A stretch of DNA of 64,000 nucleotides from Microcoleus vaginatus HSN003 (GTDB taxonomy: Bacteria > Cyanobacteriota > Cyanobacteriia > Cyanobacteriales > Microcoleaceae): NCBI RefSeq assembly GCF_022701255.1, contig NZ_CP031705.1, positions 1,377,501-1,441,500 on the forward strand, written 5' to 3'. Below are positions 1-64,000 of the stretch, piece by piece. A program made the position numbers and the translations under genes. Under the pieces are notes generated by a model, which had not been told where the DNA came from, searched no databases, and was given only the letters and a program-made list of their open reading frames with translations. How positions within the stretch are numbered: position 1 is the stretch's first letter; each line of letters begins with the position of its first letter.

Positions 1-6
1 CTCAAC

Positions 7-44
7 CAGCCGCAGGCGAGCGACACAGCCGCAGGCGAGCGACA
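7..44. repeat. two-copy 19-bp tandem repeat
   Basis: A 19-bp unit beginning CAGCCGCAGGCGAGC occurs twice without a gap just upstream of the first transposase. It is GC-rich, unlike the AT-rich element that follows. No function is evident. Confidence 0.8.
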
Positions 45-108
45 GACAAAAACAGGTGGCGTTCCTGAACTACAATTGTCTTGGTGAGTTAATGGTTCAA
101 ACAAAAAG

Positions 109-1193
109 ATGACAAGAGTAGCACATCTGGAACCTTACTTGAGTGCTGCACAACTCAAGCATAATTACCGAGAAGCGACCCACCCGATCGAAGCGCGTCG
201 CTGGCAATTACTATGGTTAATTGCGCTGTCCTCAACTATTAAAGAAGCAGCAGCAGTAGTGGGGATTAATTATGACTATGCCAGAGCAATAGTAAAAAGC
301 TACAATCAACAAGGAGAGACAGCAATTCATCTCAAAAAGCAGCCCCCAAAAAAACGTCCCAGCCATGCCTTACTTAACACAGAGCAATTAGAAGAACTGC
401 GTTTAAGTCTCAAAGGAGAATCGCCCGATAGAGGCATCTGGAGTGGGCCAAAAGTCGCATTATGGATCGCCCAAAAAATTGGGAGAAAACAAGTTGGAAA
501 ACAGAGGGGTTGGGAATATCTAAAAAAGTGCGGTTACTCACCTCAAAGACCTCGACCCCAACACAAGAAAGGGGATGAAATTGAACAAGAAAAATTTAAA
601 AAAAACTCTTAAACCGAGTGAGGGAACTGCAAAAAGAGTTTCCGTCACACCAGATAGAAGTATGGTCATTTGACGAACATCGAGTAGGACTCAAGCCAAT
701 TATCCGTAAAGTGTGGGCACCAATTGGAGAAAGGCCATCAGCAGTTGTTTGTCACCGTTACGAATGGGTATATCTTTACGGATTTGTTAACCCTCCAACG
801 GGAAAAACCGAATGGTTTATCATTCCGAGAGTTAACATAGAATGGTTGAATCTAGTATTAAAAAACTTTGCCGAACAAACAGTGGTCGGAAAATCGAAAA
901 TCATCTTGTTAGTCATGGATCGAGCTGGCTGGCATAGGAGCGAGCGAGTGGTTCTACCATCAGGAATTTATGTAGAATATTTACCACCTTACTCTCCGGA
1001 ACTTCAACCAGCAGAAAGACTCTGGTCTGTGGCGGATGAACCGTTAGTCAATAAAAGTTTTGACAAAATACAAGACTTGGAAGCAGTTCTGGAAGAACGT
1101 TGTCAAATTTTATCGACAACCATGACAGAACCCATCAAAAATCTTACCAATTATTATTGGTGGCCACAAAACATCTCCTCTGAAGCAGGGTAG
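109..1193 (+). CDS. IS630-family transposase, two overlapping frames
   Basis: The first frame (109-612, 167 aa) carries the N-terminal helix-turn-helix region of an IS630/Tc1-mariner-type DDE transposase. The second frame (about 603-1193) carries the catalytic domain, with motifs FDEHR, VMDRAGWH and PAERLW supplying the Asp, Asp and Glu. The second frame lies -1 to the first and is open across the junction, where a run of eight A precedes the first stop. This fits production by -1 ribosomal frameshifting, which is known in this and related IS families; the alternative is a simple frameshift mutation. The internal GTG at 618 is not needed if frameshifting operates. I could not define the terminal inverted repeats of this copy. 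Confidence 0.8.
600..606 (+). promoter_or_regulatory. putative -1 frameshift heptamer A AAA AAC
   Basis: In the reading frame of the N-terminal transposase ORF these seven bases are exactly A AAA AAC, a classical -1 slippery heptamer. The zero frame ends two codons later at 610-612, and slipping back one base opens the catalytic frame. That frameshifting really happens here is inference. Confidence 0.5.
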
Positions 1194-1248
1194 CTGATAA
1201 TTGTTTGGCATACTTATCTAAATAAATAATCATCAACGAGCGGCCTCG

Positions 1249-1280
1249 GCTTGCCAAGCGAATAGATTCACTTGGCAAGC
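1249..1280. terminator. hairpin downstream of the first transposase
   Basis: Perfect 10-bp inverted repeat (GCTTGCCAAG / CTTGGCAAGC) with a 12-base loop, 55 bp after the transposase stop. It is followed by an AT-rich stretch but has no clean T run, so it could be a terminator or just a dispersed palindrome. Confidence 0.45.
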
Positions 1281-1479
1281 TAATTCTTAATAGTTATATT
1301 TAGTGAAATTAGTGACATTTTTCCTTCAAAATATACCCTCACTTTAAATTTTTTAAAATAACACAAGCGAGTAGTTTTTTTGTCCTCATAACGGGGGTAT
1401 GATACCCGGATTTGGTATTAAGTGTTGTTGGAGATGCGTCTGATAAAATAGGGGTAGCATATTTTTTGATAGGTCGTTG

Positions 1480-1565
1480 GGAACCTTCTTCTGACCTATC
1501 TTTTTTTACCACAAGTCGGTCAACCCCTCACCCGCTCCGGGTTTTGGCGGGGTTGTCACCCCGCC
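1480..1565. mobile_element. remnant of an IS4-type element end
   Basis: The segment from CTATCTTTTTTTACCACAAG to the GTCACCCCGCCAGG end closely resembles the right end of the IS4 element at 14130-14210. The rest of that element is missing. It abuts and truncates the IS630 pseudogene on its right, and the last residues of that ORF are encoded by this remnant. The stretch 1281-1480 to its left holds no recognisable gene. Confidence 0.55.
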
Positions 1566-2535
1566 AGGATTTAACAGTTTTTGACATCGCTCAAATAACA
1601 CTGCTTCTAATTCATCTAAGCTCTTAAAACAGCGATTGGCTATCGGTTCATTTGTCAGTGGCCATAACCTTTCTGCTGGTGGGAGTTGGGGCGAGTGTGA
1701 AGGCACACAATACAAATGTATGCCGTCGGGGATTTTCACGCTCAGTGCCATCCGGCTCCGTCTACAACTAATATAAAACGACTGTTTTTTTCGATCCTAC
1801 TTTCCAATGTCTGACAAAATCTTCTAAAACTTGCTCGAAAAGCTGGCTGTTGACAAATGGCAGTATCCACCAATATGTTTCTCCCGTACTCGGATGTACG
1901 AAACCATATAACCACAACCATTGAAACCGCCAGTTAACAACAGCCGTAGCATTACTAAACTCATCCACCCATTCCCGCCTCAAAAAAGGTTTCAATCCGA
2001 GCCGATGTTCGTCCATCGACCAGACTTCTACGTCGCTTTCTGGGTTCTCCTTCTTGATTTTCTTGACGAACCGACCCAGATTTTTTTTCCATTCCTGCAA
2101 GTTCTGCGGATATCTGATTCCTGATGTTCCGGGCGAGGAACTCTCAATCGAAACTTCATTGACTTGAGATATTCCCACCCTATGCAGACGACAGACTTTT
2201 TCACCCTTGAGTTCACTCATCCAGTCAGCCACTTTACGACCATTCCACAGTCCGCCATCAGGGGGTGGCTGCTGTAGGACTTGCCACAATTGAGCTTGTT
2301 CCACATCATTCAGCAGAGGATCACGATCGGTATTTTGGCAACGTTGATCTCCGAGGGATTCAGGTCCTAAATGGTTGTAGCCCCAGACTAATTCATAAAT
2401 CCAACCACGACTATAACCTGTCACTACCATCACTTCTGCGGTGGTTTTTCCAATGGCTAACAGCCAAATAATCTGGTAGTGATGAGCCTGGGTGGTTGTT
2501 TTAGCTTGACGGAAACGAGCTTGGAGCTTCGTCTG
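1566..2535 (-). pseudogene. decayed IS630-family transposase
   Basis: Three frames on the minus strand together rebuild an IS630 transposase of the same subgroup as the one at 109-1193. The N-terminal helix-turn-helix lies around 2270-2535, GWEYL and PRPEHQ segments near 2110-2180, the catalytic motif SMDEHRLGLKP near 2000 and PPAERLW near 1650. At least two frameshifts (about 2110-2170 and about 1770) separate the parts, and the segment with the second catalytic Asp is scrambled. The C-terminus is replaced by an IS4 remnant. The gene cannot make an active protein. Confidence 0.8.
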
Positions 2536-2608
2536 GACTCAGATGAGGCGCGATCGTAATTCGTTTTGGCATTCTTTATTTGATGGGGGTGGTGTTCCTC
2601 CTGATTAT

Positions 2609-3997
2609 CCCTCTTTTGTCACTCTTGTGGTAGTATAATCAGTGACACACCCCAAAAGCATTGCCAGTCCTATGGTAGAGCCTCGTCAACCAGTACCCAC
2701 AGTCAAATTTATAGATGAATACTGTCAAATTTACCAAAACATATTTCCAGAAGTTAGGAGCTTTGAAGCTTTTAATTACTTACATGTCGGTATGATATCG
2801 GACATAAAACGTAAAACACTACCATCAATAGCGAAAGTTGTAGGGCTAGATAATCATCAAGCATTACACCATTTTTTAACACAATCACCTTGGGATGTAA
2901 AAGAATTAAGTCAGCAACGATTAGAATTAATATTATATGTACTTCAAGGGCGTCCAATAGTACTAATAATTGATGAGACAGGAGATAAAAAAAAGGGGGA
3001 TGCGACTGATTATGTAAAACGGCAGTACATTGGAAATTTAGGTAAAACAGATAATGGTATCGTTGCAGTTACAGCGTATGGTGTTTTATCTGGTCTGACT
3101 TTTCCTCTATTATTTGAAGTTTATAAACCGAGAGAAAGACTGCAACCAGGAGATGAATATCTAACTAAACCTGAAATTGCCGCAAAAATGCTCAAACAAT
3201 TGCGTGCGATGGGATTTAAATTTAATCTTGTCCTAGCAGATAGTTTATACGGAGAGAGTAGTAAAAATTTTATTCAAATACTAGAGGAATTGAATCTAAA
3301 TTTTATTGTGGCAATTCGCTCTAACCACAAAGCATGGGGAGTTACAGACGCGAAAGTCAAATATTCAAAGTGGCAAAGATTCAAAGGTGTCTTCTCAGAT
3401 TTAAGCTCGGAAGACAGATATATAAGAGAGATTATTTGTGGTGATAATCCGGAAATTAAATATTGGCAAATCACAACTGATAAAGAGGATCTGCAAAAAA
3501 AAACTACTTGGTATGTAATGAGTAAATTTTCCAACATTACACCCAGAGAAGTAGGTAATTTTTATGGTTTAAGAACTTGGGTAGAATATGGTTTGAAGCC
3601 AAGTAAAAACGAATTAGGATGGGCAGATTTTCGCTTAACTAATTATCTACAAATAGAAAAATGGTGGGAAATTATTTTTAGCGCTTATTTGATGGTTAGT
3701 CTCCACTCTGAACAACTGCTAAAATTACCACCACAATCTGAATCTAATTTTTCATCACATCCTTGGTGGAATCAAGGAAATGGGTGGAAGAATATTCTTA
3801 ACAACCTCCGTTTAATACTTCAACCATTTGTACTATTTAACTTTATTAAACCTTGGCTACAAGTTTTTACTGTTCCTAAGTTATCCGAGGGCTTTTTTAA
3901 ACTTCAAATGCTTGTCAATAATTTAACTAGTTCAATTTTTCAAAACCTCAATATCCCTTATTTCCCCTTTTCCTCTGCGTAGAGTGACAAAAGAGGG
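2609..3997. mobile_element. complete IS701-family insertion sequence
   Basis: A 1389-bp element is bounded by perfect 16-bp inverted repeats, CCCTCTTTTGTCACTC at 2609-2624 and its complement at 3982-3997. It is flanked by the 4-bp direct repeat TTAT at 2605-2608 and 3998-4001. Four-base duplications are typical of IS701. Intact ends, intact duplication and an intact transposase suggest a young, possibly active copy. Confidence 0.93.
2642..3982 (+). CDS. IS701-family DDE transposase
   Basis: This 446-aa protein catalyses cut-and-paste transposition of its own element. It is full length for the family. The first catalytic Asp lies in LIIDETGDKKKG (about residues 103-114), the second in LVLADSLYGE (about 199), and the C-terminal catalytic region includes RTWVEYGLKPSKNELG. 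The start is a GTG at 2642, only 17 bp inside the left inverted repeat; an ATG at 2672 is a possible alternative. The stop codon falls at the edge of the right inverted repeat, an economical arrangement usual for these elements. No frameshift or internal stop is present. Confidence 0.92.
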   Translation: MTHPKSIASPMVEPRQPVPTVKFIDEYCQIYQNIFPEVRSFEAFNYLHVGMISDIKRKTLPSIAKVVGLDNHQALHHFLTQSPWDVKELSQQRLELILYVLQGRPIVLIIDETGDKKKGDATDYVKRQYIGNLGKTDNGIVAVTAYGVLSGLTFPLLFEVYKPRERLQPGDEYLTKPEIAAKMLKQLRAMGFKFNLVLADSLYGESSKNFIQILEELNLNFIVAIRSNHKAWGVTDAKVKYSKWQRFKGVFSDLSSEDRYIREIICGDNPEIKYWQITTDKEDLQKKTTWYVMSKFSNITPREVGNFYGLRTWVEYGLKPSKNELGWADFRLTNYLQIEKWWEIIFSAYLMVSLHSEQLLKLPPQSESNFSSHPWWNQGNGWKNILNNLRLILQPFVLFNFIKPWLQVFTVPKLSEGFFKLQMLVNNLTSSIFQNLNIPYFPFSSA

Positions 3998-4047
3998 TTA
4001 TATCATGGTTAATCGAGCGGACATGATATTCTACCTATTCTCCAAAG

Positions 4048-4204
4048 TTATGCAACAGTAGCCTGGGCTGATAAAATGTAGTCCCATCCGGCGATAGATG
4101 CTATTTCTTTTGTTGAAAATTCCCCAAGAAAAGCGCAAATTTTTTCTTTAAGACCATCTAGATTTTCAGAGATTTCCCAACTCGGTTCTTGTTTTATGTG
4201 TCCC
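4048..4204 (-). pseudogene. C-terminal fragment of an IS630-type transposase
   Basis: The minus strand reads about 50 in-frame residues, including KQEPSWEISENLDGL and IAGWDYILSA, ending in a stop at 4048. This resembles the C-terminal tail of another IS630 subgroup. The catalytic parts are absent. Downstream, at about 4289-4302, ATTCAGCAACGCC matches the terminus of the IS1 element at 8319, so an IS1 end may once have sat here too. The rest of 4002-4341 shows nothing recognisable. Confidence 0.5.
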
Positions 4205-5232
4205 GATTCAGGGCATCATTTCAATCGCGTTCGAGCGAGGCAAATCGAGTAGCTCCTACATCCCTGCGAACACAGTAATCCTTACATCCATTCAGCAACG
4301 CCTTAAGTCGCTGTTTTCCGTAATACAGCAATTTTAGATCAGACCCGCCACAAAGATGGTAAACTTTAAAGATGTAAAAAAAGAAGATTATTTAGAGATG
4401 GCAGCATATTCTATTGACTTACGACAGAAGATACTAAGTGCGTGGCAAAACAAAGAAGGCACACAAAGAGAGTTAGCAAAACGATTTAAAGTCAGTTTAT
4501 CGTTTATACGTGACTTTTTGCGTCGGTATCGAGAGACGGGGGAGATAGCTGCCAGGACTCTCTTGAGGGGCTCGCCGCTCGAAGCTTAAAGGTAAAGAGC
4601 AAGAATTGTTAAAGATAATAGTGACAGAGAAAAGCGATATATATTTGCGAGAAATTAAAGAAAAAATAAAAGAGCGCCAAGGCATAGAAGTAAGTATATC
4701 AACTTTGTCCCGCACTCTTAACCGTTTAAAATGAAGGCGTAAAAAAAAACTTTAGTAGCGAGTGAGCAAGCTACAGAAAGAGTACAAAAATTGCGCTATG
4801 AATTTAGGCTTGGGCTAGATACTATAGACATCAAAAACCTCGTATTCATTGATGAAACAGGTGTAAATCGGGCTAGGACACGAAACTATGGTAGGTGCCA
4901 AGGTGGAGCCAGAGTCTATTATAACCGCCCAGGAAATAAAGGCAAAAACATCCCTTTAATTGGAGCTATGAGTGATGAAGGCTTAATTGCTACTATGACT
5001 TTTCCAGGTAGTCTAAACACAGCGAGTTTTTTAGTATTTGTGGACAAAATATTACTACCTCAGTTGTGGATTGGAGCAATTGTAGTCATGGATAATTTAC
5101 CTGTACATTATTATGCTGAAACTACAAAAGCTTTAATTGAATCTGTTGGATGTCAGGTAAAATTTTTGCCTCCATACTCGCCTGATTTATCGCCCATTAG
5201 ACCTCTCCCATAATCCCAATCCCTTTCCCCGC

Positions 5233-5280
5233 TTGGTTTCTGGCGGACGGTTCCTGCAGGAACCGTCCGTCAGAAACCAA
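5233..5280. repeat. 48-bp near-perfect palindrome
   Basis: A 24-bp arm starting TTGGTTTCTGGCGGACGG pairs with its complement with a single mismatch and no loop (centre TGCA). It lies between the left inverted repeat of the IS5-type element and the end of its transposase, and may be a hairpin repeat picked up by the element or a transcription barrier. Confidence 0.85.
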
Positions 5281-5372
5281 CGCTTCCATAAGGGTTTCAA
5301 CGGTTGATCGATAAAAACTGCCCAATTTTATGACCTAAATTTTACTGTTTTTTTTTCAGTTTGTAGGGACTT

Positions 5373-6272
5373 TTATTGACACATAACGAGCGCACCTATT
5401 CGCCATCTTACTAATCCACATACCACCAAAATTACTCTCTCGTAATTTTTCGTTTTTAAGCGAAATCTTTCTGATGCTACTCTCCATATTTTTAATAATC
5501 TAATTAGATGCTAGACAAATATTCTTTTTTGAGCCTTTGACTTATTCGCTCTCTTTTGAGCTGGAGTCAGAACTCCCTGACGCGGTTTTTTATGAGGAGT
5601 ATTAATTAATGGTTCTCCTACATAAGCTTTATCTCCTTGAAACTTTTGTGATGTTTCTAATGACGCTCTCTGCTTTCTCCAAATGTTTATGTCGGCTGTT
5701 GCTCCGGTTTCTCCTACTACTACGTCAACAATCTTTTTACCGGATGGCATGACTATTACCTGGTTCTTTTTAGTATGCCTCTTTTGTTTTCCAGAGTAAT
5801 TTTTTTTCTGCTCTTCATTGTCCGTAGGTCTTTGTATGGGCTGCTCGTAGCTATCTACTATCAACTCAACATCTTTCAAAATTTCCAGAACCCATGCCCG
5901 ATCGTCATCATTTTTTTTTACTTGTTCTAACACCGAAGCCGGCAATAAATCTCTTAAAATCTTTACCCAGCGGTGAAAAATATAATTAGCGGTTGATTCA
6001 CCAATGCCAAATTGTACCCCAAGCATTTGAAAAGTAGGTAAGTTATGCAGGTACACTAATGTCAAAATAATTTGGTCTGCTATCGTTAGTTTAGGGGGGA
6101 TCCCGCTGCCCGGTTTAATGAGCCGAGTTTTCTGACTTTCTTGAGATGCTTTTTGACGAGCGTACAAATTTTCTGCATGGGTAATTAGTTGTATTAATTG
6201 GTCGTAGTCTATACCCAACATTCTTTGAGCCTCGGATGGATGCTTTTCAATATATTCTCGGAGTTGGCTCAT
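5373..6272 (-). pseudogene. IS5-family (DDE_Tnp_4) transposase with amber codon at catalytic Glu
   Basis: From ATG at 6272 the frame is open for 253 residues with a helix-turn-helix region (LTIADQIILTLVYLHN, STANYIFHRW) and DDE segments LIVDSYEQPI and FQGDKAYVGEP. It stops at TAG 5511-5513 directly after KSKAQKRIFV. Beyond the stop the same frame continues for about 45 more residues (HLIRLLKIWRVASERFRL) to a TAA at 5373. In this family the residue after RIFV is the conserved Glu, so the single change GAG or similar to TAG both truncates the protein and removes the third catalytic residue. Otherwise the gene looks undamaged. Confidence 0.85.
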
Positions 6273-6801
6273 GTTTTTGGGGGTATAATTCCATTATAAT
6301 TTAAGAGCGCTCTATCAACCATTTCTTTTTGGGAGATGTCTATTGAGTTATGTTGGTCAAAGTTAAAAGAAATTCGGCGTTGCTGAATTGAGGTATGATA
6401 AGTGCGGGCAAGGGATGTTTGGGCTACCCGATTTGCCTCGTTTGAGGGCGATTGAAATCATAGGATGGATAGGGAACCGGAACATCCCAAAACTTAAGAT
6501 AATGAATTACTAACCGAATAGAATGTTTAAGCATTTCTACCGACTTAGAATAGCACAGTGTCTTGCGATGAAGCCGGGCTTGCGTAATGTCGTAGTCGCG
6601 TATTCTCGCCCTCTACTCTGGTCATGTAAGTTTTACAGATAATTTGGTCTCCATCTGGGATAAACATGGGGTAAACTGGCCATCCATCTGTGATATAAAA
6701 GTAACATTTCCAATTGCCAACTAATTCCCATAGTTGTCGAAAAGTTATAGCACTATGATCTCCCAATACCCATCCTAAAATCCCTGGCTGAAAGTGATTT
6801 A

Positions 6802-7886
6802 AGTAGCTAGACAAAATTAATTACATAGTTTTCTCCAAATTCTTTCAGAATTTTTTCGACAGATCCAACGAAAGTTTCCCAACTTTTGTAAGCAGATATC
6901 TCAATCCATTCATACTTAATAAACCGCCATAGGATTTCAATTAAATTTAATTCAGGAGAGTAAGAAGGTAACTCAAAAAGAGTAATATTACGTTGTTTCC
7001 ACTCTTCAAGTTTGTCAACAATAGCATCACTGGTATGAATAGAAGCTTGATCTGTGACAATCACTGTTGGCTTATGTACTGCGGGGAAAAAAGCATCAAT
7101 ACAGGCAATAACCACATCTGAATTAATACTTTGAGATGAAATATAACTTTCAAGATGGTTATTTCGATTCATAATTCCTAATACATTCATTCGCTGACTA
7201 CGACGACTAGGAATTGTTAAATATTCTCCGATATTTTGCCAGCCATAGGGGACACAAGGAATCAAACAAAATCCCGTTTCATCCAAGTAATATAAATCAA
7301 TTTTACCCTGAGCATCCAATTGCTTTAATTCTTCTACTTGCGCCTTTTTATCTTGATATTCCTGGGCTGGAGGCTTTCCGGCAACTCCTTTACGCATACG
7401 ATGCCAACTCATCTTCAGCATTTTTAGTATTCTTTGAATTGTTTTTATACTCGGACTTATGCCCCAGGCTTCTTGAACCTTTTGGCTAACATTTTTTAAT
7501 TGCCTGGGTTCTTGTTTAGCCCACTCTTTAATTTGGGCTTTTTGCGAAGAGTTAAATAGTGATTTAGCACCTCTTCCTGGTTTATTATAAAGTCCTATCA
7601 TTCCTTCTGATTCCCAGCGATTGAACCAGTTATAGAGTGTCTTATAACTTATTCTGAAAATATTCATTAACTCTACTTTTTTTACTCCTTGCGAAGCTAA
7701 TATGAGGCAATGTGATCTTTGACGTACCTGATGATGTCGGCTTTGGCGATGAATTCGAGTCGAGCAATTTAGACGAAAGAGGATTTATTTCCCTGATAAA
7801 CATCATATGAAACTGTAATTAACTCATAATTTGGCCTGGAATATTATTATAGTATGTATTTGTGTAATTAATTCTGTCTAACTACT
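6802..7886. mobile_element. IS630-family element inserted in the IS1 transposase
   Basis: A 1085-bp element has imperfect inverted repeats of about 24 bp starting AGTAGCTAGACA and ending TGTCTAACTACT. Each end is flanked by TA (6800-6801, 7887-7888), the target duplication of IS630/Tc1 elements. Excising it with one TA restores the IS1 reading frame. Confidence 0.93.
6807..7806 (-). pseudogene. IS630 transposase with N-terminal frameshift
   Basis: From ATG 7667 the frame is open for 286 residues and includes the second helix-turn-helix (YKTLYNWFNRWE) and all three catalytic motifs: YLDETGFC, VTDQASIH and LNLIEILW. The stop lies inside the inverted repeat. Homology to the family extends further upstream: HRQSRHHQVRQRSHCLILA reads in the same frame but runs into a TAA, while the likely original start (ATG at 7803 or 7806, MFIREINPLSSKLLD) is one base out of frame. 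One extra base near 7748 therefore seems to have cut off the first DNA-binding helix. A shortened 286-aa product is possible but probably inactive. Confidence 0.7.
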
Positions 7887-8611
7887 TACTGCCGTCGCTC
7901 GCCAAAGCTTATTTTTTTTGACCAACAAACGTTTCTAGTTCATCAAGTTCTCCCACCCGGGGAATTGTGTCTGGTTCGTAAGCATCAGGGAGCAATTCTC
8001 CTACTTGCTTGACCCAATTTATAATGCTGGTGTGATGTACTCCTTTAATCCTCTCAATTGCTCGAAAACCCATACCATTGACATACATTTTGAGACATTC
8101 ACGTTTAACTTCTTCCGAGTAACCTTTATGAGGTTGATAGCAATCTATAAATTGTCTGCCACAACCGACACAAATATAATTCTGTTTACCTTTTTTATGA
8201 CCATTTTTATTAACATGAGTTGATTGACATTCAGGACATTGCATAAGCTCTGCGTTTTTTGAAGTGTTATTTTTTGGCGCTCGCACTATAACCTTATCAT
8301 ACCCTAATTCAGCAACGCCAGAAATTCTTCGTTCTGAAGCAGCTCGCACATCCGATGCTCTTGATGAAGCCATCACTATGGCTGTTAATCTTATTACTGA
8401 TGAAAATGCTCTCAATTGGTTTAATCATTGTGGTTTGTTTTTTGAGCCTATTTAGATAGCTCGAATTGTGGCGGGTTTGCTCGCAAAGTGCTGTAAGTCT
8501 TTCCATTTTTAATAAAAAAATCGCTTGGGCAATTAGGACATTCCATACTTTTACCTCTGAAATTTATGTTGATTTAATATATTAAGCCCTTACTGTACAT
8601 CACTACCCTCT

Positions 8612-8711
8612 AGTCAACAGTCAACACTCCACAATTATTTTAGTTTTTCGGCTGACAGTCAACCGTAAACAATCATAAGGAGTACAAAAGGAGTGCAACC
8701 GGAATTGATAT
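8612..8711 (-). repeat. decayed copy of the TGTTGAC cassette
   Basis: On the minus strand this segment begins ATATCAATTCCGGTTGCA (8711 downward) and ends with two TGTTGAC units (8613-8626), as in the cassettes at 16403, 43012 and 48805, but the middle has diverged. The rest of 8456-8763 contains no gene. Confidence 0.7.
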
Positions 8712-8950
8712 GAATTGTCGATCATCGGGCCTGAAATGAAAATAGAGCGATAAGTTAAATTGACTAAAGTCGATGGTTCGATATTTCCAGCGGCACTGGC
8801 CGCAACCTTCCCGCTACTTCTACACTCGGCCAATTCGGATCGAAAGTTAAATTTTCCAACGTTCCATCGCTGTGAATTACAAACGTATCCTCAATTTTTG
8901 CTCCCGACAAACTCGGATTCCAAGCCACAGCCGTATTTTCTGCTAAAATA

Positions 8951-10093
8951 TAGCCTTTCTCAAAAAGATGAGGTACAATAACAGCAGTGAGTAAACCAAT
9001 TCCAAATATTTTCTGATGTAACTTCATTAAAGGCAAATTCTATGGCTTTTGCTAACTCTTGATAATTAGTCGTCTTGATTGAACGGAGAATATTTTTAAG
9101 TTTTGACCATAAATTTTCAATTGGGGAGAAGTCCGGCGAATAGGGCGACAAGTATATTAATTTTGCCCCCTTTTTTTTGATGGCTTTTTCTACTTCTTGT
9201 CCAGTATGAATAGTACAATTATCCATCACTACACAAACACCTTTCCATAATTTTGGTACGAGTTTTCGGATGATAAAAGCCTCAAATGTAATTGCATCGG
9301 TTGTACCTATTAAATTGACTGATGTTAGGACTTCATGGACCGATATAGCTCCAATTATTGAGACATTTCTTCCGCGTTTATTCGGTTTTGGACCCTTGGC
9401 TTTTGAACCTTTTAGAGACCGAGCATATAACCTAACCCGTGCCAAGTTTACTCCAGATTCATCAATGAATATTAAGTCTTTTAAACAAACTTCTCGGATT
9501 TTTTGCCAGAACTCATATCGCAGGTTCTGAACTCTGTCAGTACCTTTATCTGAGGGGAAAAGAGTTTTTTTTAAAAGTCATGTTTAAGAGTTTTGCCATT
9601 CTTCCCATCGTTGCTATGCTGATGGTAAAACCAATTTTTTGGTACAGTAAATAACGGAGTTCGTCGAGAGTTGCATCATTATTTGCTTCAATCAACTCCG
9701 TTAAAATCAGCAGTTGTTCTGCATTCAGTTTTAATTTGACTCCGCATCGCTCAGTTCGAGGAGCAATATTTTGGGTCTCACGATACTGTGCAAATCAGTT
9801 TTTGAACGAAACTAAGGGCTACACAAAAACGGTTGGCTATTGCTCTTTGGGACAGCGGTTCATTATGGTACACATCCATAATTTTTTGTCTAAAATCAAT
9901 CGAATAAGTTTTCATTTTTACTAATGTGTGATAGTTTCTACAATCATTGATAGTTGTCAGTCGAGTGAATGCTGTGGGTCGAGCAAATGCTGTGAGCGCT
10001 CATTGAATTAGAGCTGCATGACATTTTCTGGTTCTATATTTTTCACTTCGTTCAAGTCAGTTACATCATACCTCATCTTTCTGAGAAAGGCTA
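8951..10093. mobile_element. IS630-family element in the M24 gene
   Basis: A 1143-bp element with inverted repeats TAGCCTTTCTCA...TGAGAAAGGCTA (continuing imperfectly for about 25 bp) is flanked by TA at 8949-8950 and 10094-10095. The ends are well preserved although the transposase is decayed. Confidence 0.93.
8960..9915 (-). pseudogene. IS630 transposase, several frameshifts
   Basis: The start MKTYSIDFRQKI (ATG at 9915) resembles the outer IS630 transposase at 4398. The frame is lost near 9790, resumes in a second frame (QYRETQNIAPRTERC to KLLNMTFKKNS), and changes again at a TTTT-A8 run near 9570-9580 before the catalytic part: FIDESGVNLARV, VMDNCTIHTG, SPDFSPIENLWSKLKN. The A8 run again forms A AAA AAC in the preceding frame, but a -1 slip alone does not reach the correct frame, so a further indel is present. 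Confidence 0.8.
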
Positions 10094-11118
10094 TATCTGA
10101 AGTAGCCGGATTCGCCACAACTTCGCGCGCCAAATATCCAGTAGTTCCGCCTTGATGGTGTTCCCGAATTGCTTGAGGATATCCGTGCTGTTCGTAAGTA
10201 GTTTTCAGCGTATCATAAACCGCATTCAGCGATACTCCTGGCTGGCAAAAATTCAACCCTGCGGCTTCAATTTCTCTGACTTGTCGGTGCAATTGTGCAT
10301 CCTTTTCGGCTAGGGAACCAAAACAGACAAACCTGGTTAAATTTGCATACAAACCCCATCCTCTGGCGCAAAATACTAACATTGCTTGTCGCCCAATTTG
10401 TTCGGCGGTTGCTGTGGCGTGGCGGTACAGCGGCAAACGCCTTTCTCCAGCAACTAATGTCAGGGCTGGATGCAAACCTCTGGCCCACAAAGCCTCTGCA
10501 CCGGCTCCCGCTAGCTGATATTCTGTCCATGTTGGTTTGGCGGCAGAAAGTACCTCTGTCATCGCTTCGCTGGCTAAACTTCCCACTCGCCGGTATCGCT
10601 CTAATTCGCTTGACATCATTGTCTGTTTGCGAGACTGTAAAGATGCGATTATTGGCGTTTCTTTGGGATAAATTGGCCGATCGCTCATGACGTTACCGTC
10701 ACCAGTAATTTCTTTGACAAAAGCTTCGCGCTGTGCCACATCTGCCCAAGGATAGATGTGCATTTGAAAGTTGGTTGGCAATTCTTCGTCTTGCAAGCGC
10801 TGGGCTTCGATTTCATCGGTGAGTACCCAAGCCGTTTCGGCGGTGATTAAAAGTTCTGCAACTCCGGTTTCTGCGGTTAGCAATACTGTATGGGAACCGC
10901 CGGCTGTGGCCCAGGCAAACCAGTCTGTGCCGCGCAAGCGAAGGGCAACCGCTTTTGTTTCGGTTAAGGCTTTGCGGATGAATTCGAGTTTTAGATCGAC
11001 TTCTTGATTTAATGAGTTTATCATTAGCTTTTTTGCATATAAATTGTATTTTTTGGGCGGGCGGGACGCCCACCCCACAATAATTGCATCAAACTTTACT
11101 TGAAAATTTAAATGCGTT

Positions 11119-12204
11119 TCAGCTTATATGGACAGATACGGCTTGCAATTCTTTAGCTTTTTCTTCTGGTAAAGCGTCGTTGGCAAACATTCCGGCGGCT
11201 AGTTCGGTTCCTGCTAGATATTTTAGCCGATCGCTCGATCGATAGGGCGGATAAAATTGGGCGTGCAAATGCGCTTCTGGATGGGGTTTCCCGTCTGTGA
11301 GCCCTTGAAACCAAGCCATCAAATAAGGGAATGGGCGATGCCACAAACCGTCATATTTGAGGGTGACTGTTTTTAAGGCCTTAGCGAGTGATTGCCGCTG
11401 TTTTTGGGTCAAATCGATAAATGTAGCAGCCGGGGCGATCGGCGCAATCCACACTTCGTAAGGGTAGCGGGCGCAAGCGGGGACAAAGGCGATCGCCTCG
11501 GAGTCTAAATAAAGAATTCGCTGTTGGTCAGCAATCTCTTTTTGAATCAAATCTTGTAGCAAACCGGAACTATGTTTTTGATAGTAAACCGACTGACATT
11601 CTAACATCCGCGTCGGCACTGGTGGCACGAACGGATAAGCGTAAATTTGACCGTGGGGATGGTGCAAAGTTACTCCTACTTCGACGCCGCGATTTTCAAA
11701 GGGCAAGACGTATTCAATTTCGGGATTGCTGCCGATAACTGAAGTGCGATCGGCCCAGACTTCTAACAACAATTCCAAGTGACTTAATTCCAAAGAACCG
11801 AGGGAAGCCAGCGGATATTGAGTGAAAACAACGACTTCGCAAATGCCCTTAGCAGGCAAAGTTTCGACAATATTTGCAGGTGCGTTTTTTGCCTGCAAAG
11901 TCAACGAGGGAAAGCGGTTGTCAAAAACAGCTACATCGTAATTTCCCGGCGGCACTTCTGTCGGAAATTTAGGGTTAATTGTAGCTGCCAGCGGGTTGTA
12001 TTCCGGCGGCGGCATGAAAGTTCTTCCCTGACGGTGGCTGGCGTATGCTACCCATTCCCCCCGCAAAGGATGCCAGCGAAAGTGCGGGTTCGCCTCTACG
12101 GGTTCATTGCTGGGACTTACGGCCACGATACCTTCTGGGATTGGGTAGCGGCTGTAGAGTGTGAGTGGACGACCGTCTGGTTTTTGCAATGTTTGGGAGT
12201 GCAT
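11119..12204 (-). CDS. galT: galactose-1-phosphate uridylyltransferase
   Basis: GalT transfers UMP from UDP-glucose to galactose 1-phosphate in the Leloir pathway of the cytoplasm. The 361-aa length is usual. The family signature [10 protein letters not shown] (about residues 178-187) holds the nucleotidylated His. Other conserved blocks are [14 protein letters not shown] near the N-terminus and the C-terminal HLHAQFYPP. The ATG at 12204 begins [14 protein letters not shown]. The disrupted M24-like gene follows 94 bp downstream on the same strand. No other Leloir gene is visible in the window. Confidence 0.92.
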
Positions 12205-12580
12205 TTTGGTAGGGGCGGGCGATCGCGTTTAATATATGTTAGGAGTATAACTTCGTGCTTTGAGAATCCGCCCGTACCTCAACTCGCAAATTATGTTAAC
12301 AAGTTTACTTTGCAGTACCAACGTCAGCCGACCGTCCGCAAGTCCGCCGGGAGTTGAAACCCACGGGGTTTTTAGCTAAAGTGCTCGCTATGAGGACTAA
12401 TGAGTTCTTGAGTCATCTCTAAAAGGACTTTAGGTTTGACAGGACTTACGCAGGCCCACTATATATAGTGTGCCAAAAAAGGGAGTTCCTTTTTCTTTCA
12501 TCAAGAGCGACCCTCACGAGATTAAAAACTTGATGGCTCAAAAAATCACCAATTCTCCTGTTTAACAAGATATAGCAGTA
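12205..12580. other. intergenic region with degenerate repeats
   Basis: No gene is supported here. A degenerate member of the GGACTAAAGT hairpin repeat family lies at about 12375-12435, as at 50728. The remainder is AT-rich remnant sequence. Confidence 0.5.
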
Positions 12581-12735
12581 GGAAAGGATAGTGGTCAGAC
12601 TAACTATATAGAAAGATTTAAAGATTTAATAATACTCTGATACAAAGAATATCTCGTAGGGTAATAAATAAAATTCCCACTTTAAAATACTCCCCAATAT
12701 TGGAGGCAGCTCTTTGGTATTTGATTCATGAGTAA
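12581..12735 (+). pseudogene. C-terminal fragment of another IS1-type transposase
   Basis: The first frame reads GKDSGQTNYIERF and then stops. The neighbouring frame continues QRISRRVINKIPTLKYSP and ends ALWYLIHE. This matches the C-terminal pattern of IS1-family transposases (GQT..IERFNNTLRQRIS). It belongs to a different IS1 subgroup from the copy at 6376 and lacks everything upstream. Confidence 0.6.
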
Positions 12736-12934
12736 AACGCCAGTTGAGCTATCAAATAAAACCCTTAATTATACTGAATATGCAGGAGTACCTAATTTTT
12801 AACCTCTGATTCACATAGGCTAACTTTAACGGATATTGCCCCTTTAATTCTCCGCGCTCCACACCTTCGCAATTGTCTCCCTATTATTGCAGGTAATGCT
12901 ACCTTAGTGCAGCTAATTACAGTGTTATATAAAC

Positions 12935-14210
12935 CTGGGGGGGTGACAAAGAGGCCTAGGAGATAGACCCCATCAGGGTTGCAGCCCGCATACCTTGTTG
13001 ATAAAAGCGACGTTTATTTGGAGTTAACTTTATTAACTGTTCCACCACATCAGAATATTGTTCGAGATAATTAACCCACTTTTCTCCATCTAAGCCAACA
13101 CCAAATGTACTCCGTCTTCGATATCTTTTTTTAGGTTCTTGACGCCGACATACATATTTTTCTACCTGCTTTTTCCGAAGAGATGTGCCTTCAAATATTG
13201 CCGAACTGTAGGCGAGTGTCATGAGCAGAATTATGTTAATAAGTCGATTTTCTTTTAAGCTAGTTCCTTCCAGATCGTAGCCTCCTGTTTTACAATCTCT
13301 AAACATTTCTTCAATGCCCATCCGTTGCTTGTAAGCATCGATAGCTGCCGATAATGAACCTAAATCTGTGAGAATAAACCATGCTTCATCAACCTTCCAG
13401 GCTCCATAGTTTTTTTTCCACTTACAAGCAACATCAAATCCAGTGGGACGCCCGTGTTTTCCTAACTCTTTTACCTTGAAAATATAAAGAGGTTCCTGCT
13501 ACTATTCCTAATTCATCTAACCGCTGCCAAACTAAATGTTCTATTTCGATACAATGATTCCTCTTTATTCTTAAGCAAAAAGACACACCCTTTTCCTTCA
13601 GCCAGTTTCCTAAATCGACCGAACAAAATTCACGATCTCCTAAAACGATGACTTTATATTCTGAAAACAATGGTAAAACTTGCTGTAGATTTGTAGTTTG
13701 TTCCTCGAAGTTGCTGCTGCCCAATTTCGGCAACAATGACCAGTACAATGGAATTGCTCTTCGCTCCCAGATTAAGCTAACCATGAACAGATTAATACAG
13801 CCCCATTGACTGCGATCAATTGCGATTGATAAGCGAGTACCAACACGGCAATAAGTGGTCAACCAATAAGTAATTAATGGGAACCAAATTAATTCGATTG
13901 TTAAGTTCTGTAAATCTAAAAATCTTTGTAATTTACGTCGCCGACTTTCGGCTGTAATTAGACAGGGAAATACTCGGGAGAGCCGCTCTAATCTCACTTG
14001 TTTTTCTGATTGCATCAAGGATAGCAAAATTGTCATCACCAAAAACTGAGATGGCGTCAGGTGTTTTTGTAAATGAGTCTGGTAGAATCTTGGTATCATT
14101 ATTTTTTTGGATAGGCAAGCGTGTAACAACTCTGCTGCCTATCTTTTTTTACCACAAGTTGGCTCAATCCTTACTAAATATGGGTTTGGGGCGGGTCGTC
14201 ACCCCCCCAG
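12935..14210. mobile_element. IS4-family element
   Basis: A 1276-bp element is bounded by perfect 13-bp inverted repeats CTGGGGGGGTGAC (12935-12947) and GTCACCCCCCCAG (14198-14210). The 8-bp direct repeat ATATAAAC flanks it (12927-12934, 14211-14218). Confidence 0.92.
12956..14099 (-). pseudogene. IS4-family transposase with one frameshift
   Basis: Translation from ATG 14099 (MIPRFYQTHLQKHLTP) gives the catalytic segments AIDRSQWGC and VLGDREFCS. Near 13475 the frame is lost by one base: the correct continuation KELGKHGRPTGFDVACKW lies in another frame. That frame leads to the YxxRxxxExxF region, read as RMGIEEMFRDCKTGGYDLEG (about 13260-13321), which holds the catalytic Glu and Lys, and to a stop at 12956. 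All DDE residues survive, so a single indel inactivates it. Confidence 0.85.
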
Positions 14211-14468
14211 ATATAAACAAGGTAATATTGCTGACGAAATAGCAGCAGAATGGGAGCATCTCGGCTTAGCGCAGGTTGAGCCTACACTGACTTATTCTCA
14301 CGAAAATCGAGCAGAGATAGAAGCAGATTTAGTGGCTGAAGAATCGGAATATGAGCGTTGAACCGCATTAAATAACCTACAAATGCAGGAGACATGAGTC
14401 AGCATTAGTTTTTGTTAATGAGGGCTAAAGTCCTGACTACGAGCGCAATTCCCAATTACCCACTATAT

Positions 14469-16196
14469 TTATTTTTCGACCATTCGATCGAGCTTTTCCT
14501 TAACCAACAAGTCTAACAACGAGCGTAACAAAAACAAGCCACCGAATCCCGAAACCGCAAAAGCTGCGATCGCCCCCGTTTGATATCCGCCCACTAGCAG
14601 CACTGCACCCGACAAAAACACAAAACCAGTCAGACAAGCGAAAATTAGAGTTTTCAAAGCTAAATTAATGCGTTTCAAGGCTCTTTCGCTCTCGATATTT
14701 CGGACTCTAATTTGCAGTTCACCCTCTTCAATTCGCTGCTCCAAACGCTTGATAAAAACTTGCGATTTGCTCGGCTGCCGTAACTTATATGTAATAAAAC
14801 TTCGCGCTTGCCTTGCCAATTCTCCGATCGCATTTCCCCGCCCCTTACTCACCGCAATACTCTTGACAAAAGGCTGAGCGGATGCTATGAAATTGTAGTC
14901 AGGGTCGAGAGTTCTAGCAATGCCGTCGAGAGTCGTCACGGACTTGACAATAAACATCATTTCTGCGGGCAAGCGAAACGGTTGCTGCTCGAACATGATG
15001 TAAAGTTCGTTCTTAATTTCATTAAAAGCTTGAAAGTCGATCGGCTTATCAATAAACTTATCCAACAGAAAAGCAATCAGCCTGCGTACCGGCATCATAT
15101 CCGGCATCGGCTCAACCAAACCGATCGAAATTAAAGTATTGAGTACCTCGTCAGCATCCTTTCTCATCACAGCAAAAAAAGTCTTGACCATTTGGTCTTT
15201 AGCCAGAGACTTCACCTCAGCCATCATCCCAAAATCGTAAAAAATCAAGCTACCATCTTCTGTCACCGCCAAATTTCCCGGATGCGGGTCAGCTTGAAAA
15301 AAACCGTCTATTAACAACTGTTTTAAATAACAACAAATTCCGAGTTGATTGAGCTTCACAATATCGACTCCAATCGCCTCTAAACTAATGCGGTCGTCCA
15401 CCTTTATGCCGGGTGCGTATTCTAGAGTCAGCACTTTTTTAGTCGTGTATTGCCAGTAGACCTTCGGGACAATAACCTGAGGATATTCTCGAAAATTATG
15501 GCTAAAGCGATCGGAATTTTTACCTTCTTGCACGTAGTCAATTTCTTGATATAAAATCTTAAAAAACTCGTGATAGATAGATTCCAGGTCATATTTGCGC
15601 GTCCCAGGCAAATAGCGATCGCAAAAACGCATCACTTGGCGCACCGCCTTCACATCCAAATCAAATAAACTTTCCAAACCCGGACGCTGCACCTTTACAA
15701 TCACATCTTCCCCGGTGTGCAGCCTCGCTTTGTGCACCTGTCCCAGACTCGCAGCAGCGATCGGCGACGGGTCAAAATCGCGGTACAAAGCATAAATATC
15801 CTTGCCTAACTCTGATTCTACAAGAGCGATCGCCTCTTCGGAACTAAACTGAGGAACCCGATCTTGCAACTGTTCGAGTTCCTTCACATACTCAAGCGGT
15901 AGCAAATCTGCCCGAGTCGAGAGAGACTGCCCGATTTTAATAAAAGTCGGGCCTAAATTCAACAAAGTATTGACCAACCAATGAGCACGAATTCTTCTAG
16001 TATGAGGAGAATTATTTTGCAGCAGTCCATCCCACCACAAAAAAAACATAAACTTTCCCGCCGCTGCAAAAATGTCTATTTGTCGTGCCAGTGGCGAATA
16101 TTTAGAACGTTGCCAACGCAGGGTTTTAGGTGCAGCTTTTGTGAGCATAATATTGGCGATCGAATTCCATGCACCGTGACAATTTTTAGGGGACAA
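14469..16196 (-). CDS. ABC1/UbiB-family protein kinase-like protein
   Basis: A 575-aa member of the UbiB/ABC1K family, atypical kinases linked to ubiquinone or plastoquinone and prenyl-lipid metabolism at membranes. Visible family motifs are the KxGQ signature FIKIGQSLSTR (about residue 84), AAASLGQVHKA replacing the P-loop (about 147), the VKVQRPG lysine, DPHPGN (about 300) and FYDFGM for metal binding (about 317). The C-terminus has two hydrophobic segments consistent with membrane anchoring. Cyanobacteria carry several paralogues, so the exact role is not assigned. The start at 16196 is plausible; a start at MLTKAAPK, 16 residues on, is the alternative. Confidence 0.88.
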   Translation of the reverse strand: MSPKNCHGAWNSIANIMLTKAAPKTLRWQRSKYSPLARQIDIFAAAGKFMFFLWWDGLLQNNSPHTRRIRAHWLVNTLLNLGPTFIKIGQSLSTRADLLPLEYVKELEQLQDRVPQFSSEEAIALVESELGKDIYALYRDFDPSPIAAASLGQVHKARLHTGEDVIVKVQRPGLESLFDLDVKAVRQVMRFCDRYLPGTRKYDLESIYHEFFKILYQEIDYVQEGKNSDRFSHNFREYPQVIVPKVYWQYTTKKVLTLEYAPGIKVDDRISLEAIGVDIVKLNQLGICCYLKQLLIDGFFQADPHPGNLAVTEDGSLIFYDFGMMAEVKSLAKDQMVKTFFAVMRKDADEVLNTLISIGLVEPMPDMMPVRRLIAFLLDKFIDKPIDFQAFNEIKNELYIMFEQQPFRLPAEMMFIVKSVTTLDGIARTLDPDYNFIASAQPFVKSIAVSKGRGNAIGELARQARSFITYKLRQPSKSQVFIKRLEQRIEEGELQIRVRNIESERALKRINLALKTLIFACLTGFVFLSGAVLLVGGYQTGAIAAFAVSGFGGLFLLRSLLDLLVKEKLDRMVEK

Positions 16197-16402
16197 TCCA
16201 GGACGCAGAAACCGGCTTGTACGAAAAGACGGGTTGCAGGCCTTTGAAACAAACAGTTAAAAAACTCAGTTTCTTTGGTCTATACTGCGTAATAGCATCT
16301 CCGACTATACAATTATAATTAAGTTCCTAGCAAGTAATGCAAGTCCTGATTAATTAATAATAAATAGAGGACATTCATACTCACTACAAACACGCACTAA
16401 TT

Positions 16403-16585
16403 ATATCAATTCCGGTTGCACCGGGATTATTGTTGACTGTTGACTGTTGACTGTTGACTGTTGACTGTTGACTGTTGACTGTTGACTGTTGACTGTTGAC
16501 TGTTGACGGGCGGGTCTAAAAACTGAATGGTTGAGTGTTAACTGTGGACTCGATTTTATTATTCCCATGCAACCGGAAACGATAT
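16403..16585. repeat. TGTTGAC minisatellite cassette, 11 units
   Basis: Eleven perfect TGTTGAC heptamers (16431-16507) sit inside a cassette that opens with ATATCAATTCCGGTTGCA and closes with TGCAACCGGAAACGATAT, an imperfect inverted repeat. A conserved segment (GCGGGTC..AAACTGAATGGTTG) follows the array. The same cassette occurs at 43012 with 7 units and at 48805 with 4. No gene is seen in 16197-16776. Confidence 0.93.
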
Positions 16586-16776
16586 TACGGGCCAATAACC
16601 CGACATAATATAAGTCCTGGGGAAAATCAGCAATGGAGAATCGCCAATTTAGATGGGAAACCAAACAAACAAATCAACAATCAGGATGTGGTAGCGTTTG
16701 CCACATCCGAATCTCCCTAAAAAGGCAAGTCTTAGTCTGTTCGCTGCCAATTCACAACCACTTTTCCACCAAACTA

Positions 16777-19008
16777 TTATTCTAGATTAGAGAGTTCCGC
16801 TGGAAATTGAGGCAGAGTCAGAGTAAAAGATGTACGCCACAACTCGTCAGCTTCTGAACTTTCGGCCGGACGGGTAGATACATCAATAGTACCATTCAAG
16901 TGCTGCACTAAAGACTTTACCAGAGCCAGACCCAAACCCGTACCCGCGATAGCTTGGTCAGTAATGCCAGTGCCACGGCGGAACTTGTCAAAGATGTGGG
17001 GCAAATCAGCAGCAGAAATGCCGGGCCCGAAATTAGAAATGCTCAGGACAATATAGCCGGCTGCCTCAGACACCTCCAAAACTACCGCCGTTCCAGAAGC
17101 AGAGTATTTTCCAGCATTCGTCAGCAGTTCCAGCAGTATTCGATTGAGAATGTCCGGGTCGGTTTCCCAGCAAGGGGTCAACTTGGGCAAATCCACCTTC
17201 AGAGTCAATTGCTTATCCGCCCACTGTTTTTCAAAATCCCTAACTAAATCTTGAAATAAACGGTTGAGATCGATTTTGATTTGAGAAATCGGGACTTGCT
17301 GAGGCTCAAACTGCTTGAGGGCTAACAAATCGTTAACCAGAGCAGTTTCCTTAGAACACTGCTGTTCTAGAATGTCGAGATACTTAATCCGACTCGCTGA
17401 TGGCAGTTCAGCTTGTTTGAGCATCAGAATCGCCAGCTTCATGATTGTTAAAGGGGTACGCAACTCGTGACTCAGAGTGCTGAGAAACTCGTCTTTAATC
17501 AGCTTCAATTTCCGCATTTGCTCTAGCTGATTGGCAGATTGTTCGTACAGTTTCCCCTGCACGTCGAGGCTTTGCTGCAACTGAGTGGTTCTGTCGAAGA
17601 CTACGGTTTGCAATTCCTTAAGCGTTTGAGTTTGGATAATCATCTTGCTCGCTTGAGCGCTGACTGATTCGAGAACTTCTAATTCTTCCGGGTTCCAAGT
17701 CCGCGGCTTCGAGTGCTGCAAAACCAAGAAACCCAAAACTGTTTCCTGACCGCTACCGCCCGTGAGGGGAAACAGCAGCAAGCCGCGAATGCCTTGGAGT
17801 TTCAAAATTTCTGTTGCTGCCTCTTGTTCTTTGCCGATTAATGCGCCTGCGTCAGCGAGGGCGAGGGGTTTGGGTGCGCTGTAGAATGCTTGGTGGCACA
17901 AATTAGATTCTGACAGCCAAAAAGCGGGAGAGTTATTTGGTTTTGAGTTGGGGATTTTGGATGGGGAATTAGCCGTTTTATCCTTGTTTTTTGTTTTGGA
18001 TGTTGAGCTTTTTTTACCCGCCGAGCTTTGTGCTATTGCCTGTTTATTTGGATCTTTTTTTACAACTGATTCGCAAACTAATTCGACTTTCGCTTTGGGC
18101 GTTTGATTGGGGGAGCGAGTTGTAAATAGAGGGTCTGTATATTTCAATAGCAAGATTTGACCTCTATCTACTTCCAGGGTATCAACGGTATTTTCAATAA
18201 CTTGCTGCAATATTCGCTCAATTTCTGAATTTGTCGGGCTCAATGCAGCAACTGAGATGAGTAGATTTTTGTATTTAGCTTGTCGCTGTAACTGTTCATT
18301 TAAGCTGGCAATTTCTTGAGTTTTTTGAAGGTGAGAAATCGCGCTGCCGATCGCCTCCGATGCTGCTTCGAGGCGCTGCCGATCGGCTACCGACCACTCG
18401 TGAGGTTGCGACTTACCAACAATCATCATGCCATTTACAGCCCCTCCAAATCGCGCAGGCCCTGCCAAAATTGCCCGAAAAGGCAGCGCAGTCACAGGGG
18501 AATTGGGCGATGAAGCTGCTGGACTATCAAGATAGTCGGATATCGCCACTATCTCGCCGTCTGCTAGGACGTTTCCCCAAGCGGGATGTTCGAGTGATAT
18601 GCTAGGCGGTTTTAATCTTGGGGTTTGGGGGCGTTCCGGTGTTTCAGTGGAATCCGCAACACCGGCCACATAGGGGAAATCGCTGCTATTTTGCCAGTAA
18701 GCATTCGGAGGTACTACTTTTTGGTCAACCACAGCAGTAACCAAACAGAAATCTGCCCCCCACGCAACCCCCAAAGTAGTGGCTATTTGCTGCAGCAGGA
18801 TTTCTCCATCAAAGCTGGTCGCGAGAATTTGGCAAATTTGTCGCCCGAGAAGGGCAGGATCGACCTGGAACTGCATAAGACGATCCAGAAATTTTGGGAT
18901 TGATAGTGGTTCTGGGATTTGCGGTAAATGCAAAGTGCAAGACTCGGACGGCGATCGGTCGATCGGACTAAAGTCTTGATTTCCCTGGCAATCGATCATG
19001 GCAACCAA
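16777..19008 (-). CDS. GAF-domain sensor histidine kinase
   Basis: A 743-aa hybrid-free sensor kinase of a two-component system, apparently cytoplasmic (no membrane segments). Two GAF-like domains (about residues 50-230 and 245-475) are separated by a Lys/Ser-rich low-complexity insert near 330-365. A coiled-coil linker leads to the HisKA domain, with the phospho-acceptor His in STLSHELRTPLT (about 510). The HATPase domain has an N-box (LLTNAGKYS, about 629) and a G-box (GTGLGLALVKS, about 686). The signal sensed and the cognate regulator are unknown; no response regulator gene is adjacent. Confidence 0.9.
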   Translation of the reverse strand: MVAMIDCQGNQDFSPIDRSPSESCTLHLPQIPEPLSIPKFLDRLMQFQVDPALLGRQICQILATSFDGEILLQQIATTLGVAWGADFCLVTAVVDQKVVPPNAYWQNSSDFPYVAGVADSTETPERPQTPRLKPPSISLEHPAWGNVLADGEIVAISDYLDSPAASSPNSPVTALPFRAILAGPARFGGAVNGMMIVGKSQPHEWSVADRQRLEAASEAIGSAISHLQKTQEIASLNEQLQRQAKYKNLLISVAALSPTNSEIERILQQVIENTVDTLEVDRGQILLLKYTDPLFTTRSPNQTPKAKVELVCESVVKKDPNKQAIAQSSAGKKSSTSKTKNKDKTANSPSKIPNSKPNNSPAFWLSESNLCHQAFYSAPKPLALADAGALIGKEQEAATEILKLQGIRGLLLFPLTGGSGQETVLGFLVLQHSKPRTWNPEELEVLESVSAQASKMIIQTQTLKELQTVVFDRTTQLQQSLDVQGKLYEQSANQLEQMRKLKLIKDEFLSTLSHELRTPLTIMKLAILMLKQAELPSASRIKYLDILEQQCSKETALVNDLLALKQFEPQQVPISQIKIDLNRLFQDLVRDFEKQWADKQLTLKVDLPKLTPCWETDPDILNRILLELLTNAGKYSASGTAVVLEVSEAAGYIVLSISNFGPGISAADLPHIFDKFRRGTGITDQAIAGTGLGLALVKSLVQHLNGTIDVSTRPAESSEADELWRTSFTLTLPQFPAELSNLE

Positions 19009-19537
19009 GCCTTTATTCTAATTCTAAGATGTTTGATCCGGCTCCCGCTGCAACAAATATAGAAGCTTTCCATAACTGTCGGCTTGACTGTTATGACTCT
19101 GCTTTCTGTGTTTGTGCAGCCTGTCGGCGGGTCACTAGATATGTGAAAATATACCCAGATCTGACAGATTTCTATTTTCCTGTTTTCTACCCTTCGATCT
19201 GTACGGAATGAACTTTACCATTCTTTACCGGATGATAATCAATCCCATTCCCGCTAATTTTGACGGTTATTAGTAGGATGAAGCTTTTCTAGAGACCGCT
19301 TAGTGGCACCCCTCTTCTCACTGTGTGATGTTTCCTATTTAAGTTTGTGATCTTAACAAATTTTTATTTTGATACAAATCGGCCGATCGAGTGACGCCGA
19401 TCGCAAAAATTCAAAATCCCAAAATTATCACTCATAACATAGCTAAGAGTTTTCGAGTTTTTGCTCAAAAACTCCTTTTTCACAACACCTAGAGCCGCCC
19501 AGCGAAGTCTCTGGTTAAATTTATCCCACTTACCTGC
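19009..19537. other. intergenic region without a recognised gene
   Basis: This 529-bp stretch between two minus-strand genes has no convincing coding frame. It contains GATCG-rich (HIP1-like) patches and probably the promoter of the histidine kinase gene next to 19009. Confidence 0.5.
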
Positions 19538-20413
19538 TTACTTATTTTGTGCTTCCTCTTGGGCTTTATCGCTATTTTTGCGGTAAAGTGCCGTCCGGTT
19601 CTGAGCCGTTGTGTAGCGGGGGTGCTTGGAGGGCACGGCGGCCATCAAATCCGAAGCTTGCTGCCACTTAGCAGCTACGACTAACCAATCCTCGCGAGAT
19701 TGAGCGGTTTTGCCCTCGGTGGCTGCTTGTTCGGCGACTCGCACTGCTTGGGAAAAAGAGTCAACAGCAGAATTAACAGTCTCCTTAGAAATTTTCAAAG
19801 CAGGCTTTGCCTCCGAAGGAGGGGCAGTTGCCACTGCTTGGGTGGTGGCTTGTGTGCTGTTTGGCACTTGGGAATTGAGTCCTTTGTGGATGGCGGCCGC
19901 TACGGCGAGCAACAGCACCGTCAAGCTGATGCCGCCGACGATACCGCGCTGAAATTGCCGCGGTTGCTGCATCGATCGAGATACAGCCATTCTCGGCAAA
20001 GCCCGCTTGCCGGAGAGAGCTTGTCGTTCCTGATGGGCGGTGGCTAAACGCTTGAACAAATTCGGTTTTCTGAGTTTAATTTCTTGAGACCACAGCAGTT
20101 GATTCTCCGAATCCCGGCTAATTTCTTCCAGCCACAGCAGTTGGTGTTCTCGGACAAGCCGGGTGTTGATGTTGACTCGGCGAATATTTTGGGGCGAAAT
20201 GCGCTCCAAAATTTCTCGGACTCGATCAACCAAACTAAACTCTTCGAGCAGTTGGGGCGTTGCAGCTTCGCACAGCAGTTGCAGCACCCCGTCTGCAAAC
20301 ACAGCTCGGGCCCTGACCCCTACCTGTGCCAGTTCGTCATTAAGGATTTGAATAATCGATGCAACCGAGCCCTCGCGAGCTTGTCGAGCAATGTCATCTA
20401 TTGGATTTGCCAT
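19538..20413 (-). CDS. hypothetical membrane-anchored protein
   Basis: I do not recognise a named family for this 291-aa protein. The N-terminal 110 residues are a soluble region with VRARAVFADGVLQLLCEA and a charged stretch. One transmembrane segment follows at about 158-178 (GIVGGISLTVLLLAVAAA). The rest is a Ser/Thr/Ala-rich linker and an Ala-rich helical domain with DWLVVAAKWQQASDLMAAVP. Such a layout suggests a cytoplasmic N-terminus and an exported C-terminal helical domain. It is divergent from leuD and 178 bp away. Confidence 0.75.
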   Translation of the reverse strand: MANPIDDIARQAREGSVASIIQILNDELAQVGVRARAVFADGVLQLLCEAATPQLLEEFSLVDRVREILERISPQNIRRVNINTRLVREHQLLWLEEISRDSENQLLWSQEIKLRKPNLFKRLATAHQERQALSGKRALPRMAVSRSMQQPRQFQRGIVGGISLTVLLLAVAAAIHKGLNSQVPNSTQATTQAVATAPPSEAKPALKISKETVNSAVDSFSQAVRVAEQAATEGKTAQSREDWLVVAAKWQQASDLMAAVPSKHPRYTTAQNRTALYRKNSDKAQEEAQNK

Positions 20414-20591
20414 AAAACTATCTTGACGCTTAGCAATCTGTTAATTGTTAACCCAAAGTCTCGGATCTAATTTTTACTCATACAGGTTATCACTGACACC
20501 GCCAGGTTAAAATGAACAGATGCAAATCTTGCATACCGATCCACTTAAAATTATCACCACAGCATCGAGCGAGGCTAACAGGAAATAAACT

Positions 20592-21140
20592 ATGGGTAAA
20601 GTAATTAGCGGTCAAATTTTTGTTGTAGACGACAACATCGATACAGATCAAATTATCCCGGCCGAATACCTGACCCTGGTTCCCTCGAAGCCGGATGAGT
20701 ACGAGAAACTAGGCAGTTACGCTATGATTGGCTTGCCCGATCGCTACGGTAAGTTTATCGAATCCGGTGAACAGAAAACCCGGTATCCGATTATCATAGC
20801 GGGCGAAAATTTTGGCTGCGGTTCTTCGCGAGAGCACGCTCCGATAGCTCTCGGGGCCGCCGGCGTCACAGCGGTGGTGGCTTTGTCTTACGCCCGCATT
20901 TTCTTTCGCAATTGCTCGGCTACTGGCGAATTGTACCCGATGGAATCAGTCGATCGGCTCTGCGACTTGTTTGCTACGGGCCAAGAAGTGACGATCGATT
21001 TTACAGCAGAGCAAATTATCAACCACACTCTCGATCGAACTTGCTCGCTCAAACCTTTAGGAGAAGTAGGGCCTGTAATCGATGCCGGAGGGTTGTTTGA
21101 CTACGCGCGACAAACGGGAATGATTGCTGCTCGCTCTTAA
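20592..21140 (+). CDS. leuD: 3-isopropylmalate dehydratase small subunit
   Basis: LeuD pairs with the iron-sulfur LeuC subunit to isomerise 2- to 3-isopropylmalate in leucine synthesis. The 182-aa length fits the standalone swivel subunit. The family motif GCGSSREHAP lies at about residues 75-84 and the N-terminal DDNIDTDQIIPAEYL is typical. An RBS-like AGGA lies just upstream of ATG 20592. leuC is not in the window. Confidence 0.92.
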   Translation: MGKVISGQIFVVDDNIDTDQIIPAEYLTLVPSKPDEYEKLGSYAMIGLPDRYGKFIESGEQKTRYPIIIAGENFGCGSSREHAPIALGAAGVTAVVALSYARIFFRNCSATGELYPMESVDRLCDLFATGQEVTIDFTAEQIINHTLDRTCSLKPLGEVGPVIDAGGLFDYARQTGMIAARS

Positions 21141-21237
21141 CTGTTAAACCCCCTGCAATGTAGGGTGTACCATTGGGCGCACCTTACGAATATCTCCCAG
21201 CTCAAACCGCTCCCATCTAGGGTGCGCGGAAATTTTC

Positions 21238-21660
21238 TCAAATCGACTCAATAAAATTCAATAAAATACGCTGGTGAGCAATGCCAAAAGGTCGCACATC
21301 TCCTGACTGCTCAGAATAGCATTTGCCAGCCCTAATCTGCTCGGGTGTCAACAACTTCATATCCCAACCTTCAAGCAAAACTAAATCCTTGACATCTGCA
21401 CTAAGTTGTGAGTGAAAAACGTGGCGAACAACATCTTTTTCGACATCGCAACAGAAAAAAGAAACACTTGCAGGAGCATAGCCAATTTCCTCTGATAATT
21501 CCCGTACTACAGCAACTTCCGGTGTTTCCCCCGGTTCCAAGTGTCCTCCAAACAAAGCCCAATGTCCCGGATACCTGATATGAGGAATATCGTCTCGCAA
21601 CTGGCAGAGAAACTTGCCGTCTTGGTACAAAATCGCGATCGCAACGTGAATTTTAGTCAT
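21238..21660 (-). CDS. Nudix hydrolase
   Basis: A 140-aa Nudix protein that would hydrolyse a nucleoside diphosphate derivative. The full Nudix box is present: GGHLEPGETPEVAVVREL followed by SEEIG (about residues 38-61). N-terminal MTKIHVAIAILYQDGKFLCQ is the usual first strand. The substrate cannot be told from sequence. A 98-bp gap separates it from the convergent leuD, containing a degenerate AGGGTGCGC repeat. Confidence 0.85.
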   Translation of the reverse strand: MTKIHVAIAILYQDGKFLCQLRDDIPHIRYPGHWALFGGHLEPGETPEVAVVRELSEEIGYAPASVSFFCCDVEKDVVRHVFHSQLSADVKDLVLLEGWDMKLLTPEQIRAGKCYSEQSGDVRPFGIAHQRILLNFIESI

Positions 21661-21881
21661 GTGTTAGAAAGAAAAGAGAAGGAAAAAAGTGCTGTAGGAG
21701 CGGGTTCACCAACATCTGTAAAATTAACCAAAAATATAGGTAAACCCGCCCAGACCATAATATTATGGTTAATGAACTTTGAAGATAAATAAACAGATCC
21801 AAATCGCCCAAGCACAACTATAAACCTTTGATTTGTAGGAAATAGAATTACTTATTGAAATAAATTAGCAGCTTAGTATTT

Positions 21882-22307
21882 TTATTTATTAGCCGCTGGA
21901 GTGCGCTTTAATTGCTCCATTTCCTCAACATAAACTTCACCTAAATCCTTTCCTGCCAATTCCTTCAGAGTAATACTCTTGTAGCGGACTTCTCCCTTCA
22001 GCAACACTTCATCGCCAAGCTGGGGCAAATCTTGCGTGGTTAAAATCCAAATACTCCCAGTACCATCCTCAAGTTGATAAGCCGCATTCCCCACAAACGG
22101 AGCGCGATTTTCCACCTTTCCCCGGAGATAAACTTCAGCATCCACTTGCCGCTTTTGTTGAACGTCGCCAATGCTAGCCACATTAAAACCAAGATTAAGT
22201 TGAGACAGAGGTAAATTGCCACAACTGAAAAAACCGCTGGCGAGGATTAGCGATAAAGAGCCGGTGCAGAATCTTTGAACCCAAACTTGCTTAATTGCAG
22301 TAGTCAT
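21882..22307 (-). CDS. putative lipoprotein with OB-fold-like domain
   Basis: A 141-aa protein of unknown function. The N-terminus has basic residues, a hydrophobic stretch and a lipobox-like FFSCG (Cys about 29), suggesting lipid attachment. The remainder (about 45-130: VYLRGKVENRAPFVG, YQLEDGTGSIWILT, LGDEVLLKGEVRY) looks like a nucleic-acid-binding-type OB fold such as those found in many exported cyanobacterial proteins. The fold assignment is inference. Confidence 0.7.
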   Translation of the reverse strand: MTTAIKQVWVQRFCTGSLSLILASGFFSCGNLPLSQLNLGFNVASIGDVQQKRQVDAEVYLRGKVENRAPFVGNAAYQLEDGTGSIWILTTQDLPQLGDEVLLKGEVRYKSITLKELAGKDLGEVYVEEMEQLKRTPAANK

Positions 22308-22451
22308 TGGTCAACTGATTTGAGATGTGAGATACGACTTACTTTAACAGAATCCCAAGAATCGATCGCAAGTAAGAAATTTCTCTAGTGTAGTCCTTGG
22401 CGGGGATTAAGCTAGAATCTAAAATCGTCCGCCCCTAACCCAGAGTCTACA

Positions 22452-23321
22452 ATGGATGCCAAAACTGCTCAAATACTAGATGGCAAAGCTTTAGCGACAA
22501 AGATTCAAACCGAGCTGAGCGATCGAGTTCGCGCCCTACAACCCCAAAAGGGGCGTCCTCCCGGACTTGCGGTGCTGATGGTGGGCGACAACCCAGCTAG
22601 CGCAGCCTATGTTCGCAACAAAGAGCGAGCCTGCGCTAAAGTTGGCATAGCTTCCTTCGGCCAGCATTACCCCGCAAACGCTACTCAAGCCGAACTAGAA
22701 CTTGCAATTCGTGCGCTCAACGAGGACGATCGAGTAGACGGCATTTTAGTTCAATTACCGCTACCAGAACACTTAGATGCAATTGGGCTGCTGTACCAAA
22801 TTGCTCCCGACAAAGATGCTGACGGACTTCACCCTGTAAATTTAGGCCGTCTCGTGCGCGGGGAGCAAGGTTTGCGGAGTTGTACTCCCGCCGGAGTGAT
22901 GCGGTTATTGCAGGAATACCAGATTGATTTAAAAGGAAAAAATGCCGTTGTTTTGGGACGGAGTATTTTGGTAGGTAAACCGATGGCGCTGATGCTGTTA
23001 GAAGCCGATTGTACTGTTACGGTAGCTCATTCGCGATCGCAAAACCTAGAATCGATTACAAATCAAGCCGATATTTTAATAGCCGCAGTCGGCCGCACAG
23101 AAATGATTACAGCTAATATGGTCAAACCTGGATCAGTAGTAATTGATGTCGGTATTAACCGCGTCGTCAATCCAGACGGTACGAGTCGTTTGGCCGGAGA
23201 TGTGGATTTTAATGCTGTTAAAACAGTAGCCGAATTTATCACGCCGGTGCCGGGAGGAATCGGGCCGATGACTGTTGCTATGCTTTTGGAAAATACCGTT
23301 TCGAGTTACAGTATCAAGTAG
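22452..23321 (+). CDS. folD: bifunctional methylenetetrahydrofolate dehydrogenase/cyclohydrolase
   Basis: FolD interconverts 5,10-methylene- and 10-formyltetrahydrofolate with NADP, feeding purine and formyl-Met synthesis. The 289-aa sequence shows [15 protein letters not shown] (about residues 95-109), [13 protein letters not shown], the nucleotide-binding [14 protein letters not shown] and the C-terminal [16 protein letters not shown]. The catalytic Lys lies in [11 protein letters not shown]. It converges on the methyltransferase gene, with a hairpin between. Confidence 0.95.
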
Positions 23322-23348
23322 TCATTAGCCATGACAAATAAACCTAAC

Positions 23349-23413
23349 GTAGGGTGCGTCGCTGCTGAAATTTTCGATCGTATTTGAAGATTTGCGCTCG
23401 CGACGCACCCTAC
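23349..23413. terminator. bidirectional hairpin between folD and methyltransferase
   Basis: Perfect 13-bp arms GTAGGGTGCGTCG and CGACGCACCCTAC, separated by 39 bases, lie between two convergent genes. The right arm covers the stop codon of the methyltransferase. The GACGCACCCTAC sequence recurs at 43181 and 55994, so it is a dispersed repeat that may have been used as a terminator. Confidence 0.6.
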
Positions 23414-24174
23414 AGTTTGACAGCAACAACGCGAATTCGGCGATAATCTGCACTCCAATTACCATCGCGGTACAGCGCCGATCGCAAACGCTCTTCAACT
23501 GCGTTAATTACGTCCGATCGCACATCATCAGACAACCCCGACAAAAACCCGCCAGCAAACATTTCAATCCAATTTACCATACCCGCGCTGCCACCTTCTA
23601 GGGGAGTCGGTCGATCGAACAAAACCGCATAACCCACATCAAATCCCTGCTTTTCCAAAAGCCCAGCATACTCGCCAATACTCGGAAAATACCAAGGATT
23701 AAGCGATTCAGGCTCCTGGCAGCCAATTTCCGACAAAACACTCAAAAGCGCCCGGACGATCGCCCCCACGTTCCCTTTACCCCCAAACTCAGCCACAAAA
23801 CGTCCTCCCGGCTTCAAAGCTTTTTCCACACAATTAATCACAGCATCCGGCTGTTTAATCCAGTGCAAAACCGCATTAGAAAACACCGCATCTAACGGCT
23901 CTTCTACTTGAAAACTCCTTGCATCTGCGGCAGCGAAGTTAATGTGAGGATAGTTAACTTTTGCCGTGGAAATCATCGACAAAGATGAATCAATACCTTG
24001 CACAAAAGCACCACTTTGAGCAATCTTTTCAGTTAACTGCCCCGTACCGCAGCCCAAATCCAGAATTTGTTCACCAGCCTTCGGAGCGAGTAACTCCACA
24101 ATTGATTCACCGTACTGCCAAACAAAAGCATGATTTTTCTCATAAAGCACTGAATTCCAAAAATCTTGTGACAT
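23410..24174 (-). CDS. class I SAM-dependent methyltransferase
   Basis: A 254-aa methyltransferase of the trans-aconitate/UbiE-like group. Motif I is ILDLGCGTGQLTEKIA (about residues 37-52), the acidic loop VQGIDSSLSM follows, and LDAVFSNAVLHWI and ALKPGGRFVAEFGG are motifs II and III. The substrate is unknown, probably a small molecule. The GNAT gene lies 59 bp upstream on the same strand, so the two may be cotranscribed. Confidence 0.88.
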   Translation of the reverse strand: MSQDFWNSVLYEKNHAFVWQYGESIVELLAPKAGEQILDLGCGTGQLTEKIAQSGAFVQGIDSSLSMISTAKVNYPHINFAAADARSFQVEEPLDAVFSNAVLHWIKQPDAVINCVEKALKPGGRFVAEFGGKGNVGAIVRALLSVLSEIGCQEPESLNPWYFPSIGEYAGLLEKQGFDVGYAVLFDRPTPLEGGSAGMVNWIEMFAGGFLSGLSDDVRSDVINAVEERLRSALYRDGNWSADYRRIRVVAVKL

Positions 24175-24179
24175 CTCTT

Positions 24180-24232
24180 CTCTCCTCTTCTATTCTCTTC
24201 GCGTTCTTCGCGCCTTTGCGGTTCGTTATTAA
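24180..24232. repeat. dispersed CTTCGCG-type repeat
   Basis: TTCTCTTCGCGTTCTTCGCG and the following TTTGCGGTTCGTT recur almost unchanged at 39168-39212, both times just beside a protein-coding end. It is a common kind of dispersed cyanobacterial repeat. Confidence 0.7.
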
Positions 24233-24233
24233 A

Positions 24234-24722
24234 TCATTTGCCAGCAAGCAGATTAATTCCATCCCCATCAATACGGCAAACCCTAATATTTTCCAAAATG
24301 CGCGCTCCCTGCTTTTGGTAAAAAGCAATACCCGGCGCATTGGCAGTATTAACAGTCCATTCCATACGCCCGCAATTTGTGGACTCAGCAATTTGTGCCA
24401 AATACTTTAACAGCGCTGTACCGACTCCCATACCGCGCATAGGAGCTAGCACAAATAAATCATCAAGCCAAAGACACGGCTGCGTCAATAAACTTGAATA
24501 GGATGAATAGACAAGAGCAAATCCTACCGCTTTTCCCGCAACTTCAGCCAACAAAACCCGCACTAGCGGAGGCTGGCAAAGTAACGTTTGCTGCAATTTA
24601 TCTGCTGTTGCTCCCAACAAATTTTTACATCCATCGAACTCGCTTTTTTGTGAAATAAAATCCACAATTAATTCCAAATCTGCCAGCTCTGCTTCTCTAA
24701 TTTTGATATCCAAATTACCCAT
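24234..24722 (-). CDS. GNAT-family N-acetyltransferase
   Basis: A 162-aa acetyltransferase that would move acetyl from acetyl-CoA to an amine. The acetyl-CoA-binding motif A is visible as LDDLFVLAPMRGMGVGTALL (about residues 88-107), with the Q/RxxGxG/A core RGMGVG. The ANAPGIAFYQKQGAR segment is motif B. Substrate unknown. It starts 112 bp from the divergent LysR gene. Confidence 0.87.
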   Translation of the reverse strand: MGNLDIKIREAELADLELIVDFISQKSEFDGCKNLLGATADKLQQTLLCQPPLVRVLLAEVAGKAVGFALVYSSYSSLLTQPCLWLDDLFVLAPMRGMGVGTALLKYLAQIAESTNCGRMEWTVNTANAPGIAFYQKQGARILENIRVCRIDGDGINLLAGK

Positions 24723-24833
24723 TGTTTAATTCTCAATTTCGCCTATTAATCACTGTATGAAATGTCTTCATAAATGTCCAATATATGTTTAACTAACAAC
24801 TTATACTTTTAAAATATAAATGATTGGGGAGCT

Positions 24834-25721
24834 ATGGAACTTCGGCATTTGCGTTATTTCATTGCAGTTGCAGAGGAATTGAATTTCACTCGTGCAGCCG
24901 AAAAACTGCATATTGCCCAACCTCCGCTGAGCCAACAAATCCAGCATTTAGAGGCAGAGTTGGGGTTTCAACTGTTTCGCCGCACCAAGCGGACGGTGCA
25001 TTTAACGGCAGCGGGACAGGTTTTTTTCGAGGAAGCCGGGAAAATTCTGCAGCAAGTCGATCGAGCAATTCAACTCGGCCGACAAACCAGTCGGGGCGAA
25101 CTCGGCCAACTGACGATCGGCTTTGTGAGTTCTGCTGCACACAACGTGGTTCCAGCCATTTTGCAGGCCTTTCGCACTCGGTGTCCCGCCGTCACGCTGG
25201 AACTGCACGAACTGACGACAAACGAACAGTTGCAGCGACTGCGGTTCGGGCAAATTGATATCGGCTTCGTGCGTCCTCCGGTTGAGGAAGATGGGATAAA
25301 TTCTGAAATCGTTTTTCGAGAACCGCTGATCGTGGCACTTCCAGAAACGCATCCGGCGGCTGATCGCACGCATCTTGAATTACGCGAACTTTCCACCCAA
25401 CCGTTCATTTTATTTCCGCGTTCCCAGGCTCCGGGATTGTACGATGCGATCGTCAGTCTTTGTCAGCAAGCCGGTTTTAGCCCTCGCGCGGCTCAAGAAG
25501 CAATTCAAATGCAAACCATTGTGAGTCTGGTAGCCGCCGAGATGGGAGTGGCGATCGTCCCGGCGTCGATGCAAAATTTCCAGCGCAGCGGCGTCGTTTA
25601 CAAAGCGTTACCAGAATCAACCTGCATTGTGGCGATCGCTCTAATTTGGCGCAGCGATCCAACGGCTGCGGTGCAGCGGTTTTTGGAAGTCGCCAGACAC
25701 ATCAGCGGATTTCATATTTGA
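24834..25721 (+). CDS. LysR-family transcriptional regulator
   Basis: A 295-aa LTTR. The N-terminal winged helix-turn-helix is standard: MELRHLRYFIAVAEELNF then TRAAEKLHIAQPPLSQQI, and a dimerisation helix follows. Residues from about 90 on form the periplasmic-binding-protein-like effector domain. LTTRs often control the divergent neighbour, here the GNAT/methyltransferase pair, from the shared 112-bp intergenic region; this is inference. Confidence 0.92.
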   Translation: MELRHLRYFIAVAEELNFTRAAEKLHIAQPPLSQQIQHLEAELGFQLFRRTKRTVHLTAAGQVFFEEAGKILQQVDRAIQLGRQTSRGELGQLTIGFVSSAAHNVVPAILQAFRTRCPAVTLELHELTTNEQLQRLRFGQIDIGFVRPPVEEDGINSEIVFREPLIVALPETHPAADRTHLELRELSTQPFILFPRSQAPGLYDAIVSLCQQAGFSPRAAQEAIQMQTIVSLVAAEMGVAIVPASMQNFQRSGVVYKALPESTCIVAIALIWRSDPTAAVQRFLEVARHISGFHI

Positions 25722-25911
25722 GATTGTAAATTTTAGATTGACTGGTAATTTGACAAAGTTATCAAAACTCAAAGATTTTCTGTGCAACAACACCCGTAGA
25801 ATGATTAATTGGTGCTCGGAGTTCGAGCAACTACTGCCGTAAAAGTCGGCACGATGCGACCTGAACGGCTCACAATATCCCACATAACTATTCAGTACAA
25901 GAGAGCAAGGG

Positions 25912-26838
25912 ATGGTATTGGCAACAGAAATGGGTTCGTCCCAACCGGAATCCTCTTTCGACTTATCTACTTATCTAGTCAATCGAAAAGAGGCGATCGA
26001 GGTAGCTCTCGACAGTGCACTCCCGGTCATCTACCCAGAGAAAATTTACGAAGCAATGCGCTACTCGCTGCTAGCGGGGGGCAAGCGCCTGCGTCCGATC
26101 CTGTGTCTGGCTAGCTGCGAACTGGCTGGCGGCACTACATCTATGGCAATTCCGACAGCTTGCGCTTTGGAAATGATCCACACGATGTCGCTGATTCACG
26201 ACGATTTGCCGGCAATGGACAATGACGACTACCGGCGTGGCAAACTAACGAACCACAAAGTCTACGGCGAGGATATCGCCATTTTGGCTGGCGATGGTTT
26301 GCTGACCTATGCTTTTGAATTTATCGCTACTAAAACTGAGAACGTACCCCCCCAACAGGTGTTGCAGACGATCGCCCATTTAGCGCGGGCATCGGGTGCT
26401 GCTGGACTCGTAGGCGGTCAGGTGGTTGATTTGGAATCGGAAGGAAAGACAGATGTTTCTCTGGAAACTTTGAATTACATTCACGCTCACAAAACTGGGG
26501 CGCTGTTAGAAGCCTGCGTAGTTTGTGGGGCAATTCTGGCTGGGGCCTCGGCTGCGGATTTGCAGCGGCTGTCTCGTTTCGCTCAAAATATTGGGCTGGC
26601 TTTCCAGATCATTGACGACATTCTGGATATTACTGCTACCCAAGAAGAACTGGGCAAAACTGCTGGCAAAGATGTTCAAGCAGGAAAAGTCACTTATCCG
26701 AGTTTGTGGGGAATTGAGGAGTCTCGGCGCCAAGCTTCGCAGCTTGTTGCTGATGCTAAGGATCAATTGGCAGTGTTTGGGAGCAAAGCTCTACCGCTGC
26801 TGGCAATCGCCGATTTTATTACCAGCCGCAGTAACTAG
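25912..26838 (+). CDS. crtE: geranylgeranyl diphosphate synthase
   Basis: This trans-prenyltransferase condenses IPP with allylic diphosphates to GGPP, the precursor of carotenoids, phytol and plastoquinone. The 308-aa protein carries the first Asp-rich motif DDLPAMDND (about residue 97) and the second DDILD (about 236), plus GGKRLRP near the N-terminus. The short chain upstream of the first Asp motif, with small residues in the MSLIH segment, fits cyanobacterial CrtE. The DUF212 gene follows after 14 bp, a gene order I associate with cyanobacteria. Confidence 0.92.
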
Positions 26839-26852
26839 AAATACCAAACACT

Positions 26853-27311
26853 ATGCAGGAAATTTGCAGCGGCATCTTAAACAATCATGTACTCGTGGTT
26901 GCTTTGCTCGCTTGTCTGGCGGCTCAGATCATGAAGCTGCCGATCGAGTTGGTCAAAAATCGCAAGTTTAATCTTCGGTATTTGGTAACAACGGGGGGAA
27001 TGCCCAGCGCTCACTCGTCTTTTGTGGGCGCTTTGGCTGCTGGAGTGGGACAAACGATGGGATGGGAAAGTCCGGATTTTGCGATCGCTGCGATCTTTGC
27101 AATTATTGTGATGTACGACGCAGCAGGCGTCCGCCAAGCAGCAGGCAAGCAAGCTCGCATCCTCAACCAAATTATTGATGAGTTTTTTGAGGAAGATCAC
27201 AACCTTAATGAGGCTCGCCTGAAAGAGTTGCTGGGACACACTCCTTTTCAAGTGCTTGTAGGTTTGGGGCTGGGAATTACTATTGCTTGGATCGCAGGGC
27301 CTGCATATTAG
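26853..27311 (+). CDS. divergent PAP2-family membrane protein (DUF212)
   Basis: A 152-aa membrane protein of the YuiD/DUF212 family, related to acid phosphatase/haloperoxidase proteins. The hallmark TTGGMPSAHSSFVGALAAG (about residues 48-66) holds the phosphatase-like SxH signature, and MYDAAGVRQAAGKQA follows. Three or four hydrophobic helices are visible. Close linkage to crtE suggests a link with prenyl diphosphate or lipid phosphate metabolism, but the substrate is unproven. Confidence 0.85.
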   Translation: MQEICSGILNNHVLVVALLACLAAQIMKLPIELVKNRKFNLRYLVTTGGMPSAHSSFVGALAAGVGQTMGWESPDFAIAAIFAIIVMYDAAGVRQAAGKQARILNQIIDEFFEEDHNLNEARLKELLGHTPFQVLVGLGLGITIAWIAGPAY

Positions 27312-27350
27312 TTAACTGTTAACTGTTAACTGTTGCCTGTTAACTAATGA

Positions 27351-27854
27351 CTACTGACCGAATTCTGCTTGCAGAATATCGTCATTATCATCGGCGATAG
27401 TGGCGACAATAGTAATAACCCGAGAAATTTCCCCGGTCGAGATTTCCGCCATCGTCCGAGTCGATACTACGGCAACTTGATTATCAACAATCGCAAAATG
27501 AGATTCCAAAGTAGACAGCCAATTCATTTCTAGGATTTTCCGCATTAATTGAGCTTCATTCTTCGCTGGCAACTGCAGTACAAAAGCCCAAACAGTCAAA
27601 GTATCATCTTCGGTTTCGCCCGTAAGTTGCACGAACACTTCGACACTGCCGTACTTAAACTTCCAAAGATGTCCGCCAGCTTCACTTTGACCGACCATCA
27701 CTTTTTGGTCTACAGCCATGCTGGCGATGACAGTTTCAATTTCTTCTGCATAGGTGACGGCTGTGGCTTTTTCGACCTGCTCGGAGGCGATCGCGCTTTC
27801 CCTCGATTGGCTTTCTGCGGAAGCTGTTTGTATGTTCGGCTCGCTGGTAGTCAT
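27351..27854 (-). CDS. YbjN domain-containing protein
   Basis: A 167-aa protein with a disordered Ser/Glu/Ala-rich N-terminus (about 1-32) and a YbjN/secretion-chaperone-like alpha-beta domain (WKFKYGSVEVFVQLTG, LMRKILEMNWLSTLESHFAIVD). Members lack a known enzymatic role and are associated with chaperone-like or stress functions. Convergent with the DUF212 gene; the 39-bp gap holds degenerate TGTTAAC heptamers. Confidence 0.8.
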   Translation of the reverse strand: MTTSEPNIQTASAESQSRESAIASEQVEKATAVTYAEEIETVIASMAVDQKVMVGQSEAGGHLWKFKYGSVEVFVQLTGETEDDTLTVWAFVLQLPAKNEAQLMRKILEMNWLSTLESHFAIVDNQVAVVSTRTMAEISTGEISRVITIVATIADDNDDILQAEFGQ

Positions 27855-27925
27855 GATTATATTTAGATGGAAAACTATTCCAATAATCAGTTTACTTGCT
27901 AAAGCTTAAAATTATGACTTTAAAT

Positions 27926-27958
27926 AACTGGTTCCGAGGCTATGCCTGGGAACCAGTA
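27926..27958. repeat. ACTGGTTCC hairpin repeat
   Basis: A compact hairpin of CTGGTTCC-GAGGC paired with GCCT-GGGAACCAG around a three-base loop. It lies upstream of the YbjN gene start and downstream of the ferritin-like gene end, and could act as terminator for the latter. Confidence 0.6.
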
Positions 27959-28030
27959 TATCTCGCTTGTTTGCGGAGGCAGGCGCAAGTTTGACTTGCA
28001 GAGCGGTTTCAACTAGGTGTGCGATCGTTT

Positions 28031-28924
28031 TTAAGCTTTGGGCTTAGTCGCCGGCTTCTTCTCAATGGTATTCAAGCCGTTGAGGAACATGGGCACCAAT
28101 TTTTCCATAAATGCCTGCGGGTCGCGGTTCCAGGCGCGCTGAGCTACATCAACTCGGGTCATTTGTAGATCCGGGGCCAGCAGGGTTGCGGGCAAGCGTT
28201 CCATCAGGTATTGCGGGCGTTCCCACATCGGCATGGTGTTGGCAATGTCTACCAGGCGCGTGACGCGACGCAGTTCTGCCCCCAGCATGATATCCATTCC
28301 CGATTCAAATGCTGCTTGTTCGATCGCCACATACTTGCGCTTTGCCTGTTCCACCTTCTGGCGGTGTTCCGGGCTTTTGGCAGCTATGGAGCCGAGCCAG
28401 CGGTTGCCCCAGCGGACGTGACCAGCTTCTTCGGGAAAAATCTTTTCGATGGTTTCGCGGATTTTGATGTTTTCGTCGGTTTGGGGAGCCTGTTTGAGGG
28501 CGTGGATGTGGGCTGAGAAGTATTCGCAGCCCCGCTTTTCGGTGACATTGATTGCGGCTAAGGCTGCAATTATACCGTCATCGAGGTTACGGTATTGCTC
28601 TTTGTCCAGCAGGCGGTCAAATTCGTCAATGTAGGAGACTCCCGGCGGCGTTCCCACATTGTGGCCGATGTCTACCAGCAAGTCGGTGAGCCACATCGCG
28701 TGTCGCGCTTCGTCGGAAATGTGCCGGGAGAGGTCGCGCACGAGTTCGGCTGGTTCCCCGTCTAGCCGTTCGATCAGGTCGGTGAGGTCTTTGCAACTGC
28801 GCTGTTCGCTGTAGCGGTAGCGGTTGAGGGTGATCAAGTGAATTTCGCGATCGCGCACTACTTGAGCTAAAATTTCGCGCGCTCCCATTGCGTTGCGCGG
28901 CTTGCGGGGATAGGCAACTGTCAT
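28031..28924 (-). CDS. ferritin-like diiron-domain protein
   Basis: A 297-aa all-helical protein with the pattern of a four-helix-bundle diiron site. Metal-ligand motifs are SDEARHAMW (ExxH, about residue 71), EKRGCEYFSAH (about 129) and PEEAGHVRWG (ExxH, about 165), plus an N-terminal Glu. The C-terminus is Lys/Pro-rich. Function is not known; it could be a hydroxylase-like or peroxide-handling enzyme. It starts with MTVAYPRKPRNAMG at 28924. Confidence 0.8.
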   Translation of the reverse strand: MTVAYPRKPRNAMGAREILAQVVRDREIHLITLNRYRYSEQRSCKDLTDLIERLDGEPAELVRDLSRHISDEARHAMWLTDLLVDIGHNVGTPPGVSYIDEFDRLLDKEQYRNLDDGIIAALAAINVTEKRGCEYFSAHIHALKQAPQTDENIKIRETIEKIFPEEAGHVRWGNRWLGSIAAKSPEHRQKVEQAKRKYVAIEQAAFESGMDIMLGAELRRVTRLVDIANTMPMWERPQYLMERLPATLLAPDLQMTRVDVAQRAWNRDPQAFMEKLVPMFLNGLNTIEKKPATKPKA

Positions 28925-29100
28925 GCTTTTATGTTGTTATGTAAAGATACTTATATAAGTGTAACGCAGTTTTTTCGACAACAAATTACCTCGCAAGGGT
29001 GAAAGTTGTTGTGTGGGAGGATTAAGCCGTGGGGTCACTTTAGTCCTGGACGCACGGGTGGTCAGAAATCGTTTTTTTATTGAGCGAAGTTAATTTTTAA

Positions 29101-29415
29101 TTAACCACATCCTAACATCCCCTTGATACCCCCTACTATAAACAGCCAAATCACCCCAAAAATTCCCAAAGCATGAAGATCTAGTGGTAGATGAATAAAA
29201 CCAAAAATTCCCCCTGTTATCAATCCTACCCATGACAACCCTGCTAACATGGTTGATCCTATTACATAAATTGCCACAATCATCCCGCCAGTAACTGCGA
29301 TAAGTAATGCAATTAAAATCCCTACGACTATCATTTGCATACCATTAGGGTCAGGGCAAAATGAAGCTTGAGCAATCAGCATTTGACCGAGATTTATTGT
29401 CAGAAATGAGAGCAT
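29101..29415 (-). CDS. small hypothetical membrane protein
   Basis: A 104-aa protein of unknown function. It has a hydrophobic N-terminus and at least two strong transmembrane helices (about 29-55, MIVVGILIALLIAVTGG, and about 80-100, ALGIFGVIWLFIVGG) with Gly-rich faces. The sequence is more AT-rich than its neighbours. Confidence 0.65.
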   Translation of the reverse strand: MLSFLTINLGQMLIAQASFCPDPNGMQMIVVGILIALLIAVTGGMIVAIYVIGSTMLAGLSWVGLITGGIFGFIHLPLDLHALGIFGVIWLFIVGGIKGMLGCG

Positions 29416-29525
29416 AACTTTGGTGCCAATAATCTACAGTGTGGTTTTGTAAAGATACCTACATAACTGTAACACAGTTTTGGGCTTGCTAATTCACAAA
29501 GCAAGTTAGAAGTTTGTTGTCGATG

Positions 29526-29553
29526 CCCAATTCCCAATTCCCAATTCCCAATT
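29526..29553. repeat. CCCAATT heptamer array, 4 units
   Basis: Four perfect CCCAATT units in an intergenic region, a short tandemly repeated repetitive sequence of the cyanobacterial heptanucleotide class. Confidence 0.85.
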
Positions 29554-29569
29554 CCCGTAGACTTTGATA

Positions 29570-29794
29570 TCAAGTCTCAGTTGAGTCTGAAACCCCATCC
29601 TTAGCAGACTCTTGTTGAAATTTTCGCGCCTCTTCTACTTCCAACCTAGCCAGAGTTGTCGCCACATCCGCTAACTGTAAAGCCAGATTCATCCGACAAA
29701 CCGGGTTTTTTTCCCTCCACAGGTCTTTTGCCAAGAAATGTACTCGATAGCGAAACATTTTAATTGAATTTGGCGGAGTAACTTTCACTGTCAT
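29570..29794 (-). CDS. hypothetical protein, overlaps upstream gene
   Basis: A 74-aa basic/helical protein without a recognised family. Its ATG overlaps the stop of the 29791-30117 gene by 4 bases (ATGA), so the two are very likely translationally coupled and act together. A helical stretch MNLALQLADVATTLARLEVEE is visible. Confidence 0.7.
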   Translation of the reverse strand: MTVKVTPPNSIKMFRYRVHFLAKDLWREKNPVCRMNLALQLADVATTLARLEVEEARKFQQESAKDGVSDSTET

Positions 29795-30117
29795 AGTCTT
29801 TCTTCGGTTGAAGTTTGAATGCGGAGCAGCACCCGTTCTAGCTCCAAGTAAACAAATGTCAGCATGATTACTTTATCTTCATCGGTGATTGTAACACTAC
29901 AGGTTGCCGATCGGGGTTCAACGCCTTCGTGCCTGACAACTACAGTATATTTTCCCTGCTTCAGGTTATCAAAATTCACATCTGCCTCAAACAGGTCAAC
30001 TGTCTCCTCGGCCAGCACTCGTCCCTCCCGAGTCAGTAAAGTGACAAAGGCAATGCCGTCAACTGAAGTCATAGCATTATTACTCTGATTGCGGATCATC
30101 ACAAAAATATCGGACAT
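29791..30117 (-). CDS. hypothetical beta-rich protein
   Basis: A 108-aa protein of unknown family, rich in predicted beta strands (VDGIAFVTLLTREGRVL, GKYTVVVRHEGVEPRSATC). The pattern resembles a carboxypeptidase-regulatory or Ig-like beta sandwich, without certainty. It is the first gene of the overlapping pair and lies divergently from the exported protein gene at 30194. Confidence 0.7.
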   Translation of the reverse strand: MSDIFVMIRNQSNNAMTSVDGIAFVTLLTREGRVLAEETVDLFEADVNFDNLKQGKYTVVVRHEGVEPRSATCSVTITDEDKVIMLTFVYLELERVLLRIQTSTEERL

Positions 30118-30193
30118 TGTTTGGTCATTGTTAATTGCTAATTGATAATTTAGAATGAGTGCAGCACCTCACAAACAAAGGAGGATAAATACA

Positions 30194-30589
30194 GTGAATC
30201 ATTTCAAGCTTTTGCTAATTTTGACGGCTTTTGTAGCGGTTCTCGGTTTGGAAAAAAGTGGGGCGCTAGCTGCTGTCTGGAATATCTCTGAGACTGACCC
30301 TGGCTTGCAGCTTCACAGCCTGCAAATAGCAGAAAAGAGCGATCGCAATTTAAGCAACTCCAAAGGTACATTAAAAGAAGGCAGTGCCATCTCTATCGCT
30401 CCTGATGAAGTTATCGGCATACCAAAAGCTGAGGCGCGACAGCGTTTCATTCTGAATAAGATATATCGGGTTCAGGAAGGCACTACCGCTGACGATTTGT
30501 TTATTGTTGATGAGAAAGCAAATACATGGGCTGTAGAGGATGTCTCTGAGGCTACAAGGGGCCCTAATACCATTTTTTTAAAGATGTGA
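30194..30589 (+). CDS. small exported protein with IS-altered C-terminus
   Basis: The likely start is GTG 30194, preceded by a strong RBS AAAGGAGG at 30177-30184. This gives a classical signal peptide (NHFKLLLILTAFVAVLGL, cleavage near ALA-AVW). The mature part, about 100 residues, has no recognised family. An IS630 copy entered at 30568-30569 in the last codons. Without it the frame would end ...RGPN-ITCFSCI at a TGA at 31726-31728; with it the tail is TIFLKM from the element. Only six to seven residues change, but a Cys-x-x-Cys pair is lost. Confidence 0.7.
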   Translation: MNHFKLLLILTAFVAVLGLEKSGALAAVWNISETDPGLQLHSLQIAEKSDRNLSNSKGTLKEGSAISIAPDEVIGIPKAEARQRFILNKIYRVQEGTTADDLFIVDEKANTWAVEDVSEATRGPNTIFLKM

Positions 30590-31703
30590 TAGAGATAAAG
30601 AATGTAAAATCCAAGACCATCCGGTGAGAAAACCAATGACACGATCGGTGAAAGACACCAAAATTTCCTGGACTCTTATGCGGAGTTCGTCCAGATTACT
30701 AAACACTGACCAAGCTAAAAAATCTTTCAGATATTCCCACACTCTTTCTGTGGGGTTTACTTCCGGACAAGCGGGAGGCTGAAATAGTAAAATGATATTG
30801 TCTGGTAATTCAGATGAGCTTAAATTATGAGCTGGTGCGTTATCAACTTGAATGATGTGTAATTCATGAGGATATTGTATTGACAAAAGTTGTAAATATG
30901 CTTCAAAACAAACTTTGTCTAAATGCGAAAATTCCCAAAAAAAACTTTGTCCAGTAGCGCTCGATACTGCCCCATACAGCCAAAAACACTCAAATTTCCA
31001 TTGATGCTTTCCTCGGGGCTTTACGCCTGAAAGCGTCAGCTTGCGCCGACGAATTGTATGCAGCCCTAGACGAGTTTCATCACTACACCAATAAGTGACT
31101 TTTTTATATTTGTTTACTTGAGGTAAAGCTTTGTGTAGTAAAGCTTTTATCTGTTGATGCAAGTTATTTTTAAATTCATTAATTGCCGTAGGTTTCTGAG
31201 AAATACTGCGAGGTCTTGGAATTGTTAATTTACTTTTTAATTCACCTCTCACTAAAGAATATACAGCCTGGTAACTACTGGCTATTCCTTTAATCAACCA
31301 GAGCCAGAGATGAACTTCTTGGTAACTCCGAAATCCTTCGGGGTCTCTCAATTCTTGTTGCAATGAAGCTGCTATTTCAACGGAGAACTTTTTTGGGCGG
31401 CCAAAAACCTGCCGATTTTTTAACAAATTTTCCAGACCTCCCTCTTTATATTGAGAGAGCCAGCGATGAATTGTTGCCTCACTTTTACCTAAAACTGCCG
31501 ATACTTCCCGCACAGTTTATACTTGTTTAGACTGAAATTAATAAAGCATTTGGACTTTGTTATAAGCTAGGATTCTTTGCAAGTTGTTTAAGGATTCCTC
31601 GCAAATATTCTCCAGATTCGGTAATCTTTATATGAGGCCGACCAGACATTGTAATTCTCTCCTTTACTTTGAACACAAGTCTATCACATCTTTAAAAAAA
31701 TGG
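30570..31703. mobile_element. IS630-family element
   Basis: A 1134-bp element with perfect terminal inverted repeats of at least 20 bp (CCATTTTTTTAAAGATG at the left, complement at the right) and TA duplications at 30568-30569 and 31704-31705. The ends are unusually well preserved compared with its transposase. Confidence 0.93.
30578..31649 (-). pseudogene. IS630 transposase with N-terminal stops
   Basis: From 31513 to 30578 the frame is open (311 aa) with a helix-turn-helix (KSEATIHRWLSQYKEGG) and catalytic motifs WCSDETRLGLH, IQVDNAPAHNL and NPTERVWEYLKD. The proper N-terminus starts at ATG 31649 (MSGRPHIKITESGEYLRG) but is separated by a frameshift near 31565 and TAA codons near 31545 and 31518. 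The element could only move if another copy supplied transposase. Confidence 0.8.
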
Positions 31704-31816
31704 TATTACCTGTTTTTCTTGCATCTGACTCTCGATCGCACGATCTCTTAACCCAGACCAGGTAATATGCGATCGATTATTCAGCAAGCCCTAAATAACA
31801 GTTGAGAATGTAATTT

Positions 31817-31993
31817 ATGAATACTGATTTGTTTGGCAAAATTGCTAAAACCCTCAAACAGCAATTTCCGAATGCTAATGATGAAGTTCTGATGCAACAA
31901 GTGCGTGAGATGTATGAAGCTGAAATGCAAAGAAGGTCAACACTTTCTAAAGTTGAAAAGTTGCGCGCAGAATTTTCAGACAAACTTCCTTGA
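31817..31993 (+). CDS. small hypothetical protein
   Basis: A 58-aa frame beginning MNTDLFGKIAKTLKQQFP and ending EFSDKLP. The composition is that of a real amphipathic helical protein and the frame uses normal codons. The segment after it (31994-32166) appears to be a decayed gene end. No family recognised. Confidence 0.5.
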   Translation: MNTDLFGKIAKTLKQQFPNANDEVLMQQVREMYEAEMQRRSTLSKVEKLRAEFSDKLP

Positions 31994-32166
31994 GAATTTC
32001 ACTGGGAGAAACCGTCTGAGCGCGACGCTGAAGACACCATATTTACTGTGGTTGCGTAAGTCCTGTTTGCACAGGTTCTGTCGCTACGATCGCAGTATCC
32101 CTACTTTTGCTTACAATGAAGCTAATGTTCGTTGGAAATTCAACCGTTTGAATCAAAGGTGAACGA

Positions 32167-32828
32167 ATGGCAAAGGTTATTGCAGTTACAGAAGCTATTA
32201 AAAGCCTTGCTGAGGCTGAATCAAGGTTGAATTTGAGGCGAACTGAGGATGAGGCTTTTTTTACAGAGTGGCAAACCCAATTGCCAAGTCTCAGCGATTC
32301 TGAACAGACTGCTTTGGATACGCTACGACGCAGATTGCCATATCATAGAGCCGATGGAGAGTTGTTAGAAGGGGCAGTGACATTGCTGGTGGCATCACCT
32401 TTGTTAGAACTGGCCGGATTCTACGATCCACCTTTGAGGATGAAGGCTGAAGCTGCGATGGCTACGCCCCGGCTTACGCCTACGAAATTGCGATCGATGA
32501 TGGGGAAGAAACCCTGCGCGGACGAATTGATATCTTGATTTTGCAGAATCAGCTTTGGGTAATGGTTTTGGAGTCTAAGAAGACTACGATTTCCACGCGA
32601 TCGGCATTACCCCAAGCATTAGCATACATGATGGGAAATCCTGATTTGGATAAACCGAGATTTGGTATGTTGACGAATGGCGATGATGTGTGGTTTGTGA
32701 AACTCAGGGCTCAACCTAAACCCGAATACGGCTTATCGCGGGCATTTTCGATTTATACTGTGCCAAGTGAATTGCGATCGGCTTTTCAAGTCTTGAAGCA
32801 TTTAAGGCAAGGCATCACGGGCGTCTAA
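32167..32828 (+). pseudogene. restriction-endonuclease-like (HsdR_N-type) protein, frameshifted
   Basis: Two frames make one gene of about 210 aa. The first gives an N-terminal helical region (TEDEAFFTEWQTQLPSLSDS). The second gives the nuclease-like core EIAIDDGEETLRGRIDILIL then VMVLESKKTT, a PD-(D/E)xK pattern (D in RIDIL, ExK in ESKK), as in small cyanobacterial proteins annotated restriction endonuclease subunit R. Between them, 32458-32483 is a 26-base GC-rich insert (GGCTACGCCCCGGCTTACGC within it) whose length breaks the frame. Removing it joins AEAA to EIAIDDG. Confidence 0.7.
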
Positions 32829-32873
32829 GTTACGGTGAAGGTATTGCTCATCGGCATAAAGACGTGCCATCGG

Positions 32874-33224
32874 CTACAAATCCTCGTCCATCACTTCATC
32901 GTTTTCCCGAATTTCTGTTTCAATTTCATCGGAAAAAGCTTCAGCATAAGCCCAAGCGTTAGCAATATCAGTAGCAGATAGCAATCGATAGCTTGTGAGT
33001 AAGTCAGCTTCGCTATAGCCAATGCGACGAGCTTCTACAAGTCCCCAAACAGTGATGCGAGTTCCAGCAATGCAAGCACTCCCGCCACAGACATCAGGCG
33101 TTTTTTCAATACCGCGCCAAGGAGTGATTTTGCCTTGAGTGAGGAGTTGAACGACTTGAGCTTTTTCGTCGTCAGAGAGTGCCAGGAGTTGAGGCTCTAA
33201 TTCTTTCAGCGTCATGACAAACAA
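32874..33224 (-). CDS. DUF433 domain protein
   Basis: A 116-aa protein with the DUF433 signature GIEKTPDVCGGSACIAGTR and ITVWGLVEARRIGYSEADLL, a homeodomain-like fold found alone or as an antitoxin-like partner of PIN-type toxins. No toxin gene is adjacent. A second start at MTLKELEP (three residues in) is equally possible. It converges with the broken nuclease-like gene. Confidence 0.85.
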   Translation of the reverse strand: MFVMTLKELEPQLLALSDDEKAQVVQLLTQGKITPWRGIEKTPDVCGGSACIAGTRITVWGLVEARRIGYSEADLLTSYRLLSATDIANAWAYAEAFSDEIETEIRENDEVMDEDL

Positions 33225-33339
33225 TGGAATTGCGACTACCGATCATTCTATCGAACCGATCGCCCCATTTACGCGATCGCCCATAGCCACTTCTAGTAAT
33301 TTGGGTGAAGCGCGACAATGTAGGCAATGGTTGTATAAA

Positions 33340-34722
33340 TTACACTGTATGGGCGATCGCATATTGCTTCAACACAGGTGAAATCGTGTAAAAATTTGCT
33401 TGTTGTTCTATCAAGCAGCGCCGCGATAGAGATTGCAGCGCATTTAGCAAATCTGAAGCTGGAATTCGGTCATTTTCTAGCAATTTTGCCCGGTTGATTG
33501 GCTGGCTTTCTTTCGTTAACAATGAGATTACTTGTTTTTCTAGTTCGGATAGGCGATCGAACTGCTGCTGTAAAATATCTTTCAAATCTTCGGGCAACAA
33601 TATGGTATCATTTGGCAATAACTCTGTCACGCCTCCTCCCAAGTCTTGAATCAGATTAGCCACGCTTTTTAACCATAGGGGGTTGCCTTGGTAGCGATGA
33701 ATGAGTGCTTCAGTGTTGTCGCTTTCTTCTAACCCATAATCTCTCAGAATTTCCTGTCCGGCGGCGATGTCTAAACCTTTGAGGTGTAAGGTACGAATGG
33801 AAGTATTTTGGTTTTTAACTTGAGTCACTTCTCTCGGTTGTTCCCAACCGATTAAGAGAAAGCAGCTTTGATGGGATAATTTTTCTATTTGTTTGAATAA
33901 AGAGCGATATTCTTCGCATTCAGGTTTGTATTTTCCTGCAAATTCCCCGCTACAGAAAAGGTTGTGAACGTCATCTAAGACTATTAAACAGCGATGGTTT
34001 TGTAAATACTTAATCAGCGGTAAGCGTTTCTGGTTGGTTGGGGATGAATCTTGTTTTTCTGAATTTGAAAAAAGCTGTATTAGGTTAGATTGAAATTTTT
34101 CTATGGTGGGGAATTCGTCTAGTGTGTACCAAACTGCGTAGTCAAACTCGTCTTTAATTTGTTGTACGAGTTGCACTGCTAAGCTGGTTTTGCCGATGCC
34201 ACTGATGCCGGTGAGGGTTATGAGGCGACAGCGTTGTTGTAGAATCCAGGTGGTGAGGGTGTGGAGTTCGAGGGGGCGATCGTAGAAATCACCCAACTCC
34301 GGCATTTCGCTTAAATCTTGATATAGAGTTTTAGTTGGTTTTGAGTTAGATGTTTCCTGATTTGGTGGCTGTGAGTTTGGTATACTTGGCGGGTGTCTAC
34401 CTTCTCCACAGGTGTTAAAACTACCTTTCACTACAATGTCTTTTGCAAAGTTTAAAATATTAGAGTTTTGCAACCTCTCCATTGTGGAGCGAAAATTCGA
34501 TTTACTGACATCTTCTCCTAACTCCTCTGAAAGTATCTGCCATAATTCCGAGCCGATTTCCCTGATGCGACTTTCAGAACAGTTAAAATCTTTAGCTATT
34601 TCTTTGTATGTCTCGCGTTGTAGAGTTCCCCGCAGTACCGCTTCCTGTAAATCGTCAAGGTGCTGACCTGTTTTCTCCAAAACTATGCGATCGGCGACAT
34701 TTAACATTTCTTTAAGATTCAT
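33340..34722 (-). CDS. NB-ARC (STAND) ATPase with N-terminal HTH
   Basis: A 460-aa STAND-type signalling ATPase. The N-terminal 85 residues are a helix-turn-helix-like domain of the type found at the head of cyanobacterial NB-ARC/WD40 proteins (ETYKEIAKDFNCSESRIREI). A disordered linker follows. The NB-ARC core has Walker A GISGIGKTSLA (about 172-182), Walker B CLIVLDDVHN (about 244-253) and a GxP-like motif YQGNPLWLK, then a winged-helix segment. The usual repeat sensor (WD40, TPR) is absent. Such proteins act as oligomerising switches in conflict or stress responses; the trigger and effector here are unknown. Confidence 0.85.
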   Translation of the reverse strand: MNLKEMLNVADRIVLEKTGQHLDDLQEAVLRGTLQRETYKEIAKDFNCSESRIREIGSELWQILSEELGEDVSKSNFRSTMERLQNSNILNFAKDIVVKGSFNTCGEGRHPPSIPNSQPPNQETSNSKPTKTLYQDLSEMPELGDFYDRPLELHTLTTWILQQRCRLITLTGISGIGKTSLAVQLVQQIKDEFDYAVWYTLDEFPTIEKFQSNLIQLFSNSEKQDSSPTNQKRLPLIKYLQNHRCLIVLDDVHNLFCSGEFAGKYKPECEEYRSLFKQIEKLSHQSCFLLIGWEQPREVTQVKNQNTSIRTLHLKGLDIAAGQEILRDYGLEESDNTEALIHRYQGNPLWLKSVANLIQDLGGGVTELLPNDTILLPEDLKDILQQQFDRLSELEKQVISLLTKESQPINRAKLLENDRIPASDLLNALQSLSRRCLIEQQANFYTISPVLKQYAIAHTV

Positions 34723-34927
34723 CTGGCAGGGAGATGCGAGAGTTTTGTGTATTGTAGCTCACAAATGCCAACATTTTCGTACATTTTCGTACATTGTTGT
34801 ACAAACTTAGATTAAAGTTAAAGTAAAAGCGAGGGAGAATTGGCGGCAAAATAGAACATTTTTGGGCTAGACAAACGTTGAATTTCTTAAGGATAATGGA
34901 ACAAGTATTAAAAGGATAAATTGATTT

Positions 34928-35509
34928 ATGAATTGGGAAGATTTTGCCAGTAAAGCAGGTGAAGAACTTGTAGAAAATGTTGTAGAAAAAACTATGGGAA
35001 TTAATGGAAATACAGTCAAAACAGTCAAAGCGGTTGCAGAAACTGGTGCTGCGGTAGGTGCGGCTGCCAGTGCTGCTACAGGGTTGACTGTTGCAGCAAC
35101 TTCAGGAGCAGGAATTACTTCTGGTTTAGCTGCGGCAGGTGGTGTGGTTGGTGGTGGCATGGCGGCGGCTCCTGCGGTATTAGCAGCAGGCCCAGCTTAT
35201 CTTGGGGCAAAAATAATGAATGAAACTTTGTTCAAAGAGCAATCGAACTTGTCTGAGGAAGAGAATGATGCTCGTGCAGCGGCAAGAACAGCTACAAACA
35301 TTGGGGCTGCTGCTGGTCTAGTTGGTGCTGGTGCTGTAACGGTAGCTGGCGGTGCTTCGGGTGCTGCAATTATGGGCACTCTTGCTGGTATCGGTGGTGC
35401 TGTCGGGGGAGGTGCAATTGCTGGTACTGCCATAGTTGCTGCTGCACCTGTTGCTGCGGCGGCTGCTATTGGATACGGAATATATAAACTTTTTGGAGGT
35501 AAAGGGTAA
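34928..35509 (+). CDS. Gly/Ala-rich membrane protein
   Basis: A 193-aa protein with an acidic amphipathic N-terminus (MNWEDFASKAGEELVENVV) followed by long Gly/Ala-rich hydrophobic stretches (about 36-105 and 125-190) split by a charged loop (KEQSNLSEEENDARAAAR). Repeated GxxxG and small-residue patterns suggest glycine-zipper transmembrane helices, as in membrane-inserting or pore-like proteins. No named family recognised. It is divergent from the STAND ATPase (205 bp apart). Confidence 0.7.
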   Translation: MNWEDFASKAGEELVENVVEKTMGINGNTVKTVKAVAETGAAVGAAASAATGLTVAATSGAGITSGLAAAGGVVGGGMAAAPAVLAAGPAYLGAKIMNETLFKEQSNLSEEENDARAAARTATNIGAAAGLVGAGAVTVAGGASGAAIMGTLAGIGGAVGGGAIAGTAIVAAAPVAAAAAIGYGIYKLFGGKG

Positions 35510-35573
35510 AGATAGTTAGTTCAGTTTGAATTTGAAGGTCTAATTAATCTGAAGTTTAGCGGAGCACTTAATT

Positions 35574-35921
35574 ATGATGGATGAGATAGTCAATAAGTTA
35601 GCTGGTCTAGGAGTTGCTGGTTTAGTCTTAGTGGGGCTTGTTGCAACCTCTTCTTATGCAGGAGCCGTAGCAATTACAACTTCGTTAGCTTTTTTAGGTG
35701 GTCCTTTTGGGATGATTGGTGGCGCAGTTGCTCTCACCTTGATTGCAGGCGTTTCAAGCATGATTGCAAAGGTTGGGGTTGAGACTCTAGCAAAGGCTGT
35801 AGTTCAGGAGCTTAAAAAGAGTGGCAGATCTGAGACTTCTATCATTCAAGAAATCAATAATTTTCCAATGATTACTCAAGGTCTACGTTCCCAACTACGT
35901 GAATATGTCCGCCTAGTATAA
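35574..35921 (+). CDS. small Gly-rich membrane protein
   Basis: A 115-aa protein with an N-terminal hydrophobic half (GLGVAGLVLVGLVATSS and GGPFGMIGGAVALTLIAG) and a soluble helical C-terminus (ETLAKAVVQELKKSGRSE). It follows the previous Gly-rich gene by 64 bp, ends at a hairpin terminator and probably belongs to the same transcript. Function unknown. Confidence 0.7.
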   Translation: MMDEIVNKLAGLGVAGLVLVGLVATSSYAGAVAITTSLAFLGGPFGMIGGAVALTLIAGVSSMIAKVGVETLAKAVVQELKKSGRSETSIIQEINNFPMITQGLRSQLREYVRLV

Positions 35922-35972
35922 AAGGAATAAGTGTGATTGCTGCTCTCCATTAGTGTGAGCGCCTTTTTTTGT

Positions 35973-36003
35973 AGGTTGGGTTGACGCTGGTGTCACCCAA
36001 CCT
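35973..36003. terminator. hairpin terminator
   Basis: AGGTTGGGT and ACCCAACCT form a stem around 13 bases and are followed by CTTTTTC. Located 50 bp after the Gly-rich gene pair. The remainder of 36004-36230 holds several GCGATCGC sites and no gene. Confidence 0.65.
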
Positions 36004-36230
36004 CTTTTTCTACTTACAATCTTATCCATTTCCACCATTTGAAAGTGCGCTGATTGCACGGAGGGCGATCGCCTCACCAATCATAAAGAGCGATCGCCCC
36101 TCCCACCAAATACCAAACAATCCGATGATTGTACGGATAGGGATGCTTGAGTAAACAAAAGATCGATCGCCCTATGGACAAAGATTTCTGCTAAAGTATA
36201 GCGCGTACTTAAATCAAACAGTCTACACTT

Positions 36231-36557
36231 GTGGAAAGAATTCCAAACGAGGCCTTAGTAGTTCGTGGCGGTCGCAATCGCCCAGAAGATATTAAACGCA
36301 GCACGGCAACTCACCCCAGCGGCATCACGGGAATTTCTGTAGAATGTGCAGTAGGATTGTCTGTAGCAGAATTAGCAGCAACAATTCCGCACGGACAAGT
36401 TGGTGTGACGACAGTAAGTGATGTTCGATCGTCCGATGGAGATGTCATCCGTACTTCTGGTAGAAGCCCAAATCATGCAACATTAACTGGCTTAACACCA
36501 GAAAAAGCAAGTCTGCTGCTGACACCAACGATTCCTAATCCATCACAACAATCATAG
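36231..36557 (+). CDS. hypothetical protein of a conserved small gene pair
   Basis: A 108-aa protein starting with GTG. It contains ALVVRGGRNRPEDIKRST, THPSGITGISVECAVGLSV, HGQVGVTTVSDVR and RSPNHATLTGLTPEKA. The regular Gly-rich turns suggest a compact beta/alpha fold. I recognise no named domain. The next gene follows after 16 bp, so they form a pair. Confidence 0.65.
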   Translation: MERIPNEALVVRGGRNRPEDIKRSTATHPSGITGISVECAVGLSVAELAATIPHGQVGVTTVSDVRSSDGDVIRTSGRSPNHATLTGLTPEKASLLLTPTIPNPSQQS

Positions 36558-36573
36558 TGAGTTGAGCAAAAAT

Positions 36574-36834
36574 ATGAAATATCCCAGAATCTTTGCAGAC
36601 TTTCATAATGCGGATGAACAAGGTCGCCTCCGCCTAAATTGCGTTGGTACGATTGAAGATTTGAGTCGCCAAAATATTAAGTTGGAAGATGGCAAATTTT
36701 TAGCCTTGTATGACGAAGAGTTAGAAGTCGATGGCGTAGTGCAATATTCAGAAGAGGAAAGTCTGTGGGTTGCAGTAATTGATTGGAAGCAAATTAGGCA
36801 AGTAGAGGATATGCTTGTTCAAGCAACAGTCTAG
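36574..36834 (+). CDS. hypothetical partner protein
   Basis: An 86-aa acidic protein starting MKYPRIFADFHNADEQG (ATG 36574; a TTG at 36562 would add four residues). Strand-rich content with DGKFLALYDEELEVDGVVQ and ending in a helical DWKQIRQVEDML. Small size, opposite properties and tight spacing to the preceding gene resemble toxin-immunity or toxin-antitoxin pairs, but no motif proves it. Confidence 0.65.
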   Translation: MKYPRIFADFHNADEQGRLRLNCVGTIEDLSRQNIKLEDGKFLALYDEELEVDGVVQYSEEESLWVAVIDWKQIRQVEDMLVQATV

Positions 36835-36872
36835 TGAGATCGCTGGCCAAATGTGGGTATCAAGTAAAAGTT

Positions 36873-37118
36873 TCATTCCAACACTTCCCATAGTTCGGCG
36901 ACAGGAGCAATTAAATCTCCTAATATTTCACCGCTTCCTTTCATTGCACCAAAGGTGGGGCGTTGATCTTGGGTGGTCGCAGGATAAATAATCACTAATG
37001 CTTTTCCTTCATGGATGACGGTTAGAGGGGTTTTGGTACGTTCGACCTCTATAAGTAGAGTCTGGAGGGTTTGGGGTAATTCAGTCGTGGTAATTTGTGC
37101 CATTTGTTGACCGTTCAC
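36873..37118 (-). CDS. Phd/YefM-type antitoxin-like protein
   Basis: An 81-aa protein with the Phd fold pattern: MAQITTTELPQTLQTLLIEV then TKTPLTVIHEGKALVIIYP, where a bound operator-recognition strand-helix unit and the TxxGKPxAVL-like motif are expected. The C-terminal tail would normally bind a toxin, but no PIN or Doc gene is next to it, so it is an orphan here. Start at MAQ (five residues in) is an alternative. Confidence 0.75.
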   Translation of the reverse strand: MNGQQMAQITTTELPQTLQTLLIEVERTKTPLTVIHEGKALVIIYPATTQDQRPTFGAMKGSGEILGDLIAPVAELWEVLE

Positions 37119-37298
37119 AATCTTATTCTATTTTTAGTATGATAATGCGAGGATTAGACGGAAAGCGATGCTTGAGTGAAAAAAGATCGATCGCCCCTCG
37201 CACCAAATACCAAACACTGCGATGATTCTACGAGTGGCGATCGCACATAATCATCATCCCTAATTTGCGATCGACCTCCGGCATCAATTCTCCACAAC

Positions 37299-38910
37299 TG
37301 GAGTTTAGACTAAGCACCTCTTAAAGCACGGTTAGATTTCAACTTAAGAACGGCAATGGTCGCTGGTGAAGAGCTATGAGGCTCAACCACTAGCATAGAT
37401 GCCGACGACCGTTGACGTTCTCTTCGGCTGACAACCTCAAAAAAAAACTGTCTGCGATAGTTTCAACAGACAGCGTAAGGGTAGAAGATTGAGAATTCAG
37501 CTAAAAATCTCAAATCTACCTGCCATGAAGTTTGAACAATTACGGGAATTTCGTCAACAAGCTTATGAATGTCTCGGCAATGCCAAAGACGCCACCTTTG
37601 AACTAGCAGACGCGATAATGACGACTCGCCACGTCTCATGTTTAGGAGATTTAGCCCTCAATCCCTTATTTCGGCGTGAGTGGTCAAGCGTCTACGAAGC
37701 GCTGCAAGATTGTAGACCAGACCGAGACCAATTGATGCAACTATATATCCAACAGATGTCACAAGTGGAACGTCCAGTATTAGCGATCGATCATACAGCA
37801 TGGTTGAGACCCCATGCACCTACTCTCAAAGAACGGACCTATGAACATCAACCCACAGCCTTACCTCACGGCATACCTGTTGGTATCGGTCAAGGATATA
37901 GTACGATCGCACTGATACCAACGATTAGCGGGAGTTGGGCGCTGCCATTAAGACACGAACGTATTACCAGTTGGGACAACCCAATCGGTAAAGGCGCTGA
38001 ACAATTGGCACAAGTCTGTGAATATCTTCAGAATAGACCCATCGCCCTATTTGATAGTGAGTATGGGTGCGCCCCTCTGGTTAAAGCTACTGCTGCGATC
38101 GCCGCTGATAAACTAATGCGTATTCGCTCCAATCGTTGCTTATGGTCAACACCCCCAGCCTATAGTGGTAGAGGACGGCCAAAAATTCATGGAAACCAGT
38201 TTAAGCTTAACGACTCCTCAAGCTGGTGGGAACCAGAACAAACCCTGGAATCCCTTGAGCCGAAACTCGGACGAATCAGGTTGAGAACATGGGATAACTT
38301 ACATTTCCGAGGTAGTCCCAAACATCCGATGACTCTGATTTTAGTAGAACGCTTAGACACTGTAACGGGTCAATTAAAAACTCAACCTTTGTGGTTAGTT
38401 TGGGTTGGTGTTCAAATGCCACCTCTTACAGAAATTTGGCAACTATATCTACGTCGTTTTGCCATCGAACACTGGTATCGCTTAGCGAAACAAACATTGC
38501 ATTGGACAATTCCGAAGCTAAGCACTCCAGAACAATGTGAACGATGGAGTGATTTGATGCCATTGCTAACTTGGCAATTATGGTTAGCTCAAGATTTAGT
38601 CAGGGAAATTCGTCTACCCTGGCAAAAGCCTCTCCCTGAATTGACACCTGGAAGGGTTGCACAATCAATGCTTCCACTTTTAATTAGGATTGGGAGTCCG
38701 GCTGTTGCTCCCAAATCCCGAGGAAAATCGGCTGGATGGTCATCCGGTAAACTGCGCGCTCAAAGATGTCGCTATCCCGTGGTCAAAAAGGGTAAAGGTC
38801 GGTTCCAAAACTCTCCCAAATTCGTAATTTAACCTTAGAAAACTCTTTCTAAATTCACTAGAATTTCACTCAGCGTTAGCTGAGTCAATTTGTGCTTAGT
38901 CTAAACTCCA
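37299..38910. mobile_element. insertion sequence with 19-bp inverted repeats
   Basis: Perfect inverted repeats TGGAGTTTAGACTAAGCAC (37299-37317) and complement (38892-38910) bracket a DDE-type transposase gene. I do not see a clear target duplication. The element is about 1.6 kb. Confidence 0.8.
37525..38832 (+). CDS. DDE-type transposase
   Basis: About 435 aa from ATG 37525 (MKFEQLREFRQQAYECLG); a TTG at 37489 would add 12 residues that look non-coding. Candidate catalytic residues are Asp in VLAIDHTAWLRP (about residue 92), Asp in IALFDSEYGC (about 173) and Glu in YLRRFAIEHWYRLAKQ (about 318), the spacing and YxxRFxIE pattern of the IS4/IS701 superfamily. The frame is intact and lies within perfect inverted repeats, so the element may be functional. 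Confidence 0.85.
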   Translation: MKFEQLREFRQQAYECLGNAKDATFELADAIMTTRHVSCLGDLALNPLFRREWSSVYEALQDCRPDRDQLMQLYIQQMSQVERPVLAIDHTAWLRPHAPTLKERTYEHQPTALPHGIPVGIGQGYSTIALIPTISGSWALPLRHERITSWDNPIGKGAEQLAQVCEYLQNRPIALFDSEYGCAPLVKATAAIAADKLMRIRSNRCLWSTPPAYSGRGRPKIHGNQFKLNDSSSWWEPEQTLESLEPKLGRIRLRTWDNLHFRGSPKHPMTLILVERLDTVTGQLKTQPLWLVWVGVQMPPLTEIWQLYLRRFAIEHWYRLAKQTLHWTIPKLSTPEQCERWSDLMPLLTWQLWLAQDLVREIRLPWQKPLPELTPGRVAQSMLPLLIRIGSPAVAPKSRGKSAGWSSGKLRAQRCRYPVVKKGKGRFQNSPKFVI

Positions 38911-39213
38911 ATCCACAAAGCATCAGGCTGAAATTCGTTATCTGCGTCCCGCACAGTAGCATTCTCGCCCAATTCCACCCAGCCAACGTAGAATTTGATT
39001 GTGTTGTTCGCCGTGACTTCTGAATCTTACCGATAATGCCACATAAAATATTTTTCAATCTATTCAGTTAGCCATAAAAAATTAAGCAAACATAGCATCG
39101 CAGGGGCAACTTTTGCAGCACTAAACTTCCTCCTAATATCAAATTCTAACTAAATCCTTCCCTTAAACCTTCTGCTTCTTCCTTCGCGTCCTTCGCGTCT
39201 TCGCGGTTCGTTT
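38911..39213. other. intergenic region with dispersed repeat
   Basis: No gene seen. At 39168-39212 it carries the CTTCGCGTCCTTCGCG...GGTTCGTT repeat also present at 24180. The left part looks like a decayed gene fragment next to the IS. Confidence 0.5.
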
Positions 39214-39921
39214 CTAACGCAAATACTCAATCCAAGCCGGCAAAACCTCCGGCGAACCGTACCACTTCCCCGGAGAACGAGGCGAATGCCAAACCCTCTC
39301 CAACACCAGATTTTCGGCCCCGTCCAAAACAGCAGCTTCCACCGGCGTAATTCCATCTCCCCAAGTTTCGCCCTTCCCCACAGTCAACTCGTAACTTTTA
39401 TAAGCCAGCCAAGTCCCTAAACCGCGCTTGCCAAAAACAGCCTTCCCAGCAGCGCACACGTAGCGCACCTGCGGGTGAAAAGCCCCCGGATAGTGAATTT
39501 TGACAAAATCTAGATTTTTGCGCGTCCAGCGCTCTTGAGAGACGTGCGGCGTGCCTAAAGTGATTAAAGTATTGACATAAGGGTGAGCTTCCCACAAACC
39601 CGCGTCCTCAAGCACGTCGCCGTGAATCGTGTAAGGCTTTTCGCCCAAATAGATGCGAGAAATCCAGCCGCCGGCGGAATGACCGACGAGATTGATCTGG
39701 GGAACACCGTATTGCTGTAACATTTGTTTGACTGTACGATCGAGCTGTCGCAAAATTGGCACCATCGACCGCCCGCCAAAAGTCGGCAACCAATCTCCCT
39801 TGCCCAGAGGCACTGTTACTGTTGGGAAACCTCGATCGACCAGAGATTTTTCTAATTCGCGATAGTCGGAAGCAGCAGCAAAATATCCTGGTAAAATCAC
39901 GGTTGGTAATGGCATTGTCAA
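39214..39921 (-). CDS. alpha/beta hydrolase, lipase/esterase-like
   Basis: A 235-aa alpha/beta-fold hydrolase. The oxyanion region PTVILPGYFAAASDY is at the N-terminus, the nucleophile elbow is NLVGHSAGGWISRIYLG (Ser about residue 101) and LITLGTPHVSQERW follows as in PGAP1-like lipases. The acid is likely in GDGITPVEAA (about 191) and the His near VWHSPRSPGKWYG (about 212). No signal peptide; substrate unknown. Confidence 0.82.
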   Translation of the reverse strand: MTMPLPTVILPGYFAAASDYRELEKSLVDRGFPTVTVPLGKGDWLPTFGGRSMVPILRQLDRTVKQMLQQYGVPQINLVGHSAGGWISRIYLGEKPYTIHGDVLEDAGLWEAHPYVNTLITLGTPHVSQERWTRKNLDFVKIHYPGAFHPQVRYVCAAGKAVFGKRGLGTWLAYKSYELTVGKGETWGDGITPVEAAVLDGAENLVLERVWHSPRSPGKWYGSPEVLPAWIEYLR

Positions 39922-39953
39922 TTTTAGATTTTAGATTTTAGATTTTAGATTTT
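39921..39953. repeat. ATTTTAG heptamer array
   Basis: Four perfect ATTTTAG units plus a partial one, starting at the start codon side of the hydrolase gene. Another member of the heptamer repeat class. Confidence 0.8.
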
Positions 39954-40067
39954 GCGGTCGGAGTGCTACGATCTGTTTTTCAAGTTCAAAGACGCTTGCC
40001 GAAGCATCCTTTGGATTGCTAACATCTGCCGCTCGTTAAACCTTTTGCTTAGGGAATATCTACTTCT

Positions 40068-40547
40068 ATGGCTCGCGAGCCGATTCAAACATGGTATTTT
40101 ACCCTAGTTGTCGTTCACTTAGAAGACCGTTTTCTACTGGTACAAGAGCGCAAGTACGAGCAGCAGTGGTATCTCCCAGCAGGGCGAGTGGAAAAAGGGG
40201 AGACTTTGCTCGAAGCTGCTATGCGTAATACCCTTGAGGAAGCGGGCATTTCCATCATCGTTGAGGGAATTCTCCGCGTAGAGCACACAGTGATGCCTAG
40301 GGGCAATGTGCGCCTCCGAGTCATTTTTGTGGCTCGTCCACAAGATAAGACGCCGCCCAAGAGTAAGCCGGATGAGCATACTTTGTGCGCTGGCTGGTAT
40401 TCTCTCAAGGAATTAGACCAGTTGTCGTTGCGGGGAGAGGAAGTTCGAGAAATGTTTCAATATATGGCAAGCGGCGCTCCTATTTATCCCATCGACTTGC
40501 TCACCATTGAGGGAGCTCCTTTTAAAAATTACCGCTATCGCTGGTGA
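40068..40547 (+). CDS. Nudix hydrolase
   Basis: A 159-aa Nudix protein. The box is GRVEKGETLLEAAMRNTLEE followed by AG (about residues 43-64). Compared with the GX5EX7REUXEEXGU consensus the first Glu of RE is Asn (RNTLEE), while the metal-binding EE pair is kept, so activity is possible but not certain. Substrate unknown. Confidence 0.82.
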   Translation: MAREPIQTWYFTLVVVHLEDRFLLVQERKYEQQWYLPAGRVEKGETLLEAAMRNTLEEAGISIIVEGILRVEHTVMPRGNVRLRVIFVARPQDKTPPKSKPDEHTLCAGWYSLKELDQLSLRGEEVREMFQYMASGAPIYPIDLLTIEGAPFKNYRYRW

Positions 40548-41122
40548 ATCCATCGATTTTGGATTTGGGATTTGGGATTTTCGATTGAATAATTACTTCC
40601 ACGGATGAATCCGGTTGTGTAACCGAATTGGAAACAGGGGTCGATCGAACGGATCGATCGTGTTTAATGAATTAGTTGGGCTCTAGATCCCGGAAAAAGT
40701 CGGTATAGCAGCGGTGCAGTCTCTTTTTTAGAGCGCCCCAGTCCTGCCCGCCTGACGCTAGCTGACCATTCTCAACAATACCTGAGAAACCGCGTATAGG
40801 ATGCCATCAAAGGCATTCCGCAAGAAAAACAATGGTTTCAGCAATTAACAACGTCCTCACCCGATTTGCGGTTGCTATACCAGCGTGGAACCAGGCAAGA
40901 AACCGGGTTTCTACGCTTGAGTGCTTGATGTGAGGGTCGCGAAATCTCCCTAAAAGTCGATCGGGCAATTTCGATACCGACCGTGCTAAAATTTAACCTT
41001 TGAATTCCCCAACCGCCACTTTTAAAATCACTCAAAAAAAATATCAATTAATAACTATTAACTTCCGATTCCCAATTATCAATTCTCAATTACCAATTAC
41101 CAATTCCCCATTCCCCATAGTC
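40548..41122. other. intergenic region with heptamer-like repeats
   Basis: No supported gene. It contains GATTTGGGATTTGGGA-type repeats near 40560 and AATTACCAATTACCAATT-type repeats at about 41040-41110, just before the true start of the next gene. Confidence 0.5.
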
Positions 41123-42889
41123 ATGACTGACTCTTCCTCCCTAGCCAACACCCTTTCCGAACCGCTGCGCCAGCCTTTTTGGTGGGCGGCCCTAGCTTCT
41201 GTCGGCCTTCACGGAGTGATCGGAGCAACCGCCCCGACGCTCTCAAACATACTTTATGGTGGAAATTCCTCAAAAAATATCCCCGGTTCTGTCGGCTTGG
41301 TAGAACTAACTCCCACAGAAGCCAGCCGCCTGCCACAAACCATACCACCGAGACCGTCTAATACGCCGTTTTCGATCGCACCAGTTCCCCTGCGGCCAGC
41401 GCCAAAGTTAGCCCCGCCCTTGCCGCCCGCACCGGATATCATCAACTTGCCCGCCATGCCGCCGGGAATGCCCCCTCCAGGATTCTTTTCCCCTCTGCCT
41501 TATTCCCCTCTCCCGCCCTTAACGGCCCCAACAGCCCCGGCACCTCCCAAAACTCCATCATCTCCAACAGTCAGAACCCCCTCCCAGCCAGCAACACCCA
41601 CTATCATCCCACCCGTACCTCCCAGCGGTTTTCTTTTCCCGCCCTTACCTGGTAATTTTGATCGCAATATTATCCCGCCGCCACCATCCCTGAGTGAAGT
41701 GCCCCAGCTTCCCGCCAACCCATCGGAAGACGAAGCAGAAACACTCAAAAAGATCATAGCCAGTAGAGGCGGACTCCCACTATTTCCAGACGGAGCTCCA
41801 GTCTTTACCCCGGAATTCCCAATTGCCGGCAGGAATGTGGGGCCCGATGGAGTACCAAAATTGACTCAAAAAGATCCGAATAAAAGGAATCTCATCGCAG
41901 AAACTCCCGAAGAAAGAATCAGGAGACAACAATTTGAAGAGGGACAGCGACAGCTAGGACAGTCTGGCCAACCGGGTTCAAACTTACCCACCGACAGAGA
42001 GACACTGCTTGCGGCTGCAAATACCTATGTTGCTTTGTTTGATAAATTCAAAAAGGCTTATCCTGACTTGGAAATGACGGGTCCGACTCCTGTGCCTGTC
42101 CCTTATCCCGTAACAGCTTGCTCGCAAAAACTCCAAGGAAGAGCTGTTTTTGGAGCAGTTGTCAGCCCTCAAGGCTTGCTCAAGGCCGAGCCTCAGCCGA
42201 TCGTCCCCACCGGTTACGGTATTCTCGATAATGCGGCTAAAATTGCGATTATTAGCCCTTCTCTAACATTTGAAGCAGCCAGCACGCACAAGCTTTACCA
42301 ACTGGCTGTCGAGTTTAAGTACGACGAAAAACTTTGTAGTGGCATTCCTGTCACCCCAACCAGGCCCAACCCACCAGGCCAGCAGCAGCCAGCGCCCGCC
42401 CCCACAGCGCCCAGCAGACCAACAGGCCAGCCGCCCTCCCCAGCGCCTACTGAAGTGAAACCGCAGTTTGAGAAGCCGCCGGCCCCCTCCACCAAACCGC
42501 AGCCAGGGGCCCAACCGTCGCCGTCGGCACCCAAGCCTGCGGCTCAACCGTCGCCCTCGCCTGAACAGAAACCAGCCGCGGAACAGTCACCTTCTCCTCA
42601 ACCGCAACCGGCCCAAGAGTCTCCGCAGCCTCAAGCTGCGCCATCTCCTGCCGCCGAAGAGTCCCCGCAGCCGGAAGCTGCGCCATCTCCGGCCGCCGAA
42701 GAGTCCCCGCAGCCCGAAGCTGCACCATCTCCGGCCGCCGAAGAGTCCCCGCAGCCCGAAGCTGCACCATCTCCGGCCCCGGAAGTGTCGCCCTCTCCTG
42801 CTGCCGAAGTGTCGCCCTCGCCGGCACCGGAAGTGTCGCCATCACCGTCGCCGGAAGCTGCGCCATCTCCTGCTGCTACCGAAAATTAA
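41123..42889 (+). CDS. TonB-like proline-rich cell-envelope protein
   Basis: From ATG 41123 (MTDSSSLANTLSEPLRQP) the protein has 588 aa. A possible membrane segment (WWAALASVGLHGVIGATAP, about 20-40) precedes a long Pro-rich spacer (about 70-190). A globular part (about 320-420, CSQKLQGRAVFGAVVSPQG, YQLAVEFKYDEKLC) resembles a TonB C-terminal domain. The last 130 residues are Pro/Ala/Ser/Glu repeats. The role would be linking the inner membrane to the envelope. The first 41 codons upstream of 41123 read through repeats and are not included. Confidence 0.7.
   Translation: MTDSSSLANTLSEPLRQPFWWAALASVGLHGVIGATAPTLSNILYGGNSSKNIPGSVGLVELTPTEASRLPQTIPPRPSNTPFSIAPVPLRPAPKLAPPLPPAPDIINLPAMPPGMPPPGFFSPLPYSPLPPLTAPTAPAPPKTPSSPTVRTPSQPATPTIIPPVPPSGFLFPPLPGNFDRNIIPPPPSLSEVPQLPANPSEDEAETLKKIIASRGGLPLFPDGAPVFTPEFPIAGRNVGPDGVPKLTQKDPNKRNLIAETPEERIRRQQFEEGQRQLGQSGQPGSNLPTDRETLLAAANTYVALFDKFKKAYPDLEMTGPTPVPVPYPVTACSQKLQGRAVFGAVVSPQGLLKAEPQPIVPTGYGILDNAAKIAIISPSLTFEAASTHKLYQLAVEFKYDEKLCSGIPVTPTRPNPPGQQQPAPAPTAPSRPTGQPPSPAPTEVKPQFEKPPAPSTKPQPGAQPSPSAPKPAAQPSPSPEQKPAAEQSPSPQPQPAQESPQPQAAPSPAAEESPQPEAAPSPAAEESPQPEAAPSPAAEESPQPEAAPSPAPEVSPSPAAEVSPSPAPEVSPSPSPEAAPSPAATEN
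42630..42850 (+). repeat. in-gene 42-bp tandem repeat
   Basis: Three to four near-identical 42-bp units encode the 14-residue EESPQPEAAPSPAA, then shorter VSPSPAPE units. In-frame copy number changes would shorten or lengthen the C-terminal tail without breaking the gene. Confidence 0.85.
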
Positions 42890-43011
42890 TTGGGCATCGG
42901 TAATTGGCAATCGGGTATGAGAATGGGTAATATCCAATCTGCTTGCTTCACTATTGTGAGTTAGTAGTTAGTAGGGTGCATCAGCTTGAATATTTGTTGG
43001 TTCTCAAACTA

Positions 43012-43166
43012 ATATCAATTCCGGTTGCACCAGAATTATTGTTGACTGTTGACTGTTGACTGTTGACTGTTGACTGTTGACTGTTGACTGGCGGGTCGAA
43101 AAACTGAATGGTTGAGTGTTAACTGTTGACTCGATTTTATTATTCCGATGCAACCGGAAACGATAT
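43012..43166. repeat. TGTTGAC minisatellite cassette, 7 units
   Basis: Same cassette as at 16403: inverted-repeat ends ATATCAATTCCGGTTGCA and TGCAACCGGAAACGATAT, seven TGTTGAC units at 43040-43088, and the same GCGGGTC-AAAAACTGAATGG segment. It lies in a 401-bp gene-free gap (42890-43290). Confidence 0.93.
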
Positions 43167-43180
43167 AATTTATACTTGCT

Positions 43181-43223
43181 GACGCACCCTACTTTATCCA
43201 CTAAGAATAAGGTAGGGTGCGTC
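43181..43223. terminator. GACGCACCCTAC hairpin between convergent genes
   Basis: Perfect 12-bp arms GACGCACCCTAC and GTAGGGTGCGTC around 19 bases, between the convergent TonB-like and methyltransferase genes. Same repeat as at 23349. Confidence 0.6.
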
Positions 43224-43290
43224 TGCCTGACCAGGCTTCGGATGCTTGAAGTTTTGACTAAAAAGCTAATTACCTATTCCCCTTAACCTC

Positions 43291-44028
43291 TCAATTGTAT
43301 TGAACTTTATACATTTGAAATAAGTCGCCACTTTGCTTTTTTACTACCTTAGCGCCCGCAGCTTTAATCATTTTTTCCCAATCTTCTATTGTCTCTAAAA
43401 ATACTTCGCCGGCTCGATAAGTTTCCAAAATTGCCCAATCTTCTGCTAATGGAGCATTGGGGTTGAGGACATCAAAAACAAAATGACCGCCCGGTTTTAG
43501 TACCCGCTTTACTTCTCCCATGACAATACTCCAATAGTCTATGGGATAGTAACAGCTAAAGCCTGTAGCGAGGCATAAATCGAACTGAGCCTCCTCGTAA
43601 TTTAACTGGTGAGCGGGAGCCCATTCTACGCCTTTGAACAGCTTAGAATTGAGCTGAGGGCCGCGAGCGTTTAAGGCGTCTCGCGCGGCGCTGCTGATTT
43701 CTTGACCGTAAAAATAGGCTTCCCAATCCCGCCAAGGGTAGATCAGAAAGCTGACTCCGCAGCCAATGTCTAAACAGCGCTGATTTTTTTGAGGTTTGGC
43801 AATTTTCCAGAAGGGAGAAACTGTTTTTGCTTGGAGAGTTCCTGCAACTGATTCCAGGAAAATCGGCATTGCTTCGACTTCTTCGGGTAAAGCGAAAGCT
43901 TCTCCTCGGTATTCGCGATCGAACCGGGCAGCAACCTGCGATAGTAAAACTTGCCAGCTATCTGATTTGCCTTTGGCAAACCAAGTTTGCTCGCTTGTAC
44001 TTGCTGGGCGTTCGGACTTTTTAGACAT
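43291..44028 (-). CDS. class I SAM-dependent methyltransferase
   Basis: A 245-aa methyltransferase. Motif I is CLDIGCGVSFLIYPW (about 85-99), followed by FYGQEIS; FDLCLATGFSCYYPIDYW and VLKPGGHFVFDVLNPN are later motifs. The substrate is not indicated. A small membrane protein gene lies 7 bp upstream, so the two are probably cotranscribed. Confidence 0.85.
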   Translation of the reverse strand: MSKKSERPASTSEQTWFAKGKSDSWQVLLSQVAARFDREYRGEAFALPEEVEAMPIFLESVAGTLQAKTVSPFWKIAKPQKNQRCLDIGCGVSFLIYPWRDWEAYFYGQEISSAARDALNARGPQLNSKLFKGVEWAPAHQLNYEEAQFDLCLATGFSCYYPIDYWSIVMGEVKRVLKPGGHFVFDVLNPNAPLAEDWAILETYRAGEVFLETIEDWEKMIKAAGAKVVKKQSGDLFQMYKVQYN

Positions 44029-44035
44029 TCTTGAA

Positions 44036-44233
44036 TTACCTTTTAGAGGCTTTGAGAGCCTTTGTAAAGTTTTGGCGATAGGGCTTATTAAAAATTAACG
44101 CGGGCCAGAGCAGCGAGAGCTTCAGGCGATTTGTAAAACTTCGATCGAAGTTAGTGCGATCGAAACCATTCCAAAATTTCCAAATACCGCCACCGTAAGC
44201 GATCAGCAATGCCAAGCTAATTAACGTACTCAT
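44036..44233 (-). CDS. small hypothetical membrane protein
   Basis: A 65-aa protein with one N-terminal hydrophobic segment (LISLALLIAYGGGIWKFW) and a basic C-terminus (NFTKALKASKR). Unknown family. It directly precedes the methyltransferase gene. Confidence 0.65.
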   Translation of the reverse strand: MSTLISLALLIAYGGGIWKFWNGFDRTNFDRSFTNRLKLSLLWPALIFNKPYRQNFTKALKASKR

Positions 44234-44276
44234 TTAAAAAACCCCTAAGCAATGGATAGGATTTTGGGTCAGCTAG

Positions 44277-44414
44277 TCAAAGCGCTACCCTTAATCTATC
44301 ATTTATCAGACGCCAAAGCGCACCGATACCCGTAGTAATTCCACCTTCAGAAAGAGACTTCAAAATCCCCGCTGGCCACAAACTTAAAAATAACACCCCC
44401 GAAATAGCTGTCAC
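44277..44414 (-). CDS. possible small membrane protein
   Basis: An open frame ends at TGA 44277 and reads TAISGVLFLSLWPAGILKSL then SEGGITTGIGALWRLINDRL. A GTG at 44414 is the only plausible start; the frame stays open upstream (LRILDFWQKSLLACS) to a TAG near 44461, so a better start may have been lost. The hydrophobic segment and helical tail look protein-like. Could be a decayed gene. Confidence 0.35.
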   Translation of the reverse strand: MTAISGVLFLSLWPAGILKSLSEGGITTGIGALWRLINDRLRVAL

Positions 44415-44798
44415 CGAGCAAGCAAGAAGGGACTTCTGCCAAAAGTCGAGGATTCTGAGGGCCTATACGATTGAAGAATTGAAGAATTGAAGAATTAAAG
44501 AATTGGGAATGACTGATGACAGAAGGGTTTCGAGCACGGGACTACAGTTGCATTCTTTTTTTTAACTGGTATTACCCAACATCCTACAAATCCGAGCTCG
44601 ACCGGGGGATTGGTGCAGTGCAGCAAGTTCTAATTCGGTTGAAATCGGTTGCTGTTGGGGGACAGCCTAGCCGAACGGGATTGTCCAGACGTGTCCCTAC
44701 TCGAAGATCTTTAAAGTAAGAACTGAGAGTTGGCGGCCAACCAATTACAGCAGGCAAACTTTTTCTAGCGGACAATGACGGTAGAGAGCTTTCTAAGC

Positions 44799-44805
44799 AA
44801 GGAGG
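44799..44805 (+). promoter_or_regulatory. ribosome binding site deciding the manC-type start
   Basis: AAGGAGG lies 5 bases before ATG 44811, which opens MRAVLMAGGSGTRLRP. This favours 44811 over the in-frame ATG at 44775. Confidence 0.8.
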
Positions 44806-44810
44806 ATTTT

Positions 44811-47354
44811 ATGCGTGCAGTGCTGATGGCTGGGGGGTCGGGAACGAGGCTCAGACCCCTGACGTGCGATTTGCCCAAACCGATGGTGGCGATTCTTAAT
44901 CGCCCGATCGCAGAACACATTATTAATTTGCTAAAAAGGCATCAGATCACGGAAATTATTGCAACGCTGCACTACCTTCCCGATGTCATGCGCGAATATT
45001 TTACTGACGGGTCAGAGTTTGGCGTTCAAATGACTTACGCTGTGGAGGAAGACCAACCGCTGGGTACGGCTGGTTGCGTGAAAAATATTGCTGAATTGCT
45101 CGATCAAACTTTTCTGGTGATCAGCGGCGACAGCATCACAGATTTCGACTTAACAGCAGCGATCAAATTTCACCGCAGCAAGCAATCCAAAGCCACGTTA
45201 ATTTTAACTCGCGTTCCCAACCCGATGGAATTCGGGGTCGTGATTACCGAGGAAAATTACCGCATCAGCCGCTTTCTGGAAAAGCCTTCTAGCAGCGAAA
45301 TTTTCTCCGATACTATCAATACCGGCATTTATATTTTAGAACCGGAAGTCTTGGATTACCTGCCGCTAAATCAGGAGTGCGACTTCTCGAAAGACTTGTT
45401 TCCCATGCTGCTGGAAAAAAACGAGCCGATGTACGGCTACATCGCCGAGGGTTACTGGTGCGATGTCGGCCAGTTGGATGTTTACCGGGAAGCTCAGTAC
45501 GACGCGCTGCGGGGAAAGGTCAAACTGGATTTGAGCTACTACAACGAAGTTCGATCGGGACTTTGGGTAGGTCAGAATACTTTTATTGACGATAGTGCGA
45601 TCGTCGAAGTACCGGCGATGATCGGCAACAATTGTCGGATTGGAGCCCGAGTTAAAATCGATGCCGGTACAGTGATCGGAGATAACGTGACTGTCGGGGC
45701 GGACGCCAACCTCAAACGTCCCATCGTCTGGAACGGAGCAATTGTCGGTGAAGACGCTCATCTTAGGGCCTGCGTGATTTGCCGGAGCACCCGCGTAGAC
45801 AGGCGCGCTCACGTCCTCGAAGGTGCTGTCGTCGGTTCGATGTCCATCGTGGGAGAAGAAGCACAAGTGGGGCCAAGCGTGCGTGTCTGGCCGAGCAAAA
45901 ATATTGAATCCGGCGCTCTGTTAAATCAAAATTTAATTTGGGGAGAACAAGCTAAGCGGAATTTGTTCGGTCAGCGCGGCGTTCAAGGACTGGCAAATGT
46001 GGATATTACCCCGGAATTTGCGGTGAAATTGGGCGCGGCTTACGGCTCCACTTTGAAACCTGGGACTTCGGTATCGGTTTCTCGTGACCAGCGGAGCATT
46101 TCGCGGATGGTTTCGAGGTCTTTGATTGCGGGTTTGATGTCGGTGGGAATTAATGTGCTCAATTTGGAATCGACGGCAATTCCGATCGCGCGCACGGTTT
46201 CGTCTACCGTGTCGATTGCTGGCGGCATTCACGTTCGCATTTCACCCGATCGCTCCGACCACATTTTAATTGAATTCTTCGATATCAAAGGCATCAATAT
46301 TACTAAAGGAGCTGAGAAAAAAATTGAGGGGGCTTATTTTAAGGAAGATTTGCGGCGAGCTCTAATTCCCGAAATTGGAGAAATGACGTACTTTAACCAA
46401 GCTCTCGAAGTTTACAACCGCATTTTTGAGCGGCAGATGAATGTTGAGGCAATACGCTACAGCAATACTAAGGTGGTAATCGATTACGTTTACGCGGTTT
46501 CTGGAGCAATTTTGCCCCAAATGCTTGCCAAGTTCGGCTGCGATGCGGTGGTGCTCAATGCTAGTCTCAAGCAGACTTCTCTAAGCAACGGGGAACGGGA
46601 ATATTTGCTTGACCAACTCGGCCGGGTGGTGAAAGCACTCAGCGCTAATTTTGGAGTGCAGGTATCGGCGAACGGCGAACAGCTCATTTTGGTAGATGAG
46701 TCTGGGATAGCGATTCGTGGGGAAATGCTGACGGCGTTGATGGTAAATTTGATGCTGACTTCTCATCCCAAAGGTACAGTAGTAGTGCCGGTTCATGCGT
46801 CTTCTGCGGTGGAGGCGATCGCCCGACGCTATCAAAGCAAGGTAATCCGCACGAAGGCGAACCCAACTGCTTTGATGGAAGCCGCTAACAGGAACCCGAA
46901 TGTGGTTTTGGGCGGCAGCGGCCTTATGGGTTTTATTTTCCCGCAGTTGCATCCCGGATTTGACGGAATGTTCTGCATTGCTAAAGTGATAGAAATGATG
47001 ACGATTCAGGAGCGATCGCTCGGACAGATCAAGGCGGAACTTCCCCGCATCACCCACCGCAGTTACAGCGTCCGCTGTCCTTGGACTATCAAGGGTTCGC
47101 TGATGCGACATTTAGTAGAAACTCATTCGCCCGATCGTTTAGAATTATTAGATGGAGTGAAGATTTTTAACTACAGCGACGACAATTGGGTATTAGTTTT
47201 ACCCGATGCTAGTGAACCGACGGTTCATATCTTCGCCAACAGTGAGGATCGAGATTGGGTATCTGAAACTTTGAAGGAGTACCGTGCCCTCGTTCACGAT
47301 TTTGTCAGTCAAGCCGAGGCGGCGGTTCTCCAAGATAAATTTGGTAACGTGTAA
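44811..47354 (+). CDS. mannose-1-phosphate guanylyltransferase fused to degenerate phosphomannomutase domain
   Basis: An 847-aa three-part protein. Residues 1-235 are a nucleotidyltransferase with LMAGGSGTRLRPLT and PKPM, which would make GDP-mannose (or another NDP-sugar). About 245-385 is a left-handed beta-helix of hexapeptide repeats. The rest is a phosphoglucomutase/phosphomannomutase-like domain (GTSVSVSRDQRSISRM). That half lacks the canonical TASHNP phosphoserine loop (here HVRISPDRSDH, about 474) and the DGDxDR metal loop (here LVDESGIAIRG, about 628), so it is probably regulatory or structural. The product feeds polysaccharide synthesis. Confidence 0.85.
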   Translation: MRAVLMAGGSGTRLRPLTCDLPKPMVAILNRPIAEHIINLLKRHQITEIIATLHYLPDVMREYFTDGSEFGVQMTYAVEEDQPLGTAGCVKNIAELLDQTFLVISGDSITDFDLTAAIKFHRSKQSKATLILTRVPNPMEFGVVITEENYRISRFLEKPSSSEIFSDTINTGIYILEPEVLDYLPLNQECDFSKDLFPMLLEKNEPMYGYIAEGYWCDVGQLDVYREAQYDALRGKVKLDLSYYNEVRSGLWVGQNTFIDDSAIVEVPAMIGNNCRIGARVKIDAGTVIGDNVTVGADANLKRPIVWNGAIVGEDAHLRACVICRSTRVDRRAHVLEGAVVGSMSIVGEEAQVGPSVRVWPSKNIESGALLNQNLIWGEQAKRNLFGQRGVQGLANVDITPEFAVKLGAAYGSTLKPGTSVSVSRDQRSISRMVSRSLIAGLMSVGINVLNLESTAIPIARTVSSTVSIAGGIHVRISPDRSDHILIEFFDIKGINITKGAEKKIEGAYFKEDLRRALIPEIGEMTYFNQALEVYNRIFERQMNVEAIRYSNTKVVIDYVYAVSGAILPQMLAKFGCDAVVLNASLKQTSLSNGEREYLLDQLGRVVKALSANFGVQVSANGEQLILVDESGIAIRGEMLTALMVNLMLTSHPKGTVVVPVHASSAVEAIARRYQSKVIRTKANPTALMEAANRNPNVVLGGSGLMGFIFPQLHPGFDGMFCIAKVIEMMTIQERSLGQIKAELPRITHRSYSVRCPWTIKGSLMRHLVETHSPDRLELLDGVKIFNYSDDNWVLVLPDASEPTVHIFANSEDRDWVSETLKEYRALVHDFVSQAEAAVLQDKFGNV

Positions 47355-47546
47355 TCCGTAATCGGTGACAACTAATAGCGAATAGCGCAGAAAAATCAGT
47401 CATCACCTATTACCAATTTGCAATTGGCAATTCCCAAAAGCAAGACGCACAAGTCATCGGTACACGGATAGCTATTTTTTCCTTCTTCCTTCTTCTTTCT
47501 TCCTTCTTCCTTCAACATCCAATTCCCAATTACGCACAGATAACAG

Positions 47547-48104
47547 ATGAATAGCTGCATTTTGATGGCGGAAATAATTCAACAACCGCAACTCCGTTAT
47601 ACTCCTGACAATCAACTTCAAATCGCTGAGATGTTGGTGCAGTTTCCCGGCCCAAAACCCGAAGATCCGCCCGAACATTTGAAAGTGATAGGATGGGGAA
47701 ATTTTGCTCAAGAAATTCACGAGAAATATCACGAGGGCGATCGCGTGATTATTGAGGGGCGGCTGAGCATGAATACGATCGAAAGAGATGGTATTAAAGA
47801 AAAGCGCGCTGAACTGACAGCTCAAAGGATTTACAGTGTCGGCGCCGATGCCATGAGTTCGGCTCCCCCAACTAGAACTGCCCCGGAACCGGCTCAAATT
47901 CGCGACACGGCCCCGGCTAATGTGCCGAGCAATGTAGTGCCTTTAGGCTCGCGGAACCGCAGTTCAAACAGCGCTCCAGGCGGCGCTAACCGCACGTCTA
48001 GTTCGGATTGGAACTCGCATCAATCTTCAAATTCTGAGTCCGATCGATCTTCGAGTTCGCCTAACGAGCCGGAAAATCCCGATTACGATCCGATTCCGTT
48101 TTAA
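47547..48104 (+). CDS. ssb: single-stranded DNA-binding protein
   Basis: A 185-aa SSB. The OB fold spans about residues 1-105 (MNSCILMAEIIQQPQLRYT, EHLKVIGWGNFAQEI, GDRVIIEGRLSMNT). A disordered Ser/Asn-rich linker follows and the C-terminal tip DYDPIPF matches the acidic DxxIPF partner-binding tail. Cyanobacteria often have more than one SSB; this type lacks the usual VNKV start but is a known cyanobacterial form. Confidence 0.88.
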   Translation: MNSCILMAEIIQQPQLRYTPDNQLQIAEMLVQFPGPKPEDPPEHLKVIGWGNFAQEIHEKYHEGDRVIIEGRLSMNTIERDGIKEKRAELTAQRIYSVGADAMSSAPPTRTAPEPAQIRDTAPANVPSNVVPLGSRNRSSNSAPGGANRTSSSDWNSHQSSNSESDRSSSSPNEPENPDYDPIPF

Positions 48105-48105
48105 A

Positions 48106-48176
48106 AATTAGAGTGCGTCACTTTACGAGCGATCGCCAAACTTCGCCGTTTGCTCGAAAGTGACGCACCTTAATTT
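48106..48176. terminator. long hairpin after ssb
   Basis: Arms AGAGTGCGTCACTTT-CGAGC and GCTCG-AAAGTGACGCAC, about 25 bp with small mismatches around a 20-base loop containing GCGATCGC, begin directly after the ssb stop. Likely terminator. Confidence 0.7.
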
Positions 48177-48291
48177 AAGGGCGATTCCCTACGGGATAGC
48201 TTCGCACGCGCGTACTTCAGGAAAAAAAGGGCGATCCTCTTCGAGGGCTGCGCTAACGAATTTGGCTGAACTACGGGCTAAATTGCAAATT

Positions 48292-48636
48292 TTACAGCTT
48301 GATCGTCACAACTTTTTTCTTGCTTTTTTCGTCGCGTAGCACGACTGTATTGTAGGGCGATGTATCCGTCCCCAGCGGAATTGGCATCTTAAAGCTGCCG
48401 CTCTTATGCTTAAGTTCGCCTAAATCAATGCTTTTCGTTATATTGCCATCTGTTGCCAGATAAGCGGTAAGTTCGCCTTTATAATCTTCAATCAAAAAGT
48501 CTCTGAAGAAAACGACTTCCCCAGCCTCGACATCGATAGCAAGGATGACCGTACCGCTAAACGTTGCGCCTTTTTCTTCTTCATCAACCGTCGCCATTTT
48601 AATTTCCGAGGGGTCTTGACCGGACATATCTGGCAT
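48292..48636 (-). CDS. hypothetical protein, DM13-like
   Basis: A 114-aa protein starting MPDMSGQDPSEIKMATVDEE (ATG 48636, RBS GGAGAA 9 bases upstream; a longer ATG start at 48663 overlaps that RBS). The segment FFRDFLIEDYKGELTAYLAT and IDLGELKHKSGSFKMPIPLG with YNTVVLRDEK resembles the DM13 domain, proposed for electron transfer or adhesion. The N-terminal half of a normal DM13 is not obvious. Moderate certainty at best. Confidence 0.55.
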   Translation of the reverse strand: MPDMSGQDPSEIKMATVDEEEKGATFSGTVILAIDVEAGEVVFFRDFLIEDYKGELTAYLATDGNITKSIDLGELKHKSGSFKMPIPLGTDTSPYNTVVLRDEKSKKKVVTIKL

Positions 48637-48804
48637 AAATTTTTTCTCCTGAACTGAGCGCAATAATTAACAAGAATCTTACCTGATGCTAGGGGCGATC
48701 GCAAAACTCTTAGGACGTATTTCTGCATCGGTCTTGCTTCTGTCTGAGGTTAGAGAAGCCCGCGATCGCGAATTATACCACCAATTACTCTCAATTCTTG
48801 AGTC

Positions 48805-48939
48805 ATATCAATTCCGGTTGCACTCCTTATTATTGTTGACTGTTGACTGTTGACTGTTGACGGGCGGGTCGAAAAACTGAATGGTTGAGTGTTAACTGTT
48901 GACTCGATTTTATTATTCCGATGCAACCGGAAACGATAT
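48805..48939. repeat. TGTTGAC minisatellite cassette, 4 units
   Basis: Third well-preserved cassette: ends ATATCAATTCCGGTTGCA and TGCAACCGGAAACGATAT, with four TGTTGAC units at 48834-48861. The surrounding 48664-49198 holds no gene. Confidence 0.93.
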
Positions 48940-49198
48940 CAGTAAGTACAGACCGTTAAAATTTTCTCTTCTATAATACCCCCAAGTCTCGCAAACACCG
49001 CCGCGTTAATTCGATTCGATGTTTAGCATCCTTAGTCTGGAGTTTTTAAGCGATTGGGTGGAGAATTAAGCCTGATGTTTTTGATAATTTAAGAGCGATC
49101 GCACTTTGCTCGATAAAGGGCGATCGCCCTGAAAGATTATTCTTTCCAGTAACGGGTCAACATCCGCATTACTATCACCTGCGATCGGGGGACGCACC

Positions 49199-49888
49199 CT
49201 ACACATTCGATCGCACAATTTCCACTGCAAAAACGCGAGCAAACTCAGCGACAACGAGCGATCGCACTCGATCGACTCCAATCCCCGGAATAAACTGTTC
49301 TAAACTGCCAACAGGTCGATCGGGAATCCCGCAAGGTACAATTTGCCCAAAACCTGCCAGATCCGGGCAAACATTTAAAGCAAAACCGTGCATCGTAATC
49401 CAGCGGCTGACTTTAATGCCGATCGCACCTACCTTGCACCCATCCACCCAAACCCCAGTCATACCGGGAACCCGCGAACCCTTCAACCCCAAAACTTCCA
49501 GCACCCCCAGCAGCACTTCCTCCAACTGTCGCAAATACCAGTGCAAATCAGGCTGGTGGCGCCGCAAATTTAAAATCGGATACCCCACCAATTGACCCGG
49601 ACAATGGTAAGTCACCTCACCACCCCGCTCAACTCGGTGCAATTCCGGCTGAGTTTCGCTGTCAAATTTCAGAAATTCCAACTTCGCGCCCTGTCCCAAA
49701 GTGTACACCGGCGGATGTTCCACCAAAATCAGCACATCTGGCAAATCTGGGTTTTCCCGGCGTTCTTGCACGAGTTTTTGCTGGATTTCCCAAGCTTGGG
49801 AGTAGGGAACAAGTTCCCAATCGAGGAGCAAGCAGGGTTGTGCATTTAGCTGTTGAGGGGTGAGAGGGGAAATCATGCAAAAAATCAA
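49199..49888 (-). CDS. lipB: lipoyl(octanoyl) transferase
   Basis: LipB moves octanoyl from acyl carrier protein to lipoyl-dependent enzymes such as pyruvate dehydrogenase and the glycine cleavage H protein. The 229-aa sequence shows [14 protein letters not shown], the signature [17 protein letters not shown], the catalytic Lys in [12 protein letters not shown] and catalytic Cys in [11 protein letters not shown] (about 183). The start at 49888 gives [14 protein letters not shown]; a start five residues in is possible. Confidence 0.93.
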
Positions 49889-50027
49889 TAGTGTTTTGAC
49901 GGAATATTGGCGCAGCTTAAATCAAGAATTGTCAACATATAATAAAAGATTTGGAAGATAAGTGTTTTCCAGAATACATAGTGCTACTGTATAAAATATA
50001 CCCAAGTTACAGAAGGGAGGGAGCTCT

Positions 50028-50681
50028 ATGAAGCTTGTTATCCAGGGTAAGAATATAGAAATCACCGATGCGATTCGCGAGTACGTCAATCAAAAGCTTG
50101 AAAAGGCAGTTAGCCATTTTCAAACTTTGACTACTGAAGTGGACATACATCTATCGGTGGCTCGTAACCCCAGGATCAATCCTAAGCAGACTGCTGAGGT
50201 GACAATTTATGCTAACGGCAGCGTGATTCGGGCTGAAGAAAGCACGGAAAGCCTGTATGCTAGCATCGATTTGGTTGCCGACAAGATAGCTCGTCAACTG
50301 CGGAAATTTAAGGAAAAACGCCACGACAACAAGACCCAGAGTAGTGCCAAAACGGTTACTTTAGTTGAGGAACATCCTGTAGTAGCAGATCTGATTGGCG
50401 ATCGAACTCCCGAACTTCCTGCTGAGGTGGTGCGGACTAAGTATTTTGCCATGCCTCCAATGACGGTGCAACAAGCTTTGGAACAATTGCAGATTATCGA
50501 TCACGATTTCTATATGTTCCGTAATGCGGAAACAGACGAAATTAACGTACTCTACGAACGCAAGAGTCACGGTGGTTATGGAGTTATCCAACCCCGCCAC
50601 AGCAACGGTAACGGTAATAGCAAAAATGGCAAAACTGCCGAAAGCGCTACATCGGAAAAATCGAGTGTTGCAAAAAGCTAG
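50028..50681 (+). CDS. hpf: ribosome hibernation promoting factor, long form (LrtA type)
   Basis: This protein binds idle 30S subunits and pairs ribosomes into inactive 100S dimers in the dark or in starvation. In cyanobacteria it is known as LrtA, product of a light-repressed transcript. The 217-aa long form has the N-terminal domain ([35 protein letters not shown]) and the C-terminal dimerisation domain ([39 protein letters not shown]). A Gly/Asn/Ser tail follows. RBS GGGAGGGAG precedes the ATG. Confidence 0.9.
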
Positions 50682-50727
50682 ATAATTGCTGAGTGCTAAT
50701 TGTTAATGGCTGCAAGTCGTTAGCAAA

Positions 50728-50822
50728 AAAGGACTAAAGTGCTTACTACGAACCACGAGTTTTTAGTAAGAACTTTAGTCCTTTCTTGGTTTTTTAAGAT
50801 AATGATTCGTAGTAAGCACTTT
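50728..50822. repeat. GGACTAAAGT hairpin cluster
   Basis: AAAGGACTAAAGTGCTTACT (50728 on) pairs with TAGTAAGAACTTTAGTCC (50764 on); a third half-site ATTCGTAGTAAGCACTTT follows at 50805-50822. Members of this dispersed repeat also lie near 12375, 14413 and 51535-51590. It may terminate the hibernation factor transcript. Confidence 0.65.
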
Positions 50823-50856
50823 GCTGATATTGCCTAGAGAAAATGGATGAACAATT

Positions 50857-51495
50857 ATGCTATTGGAGTTAAGACAATTGAAGATTCAACCGGGTCAGCA
50901 ATTACTGGTTGAGGATGTGAACTGGCAACAATTTGAAAGTATTTTGGCGGAATTAGGAGAACGTCGTGCTTCCCGACTTTCTTATAGTAACGGACGGTTA
51001 GAAATTATGGTTCCTTTGCCAGAACATGAAAAAGCCAAAGAAATTATTGGCGACATGGTAAAAATTTTGTTGGAAGCACGACAAATAGCATTTGAGTCGT
51101 TGGGTTCGACAACGTTAAAAAATGAACGCATGAGTCAGGCTGTCGAACCGGATACCTGTTTTTACATTCAAAATCAAGCAGCGGTTATCGGTAAAAATCG
51201 CCTCGATATGAGTGTTGATCCGCCCCCAGACTTAGCTATAGAAATTGATCTTACCTCTCGCACGCAGTTGGATAATTATCAAATTCTAGGAGTGCCGGAA
51301 CTTTGGCGATACGCAAGGCGAGGGCTACAAATTAACGTCTTGCAAGCCGAACAATATATTGAGTCTGATGTGAGTCCCACTTTCCCCAATATCCCGATTG
51401 TTCAACTGGTGAATCAGTACACTCAACAGAGTCAAGTTGCTGGCAGAACCCCCGCTATTCAAGCTTTTAAAATTTGGGTACGGGAAAATCTCTAG
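50857..51495 (+). CDS. Uma2-family (DUF820) endonuclease-like protein
   Basis: A 212-aa member of a PD-(D/E)xK superfamily group greatly expanded in filamentous cyanobacteria. RLSYSNGRLEIMVPLPEHEK, the acidic residues of EPDTCFYIQN (about 108) and PPPDLAIEIDLTSRT (about 126-140) form the nuclease-like core. Biological role unclear, with links to mobile DNA. The gene is complete. Confidence 0.85.
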   Translation: MLLELRQLKIQPGQQLLVEDVNWQQFESILAELGERRASRLSYSNGRLEIMVPLPEHEKAKEIIGDMVKILLEARQIAFESLGSTTLKNERMSQAVEPDTCFYIQNQAAVIGKNRLDMSVDPPPDLAIEIDLTSRTQLDNYQILGVPELWRYARRGLQINVLQAEQYIESDVSPTFPNIPIVQLVNQYTQQSQVAGRTPAIQAFKIWVRENL

Positions 51496-51600
51496 TCTCC
51501 GAACTTTCTTCCTCACTAAAAACCGCTAGTTCGCAGTCAGGAATTTAGTTTTTTCTTGTTTTTTAGACAAGGAGGACTTTCGTCCTCACTACAAACAATA

Positions 51601-51722
51601 GACCTCTTGCAAAAATCCTTTTCATTAATTGATGGGACGGGCTCTCCGGCCCATCCCACAAGAAAAAATAACTCTTGTGGGATGGGCCGGAGAGCCCGTC
51701 CTAATTATTTTTGCAAGAGGTC
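51601..51722. mobile_element. 122-bp MITE-like palindrome with TA duplication
   Basis: Ends GACCTCTTGCAAAAA and TTTTTGCAAGAGGTC, flanked by TA on both sides (51599-51600, 51723-51724). Inside, GACGGGCTCTCCGGCC-type arms form a second long inverted repeat. No coding capacity; probably mobilised by a transposase elsewhere. Confidence 0.88.
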
Positions 51723-51744
51723 TAATATATTTAAGCAAATCCCT

Positions 51745-52203
51745 CTAACTTTTGATGGTTTCTAAAGTTTTGAGTGATTGTGCAACGTGTGCTTTGAAGT
51801 CTAACATCGAGTCAAAAATATGCTTGACAACGCCTTCTTTGTCAATGACATAAGTTACTCTACCGGGCATAATCCACAGTGTAGCTGGAACTCCATATAA
51901 TTGCCGAACTTTGTTGCCAGTATCGCTCAGCAGTGTAAAGGGTAGCTGATATTTGGTGGCAAATTGCTGGTGCGCTTGTTGGGTATCTCCGCTAATTCCT
52001 ATGACTTCTGCACCTGCATCTTTGAAGACTTCGTAACTATCTCGAAAAGCGCAAGCTTGAGTGGTGCATCCGGGTGTGTCGTCTTTGGGGTAAAAGTAGA
52101 CTATGACGTTTTTTTTACCTTTAAAATCTTTGAGGCTGACTGATGTGCCAGTTTGAGAGGGTAAGGTAAAATCGGGTGCGGTGTCTCCTACTTTGACTGT
52201 CAT
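51745..52203 (-). CDS. peroxiredoxin Q / bacterioferritin comigratory protein
   Basis: A 152-aa thiol peroxidase that reduces peroxides with thioredoxin. The peroxidatic Cys46 and resolving Cys51 are in TPGCTTQACAFRD, the CxxxxC spacing of the PrxQ/Bcp group. The N-terminal KVGDTAPDFTLPSQTG and VIVYFYPKDDT are typical. No transit or signal peptide. Start MTVKVGDTAP at 52203. Confidence 0.92.
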   Translation of the reverse strand: MTVKVGDTAPDFTLPSQTGTSVSLKDFKGKKNVIVYFYPKDDTPGCTTQACAFRDSYEVFKDAGAEVIGISGDTQQAHQQFATKYQLPFTLLSDTGNKVRQLYGVPATLWIMPGRVTYVIDKEGVVKHIFDSMLDFKAHVAQSLKTLETIKS

Positions 52204-52309
52204 GTTTTTTTAACTGAGTAGCTCTGTTTGGGTGAAAATTTAACTTTTGTTATTGTACAGTTTTTTTGAGCAATTGTTCGCAGGTGCGATCGCCCGGTTC
52301 GGTATCATC

Positions 52310-52431
52310 TGAGATGTTGCACCATTCTCAAGAACAGCTTTCCGGCCTGTTCCACAATAAAATTCATCTCTTGTGGAACAGGCCGGAAAGCCTGTTCCTA
52401 AACAAGTAATTGACAATGGTGCAACATCTCA
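52310..52431. mobile_element. MITE copy 1, 8-bp target duplication
   Basis: A 122-bp palindromic element with inverted repeats beginning TGAGATGTTGCACC and ending with its near complement (CATCTCA). It is flanked by GTATCATC (52302-52309, 52432-52439). The core contains TTGTGGAACAGGCCGG-type arms. Confidence 0.9.
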
Positions 52432-52621
52432 GTATCATCCCATTATTGCTTTCTGGCACTCCTAAAAAAAACCTTTTTACCAAATCTGGATGCAGCCGAC
52501 GATTCGCAGTTACGGGTATTAATTGAAGAGGCTTTTTTGAACCGCACATCCACGGGGATTAACGAAGATTCTGATTAACAAGGGGAGGGTCGGCGCTGAA
52601 GCGTTACCACAAAGTTAATTG

Positions 52622-53518
52622 TTATCGGCCTTTAGTTAAATTTTTTAATTCCCGCCATATTGGAGGAATTTGACCAGAGTGTGTGCGGGGCTGGGTGAGG
52701 ATTCCTTGAGTGGGACTGAACAGCAATGATAGCACAAACAATCCCGATGCAACTAAAACTATTGCGGGGCCGGATGGTAAGTTATAAAAGTAGCTGAGAT
52801 ACATTCCGCTAATGCTGGAAATAACTCCGATTATTGCGCCTAAAATCATTACTTGATGCAGACGAGTGACTAGGAGATAGGCGGTACTTGCAGGTGTAAT
52901 TAATAGGGACAAGACTAGCACTACGCCAACGGCTTTGAGGCTGGCAACTATTGTGAGGGCGATGAGTACCATCAGTCCGAAGTTGAGCAGGTTTACTGGC
53001 AAACCTGTGGCTTGCGCTCCTAATGGATCGAATGTGTAAAATAGCAGTTCTTTGTAAAAGAATACTACAACTAATAAGACTACGGCGACTATGACGGCTG
53101 TGTCGATCGCATCTTCGACAGTAACCCCCAGGATGTTGCCGAAAAGAAAGTGGTTGAGGTCGATTTTGTTGTCTTTTTGGACGATCGTAATTAAGGTGAT
53201 GCCGAGGGCGAAAAAGGCTGAAAATACGATGCCCATTGCGGCGTCTTCTTTGATTGTCGATCGAGCTTTGATCCAAGCTATGATTACTGTACTCAAAACT
53301 CCGGCAATGAAGGCGCCGAGAAAGATGTTTGCTCCGAGGATAAATGCGATCGCCAATCCGGGCAAAACCGAGTGGCTGATGGCGTCTCCGAGCAAGGCCA
53401 GCCGCTGTACCATTAGGTAGCTGCCGACGATCGCGCAGACGATGCCGACGAGAATGGCAATTATGAGCGATCGCTGCATGAATCCATACTGCAACGGCTC
53501 AATTAAGGTTTGTAGCAT
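52622..53518 (-). CDS. metal ABC transporter permease (Mn/Zn type)
   Basis: A 298-aa ABC-3 family permease with about eight to nine transmembrane helices (IIAILVGIVCAIVGSYLMVQ, LNFGLMVLIALTIVASLKAV, VVLVLSLLITPASTAYLL). Together with the ATPase upstream and the divergent binding protein it would form an importer for manganese or zinc. It starts with MLQTLIEPLQYGFMQ. A MITE copy separates it from the ATPase gene (326-bp gap), which is unusual for such an operon and may uncouple expression. mntB would fit if the substrate is Mn. Confidence 0.88.
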   Translation of the reverse strand: MLQTLIEPLQYGFMQRSLIIAILVGIVCAIVGSYLMVQRLALLGDAISHSVLPGLAIAFILGANIFLGAFIAGVLSTVIIAWIKARSTIKEDAAMGIVFSAFFALGITLITIVQKDNKIDLNHFLFGNILGVTVEDAIDTAVIVAVVLLVVVFFYKELLFYTFDPLGAQATGLPVNLLNFGLMVLIALTIVASLKAVGVVLVLSLLITPASTAYLLVTRLHQVMILGAIIGVISSISGMYLSYFYNLPSGPAIVLVASGLFVLSLLFSPTQGILTQPRTHSGQIPPIWRELKNLTKGR

Positions 53519-53576
53519 AAAATTATAAAATCACAGTTAACTAATGACTAACAATCAAAGTAACCCGGTTTGATCT

Positions 53577-53753
53577 GAGATGTTGCACCATTCTCAATAA
53601 GCCTTTTATGAACAGGCAAGATGCCTGTTCCACAAGAAAATTCACTCTTTGTGGAACAGGCATCTTGCCTGTTCTTGAGGCCTGTCCCACAAGAAAATTC
53701 ACTGTTTGTGGAACAGGCATCTTGCCTGTTCTTGAGAATGGTGCAAGATGTGA
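53577..53753. mobile_element. MITE copy 2 with internal duplication
   Basis: A 177-bp relative of copy 1: left end TGAGATGTTGCACCATTC, right end GAATGGTGCAAGATGTGA, flanked by GTTTGATC on both sides (53569-53576, 53754-53761). The core hairpin (TTTGTGGAACAGGCATC-TTGCCTGTTC) is present twice. It lies between the ATPase and permease genes of one operon. Confidence 0.9.
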
Positions 53754-53844
53754 GTTTGATCCGAGATTTATCGTTGCCCAATTCAAGATTATCAAAGCAA
53801 CCGGGTTCATAAGCGTAATTCATAAATTAATGACTGTTGGCTAA

Positions 53845-54654
53845 TTAAGCGGCTTGTCCGCCAAAAAACATTACTTGTCCGCCGTAGGCGCGGTAAAGGT
53901 TTTCTTGTGTTAGGACTTCTTGACGGGAACCAGCGGCAATCAATTCTGTATTCAGCAAAATTAAATCATCAAAATTGGTGATTGATTCGCCTAAGTCGTG
54001 GTTAACTACTAAGACGATTTTCCCGGCATTGGCTAGTTGGTGGAAGATGTCAAAAATGATATTTTGAGTTTTTTGGTCAACGCCGACAAACGGCTCGTCA
54101 AAGCAGAAAATAGAGGCTTCTTGGGCTAATGCTCTCGCTAGAAATACTCGCTGTTGCTGTCCGCCGGAAAGTTGTCCGATCGGTCGGTCTTTGTAAGCAG
54201 TCATCCCTACTCTTTCTAAGGCATCGGCAGCGGTGCGGCGACTAGCTGCCGAGAAGCGACGAAACCATCCAGCTTTTCTGACTCTTCCCATCATTACGAC
54301 ATCCCAAACGGTGGCGGGATAGTTCCAGTCAATTTGCGATCGCTGGGGCACGTAAGCTACTGTTTCGAGTCGATCGGCGATCGCTTCTTCGCCCCAGGTA
54401 ACAGTGCCACGAGCTGCCGGAATTAAGCCCAACATTGCTTTGATCAGCGTGCTTTTGCCCGCACCGTTGGGCCCAATAATACCCGTCAGCCTTCCCGGTT
54501 TGACTGAAAGACTGATATCTCTGAGTGCCTCTACCGTGCGGTAGTTTACTCCTAAGTGCTTAACAGCGATAATTTCAGTGTCGGTAGCGCTGTCTTTGAG
54601 GTGGCAAACCATTTTCGACCAAGGATTCTCGTTAGGGAAGGCGGCGGTATTCAT
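53845..54654 (-). CDS. metal ABC transporter ATP-binding protein
   Basis: A 269-aa ABC ATPase. Walker A is IIGPNGAGKSTLIKAMLGL (about 59-77), the signature is LSGGQQQRVFLARALAQ (about 158), and Walker B is ASIFCFDEPFVGVDQKT. It powers the adjacent ABC-3 permease. The first gene of the minus-strand pair, divergent from the binding-protein gene. mntA or znuC type. Confidence 0.9.
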   Translation of the reverse strand: MNTAAFPNENPWSKMVCHLKDSATDTEIIAVKHLGVNYRTVEALRDISLSVKPGRLTGIIGPNGAGKSTLIKAMLGLIPAARGTVTWGEEAIADRLETVAYVPQRSQIDWNYPATVWDVVMMGRVRKAGWFRRFSAASRRTAADALERVGMTAYKDRPIGQLSGGQQQRVFLARALAQEASIFCFDEPFVGVDQKTQNIIFDIFHQLANAGKIVLVVNHDLGESITNFDDLILLNTELIAAGSRQEVLTQENLYRAYGGQVMFFGGQAA

Positions 54655-54826
54655 TGCGGTGACTCTATCTCCTTTTTATTAAGTTTACTGTAAAAATGAA
54701 AAGAATATGAAATCATCGGTAAATAGGAATAATCGGGAACGCAAAAGAGGTAGATAATGCGACAGTCCAAGCTGGAAACCCCTCAAACCATAGGTTTGGT
54801 GGCGAAAATCTCAAGTAGGTTAAAAC

Positions 54827-54947
54827 TTATCTCTTCCACCATTCTCAATGATCGCGATCGGGGCGGGCTATTCGCCCATCCCACCAGAATATTGAATCAT
54901 TGTGAAACAGTCATCTTGCCTGTGGTGGAGAAGAGTGCAAAATCTGA
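54827..54947. mobile_element. MITE copy 3, degenerate, 8-bp target duplication
   Basis: A 121-bp segment with the left end TTATCTCTTCCACCATTC and right end GAGTGCAAAATCTGA is flanked by GTTAAAAC (54819-54826, 54948-54955). It is a diverged member of the same family, with a GGGCGGGCTATTCGCCCATCCC-like core. It sits in the divergent promoter region of the metal transporter; 54655-55053 holds no other feature except the promoters expected there. Confidence 0.8.
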
Positions 54948-55053
54948 GTTAAAACCGACGGCAATTGTGAAGCAACTTGATAAAGGGGAGTTTAGGGGTG
55001 AGTTGGGGATTGAAACCGCCCGCCCTGGATTTGACAAGTCCAAGGTATTTTGG

Positions 55054-55992
55054 ATGAGAACTATTGCCTGCGGCATTTTGACTGTGGGTTTATTTAGTTG
55101 CGCTCAAACTCAGGGCGATCGCCTCTCTCCAGAGGCAGATGCTAAACCCAAGGTAGTTGCTACCAGCACAATTATTGAGGATTTGACCGATCGACTAGCG
55201 GGAGGCGAAGTTCAGCTAACAGGAATTTTGCAGCCGGGAACCGATCCTCACGTTTACGAACCGGTGCCAAAAGATTCTCAAGCTTTAGAACAAGCTAACT
55301 TAATTTTATATAACGGTTACAATTTGGAACCGGGATTAATTAGGATGATGAATGCCGCCGGAATTAAGGCGCGGAAATTAGCAGTGGGGGAAGTTGTCAA
55401 GCCTTTGCTACTGAATAAAGAAGGCAATACCGTACCCGATCCGCACGTTTGGGGAAATGTGGAAAATGTAGTTCAAATGGTGGAAGCAATTCGGGATGCG
55501 CTAATCGAAGTGTCGCCGGAAGATCGGGAGAAGTTTACGCAGAATGCTGTGAAACTTACTCAAGAGTTAAAACGTTTGGATAGTTGGATCGAACAAGAGA
55601 TTAAAACTATTCCCGAAAATCAGCGCAAATTAGTCACAAGTCACGATGCTTTTCAATATTACAGCCGCGCCTACGGATTGGGAAGTGCTGGAAGTTTGAT
55701 CGGGATTAGTACGGAGGAACAGCCGAGCGCTCAAACGGTGCAAAAGTTAGTAGAATCCGTGAAAGCTGCGGGAGTTCCTGCTATTTTTGCTGAGACTACA
55801 ATTAACCCGCAACTGATTAAAACTGTAGCGGAGGAAGCGGGAGTGAAATTGGTGGCGCAGGAACTTTATTCGGATTCGATTGGGGCGGCGGGAAGCGAGG
55901 GCGATTCTTATGTGAAAATGATGTCGGCTAATACTCGCGCCATCGTCGAAGCTTTGGGTGGGAAATACACGCCGTTTGAAGTTAGCAAGTAG
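55054..55992 (+). CDS. metal ABC transporter substrate-binding lipoprotein (Mn/Zn, MntC-like)
   Basis: From ATG 55054 the protein is 312 aa with a lipobox (LTVGLFSCAQ, Cys about 15). The open frame extends upstream to 54757 but that part is intergenic and MITE sequence, so 55054 is chosen. Metal-ligand regions are TDPHVYEPVP (His), PDPHVWGNVEN (His), FAETTINPQLI (Glu) and LYSDSIG (Asp), the His2-Glu-Asp set of cluster A-I binding proteins. The His-rich loop usual in zinc-specific ZnuA is missing, which favours manganese. Feeds the divergent ATPase/permease pair. Confidence 0.88.
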   Translation: MRTIACGILTVGLFSCAQTQGDRLSPEADAKPKVVATSTIIEDLTDRLAGGEVQLTGILQPGTDPHVYEPVPKDSQALEQANLILYNGYNLEPGLIRMMNAAGIKARKLAVGEVVKPLLLNKEGNTVPDPHVWGNVENVVQMVEAIRDALIEVSPEDREKFTQNAVKLTQELKRLDSWIEQEIKTIPENQRKLVTSHDAFQYYSRAYGLGSAGSLIGISTEEQPSAQTVQKLVESVKAAGVPAIFAETTINPQLIKTVAEEAGVKLVAQELYSDSIGAAGSEGDSYVKMMSANTRAIVEALGGKYTPFEVSK

Positions 55993-55993
55993 C

Positions 55994-56166
55994 AAGTAGG
56001 GTGCGTCTGAAGAGTTTTATTTTATGTGCGGATATGGTGACAGCTAACTGATAGGGGTTTCAAACAAGAATGCAACTGTAGGTAAACTCCCAACGCCGAT
56101 AGTCATCCTTGATTCCCCATCTACAATCTAAAATCTAAAATCTAAAATTGTATGGCGCACCCTACA
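55994..56166. repeat. widely spaced GTAGGGTGCGTC inverted pair
   Basis: GTAGGGTGCGTC just after the binding-protein gene and GGCGCACCCTAC near 56155-56166 are inverted copies of the dispersed repeat seen at 23349 and 43181, about 150 bp apart. Between them lie three ATCTAAA heptamers. They separate convergent genes. Confidence 0.6.
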
Positions 56167-56170
56167 AGTT

Positions 56171-59100
56171 TCAGTTTACCTGCTTCGACAAAATTAAATT
56201 AAGCACGTTCAATTCGTTGGAACTTAAAAGATATTTATCTGTGAAAATCTTTTCTCGACTTTGCTCTAAACTGTAGCTTCTAAACACGATAAATGGAAAG
56301 TCTCGATACTTGTGCCCGATCGGCATTACACTATCTACAGGGTAGATCGATCGCACATAAGCCGACAAAATATCCCGAAACCGCCTGTCTTCCGGTTCTT
56401 CCAGCTTACTGTCAGCAAAATACTCTTTCATTTCCTCCCCGCTGACAAAAGCAAACAGCGGTATGGCATAATAGCGATCGAACTGCTGACTCTGCTCTTC
56501 AAAATACTGAGTTTTCTCCACATCGCTGTTGAGAAATTGCAATAACTCGATCGCACCGCCTCTAATTGCCGATATTACATTCTCCGGGGACGAATCGCTA
56601 TCCCTAATTAGACGCATTTTTTTCAGCAACTTCTTTTCTAGACATTCCTTGATTTCCCGATGCAGCGACATCTGGTATGTTTCTCCCAAAGTGCGATCGG
56701 CTAGAGGTACCATCAACAAACTACCGCAAACATGACCGATCTCTAAATTATCATAGCTCAGCAAACCATCAAGAGGATTGCACTTTTCCAAAAACTTACG
56801 ATTAAAATCATCCCGCATTTCCAGATAGGAATCGCCCTTTTGACGAGACTTATCAGAATTTGTCAAAACAAACTCCCCGCGACCCAAAAGCTGTTCCAGA
56901 CTCGTATAAACCTCCTTAAACAACATATTTCCTCGCTGGCTCTCGCTCTTTAATGCCTTAATTAGAGCAGCCATTTTGCTGCTAAAAGTATCCCCTACGG
57001 CGGAAACCGACTTACCACCAATCGGAATCATCAAAAACTTATCCCTACCTAAATAACCGTATCCCGAAATTCGCGTCATCACCGCAGTCTTCAGAATTAG
57101 CAATAAATTCAACAAACTCAATTTGCTTTCTTGCAGGGAAAGTTCCGCATCCTCAGCGTAATAAACTGCGGTATCAGACAGATAAAAAACCAATTCCTTA
57201 TCTTCACCATCAAGGGTTTTACCGTTCTCATCTTCTCCGCGTCCCCGATAAATCACCTGTATGACTTCCATCAGATTTTTCTCAATTTGGAAGCGGGGAA
57301 TATCCACTAAAATGTGCTTGGTTTTCGGGAAAGAAAGCCCCCGACTTCCCGATGCAGTCATAAAGATTACTTTAGCTGTATTTTTGTATTCCTGTATTTT
57401 TTCTTTCTCCTTTTCCGAGATATTCGCGTGAATTTCCAGATAATCGGTAAACTGCTCAAACTTTTCGCGACTATCTTTAATTTTTTCAATTAATTCTGCC
57501 AATCTTTGCTTGTTTTGAATATATACTATAATTTGTTCCACACCGGGGATGGCTAATCGCTGATTGATATCCTGAATTATTTCAGACTGTACCCGCTTGA
57601 CTAAATTGCTCTTCTCTTTTAAAGGTGCATTTTCACTGTACTTAACCGTTTCTACAAATACCTTGTAAGTTATCTCTAAACTGCGGGCAGGGTAGGAATT
57701 AGCATTGATTACCGTTGCATCTAGATTCTTGAATTTAAAAGGAATGACTTGTAAAGGTTCAATTACATCAGAATTTTTGGCTAATTTTTTAAAGTAGATT
57801 TTATCCGGTTCCGGTGACGTGTTATCAAGGTGTTGTTTAATCACATCGGAGTCAACAATCGAAGCATCTGCCACAATAATTTTAGTATTAAAACCGTGTT
57901 CCCGCTTGTGCAACTCATATTTTTTTACAATCTTGGCAATTCCGTCTAAAAACTCAACGCCGCCGTCATCTCCGGTAATTTCATCTATCATAATGAAAAT
58001 ATGTTTGATGCGACTGGAGATTTCTTGCATCTTAGCGGTAATGACCCGTTTGTCGCGTTTATTGTAAGTATCTTGAAAAATTTTATCTAAATGCTCTAGG
58101 GTATTTTGCCGGTTCTCTTTCATCTTCACCGATTGAATAGAAACGGTAGCTACGATATTATTAGATACCTGACAATTTATCAGCGCGTATATACCTTCGC
58201 AAATGGTCTTAAGCACTCCATTTCCTTTGGGATTAACGGGTTTGATTACTGTTTCTCCCTTTTTTTTAAGTTCGGATTGATGATATTCCGTCCTCTGAAT
58301 TTCTGAATCATCCTTGAGGAAGCGAACAGTTTTTTTGGGGAAATCTTCGCGATAGCTATTCGATGCGTACTTGACGGTACAGTGTCCTAAATTGCTTTTG
58401 ATGATATCCGCGTTAGTGTTGATACAAAATAATCGATCGTCGCACAGCCCACCAGTATTTTTATCTTTGAATTTTTCGATGATATCTAAGTTTACTTGCT
58501 TGCGGGGACTGACGTATAGGAATAAGAAACCGTCGTCTATATGGGTTTTGAGGAATTTGGCGATCGCAGTTGTTTTCCCAATTCCCGGATTACCCGTCAA
58601 AAAGATATAAGTTTCATCAGATTGAAGCGCTTTTACAATCAATTGAGCGTGAGCCTTTCTCAGATGTAATCCGCGCTCGATTTGCAAGTTATCTGCCAGT
58701 TTATCTGATATAATATCTATGGAATTAGCAAAATTATCAATCCGTTCTTTATGAAAGACTGGGGCAGTATTTTTGCCAATTTCTAACAGAGGATTTACTA
58801 ATTTTTTGCCGTCTTTGAAACTGCGAGCTGCGTTAAGTTGAATAACATCTAAAACTTCGCTGCGGGCGTCGCTAATCTCTTTATCTTTCGCTTCATTCTG
58901 GTAAATCTGAGCGCAAGTTGCTAACAACTTGATTTTGTCCTGGCGTAGGGAAATAGCGCTAATATTGCGATCGCCATAACCAACCACATTAAACAAAACC
59001 TCAGCATCACTTGAAATTATACCAGTTTGTTGTAGAAATCCATAGAAACTGTGAGCATAGCTACCAGCCTGAATTAACTTAGTGCTTTCCTTATCCTTAT

Positions 59101-59827
59101 ACTTAAAAGCTGTAAAAAATCGTTTTAAATCCTCCGAAAAATCAACACCTAAAGTGCTGGTATCCACCCGCAGATTAGAAAACACACTTTTCGATCGCAA
59201 ATAGCTAATTTCTCTCATCAAATATTTGCGTATCACCTCTATTTCATTGATATCCTCCGGTTTTGGAGCTAACATCGGAGAAAACACAGACAAATCAACG
59301 CAGAGAATTCTAAAATCATTTCCATACTGTAACAGCATCAGCGTATCAGCCTGCAAAAACTCACCCTTTTTCGAGTAGCGGCGGATGTACGAATTAATCT
59401 CCTCATCTGATAAACTAGGTTGGGCAGTTTTTAACTGAGACAATAGCTCTTTAAACGATTCTTTGTCACCCTTGTTATAGGTTCTGATACTGTTAGAATC
59501 ACTAAAACTGCACTGACAATACACAATTTCCAGCCGCTGCAAATTCCAGCCAGTAGATTTGACGTACTCCCGGAAAAAATTTAACCCACCCAAAAAGCCT
59601 TTTTGGACAAAGAATAAACTCCATTTCTCAACGATTTCAGCATCTAAACTAGCCAGCAGATTGGCTTCCCTGACGATTTCCGCCGTCATCTTTGGCAATT
59701 TGAGCCTCTGCAAATCCAGACGGTAGGAATCGCCAAAATTGTGACTTAAATTTTCCCGCTGAATATATGCCAGAATCCCGATATTGAAGCCTACCTCAAA
59801 TAGCCGTCCCAAATCTTCACCGATCAT
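56171..59827 (-). CDS. large SF2-helicase-like protein of unknown system
   Basis: A 1218-aa protein with no named family that I recognise. Residues 1-380 are unassigned. A helicase-like core follows: motif I FLTGNPGIGKTTAIAKF (about 403-419), motif Ia FLYVSPRKQVNLD, motif II IFIMIDEITGDDGG (about 608-621), motif IV QIIVYIQNKQRLAEL (about 775), motif V VIFMTASGSRGLSFP (about 818-832) and motif VI EVIQVIYRGRGE (about 850-861). The last 330 residues are unassigned. The pattern indicates an ATP-driven nucleic-acid translocase. Its ATG overlaps the upstream stop (TAATG), so it is translationally coupled to the 1010-aa protein. Confidence 0.8.
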   Translation of the reverse strand: MIGEDLGRLFEVGFNIGILAYIQRENLSHNFGDSYRLDLQRLKLPKMTAEIVREANLLASLDAEIVEKWSLFFVQKGFLGGLNFFREYVKSTGWNLQRLEIVYCQCSFSDSNSIRTYNKGDKESFKELLSQLKTAQPSLSDEEINSYIRRYSKKGEFLQADTLMLLQYGNDFRILCVDLSVFSPMLAPKPEDINEIEVIRKYLMREISYLRSKSVFSNLRVDTSTLGVDFSEDLKRFFTAFKYKDKESTKLIQAGSYAHSFYGFLQQTGIISSDAEVLFNVVGYGDRNISAISLRQDKIKLLATCAQIYQNEAKDKEISDARSEVLDVIQLNAARSFKDGKKLVNPLLEIGKNTAPVFHKERIDNFANSIDIISDKLADNLQIERGLHLRKAHAQLIVKALQSDETYIFLTGNPGIGKTTAIAKFLKTHIDDGFLFLYVSPRKQVNLDIIEKFKDKNTGGLCDDRLFCINTNADIIKSNLGHCTVKYASNSYREDFPKKTVRFLKDDSEIQRTEYHQSELKKKGETVIKPVNPKGNGVLKTICEGIYALINCQVSNNIVATVSIQSVKMKENRQNTLEHLDKIFQDTYNKRDKRVITAKMQEISSRIKHIFIMIDEITGDDGGVEFLDGIAKIVKKYELHKREHGFNTKIIVADASIVDSDVIKQHLDNTSPEPDKIYFKKLAKNSDVIEPLQVIPFKFKNLDATVINANSYPARSLEITYKVFVETVKYSENAPLKEKSNLVKRVQSEIIQDINQRLAIPGVEQIIVYIQNKQRLAELIEKIKDSREKFEQFTDYLEIHANISEKEKEKIQEYKNTAKVIFMTASGSRGLSFPKTKHILVDIPRFQIEKNLMEVIQVIYRGRGEDENGKTLDGEDKELVFYLSDTAVYYAEDAELSLQESKLSLLNLLLILKTAVMTRISGYGYLGRDKFLMIPIGGKSVSAVGDTFSSKMAALIKALKSESQRGNMLFKEVYTSLEQLLGRGEFVLTNSDKSRQKGDSYLEMRDDFNRKFLEKCNPLDGLLSYDNLEIGHVCGSLLMVPLADRTLGETYQMSLHREIKECLEKKLLKKMRLIRDSDSSPENVISAIRGGAIELLQFLNSDVEKTQYFEEQSQQFDRYYAIPLFAFVSGEEMKEYFADSKLEEPEDRRFRDILSAYVRSIYPVDSVMPIGHKYRDFPFIVFRSYSLEQSREKIFTDKYLLSSNELNVLNLILSKQVN

Positions 59828-62800
59828 TATTTTGTACCTCCCTCAGTTACGCTCAATACTTCTCTTACCTTATTCAAAAAAGCCAGCGAGTTAAACTCTG
59901 CACTCCCGGTCGCATGACGAAAAACAGATAAAGCACCAACCGAATCATCGCCAATTATCCGCTCGTAGGGGTCAAGTTTTAAACTAATGTTGTGGCGAGC
60001 TTCATACCTAGAAAAGTGGAAAATTGTTAGATAATGCAGCAAAGTATCTTTAATTTCACCATCATATATCAAACCTTGGTGAAGGTCTTGGTCATCCAGA
60101 ATACCGTCGTATATATGCAACAGCGTCGAGTAAGAAATCACACCGTTGTAAAAGTTTTTTTCTCCCGGCTGCTTGACTGTAATCCCGTTAAACAAGTTGA
60201 AAAACATCACAGCTTGCTGATTGCCTTTTGCGGACAAGCTTTCAAGCTCCATTGCATCCTGAATGTAAAAAGATTTTCCTTTATCACCTAGGAAACTGCG
60301 AACAAAGTATTTGTCAAAAAATAGCGGATAAATTTTGATATCTCGCCGCTCTCCCTTCAAAGTTCGGAGCAATTTTTTTGACATGAAAGACAATTCCTCA
60401 TCTTCCTCAGTCTTAGTAATGTGCAGCGTACTCATGTAAGGTGCTTGTGAAATATATGCGAAATTCCGATATCCTTGCTGATAAAGCTGACTCATTGCAT
60501 CTTCAAGAATTAATGGTTCAGTATACAGACGGCTGACGCTGTAATTCTCGGAAAAGGTTTTCAGCATTTCGACTTGAATTGTAGTGTCGTCTAGGCGATT
60601 AATTCCGACAACTTCTCCGATGAAGCTGGCTTGTCTTTGCAAGCGGTTTTGATTACCTTTTCTCGCGTCGCTATCCCGACTGGAAACGACAAGAATCGCC
60701 AACTTATCCAGCTCTGGAGATAGCTGCACATTGTCGAAGCTAAACTTTTTAGGAAGTATTGAATACATGGAACTCAAACCGTTACGGATACGGAAACTAT
60801 CAATTTTTTCTCTAATCCGAAATCCCTGAGAAGTTGAACGGTGTTTTTCACTCAAAATGTGAGACAATGTTTTGGAAAGTTTAGCCATAAACTCTTCTGA
60901 CGGCGAAGGGTGATTATGGTCGCCTTCGTGAAGTCTGACCATCGGAATAAATAAGTTTTTCGCAGCATTTTCCAGCAAGATTCTCAGACAGATATAGGAC
61001 AGCAGCAACATGGTAAATTTATAGACAAAAGCCGCCGCCGGTTGTAAACCTTTATCGCCACTGTCTAGTCGTCTGTCCTCATAAGGAAACAAGACTAATT
61101 TCGTCTGAAAATGCTGGTTGTAGATTTCTCGAGAACGATTTGCTTTAGGTGCAGAAAGTACAGGCAAAACATCGACACCTTCGATATTGTATTCCATGCT
61201 GAAAGTTTGGCGTTCATCAGTAGGAAAATAGCGGACATCTTCGATGGTAATATTGACTGGTAGCTGGCAAATAGATCTTTCGTTGACAGTAGGTTGCTCG
61301 ACGGCAATATAATGGAGTGTCTGCTTATAATTTCGCTCCATAATATCATTAAAAAATTTCCCCGTCGTCAAAATATTGTCAATATCCTCTACCAGACCCA
61401 TTTTGAGGTTGACGTGTCGCGTTTCAGTTCGGCTTGGCAAAATTGTTTGCTGTTTCAGAAAGTTTTTCAGCAATTCCTTGAGACGGTTTATTTTATGTTT
61501 AACATTAACTTCCTTAAACCGAGTCACAAAATTTCGGAAAAGTCTTTTTTTGATTTCCTCATTATCACGACTCAATACATCTTTGATTAGTTTCTCAAAA
61601 CCAGGAAGAGGATTAAAGTCAAGTTCTAATTCAGGGTTGTAATTTTCCGTTTCTGGGTTGTGGGGAGATGCAAAGACAAAGTGATACAGCAATGCTATTT
61701 TTAACACCTTCCGGGCGAATGTTTCGGTAATGGAATCTTCCGCAATTGCTGCTTGGTGCTCTTCACTGTCAGGATTTAGTAGATTCAGATAATATTCAAA
61801 TACTTCCTTTCCACCGAGCGATTGAACTGGGTTATTAAATTTGACTTTGAGAGCAAAGATAAATTTACGTTCGCTTTGAGGGGTGTCGGTGCTTTCTCCC
61901 AAGTAACCTTCTACAATTGAAATAATTGGCAGTGCATCTAAAACTTCCGCTCTGGCAAAAATCTCTCTGTAATTAAATCGGAATCCGGCATAATTTACTT
62001 CATATTCGCCATGGGCTTTACTGCTGTCATTGATGTATTGTTCTATCAATCTGAGGCGGCGAATCAAGTCTTGTAAATAGATGATACCTACAGTATCTTT
62101 GCTGCTAGCGCGGATGTGTTCTAACAGATACTCTAAATAAGTAATTTTTGCTTCTTTATTAAGTTGTCCCAGGGTTTCTTTGTCTACCAGTCGGATTAAT
62201 TTGTGAAAATCTGAGTCGGGATTTTCAACCATCTCATCAAGACGATGGTTAAGTTCTTGCCTATCGTCGCTATTCTCGGCATTTTCCCTAATGTAGTTTT
62301 CCAAACCGTCCTTTAGCTGTTGTTGAAAAATATCGGTGTTTCGCACAGCAATCGTCAACTTATGCAGTTTTAAAGTCGCGTGGCTGCCCGAATCCAGGCG
62401 TTGCAAAGTTAGCTTTTCTTTTTCTAAAGAAGTGTGGCGTTTGCCAAAATCGTATTTAAAACCTAACTCTTGACCGCTTCCCCGAAAAGAAGGTGAATTC
62501 AAAGGAGTGATTAAGCTAGCGACAAACTTTTCTATAGAATCATTTTGTGGTAATTTAGATTCTAAGTGTTGCCGCAAACACTCTTTAATCTGCCTGACGC
62601 GAGCGCCAAAATGATCGTCCACTTCCGCAGGAAAATTAACAGTAGCAGCATCGGCGAAGCGTTCAAAAGAACCCAAGGGTTTCCGTACTTCTAATTTTGC
62701 AACCTCAGCAGCAATGGCATCAATATCGACGATCAGACGGCGGCGATCATCTGATATTTTAAATGGATTGTTTCCCTGCAAAACTTCTAAAATCTTGGCC

Positions 62801-62859
62801 AGCAAATCGCCATAGTCTACGGGGACTAAATCGCTGTCATCCAATCTTAAGATGTTCAC
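59827..62859 (-). CDS. 1010-aa protein of unknown function, helicase partner
   Basis: I do not recognise a domain. It is mostly charged and helical up to about residue 560, has a hydrophobic helix at about 608-632 (FVYKFTMLLLSYICLRILLE) and a C-terminal region from about 700 that alternates strands and helices: LDKLAILVVSSRDSDARKG, SFIGEVVGINRLDDTTIQV, YRNFAYISQAPYMS. That order of strands could suit an RNase H- or PIWI-like fold, but I see no clear catalytic set, so this is only a hypothesis. It lies 13 bp after the YciI gene and overlaps the helicase gene by one base, forming a unit. Confidence 0.75.
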   Translation of the reverse strand: MNILRLDDSDLVPVDYGDLLAKILEVLQGNNPFKISDDRRRLIVDIDAIAAEVAKLEVRKPLGSFERFADAATVNFPAEVDDHFGARVRQIKECLRQHLESKLPQNDSIEKFVASLITPLNSPSFRGSGQELGFKYDFGKRHTSLEKEKLTLQRLDSGSHATLKLHKLTIAVRNTDIFQQQLKDGLENYIRENAENSDDRQELNHRLDEMVENPDSDFHKLIRLVDKETLGQLNKEAKITYLEYLLEHIRASSKDTVGIIYLQDLIRRLRLIEQYINDSSKAHGEYEVNYAGFRFNYREIFARAEVLDALPIISIVEGYLGESTDTPQSERKFIFALKVKFNNPVQSLGGKEVFEYYLNLLNPDSEEHQAAIAEDSITETFARKVLKIALLYHFVFASPHNPETENYNPELELDFNPLPGFEKLIKDVLSRDNEEIKKRLFRNFVTRFKEVNVKHKINRLKELLKNFLKQQTILPSRTETRHVNLKMGLVEDIDNILTTGKFFNDIMERNYKQTLHYIAVEQPTVNERSICQLPVNITIEDVRYFPTDERQTFSMEYNIEGVDVLPVLSAPKANRSREIYNQHFQTKLVLFPYEDRRLDSGDKGLQPAAAFVYKFTMLLLSYICLRILLENAAKNLFIPMVRLHEGDHNHPSPSEEFMAKLSKTLSHILSEKHRSTSQGFRIREKIDSFRIRNGLSSMYSILPKKFSFDNVQLSPELDKLAILVVSSRDSDARKGNQNRLQRQASFIGEVVGINRLDDTTIQVEMLKTFSENYSVSRLYTEPLILEDAMSQLYQQGYRNFAYISQAPYMSTLHITKTEEDEELSFMSKKLLRTLKGERRDIKIYPLFFDKYFVRSFLGDKGKSFYIQDAMELESLSAKGNQQAVMFFNLFNGITVKQPGEKNFYNGVISYSTLLHIYDGILDDQDLHQGLIYDGEIKDTLLHYLTIFHFSRYEARHNISLKLDPYERIIGDDSVGALSVFRHATGSAEFNSLAFLNKVREVLSVTEGGTK

Positions 62860-62872
62860 CCTGTTAACCCCT

Positions 62873-63151
62873 TCAAAAAGCTTGAATCCACTCTTTCACA
62901 TCGTACTCAGTCCAAACCCCATTTACCCAATAAGGATCGGCTTCCACCAATTGTCGCACCTGCGCCTCATCTTCCGCTTCGTAAATTGCAAAAACTTTTG
63001 TTAAATCTTTGGTTGGCCCGATCGTACTTAATACCCCCGATTCCTTCTGCTTAGCCAATCCTGCTAAATGAGCTTCCCGGAAAGGAGCGCGTTTTTCGAT
63101 GACATCCTCGCAGTAACTTCCCCACATCACATATTTAGTCATATCTGTCAA
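62873..63151 (-). CDS. YciI-like protein
   Basis: A 92-aa protein of the YCII/dimeric alpha-beta barrel type: YVMWGSYCEDVIEKRAPFRE, HLAGLAKQKESGVLSTIGP and QLVEADPYWVNGVWTEYDVK match the family pattern with conserved His and DP. Members are small enzymes or binding proteins of uncertain reaction. It lies 13 bp from genes on both sides, so it is probably in the same transcript as the large proteins. Confidence 0.82.
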   Translation of the reverse strand: MTDMTKYVMWGSYCEDVIEKRAPFREAHLAGLAKQKESGVLSTIGPTKDLTKVFAIYEAEDEAQVRQLVEADPYWVNGVWTEYDVKEWIQAF

Positions 63152-63164
63152 CCTCTCGAAAAAT

Positions 63165-63602
63165 CTAAATTTCAGGCTGTCTATCTAAAATCAACCCGAT
63201 CGCCATTGTCATAATATCATCTCGGTTCACCATCTTGGCAATTTCTTCAACATCATAGATTCCTTCAAAAGCCTCTAAAGCCGCCGACTTTAATGCAGAT
63301 TCATAGGCATCCTCTAAAGTTTCGACTAATTCTTCTTCTGTGAGATAAGTGCCTTTCGCTTTATGCCGCTTGTTGGTACGTTGAATTTGTTTAACCGCAT
63401 TAAAGATCGAAGTTTCCCAAGACTTAGTAGTACGGTTTTCAGCAAGTTTTTTGATCAGATGTAATAGCAGAATGATACCATAACTGAAAATTTTGTTAAG
63501 CTTATCGGACTTACTCATTTCTTCTAATTCTGCCACTAACACTAGAGCCTCTGCAACCTTGCCTCGCTGTAGCAACTCCTTTAATTCCATTAATTCTTCC
63601 AT
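63165..63602 (-). CDS. DUF29-like protein
   Basis: A 145-aa helical protein. LIKKLAENRTTKSWETSIFN, AVKQIQRTNKRHKAKGTYLT and EDAYESALKSAALEAFEGIY resemble the DUF29 family, which is abundant and uncharacterised in cyanobacteria. It is the first gene of the minus-strand block leading to the helicase-like protein. No function can be given. Confidence 0.7.
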   Translation of the reverse strand: MEELMELKELLQRGKVAEALVLVAELEEMSKSDKLNKIFSYGIILLLHLIKKLAENRTTKSWETSIFNAVKQIQRTNKRHKAKGTYLTEEELVETLEDAYESALKSAALEAFEGIYDVEEIAKMVNRDDIMTMAIGLILDRQPEI

Positions 63603-63762
63603 CAGGTTTAATATTGCCGCTATTTAATATATTATACTAAACGCCGATGGTTAGAAACCGCGCCTACACAAACAAAACCCACCTGCGTGGGTTCAAGAAG
63701 TTTTCCCTGCCAATGGAAAAAGATTATATTATAATATTACTAAATTCATAGAGGAGCAAGCT

Positions 63763-64000
63763 ATGACTTTATTAGACATTCGTTTATTGACAGTTGAAGA
63801 ATATCACCGAATGGCAGAAATTGGAATTATTGACGAAGATGAACGAGTAGAATTACTGGCGGGACAGATAGTAAAGATGGCAGCAAAAGGAACAGCGCAT
63901 GGTGCAGCGTTGAAACGGACTGTAGAGCTATTACAGAACCTTTTATGGGGTTTGGTATTGCTAAGCATACAAGATCCAGTTCGGTTAAATGATTTCTCGG
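63763..64000 (+). CDS. Uma2-family endonuclease-like protein, cut by window end
   Basis: The N-terminal 79 residues start MTLLDIRLLTVEEYHRMAEI, then GIIDEDERVELLAGQIVKMA, the strand-turn entry of the Uma2/DUF820 fold, and KGTAHGAALKRTVELLQNLL. RBS GAGGAG lies 9 bases before ATG 63763. The frame is open at the window edge. Divergent from the DUF29 gene; 63603-63762 holds its promoter and a short hairpin ACCCACCTGCGTGGGT. Confidence 0.85.
   Translation, partial: MTLLDIRLLTVEEYHRMAEIGIIDEDERVELLAGQIVKMAAKGTAHGAALKRTVELLQNLLWGLVLLSIQDPVRLNDFS

Follow-up and report, generated by a model that had tools for sequence, protein, structure and literature searches.

The 64,000-nucleotide stretch of Microcoleus vaginatus HSN003 analysed here (the window) carries two very large open reading frames, A and B, on the minus strand. 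The first-pass annotation had described two such frames joined by a TAATG overlap, and both were recovered at the same coordinates with a simple ORF-calling script that took the longest frames first. The features of the locus, with the evidence for each, are:

56171–59827, minus strand: gene B, 1218 residues, SF2 helicase with a nuclease-like N-terminus (ORF, Helicase_C, Foldseek, conservation)
57209–58663, minus strand: B residues 389–873, helicase core with GNPGIGKTT, SPR, DEIT, NSYPA and QVIYRGRG (Pfam, Foldseek, conservation)
58928–59827, minus strand: B residues 1–300, RecB/Cas4-like motifs E11, D161, D178-x-S180, K246, K250 and Q253-x3-Y257 (conservation; secondary-structure order)
59825–59829, minus strand: TAATG stop/start overlap of A and B (sequence)
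59827–62859, minus strand: gene A, 1010 residues, putative Argonaute/PIWI-like protein (ORF without family match, Foldseek, occurrence with B)
59845–60711, minus strand: A residues 717–1005, candidate RNase H/PIWI-like region (strand/helix order in a low-confidence AlphaFold2 model, Foldseek, conservation)
62873–63151, minus strand: YciI gene (PRK12864), conserved flank of the site in the genus of the window (family match, genus comparison, tblastn)
63165–63602, minus strand: DUF29 gene, variable neighbor (domain match, genus comparison, tblastn)

Gene A starts with GTG at 62859 and its TAA has one base in common with the ATG of B; 13 bp separate the end of YciI from A downstream, and another 13 bp separate DUF29 from YciI. 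The arrangement of A and B is not due to chance, as frames of the same two lengths recur in the same order across genomes and plasmids. Homologs occurring mostly apart would have spoken against a coupled system, and this is not what we found: among 46 B frames of more than 900 residues, some of them near-identical, at loci retrieved in searches with either gene, A lay directly 5' of B on the same strand at 43 (at two of which, L086 and L105, A was broken). Insertions separated the two genes at two further loci, with A again 5' of B, and the remaining locus carried an in-frame A/B fusion. Nine of the A frames had first been assigned by position and were confirmed by an iterated HMM with pre-inclusion E-values of 8e-215 to 1e-25; one fused ORF (L110) was included in this profile. 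The divergence of A tracked that of B closely, with r = 0.991 across 38 loci (permutation maximum 0.28) and r = 0.964 across the 25 clade I loci (permutation maximum 0.46), and the A and B groups are under purifying selection (median dN/dS 0.15–0.23). By pairing, conservation and co-divergence, A and B form one two-gene module, and the coupling of a large uncharacterized protein to a helicase seen in the first-pass annotation stands, with no named system for it in the libraries searched. A comparison of neighborhoods did not show enrichment near known defence genes: proteins encoded no more than two genes away from the pair, taken from 42 loci (129 cluster representatives of 170 proteins), matched 153 PADLOC families versus 185 for arbitrary loci (129 out of 175 ORFs in 20 stretches placed by hand), at a threshold of E ≤ 1e-8 and with 25 families listed per search.

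Gene B, already picked out by its motifs, is an SF2 helicase with two RecA-like lobes, Walker A and B, Helicase_C and motif VI. Helicase_C was matched at residues 763–861 (E = 2.8e-6, above the curated cut-off) and was found at E ≤ 0.1 in 31 of 31 B members, while the P-loop at residues 404–443 matched AAA_22 slightly below its cut-off (E = 1.6e-5). As a control for our structure searches, Foldseek with the AlphaFold2 model of B returned SF2 helicase-fold chains, although this model is poorer than that of A. No named family in the libraries searched covers the protein. At its N-terminus, E11, D161, S180, K246, K250, Q253 and Y257 are invariant in 36 of 36 nonredundant B proteins, which always have D or E at position 178; the secondary-structure order of residues 1–300 was taken from a low-confidence model. 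Judged by motifs alone, this region resembles a RecB/Cas4-type nuclease with a moved lysine and may have a nuclease-like fold. Since the lysine of the D...(D/E)xK motif is replaced by serine (S180) in every B, the domain may be inactive; lysine migration in PD-(D/E)XK nucleases has precedent in examples given in PMC1189080. Residues 874–1218 contain no aspartate or lysine that reaches 90% conservation.

Gene A proved harder to place. In keeping with the earlier remark that it has no recognized domain, it matched nothing significantly in Pfam, NCBIfam, PADLOC or PHROGs, nor any PDB sequence at E ≤ 10. The Piwi family PF02171 was not among the matches of the window's A, and was likewise absent among the 25 families listed, of 43, for 32 A members. 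The AlphaFold2 model was poor (pLDDT 54.7, pTM 0.38, with residues 845–1010 below 50), and a Foldseek search with it against the PDB gave nothing better than E = 0.001; the nine best of 350,542 PDB chains were nevertheless all Argonaute/PIWI, from five proteins, with E-values of 0.003–0.013, query TM-scores of 0.11–0.14 and rmsd of 9.8–13.9 Å over 329–421 aligned columns. RNase H folds also ranked first in a Foldseek search of a viral structure library. The first-pass annotation had pointed to residues 700–1010 as a place to look for an RNase H-fold active site, and a possible fold does emerge at residues 717–1005, in a model of low confidence. These structure searches hint weakly at a PIWI-like fold. 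That A might instead be a large adaptor with a different RNase H-like fold (RuvC- or MutS-like) or some other fold, within a restriction-like helicase defence module, seems quite unlikely to us; it would fit E-values of only about 0.003–0.01, the low TM-scores, the RuvC, EndoV, MutS and ribosomal chains among the PDB matches of A, and the failure to find a profile link from A to pAgo, but it sits poorly with nine best chains that are all Argonaute/PIWI over alignments of such length.

Across 34 A proteins, G796, Y910, H948, L962, P964 and A993 are invariant. With regard to the DEDX catalytic tetrad of pAgos, no aspartate is conserved at ≥90%, but some acids come close: D731 is kept in 30 (N in the other 4), an acid (D or E) occupies the D849 position in 32 and the D787 position in 31, and E953 is kept in 32. 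R728 is kept in 30. The poor model does not allow D731, D787, D849, E953 and H948 to be placed in an active site. A reading of A as a catalytically dead PIWI was dropped because these near-conserved acids (D731, D787, D849 and E953) were found. At the positions of the MID motif, Y622 is kept in 31 of 34, Q678 in 33 and G679 in all 34, and position 626 varies, with lysine in 11, tryptophan in 10 and arginine in 6 (lysine or arginine in 17).

In a survey of 386 cyanobacterial genomes, from which weak matches were dropped (1 of 43 genomes with A, 12 of 62 with B), strong A matches occurred in 42 genomes, all of which had a strong B match, some partial or decayed; strong B matches occurred in 50, a patchy distribution in the phylum. 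The pair is carried by six Nostocales plasmids typed as conjugative and by four proteobacterial plasmids, and no viral or phage carriers were found in the collections searched. Several copies sit on contigs of at least 3.7 Mb (e.g., G002, G022, G066, G099, G121 and G187), and we also saw copies in tandem, orphan A genes, and copies that were truncated or decayed. Within the genus of the window, 28 of the 29 genomes carry A, always at the same site and next to YciI. This A–YciI site has five arrangements; A had no accompanying B match in three of the 29 genomes (G392, G393 and G403, the last 99% complete). Two divergent forms of the pair, types 1 and 2, are found there, either one in place of the other or stacked. 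Calling the locus an accessory region is at odds with the local picture, since A occupies the site in nearly every genome of the genus, although occurrence across the phylum is patchy.

Such fixation of A is unusual for a defence gene and counts against that role. It would suit a housekeeping function in DNA repair or recombination, with helicase B and its RecB-like, perhaps inactive, domain and an RNase H-fold A acting on host R-loops or branched DNA, as would purifying selection and the co-linear coupling of the two genes; pPIWI-RE proteins have been proposed, in the account of PMC3702460, to work on DNA/RNA hybrids. We consider this explanation unlikely in view of the patchy occurrence of B, the conjugative plasmids, the decayed copies, the two types replacing or stacking at one site, and a within-genus identity of the pair that is lower than that of the flanking YciI. 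A plasmid or island function, such as inter-plasmid exclusion or maintenance later fixed in the genus, would account for the six conjugative carriers, but several copies on contigs of megabase size and a stable genus position of A make it very improbable.

DdmDE, a plasmid defence system of Vibrio cholerae that clears plasmids, likewise joins an Argonaute-like protein with a helicase-nuclease, with the nuclease of DdmD at the opposite helicase end from the nuclease-like domain of B. Profiles of B (E ≤ 1) and A (E ≤ 10) found no DdmD or DdmE chain in a PDB copy that may not include them; beyond this, A and B were compared with DdmDE and ApsAB by architecture and motifs. ApsAB of E. coli ST38, which eliminates plasmids, is also a two-gene system of a PD-(D/E)XK helicase and an Argonaute-like protein, and ApsB shares the conserved QG (Q678-G679 in A), according to PMC11096173. 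In the same account, the Argonaute-like gene is sought downstream of apsA, whereas A precedes B here at all 43 adjacent loci and at both with insertions; the ApsA nuclease (D1420...D1433-V-K1435) is C-terminal whereas the motifs of B lie at residues 11–257; motif VI is QAVGRVER in ApsA and QVIYRGRG in B; ApsB reportedly lacks an RNase H fold, which A may have; and of the MID motif Y-x3-K...QG...K, A mostly keeps Y622, Q678 and G679 and is mixed at position 626. The pPIWI-RE triad resembles our pair in having a large PIWI-fold protein and an SF2 helicase in one operon, but as described in PMC3702460 it consists of three genes in the order REase-DinG-pPIWI-RE, versus two in another order here. 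Homology to it, prompted by an R/E pattern in A and the helicase partner, gained no support from hhalign comparison with alignments of three pPIWI-RE proteins and of three DinG helicases from such triads: A scored a probability of 0.1, and the likeness of B to DinG was confined to the P-loop. This is a blunt test, because the known relatives pAgo and pPIWI-RE scored just 0.2 and their link was missed by the same method that linked A to neither. Catalytically inactive long-B pAgos with nucleases in their operons (PMC6299218) also combine an Argonaute-type protein with an associated nuclease or helicase; unlike them, A is ~1000–1200 residues long, has no Piwi match and carries K or R four residues after Y622 in only half of its members.

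As a divergent Argonaute-like protein bearing a PIWI domain of RNase H fold, A would probably bind a short guide or a DNA/RNA hybrid, and it may or may not still cut. Its partner B, an SF2 helicase with a putative N-terminal RecB/Cas4-like nuclease fold, would be loaded on DNA recognized by A and translocate along it, unwinding or degrading it. The likeliest task of such a pair would be the clearing of plasmids or phage DNA, as for ApsAB and DdmDE. Guide binding, an A–B complex, nuclease activity and an immune role are what we infer, and we give even chances to a module of a different family that is directed by a guide against plasmids or phages, in the manner of ApsAB or DdmDE. More tentatively, with the balance leaning somewhat against it, the pair could represent yet another, independent immune lineage of the Argonaute-like/helicase kind. 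Its PIWI-fold protein of ~1000 residues would direct against foreign DNA a helicase whose N-terminus bears a lysine-migrated RecB-like nuclease, and the system would have become fixed in one cyanobacterial genus, where types 1 and 2 stack, replace one another and leave behind orphan targeting subunits at a single site. If true, coupling of Argonaute-like proteins to helicase-nucleases would have arisen at least once beyond the cases of pPIWI-RE, DdmDE and ApsAB; here the nuclease would sit at the helicase end opposite to that in ApsA, and the guide protein would be larger. It would also supply a family missing from the 2023 PADLOC models, offer a possible explanation of a DNA-uptake barrier in filamentous cyanobacteria, and make one genus site with exchangeable variants a test bed for the divergence of targeting subunits.

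The two small upstream genes had been proposed as possible parts of the unit. We rejected both as conserved components after tblastn located YciI at just 8 of the 46 context loci, each belonging to the genus or a close relative, and DUF29 at 3 of 46. YciI is not a conserved part of the module and marks its site in the genus.

The pair under study, a protein of no recognised family (A) and an SF2 helicase (B), occupies the window in the following arrangement. The window covers 1377501-1441500 of one 6.76 Mb contig, and its nearest named relatives point to a cyanobacterium of the Microcoleus/Tychonema type.

Features of the A-B locus
56171-62859, minus strand: A-B pair, A of 1010 aa and B of 1218 aa, joined by TAATG
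Ending 13 bp upstream of A: YciI gene
13 bp upstream of the YciI gene: DUF29 gene
Far side of B, plus strand: znuA-like gene, pointing towards B
Beyond the znuA-like gene, as seen from B: ABC transporter ATPase gene

The first-pass annotation had proposed A and B as one coupled system, and their distribution supports the coupling. A search of 386 cyanobacterial genomes found matches to A in 43 and to B in 62, which became 42 and 50 on removal of weak matches (1 for A, 12 for B). All 42 genomes with a strong A match also carry B, partial or decayed in some. Seven of the eight B-only genomes hold a B of the divergent clade II with an A-family gene upstream, which the single-sequence search had missed and an iterated profile confirmed; the eighth (G308) has a B with stops, and we saw no A there. 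One of the seven (G376, locus L086) retains just 344 aa of A. A lies directly upstream of 43 of the 46 B open reading frames longer than 900 aa, a count that measures coupling and not frequency, since every locus was fetched by a match to one of the two genes and near-identical loci are included. Among these 43, A is broken at L086 and at L105, and in 15 of the 43 adjacent pairs A and B overlap by exactly 1 or 4 bases. The remaining loci comprise two with an insertion between the genes (~2 kb, and ~7.5 kb including a type IIG restriction gene) and one in-frame A/B fusion. At L107:5775-19900, A and B are separated by small ORFs and a type IIG restriction-methylation gene; at L110:4790-8137, a single 1116-aa open frame combines matches to parts of both proteins, apparently through an in-frame deletion. 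Over 38 loci, the distances of A correlated with those of B (r = 0.991), the highest value from 2000 permutations being 0.28.

The pair is also found on plasmids: when 72,556 plasmid records were searched with B from a cyanobacterium, from Cupriavidus and from Acinetobacter, all three queries returned an identical set of 11. A is directly upstream of B in ten of these (eight read, two from match coordinates), and the Stanieria plasmid has part of B only, with a transposase gene alongside. No phage or viral contig relatives were found in the collections searched.

Within the genus, A was found in 28 of 29 genomes, and in the 29th (G404, completeness 87%) there is just a fragment of B. In all 28, the A gene or a part of it lies 16-279 bases downstream of a YciI match on the same strand. 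Two types of pair, A1-B1 and A2-B2, whose A proteins share ~49% identity, occur at this site, and 27 of the 28 loci were read for arrangement: A2-B2 (19 loci), A1-B1 (one, L101), A1-B1-A2-B2 (one, L189, which ends at the contig end), A1-B1-A2 (three, L186-L188) and A2 alone (three, L184, L185 and L191, in G403, G393 and G392, respectively). The last three genomes have no B match anywhere, G403 being 99% complete, and they speak against A depending strictly on B. Purifying selection still acts on the six A2 genes lacking a B of their own, whether tandem or alone (median dN/dS 0.23, 15 pairs). The second A in L186-L188, which follows a complete A1-B1, may share B1 or work alone.

Median dN/dS was 0.19 for A2 (269 of 325 pairs used), 0.17 for B2 (153 of 153), 0.15 for A1 and 0.18 for B1 (10 pairs each), and for the flanking genes 0.11 for YciI (227 of 231 pairs) and 0.45 for znuA (six pairs, four genes). 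YciI and znuA each had a median identity of 90%, compared with 81% in B2 and 68% in A2; median dS was highest in A2 (1.01), with 0.61 for B2 and 0.47 for YciI. From these figures we consider the A-B module to be constrained. Since silent change is also greater than in YciI, old alleles or recombination may be partly behind the module's lower identity.

The significant library matches of B were to Helicase_C and P-loop families. Apart from the helicase motifs, residues invariant across the 36 nonredundant B proteins are G7, E11, G17, G81, G155 and D161, as well as S180 in a (D/E)-x-S motif, K246, K250, Q253 and Y257. In a low-confidence model these motif residues lie first on a helix, then next to two strands and finally on a further helix, which we take to be the order of a PD-(D/E)XK core, and the QxxxY element is presumably that of RecB/Cas4 nucleases. 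We obtained no profile support for a nuclease fold in B. The nuclease-motif lysine is serine in all 36 proteins, and the domain may be inactive; K246 or K250 could stand in for the lysine. Such lysine migration in the PD-(D/E)XK superfamily is documented (PMC1189080).

Searches of Pfam, NCBIfam, PADLOC, PHROGs and the PDB sequences gave nothing significant for A. Pfam matches of 32 aligned A relatives were weak and scattered (best E 0.005, at most five members each, among the 25 of 43 families listed), and eight more A or B family proteins from other cyanobacterial and proteobacterial copies gave nothing over the NCBIfam cut-off or in PADLOC at E<=0.01. An AF2 model of A made with 16 close relatives was poor (pLDDT 54.7); in it, the stretch 720-847 is arranged as in RNase H, with three strands, helix, strand, helix and strand. 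When this model was searched by Foldseek against 350,542 PDB chains, the first nine matches were Argonaute/PIWI chains of five proteins (Hili, MpAgo, RsAgo, QDE-2 MID-PIWI and Mili), with E-values of 0.0031-0.013, rmsd of 9.8-13.9 Å and query TM-scores of 0.11-0.14; there were no matches at E 0.001 in the PDB or the viral library. The next PDB chains were reverse transcriptases with RNase H and chains of ribosomal proteins, RNase H, EndoV and RuvC, amid unrelated ones, and the viral structure library gave RNase H folds first and RuvC further down. As a control on the method, the model of B, which is worse (pLDDT 48.1), still gave SF2 helicase folds at E-values of about 1e-7. In an alignment of 34 nonredundant A proteins, the positions conserved in at least 90% include Q678-G679, G796, Y910, H948, E953, L962 and P964, and the FH...LDP segment may resemble the end of eukaryotic PIWI domains. 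A may or may not have a catalytic site: no aspartate reaches 90% conservation in this set, yet D731 (30 D and 4 N among 34), D787 (acidic in 31 of 34) and D849 (acidic in 32 of 34) come near it.

By analogy with known systems, the most likely mode of action is that A would recognise its target via a bound guide or hybrid, and that B would then be recruited, translocate, and destroy or displace the DNA. ApsAB, in which an Argonaute-like protein and a helicase/nuclease remove plasmids, sets a precedent (PMC11096173); a parallel proposal exists for pPIWI-RE with DinG (PMC3702460), and nucleases are frequent partners of inactive pAgos (PMC6299218). ApsAB-like systems are noted in some cyanobacteria (PMC11096173). 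We assign A-B to neither ApsAB nor pPIWI-RE, because it differs from the former in the order of the genes, in where the nuclease-like domain lies and in its motif sequences, and from the latter in operon structure. A description of the A-B pair was not found in the open literature searched.

Some copies have defence genes nearby: that on pNPM2 is near drmD of DISARM, HNH and WYL genes follow the module in Acinetobacter piscicola, and elsewhere the neighbours include a type IIG enzyme and a gene resembling HmaC. In comparison with arbitrary loci, we found no enrichment of defence genes near the pair. PADLOC's HmaC model is matched (E 7e-101) at L092:6755-9799 by the gene that precedes A, which is encoded on the other strand. 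Two different plasmids typed as conjugative (L082:8408-11787 and L083:8353-11741) have a common multi-gene block directly upstream of the pair, the last gene of which is annotated coaE.

In the window itself, short repeats with peptide words recurring in overlapping frames lie beside the znu genes (53541-53823) and are possibly the MITE-like elements meant in the first-pass annotation, which had also considered the YciI and DUF29 genes as possible parts of the unit. A gene start at 63763-64000 on the plus strand may be the Uma2 gene mentioned there; this family, presumably COG4636, is reportedly a published case of lysine migration in a PD-(D/E)XK nuclease.
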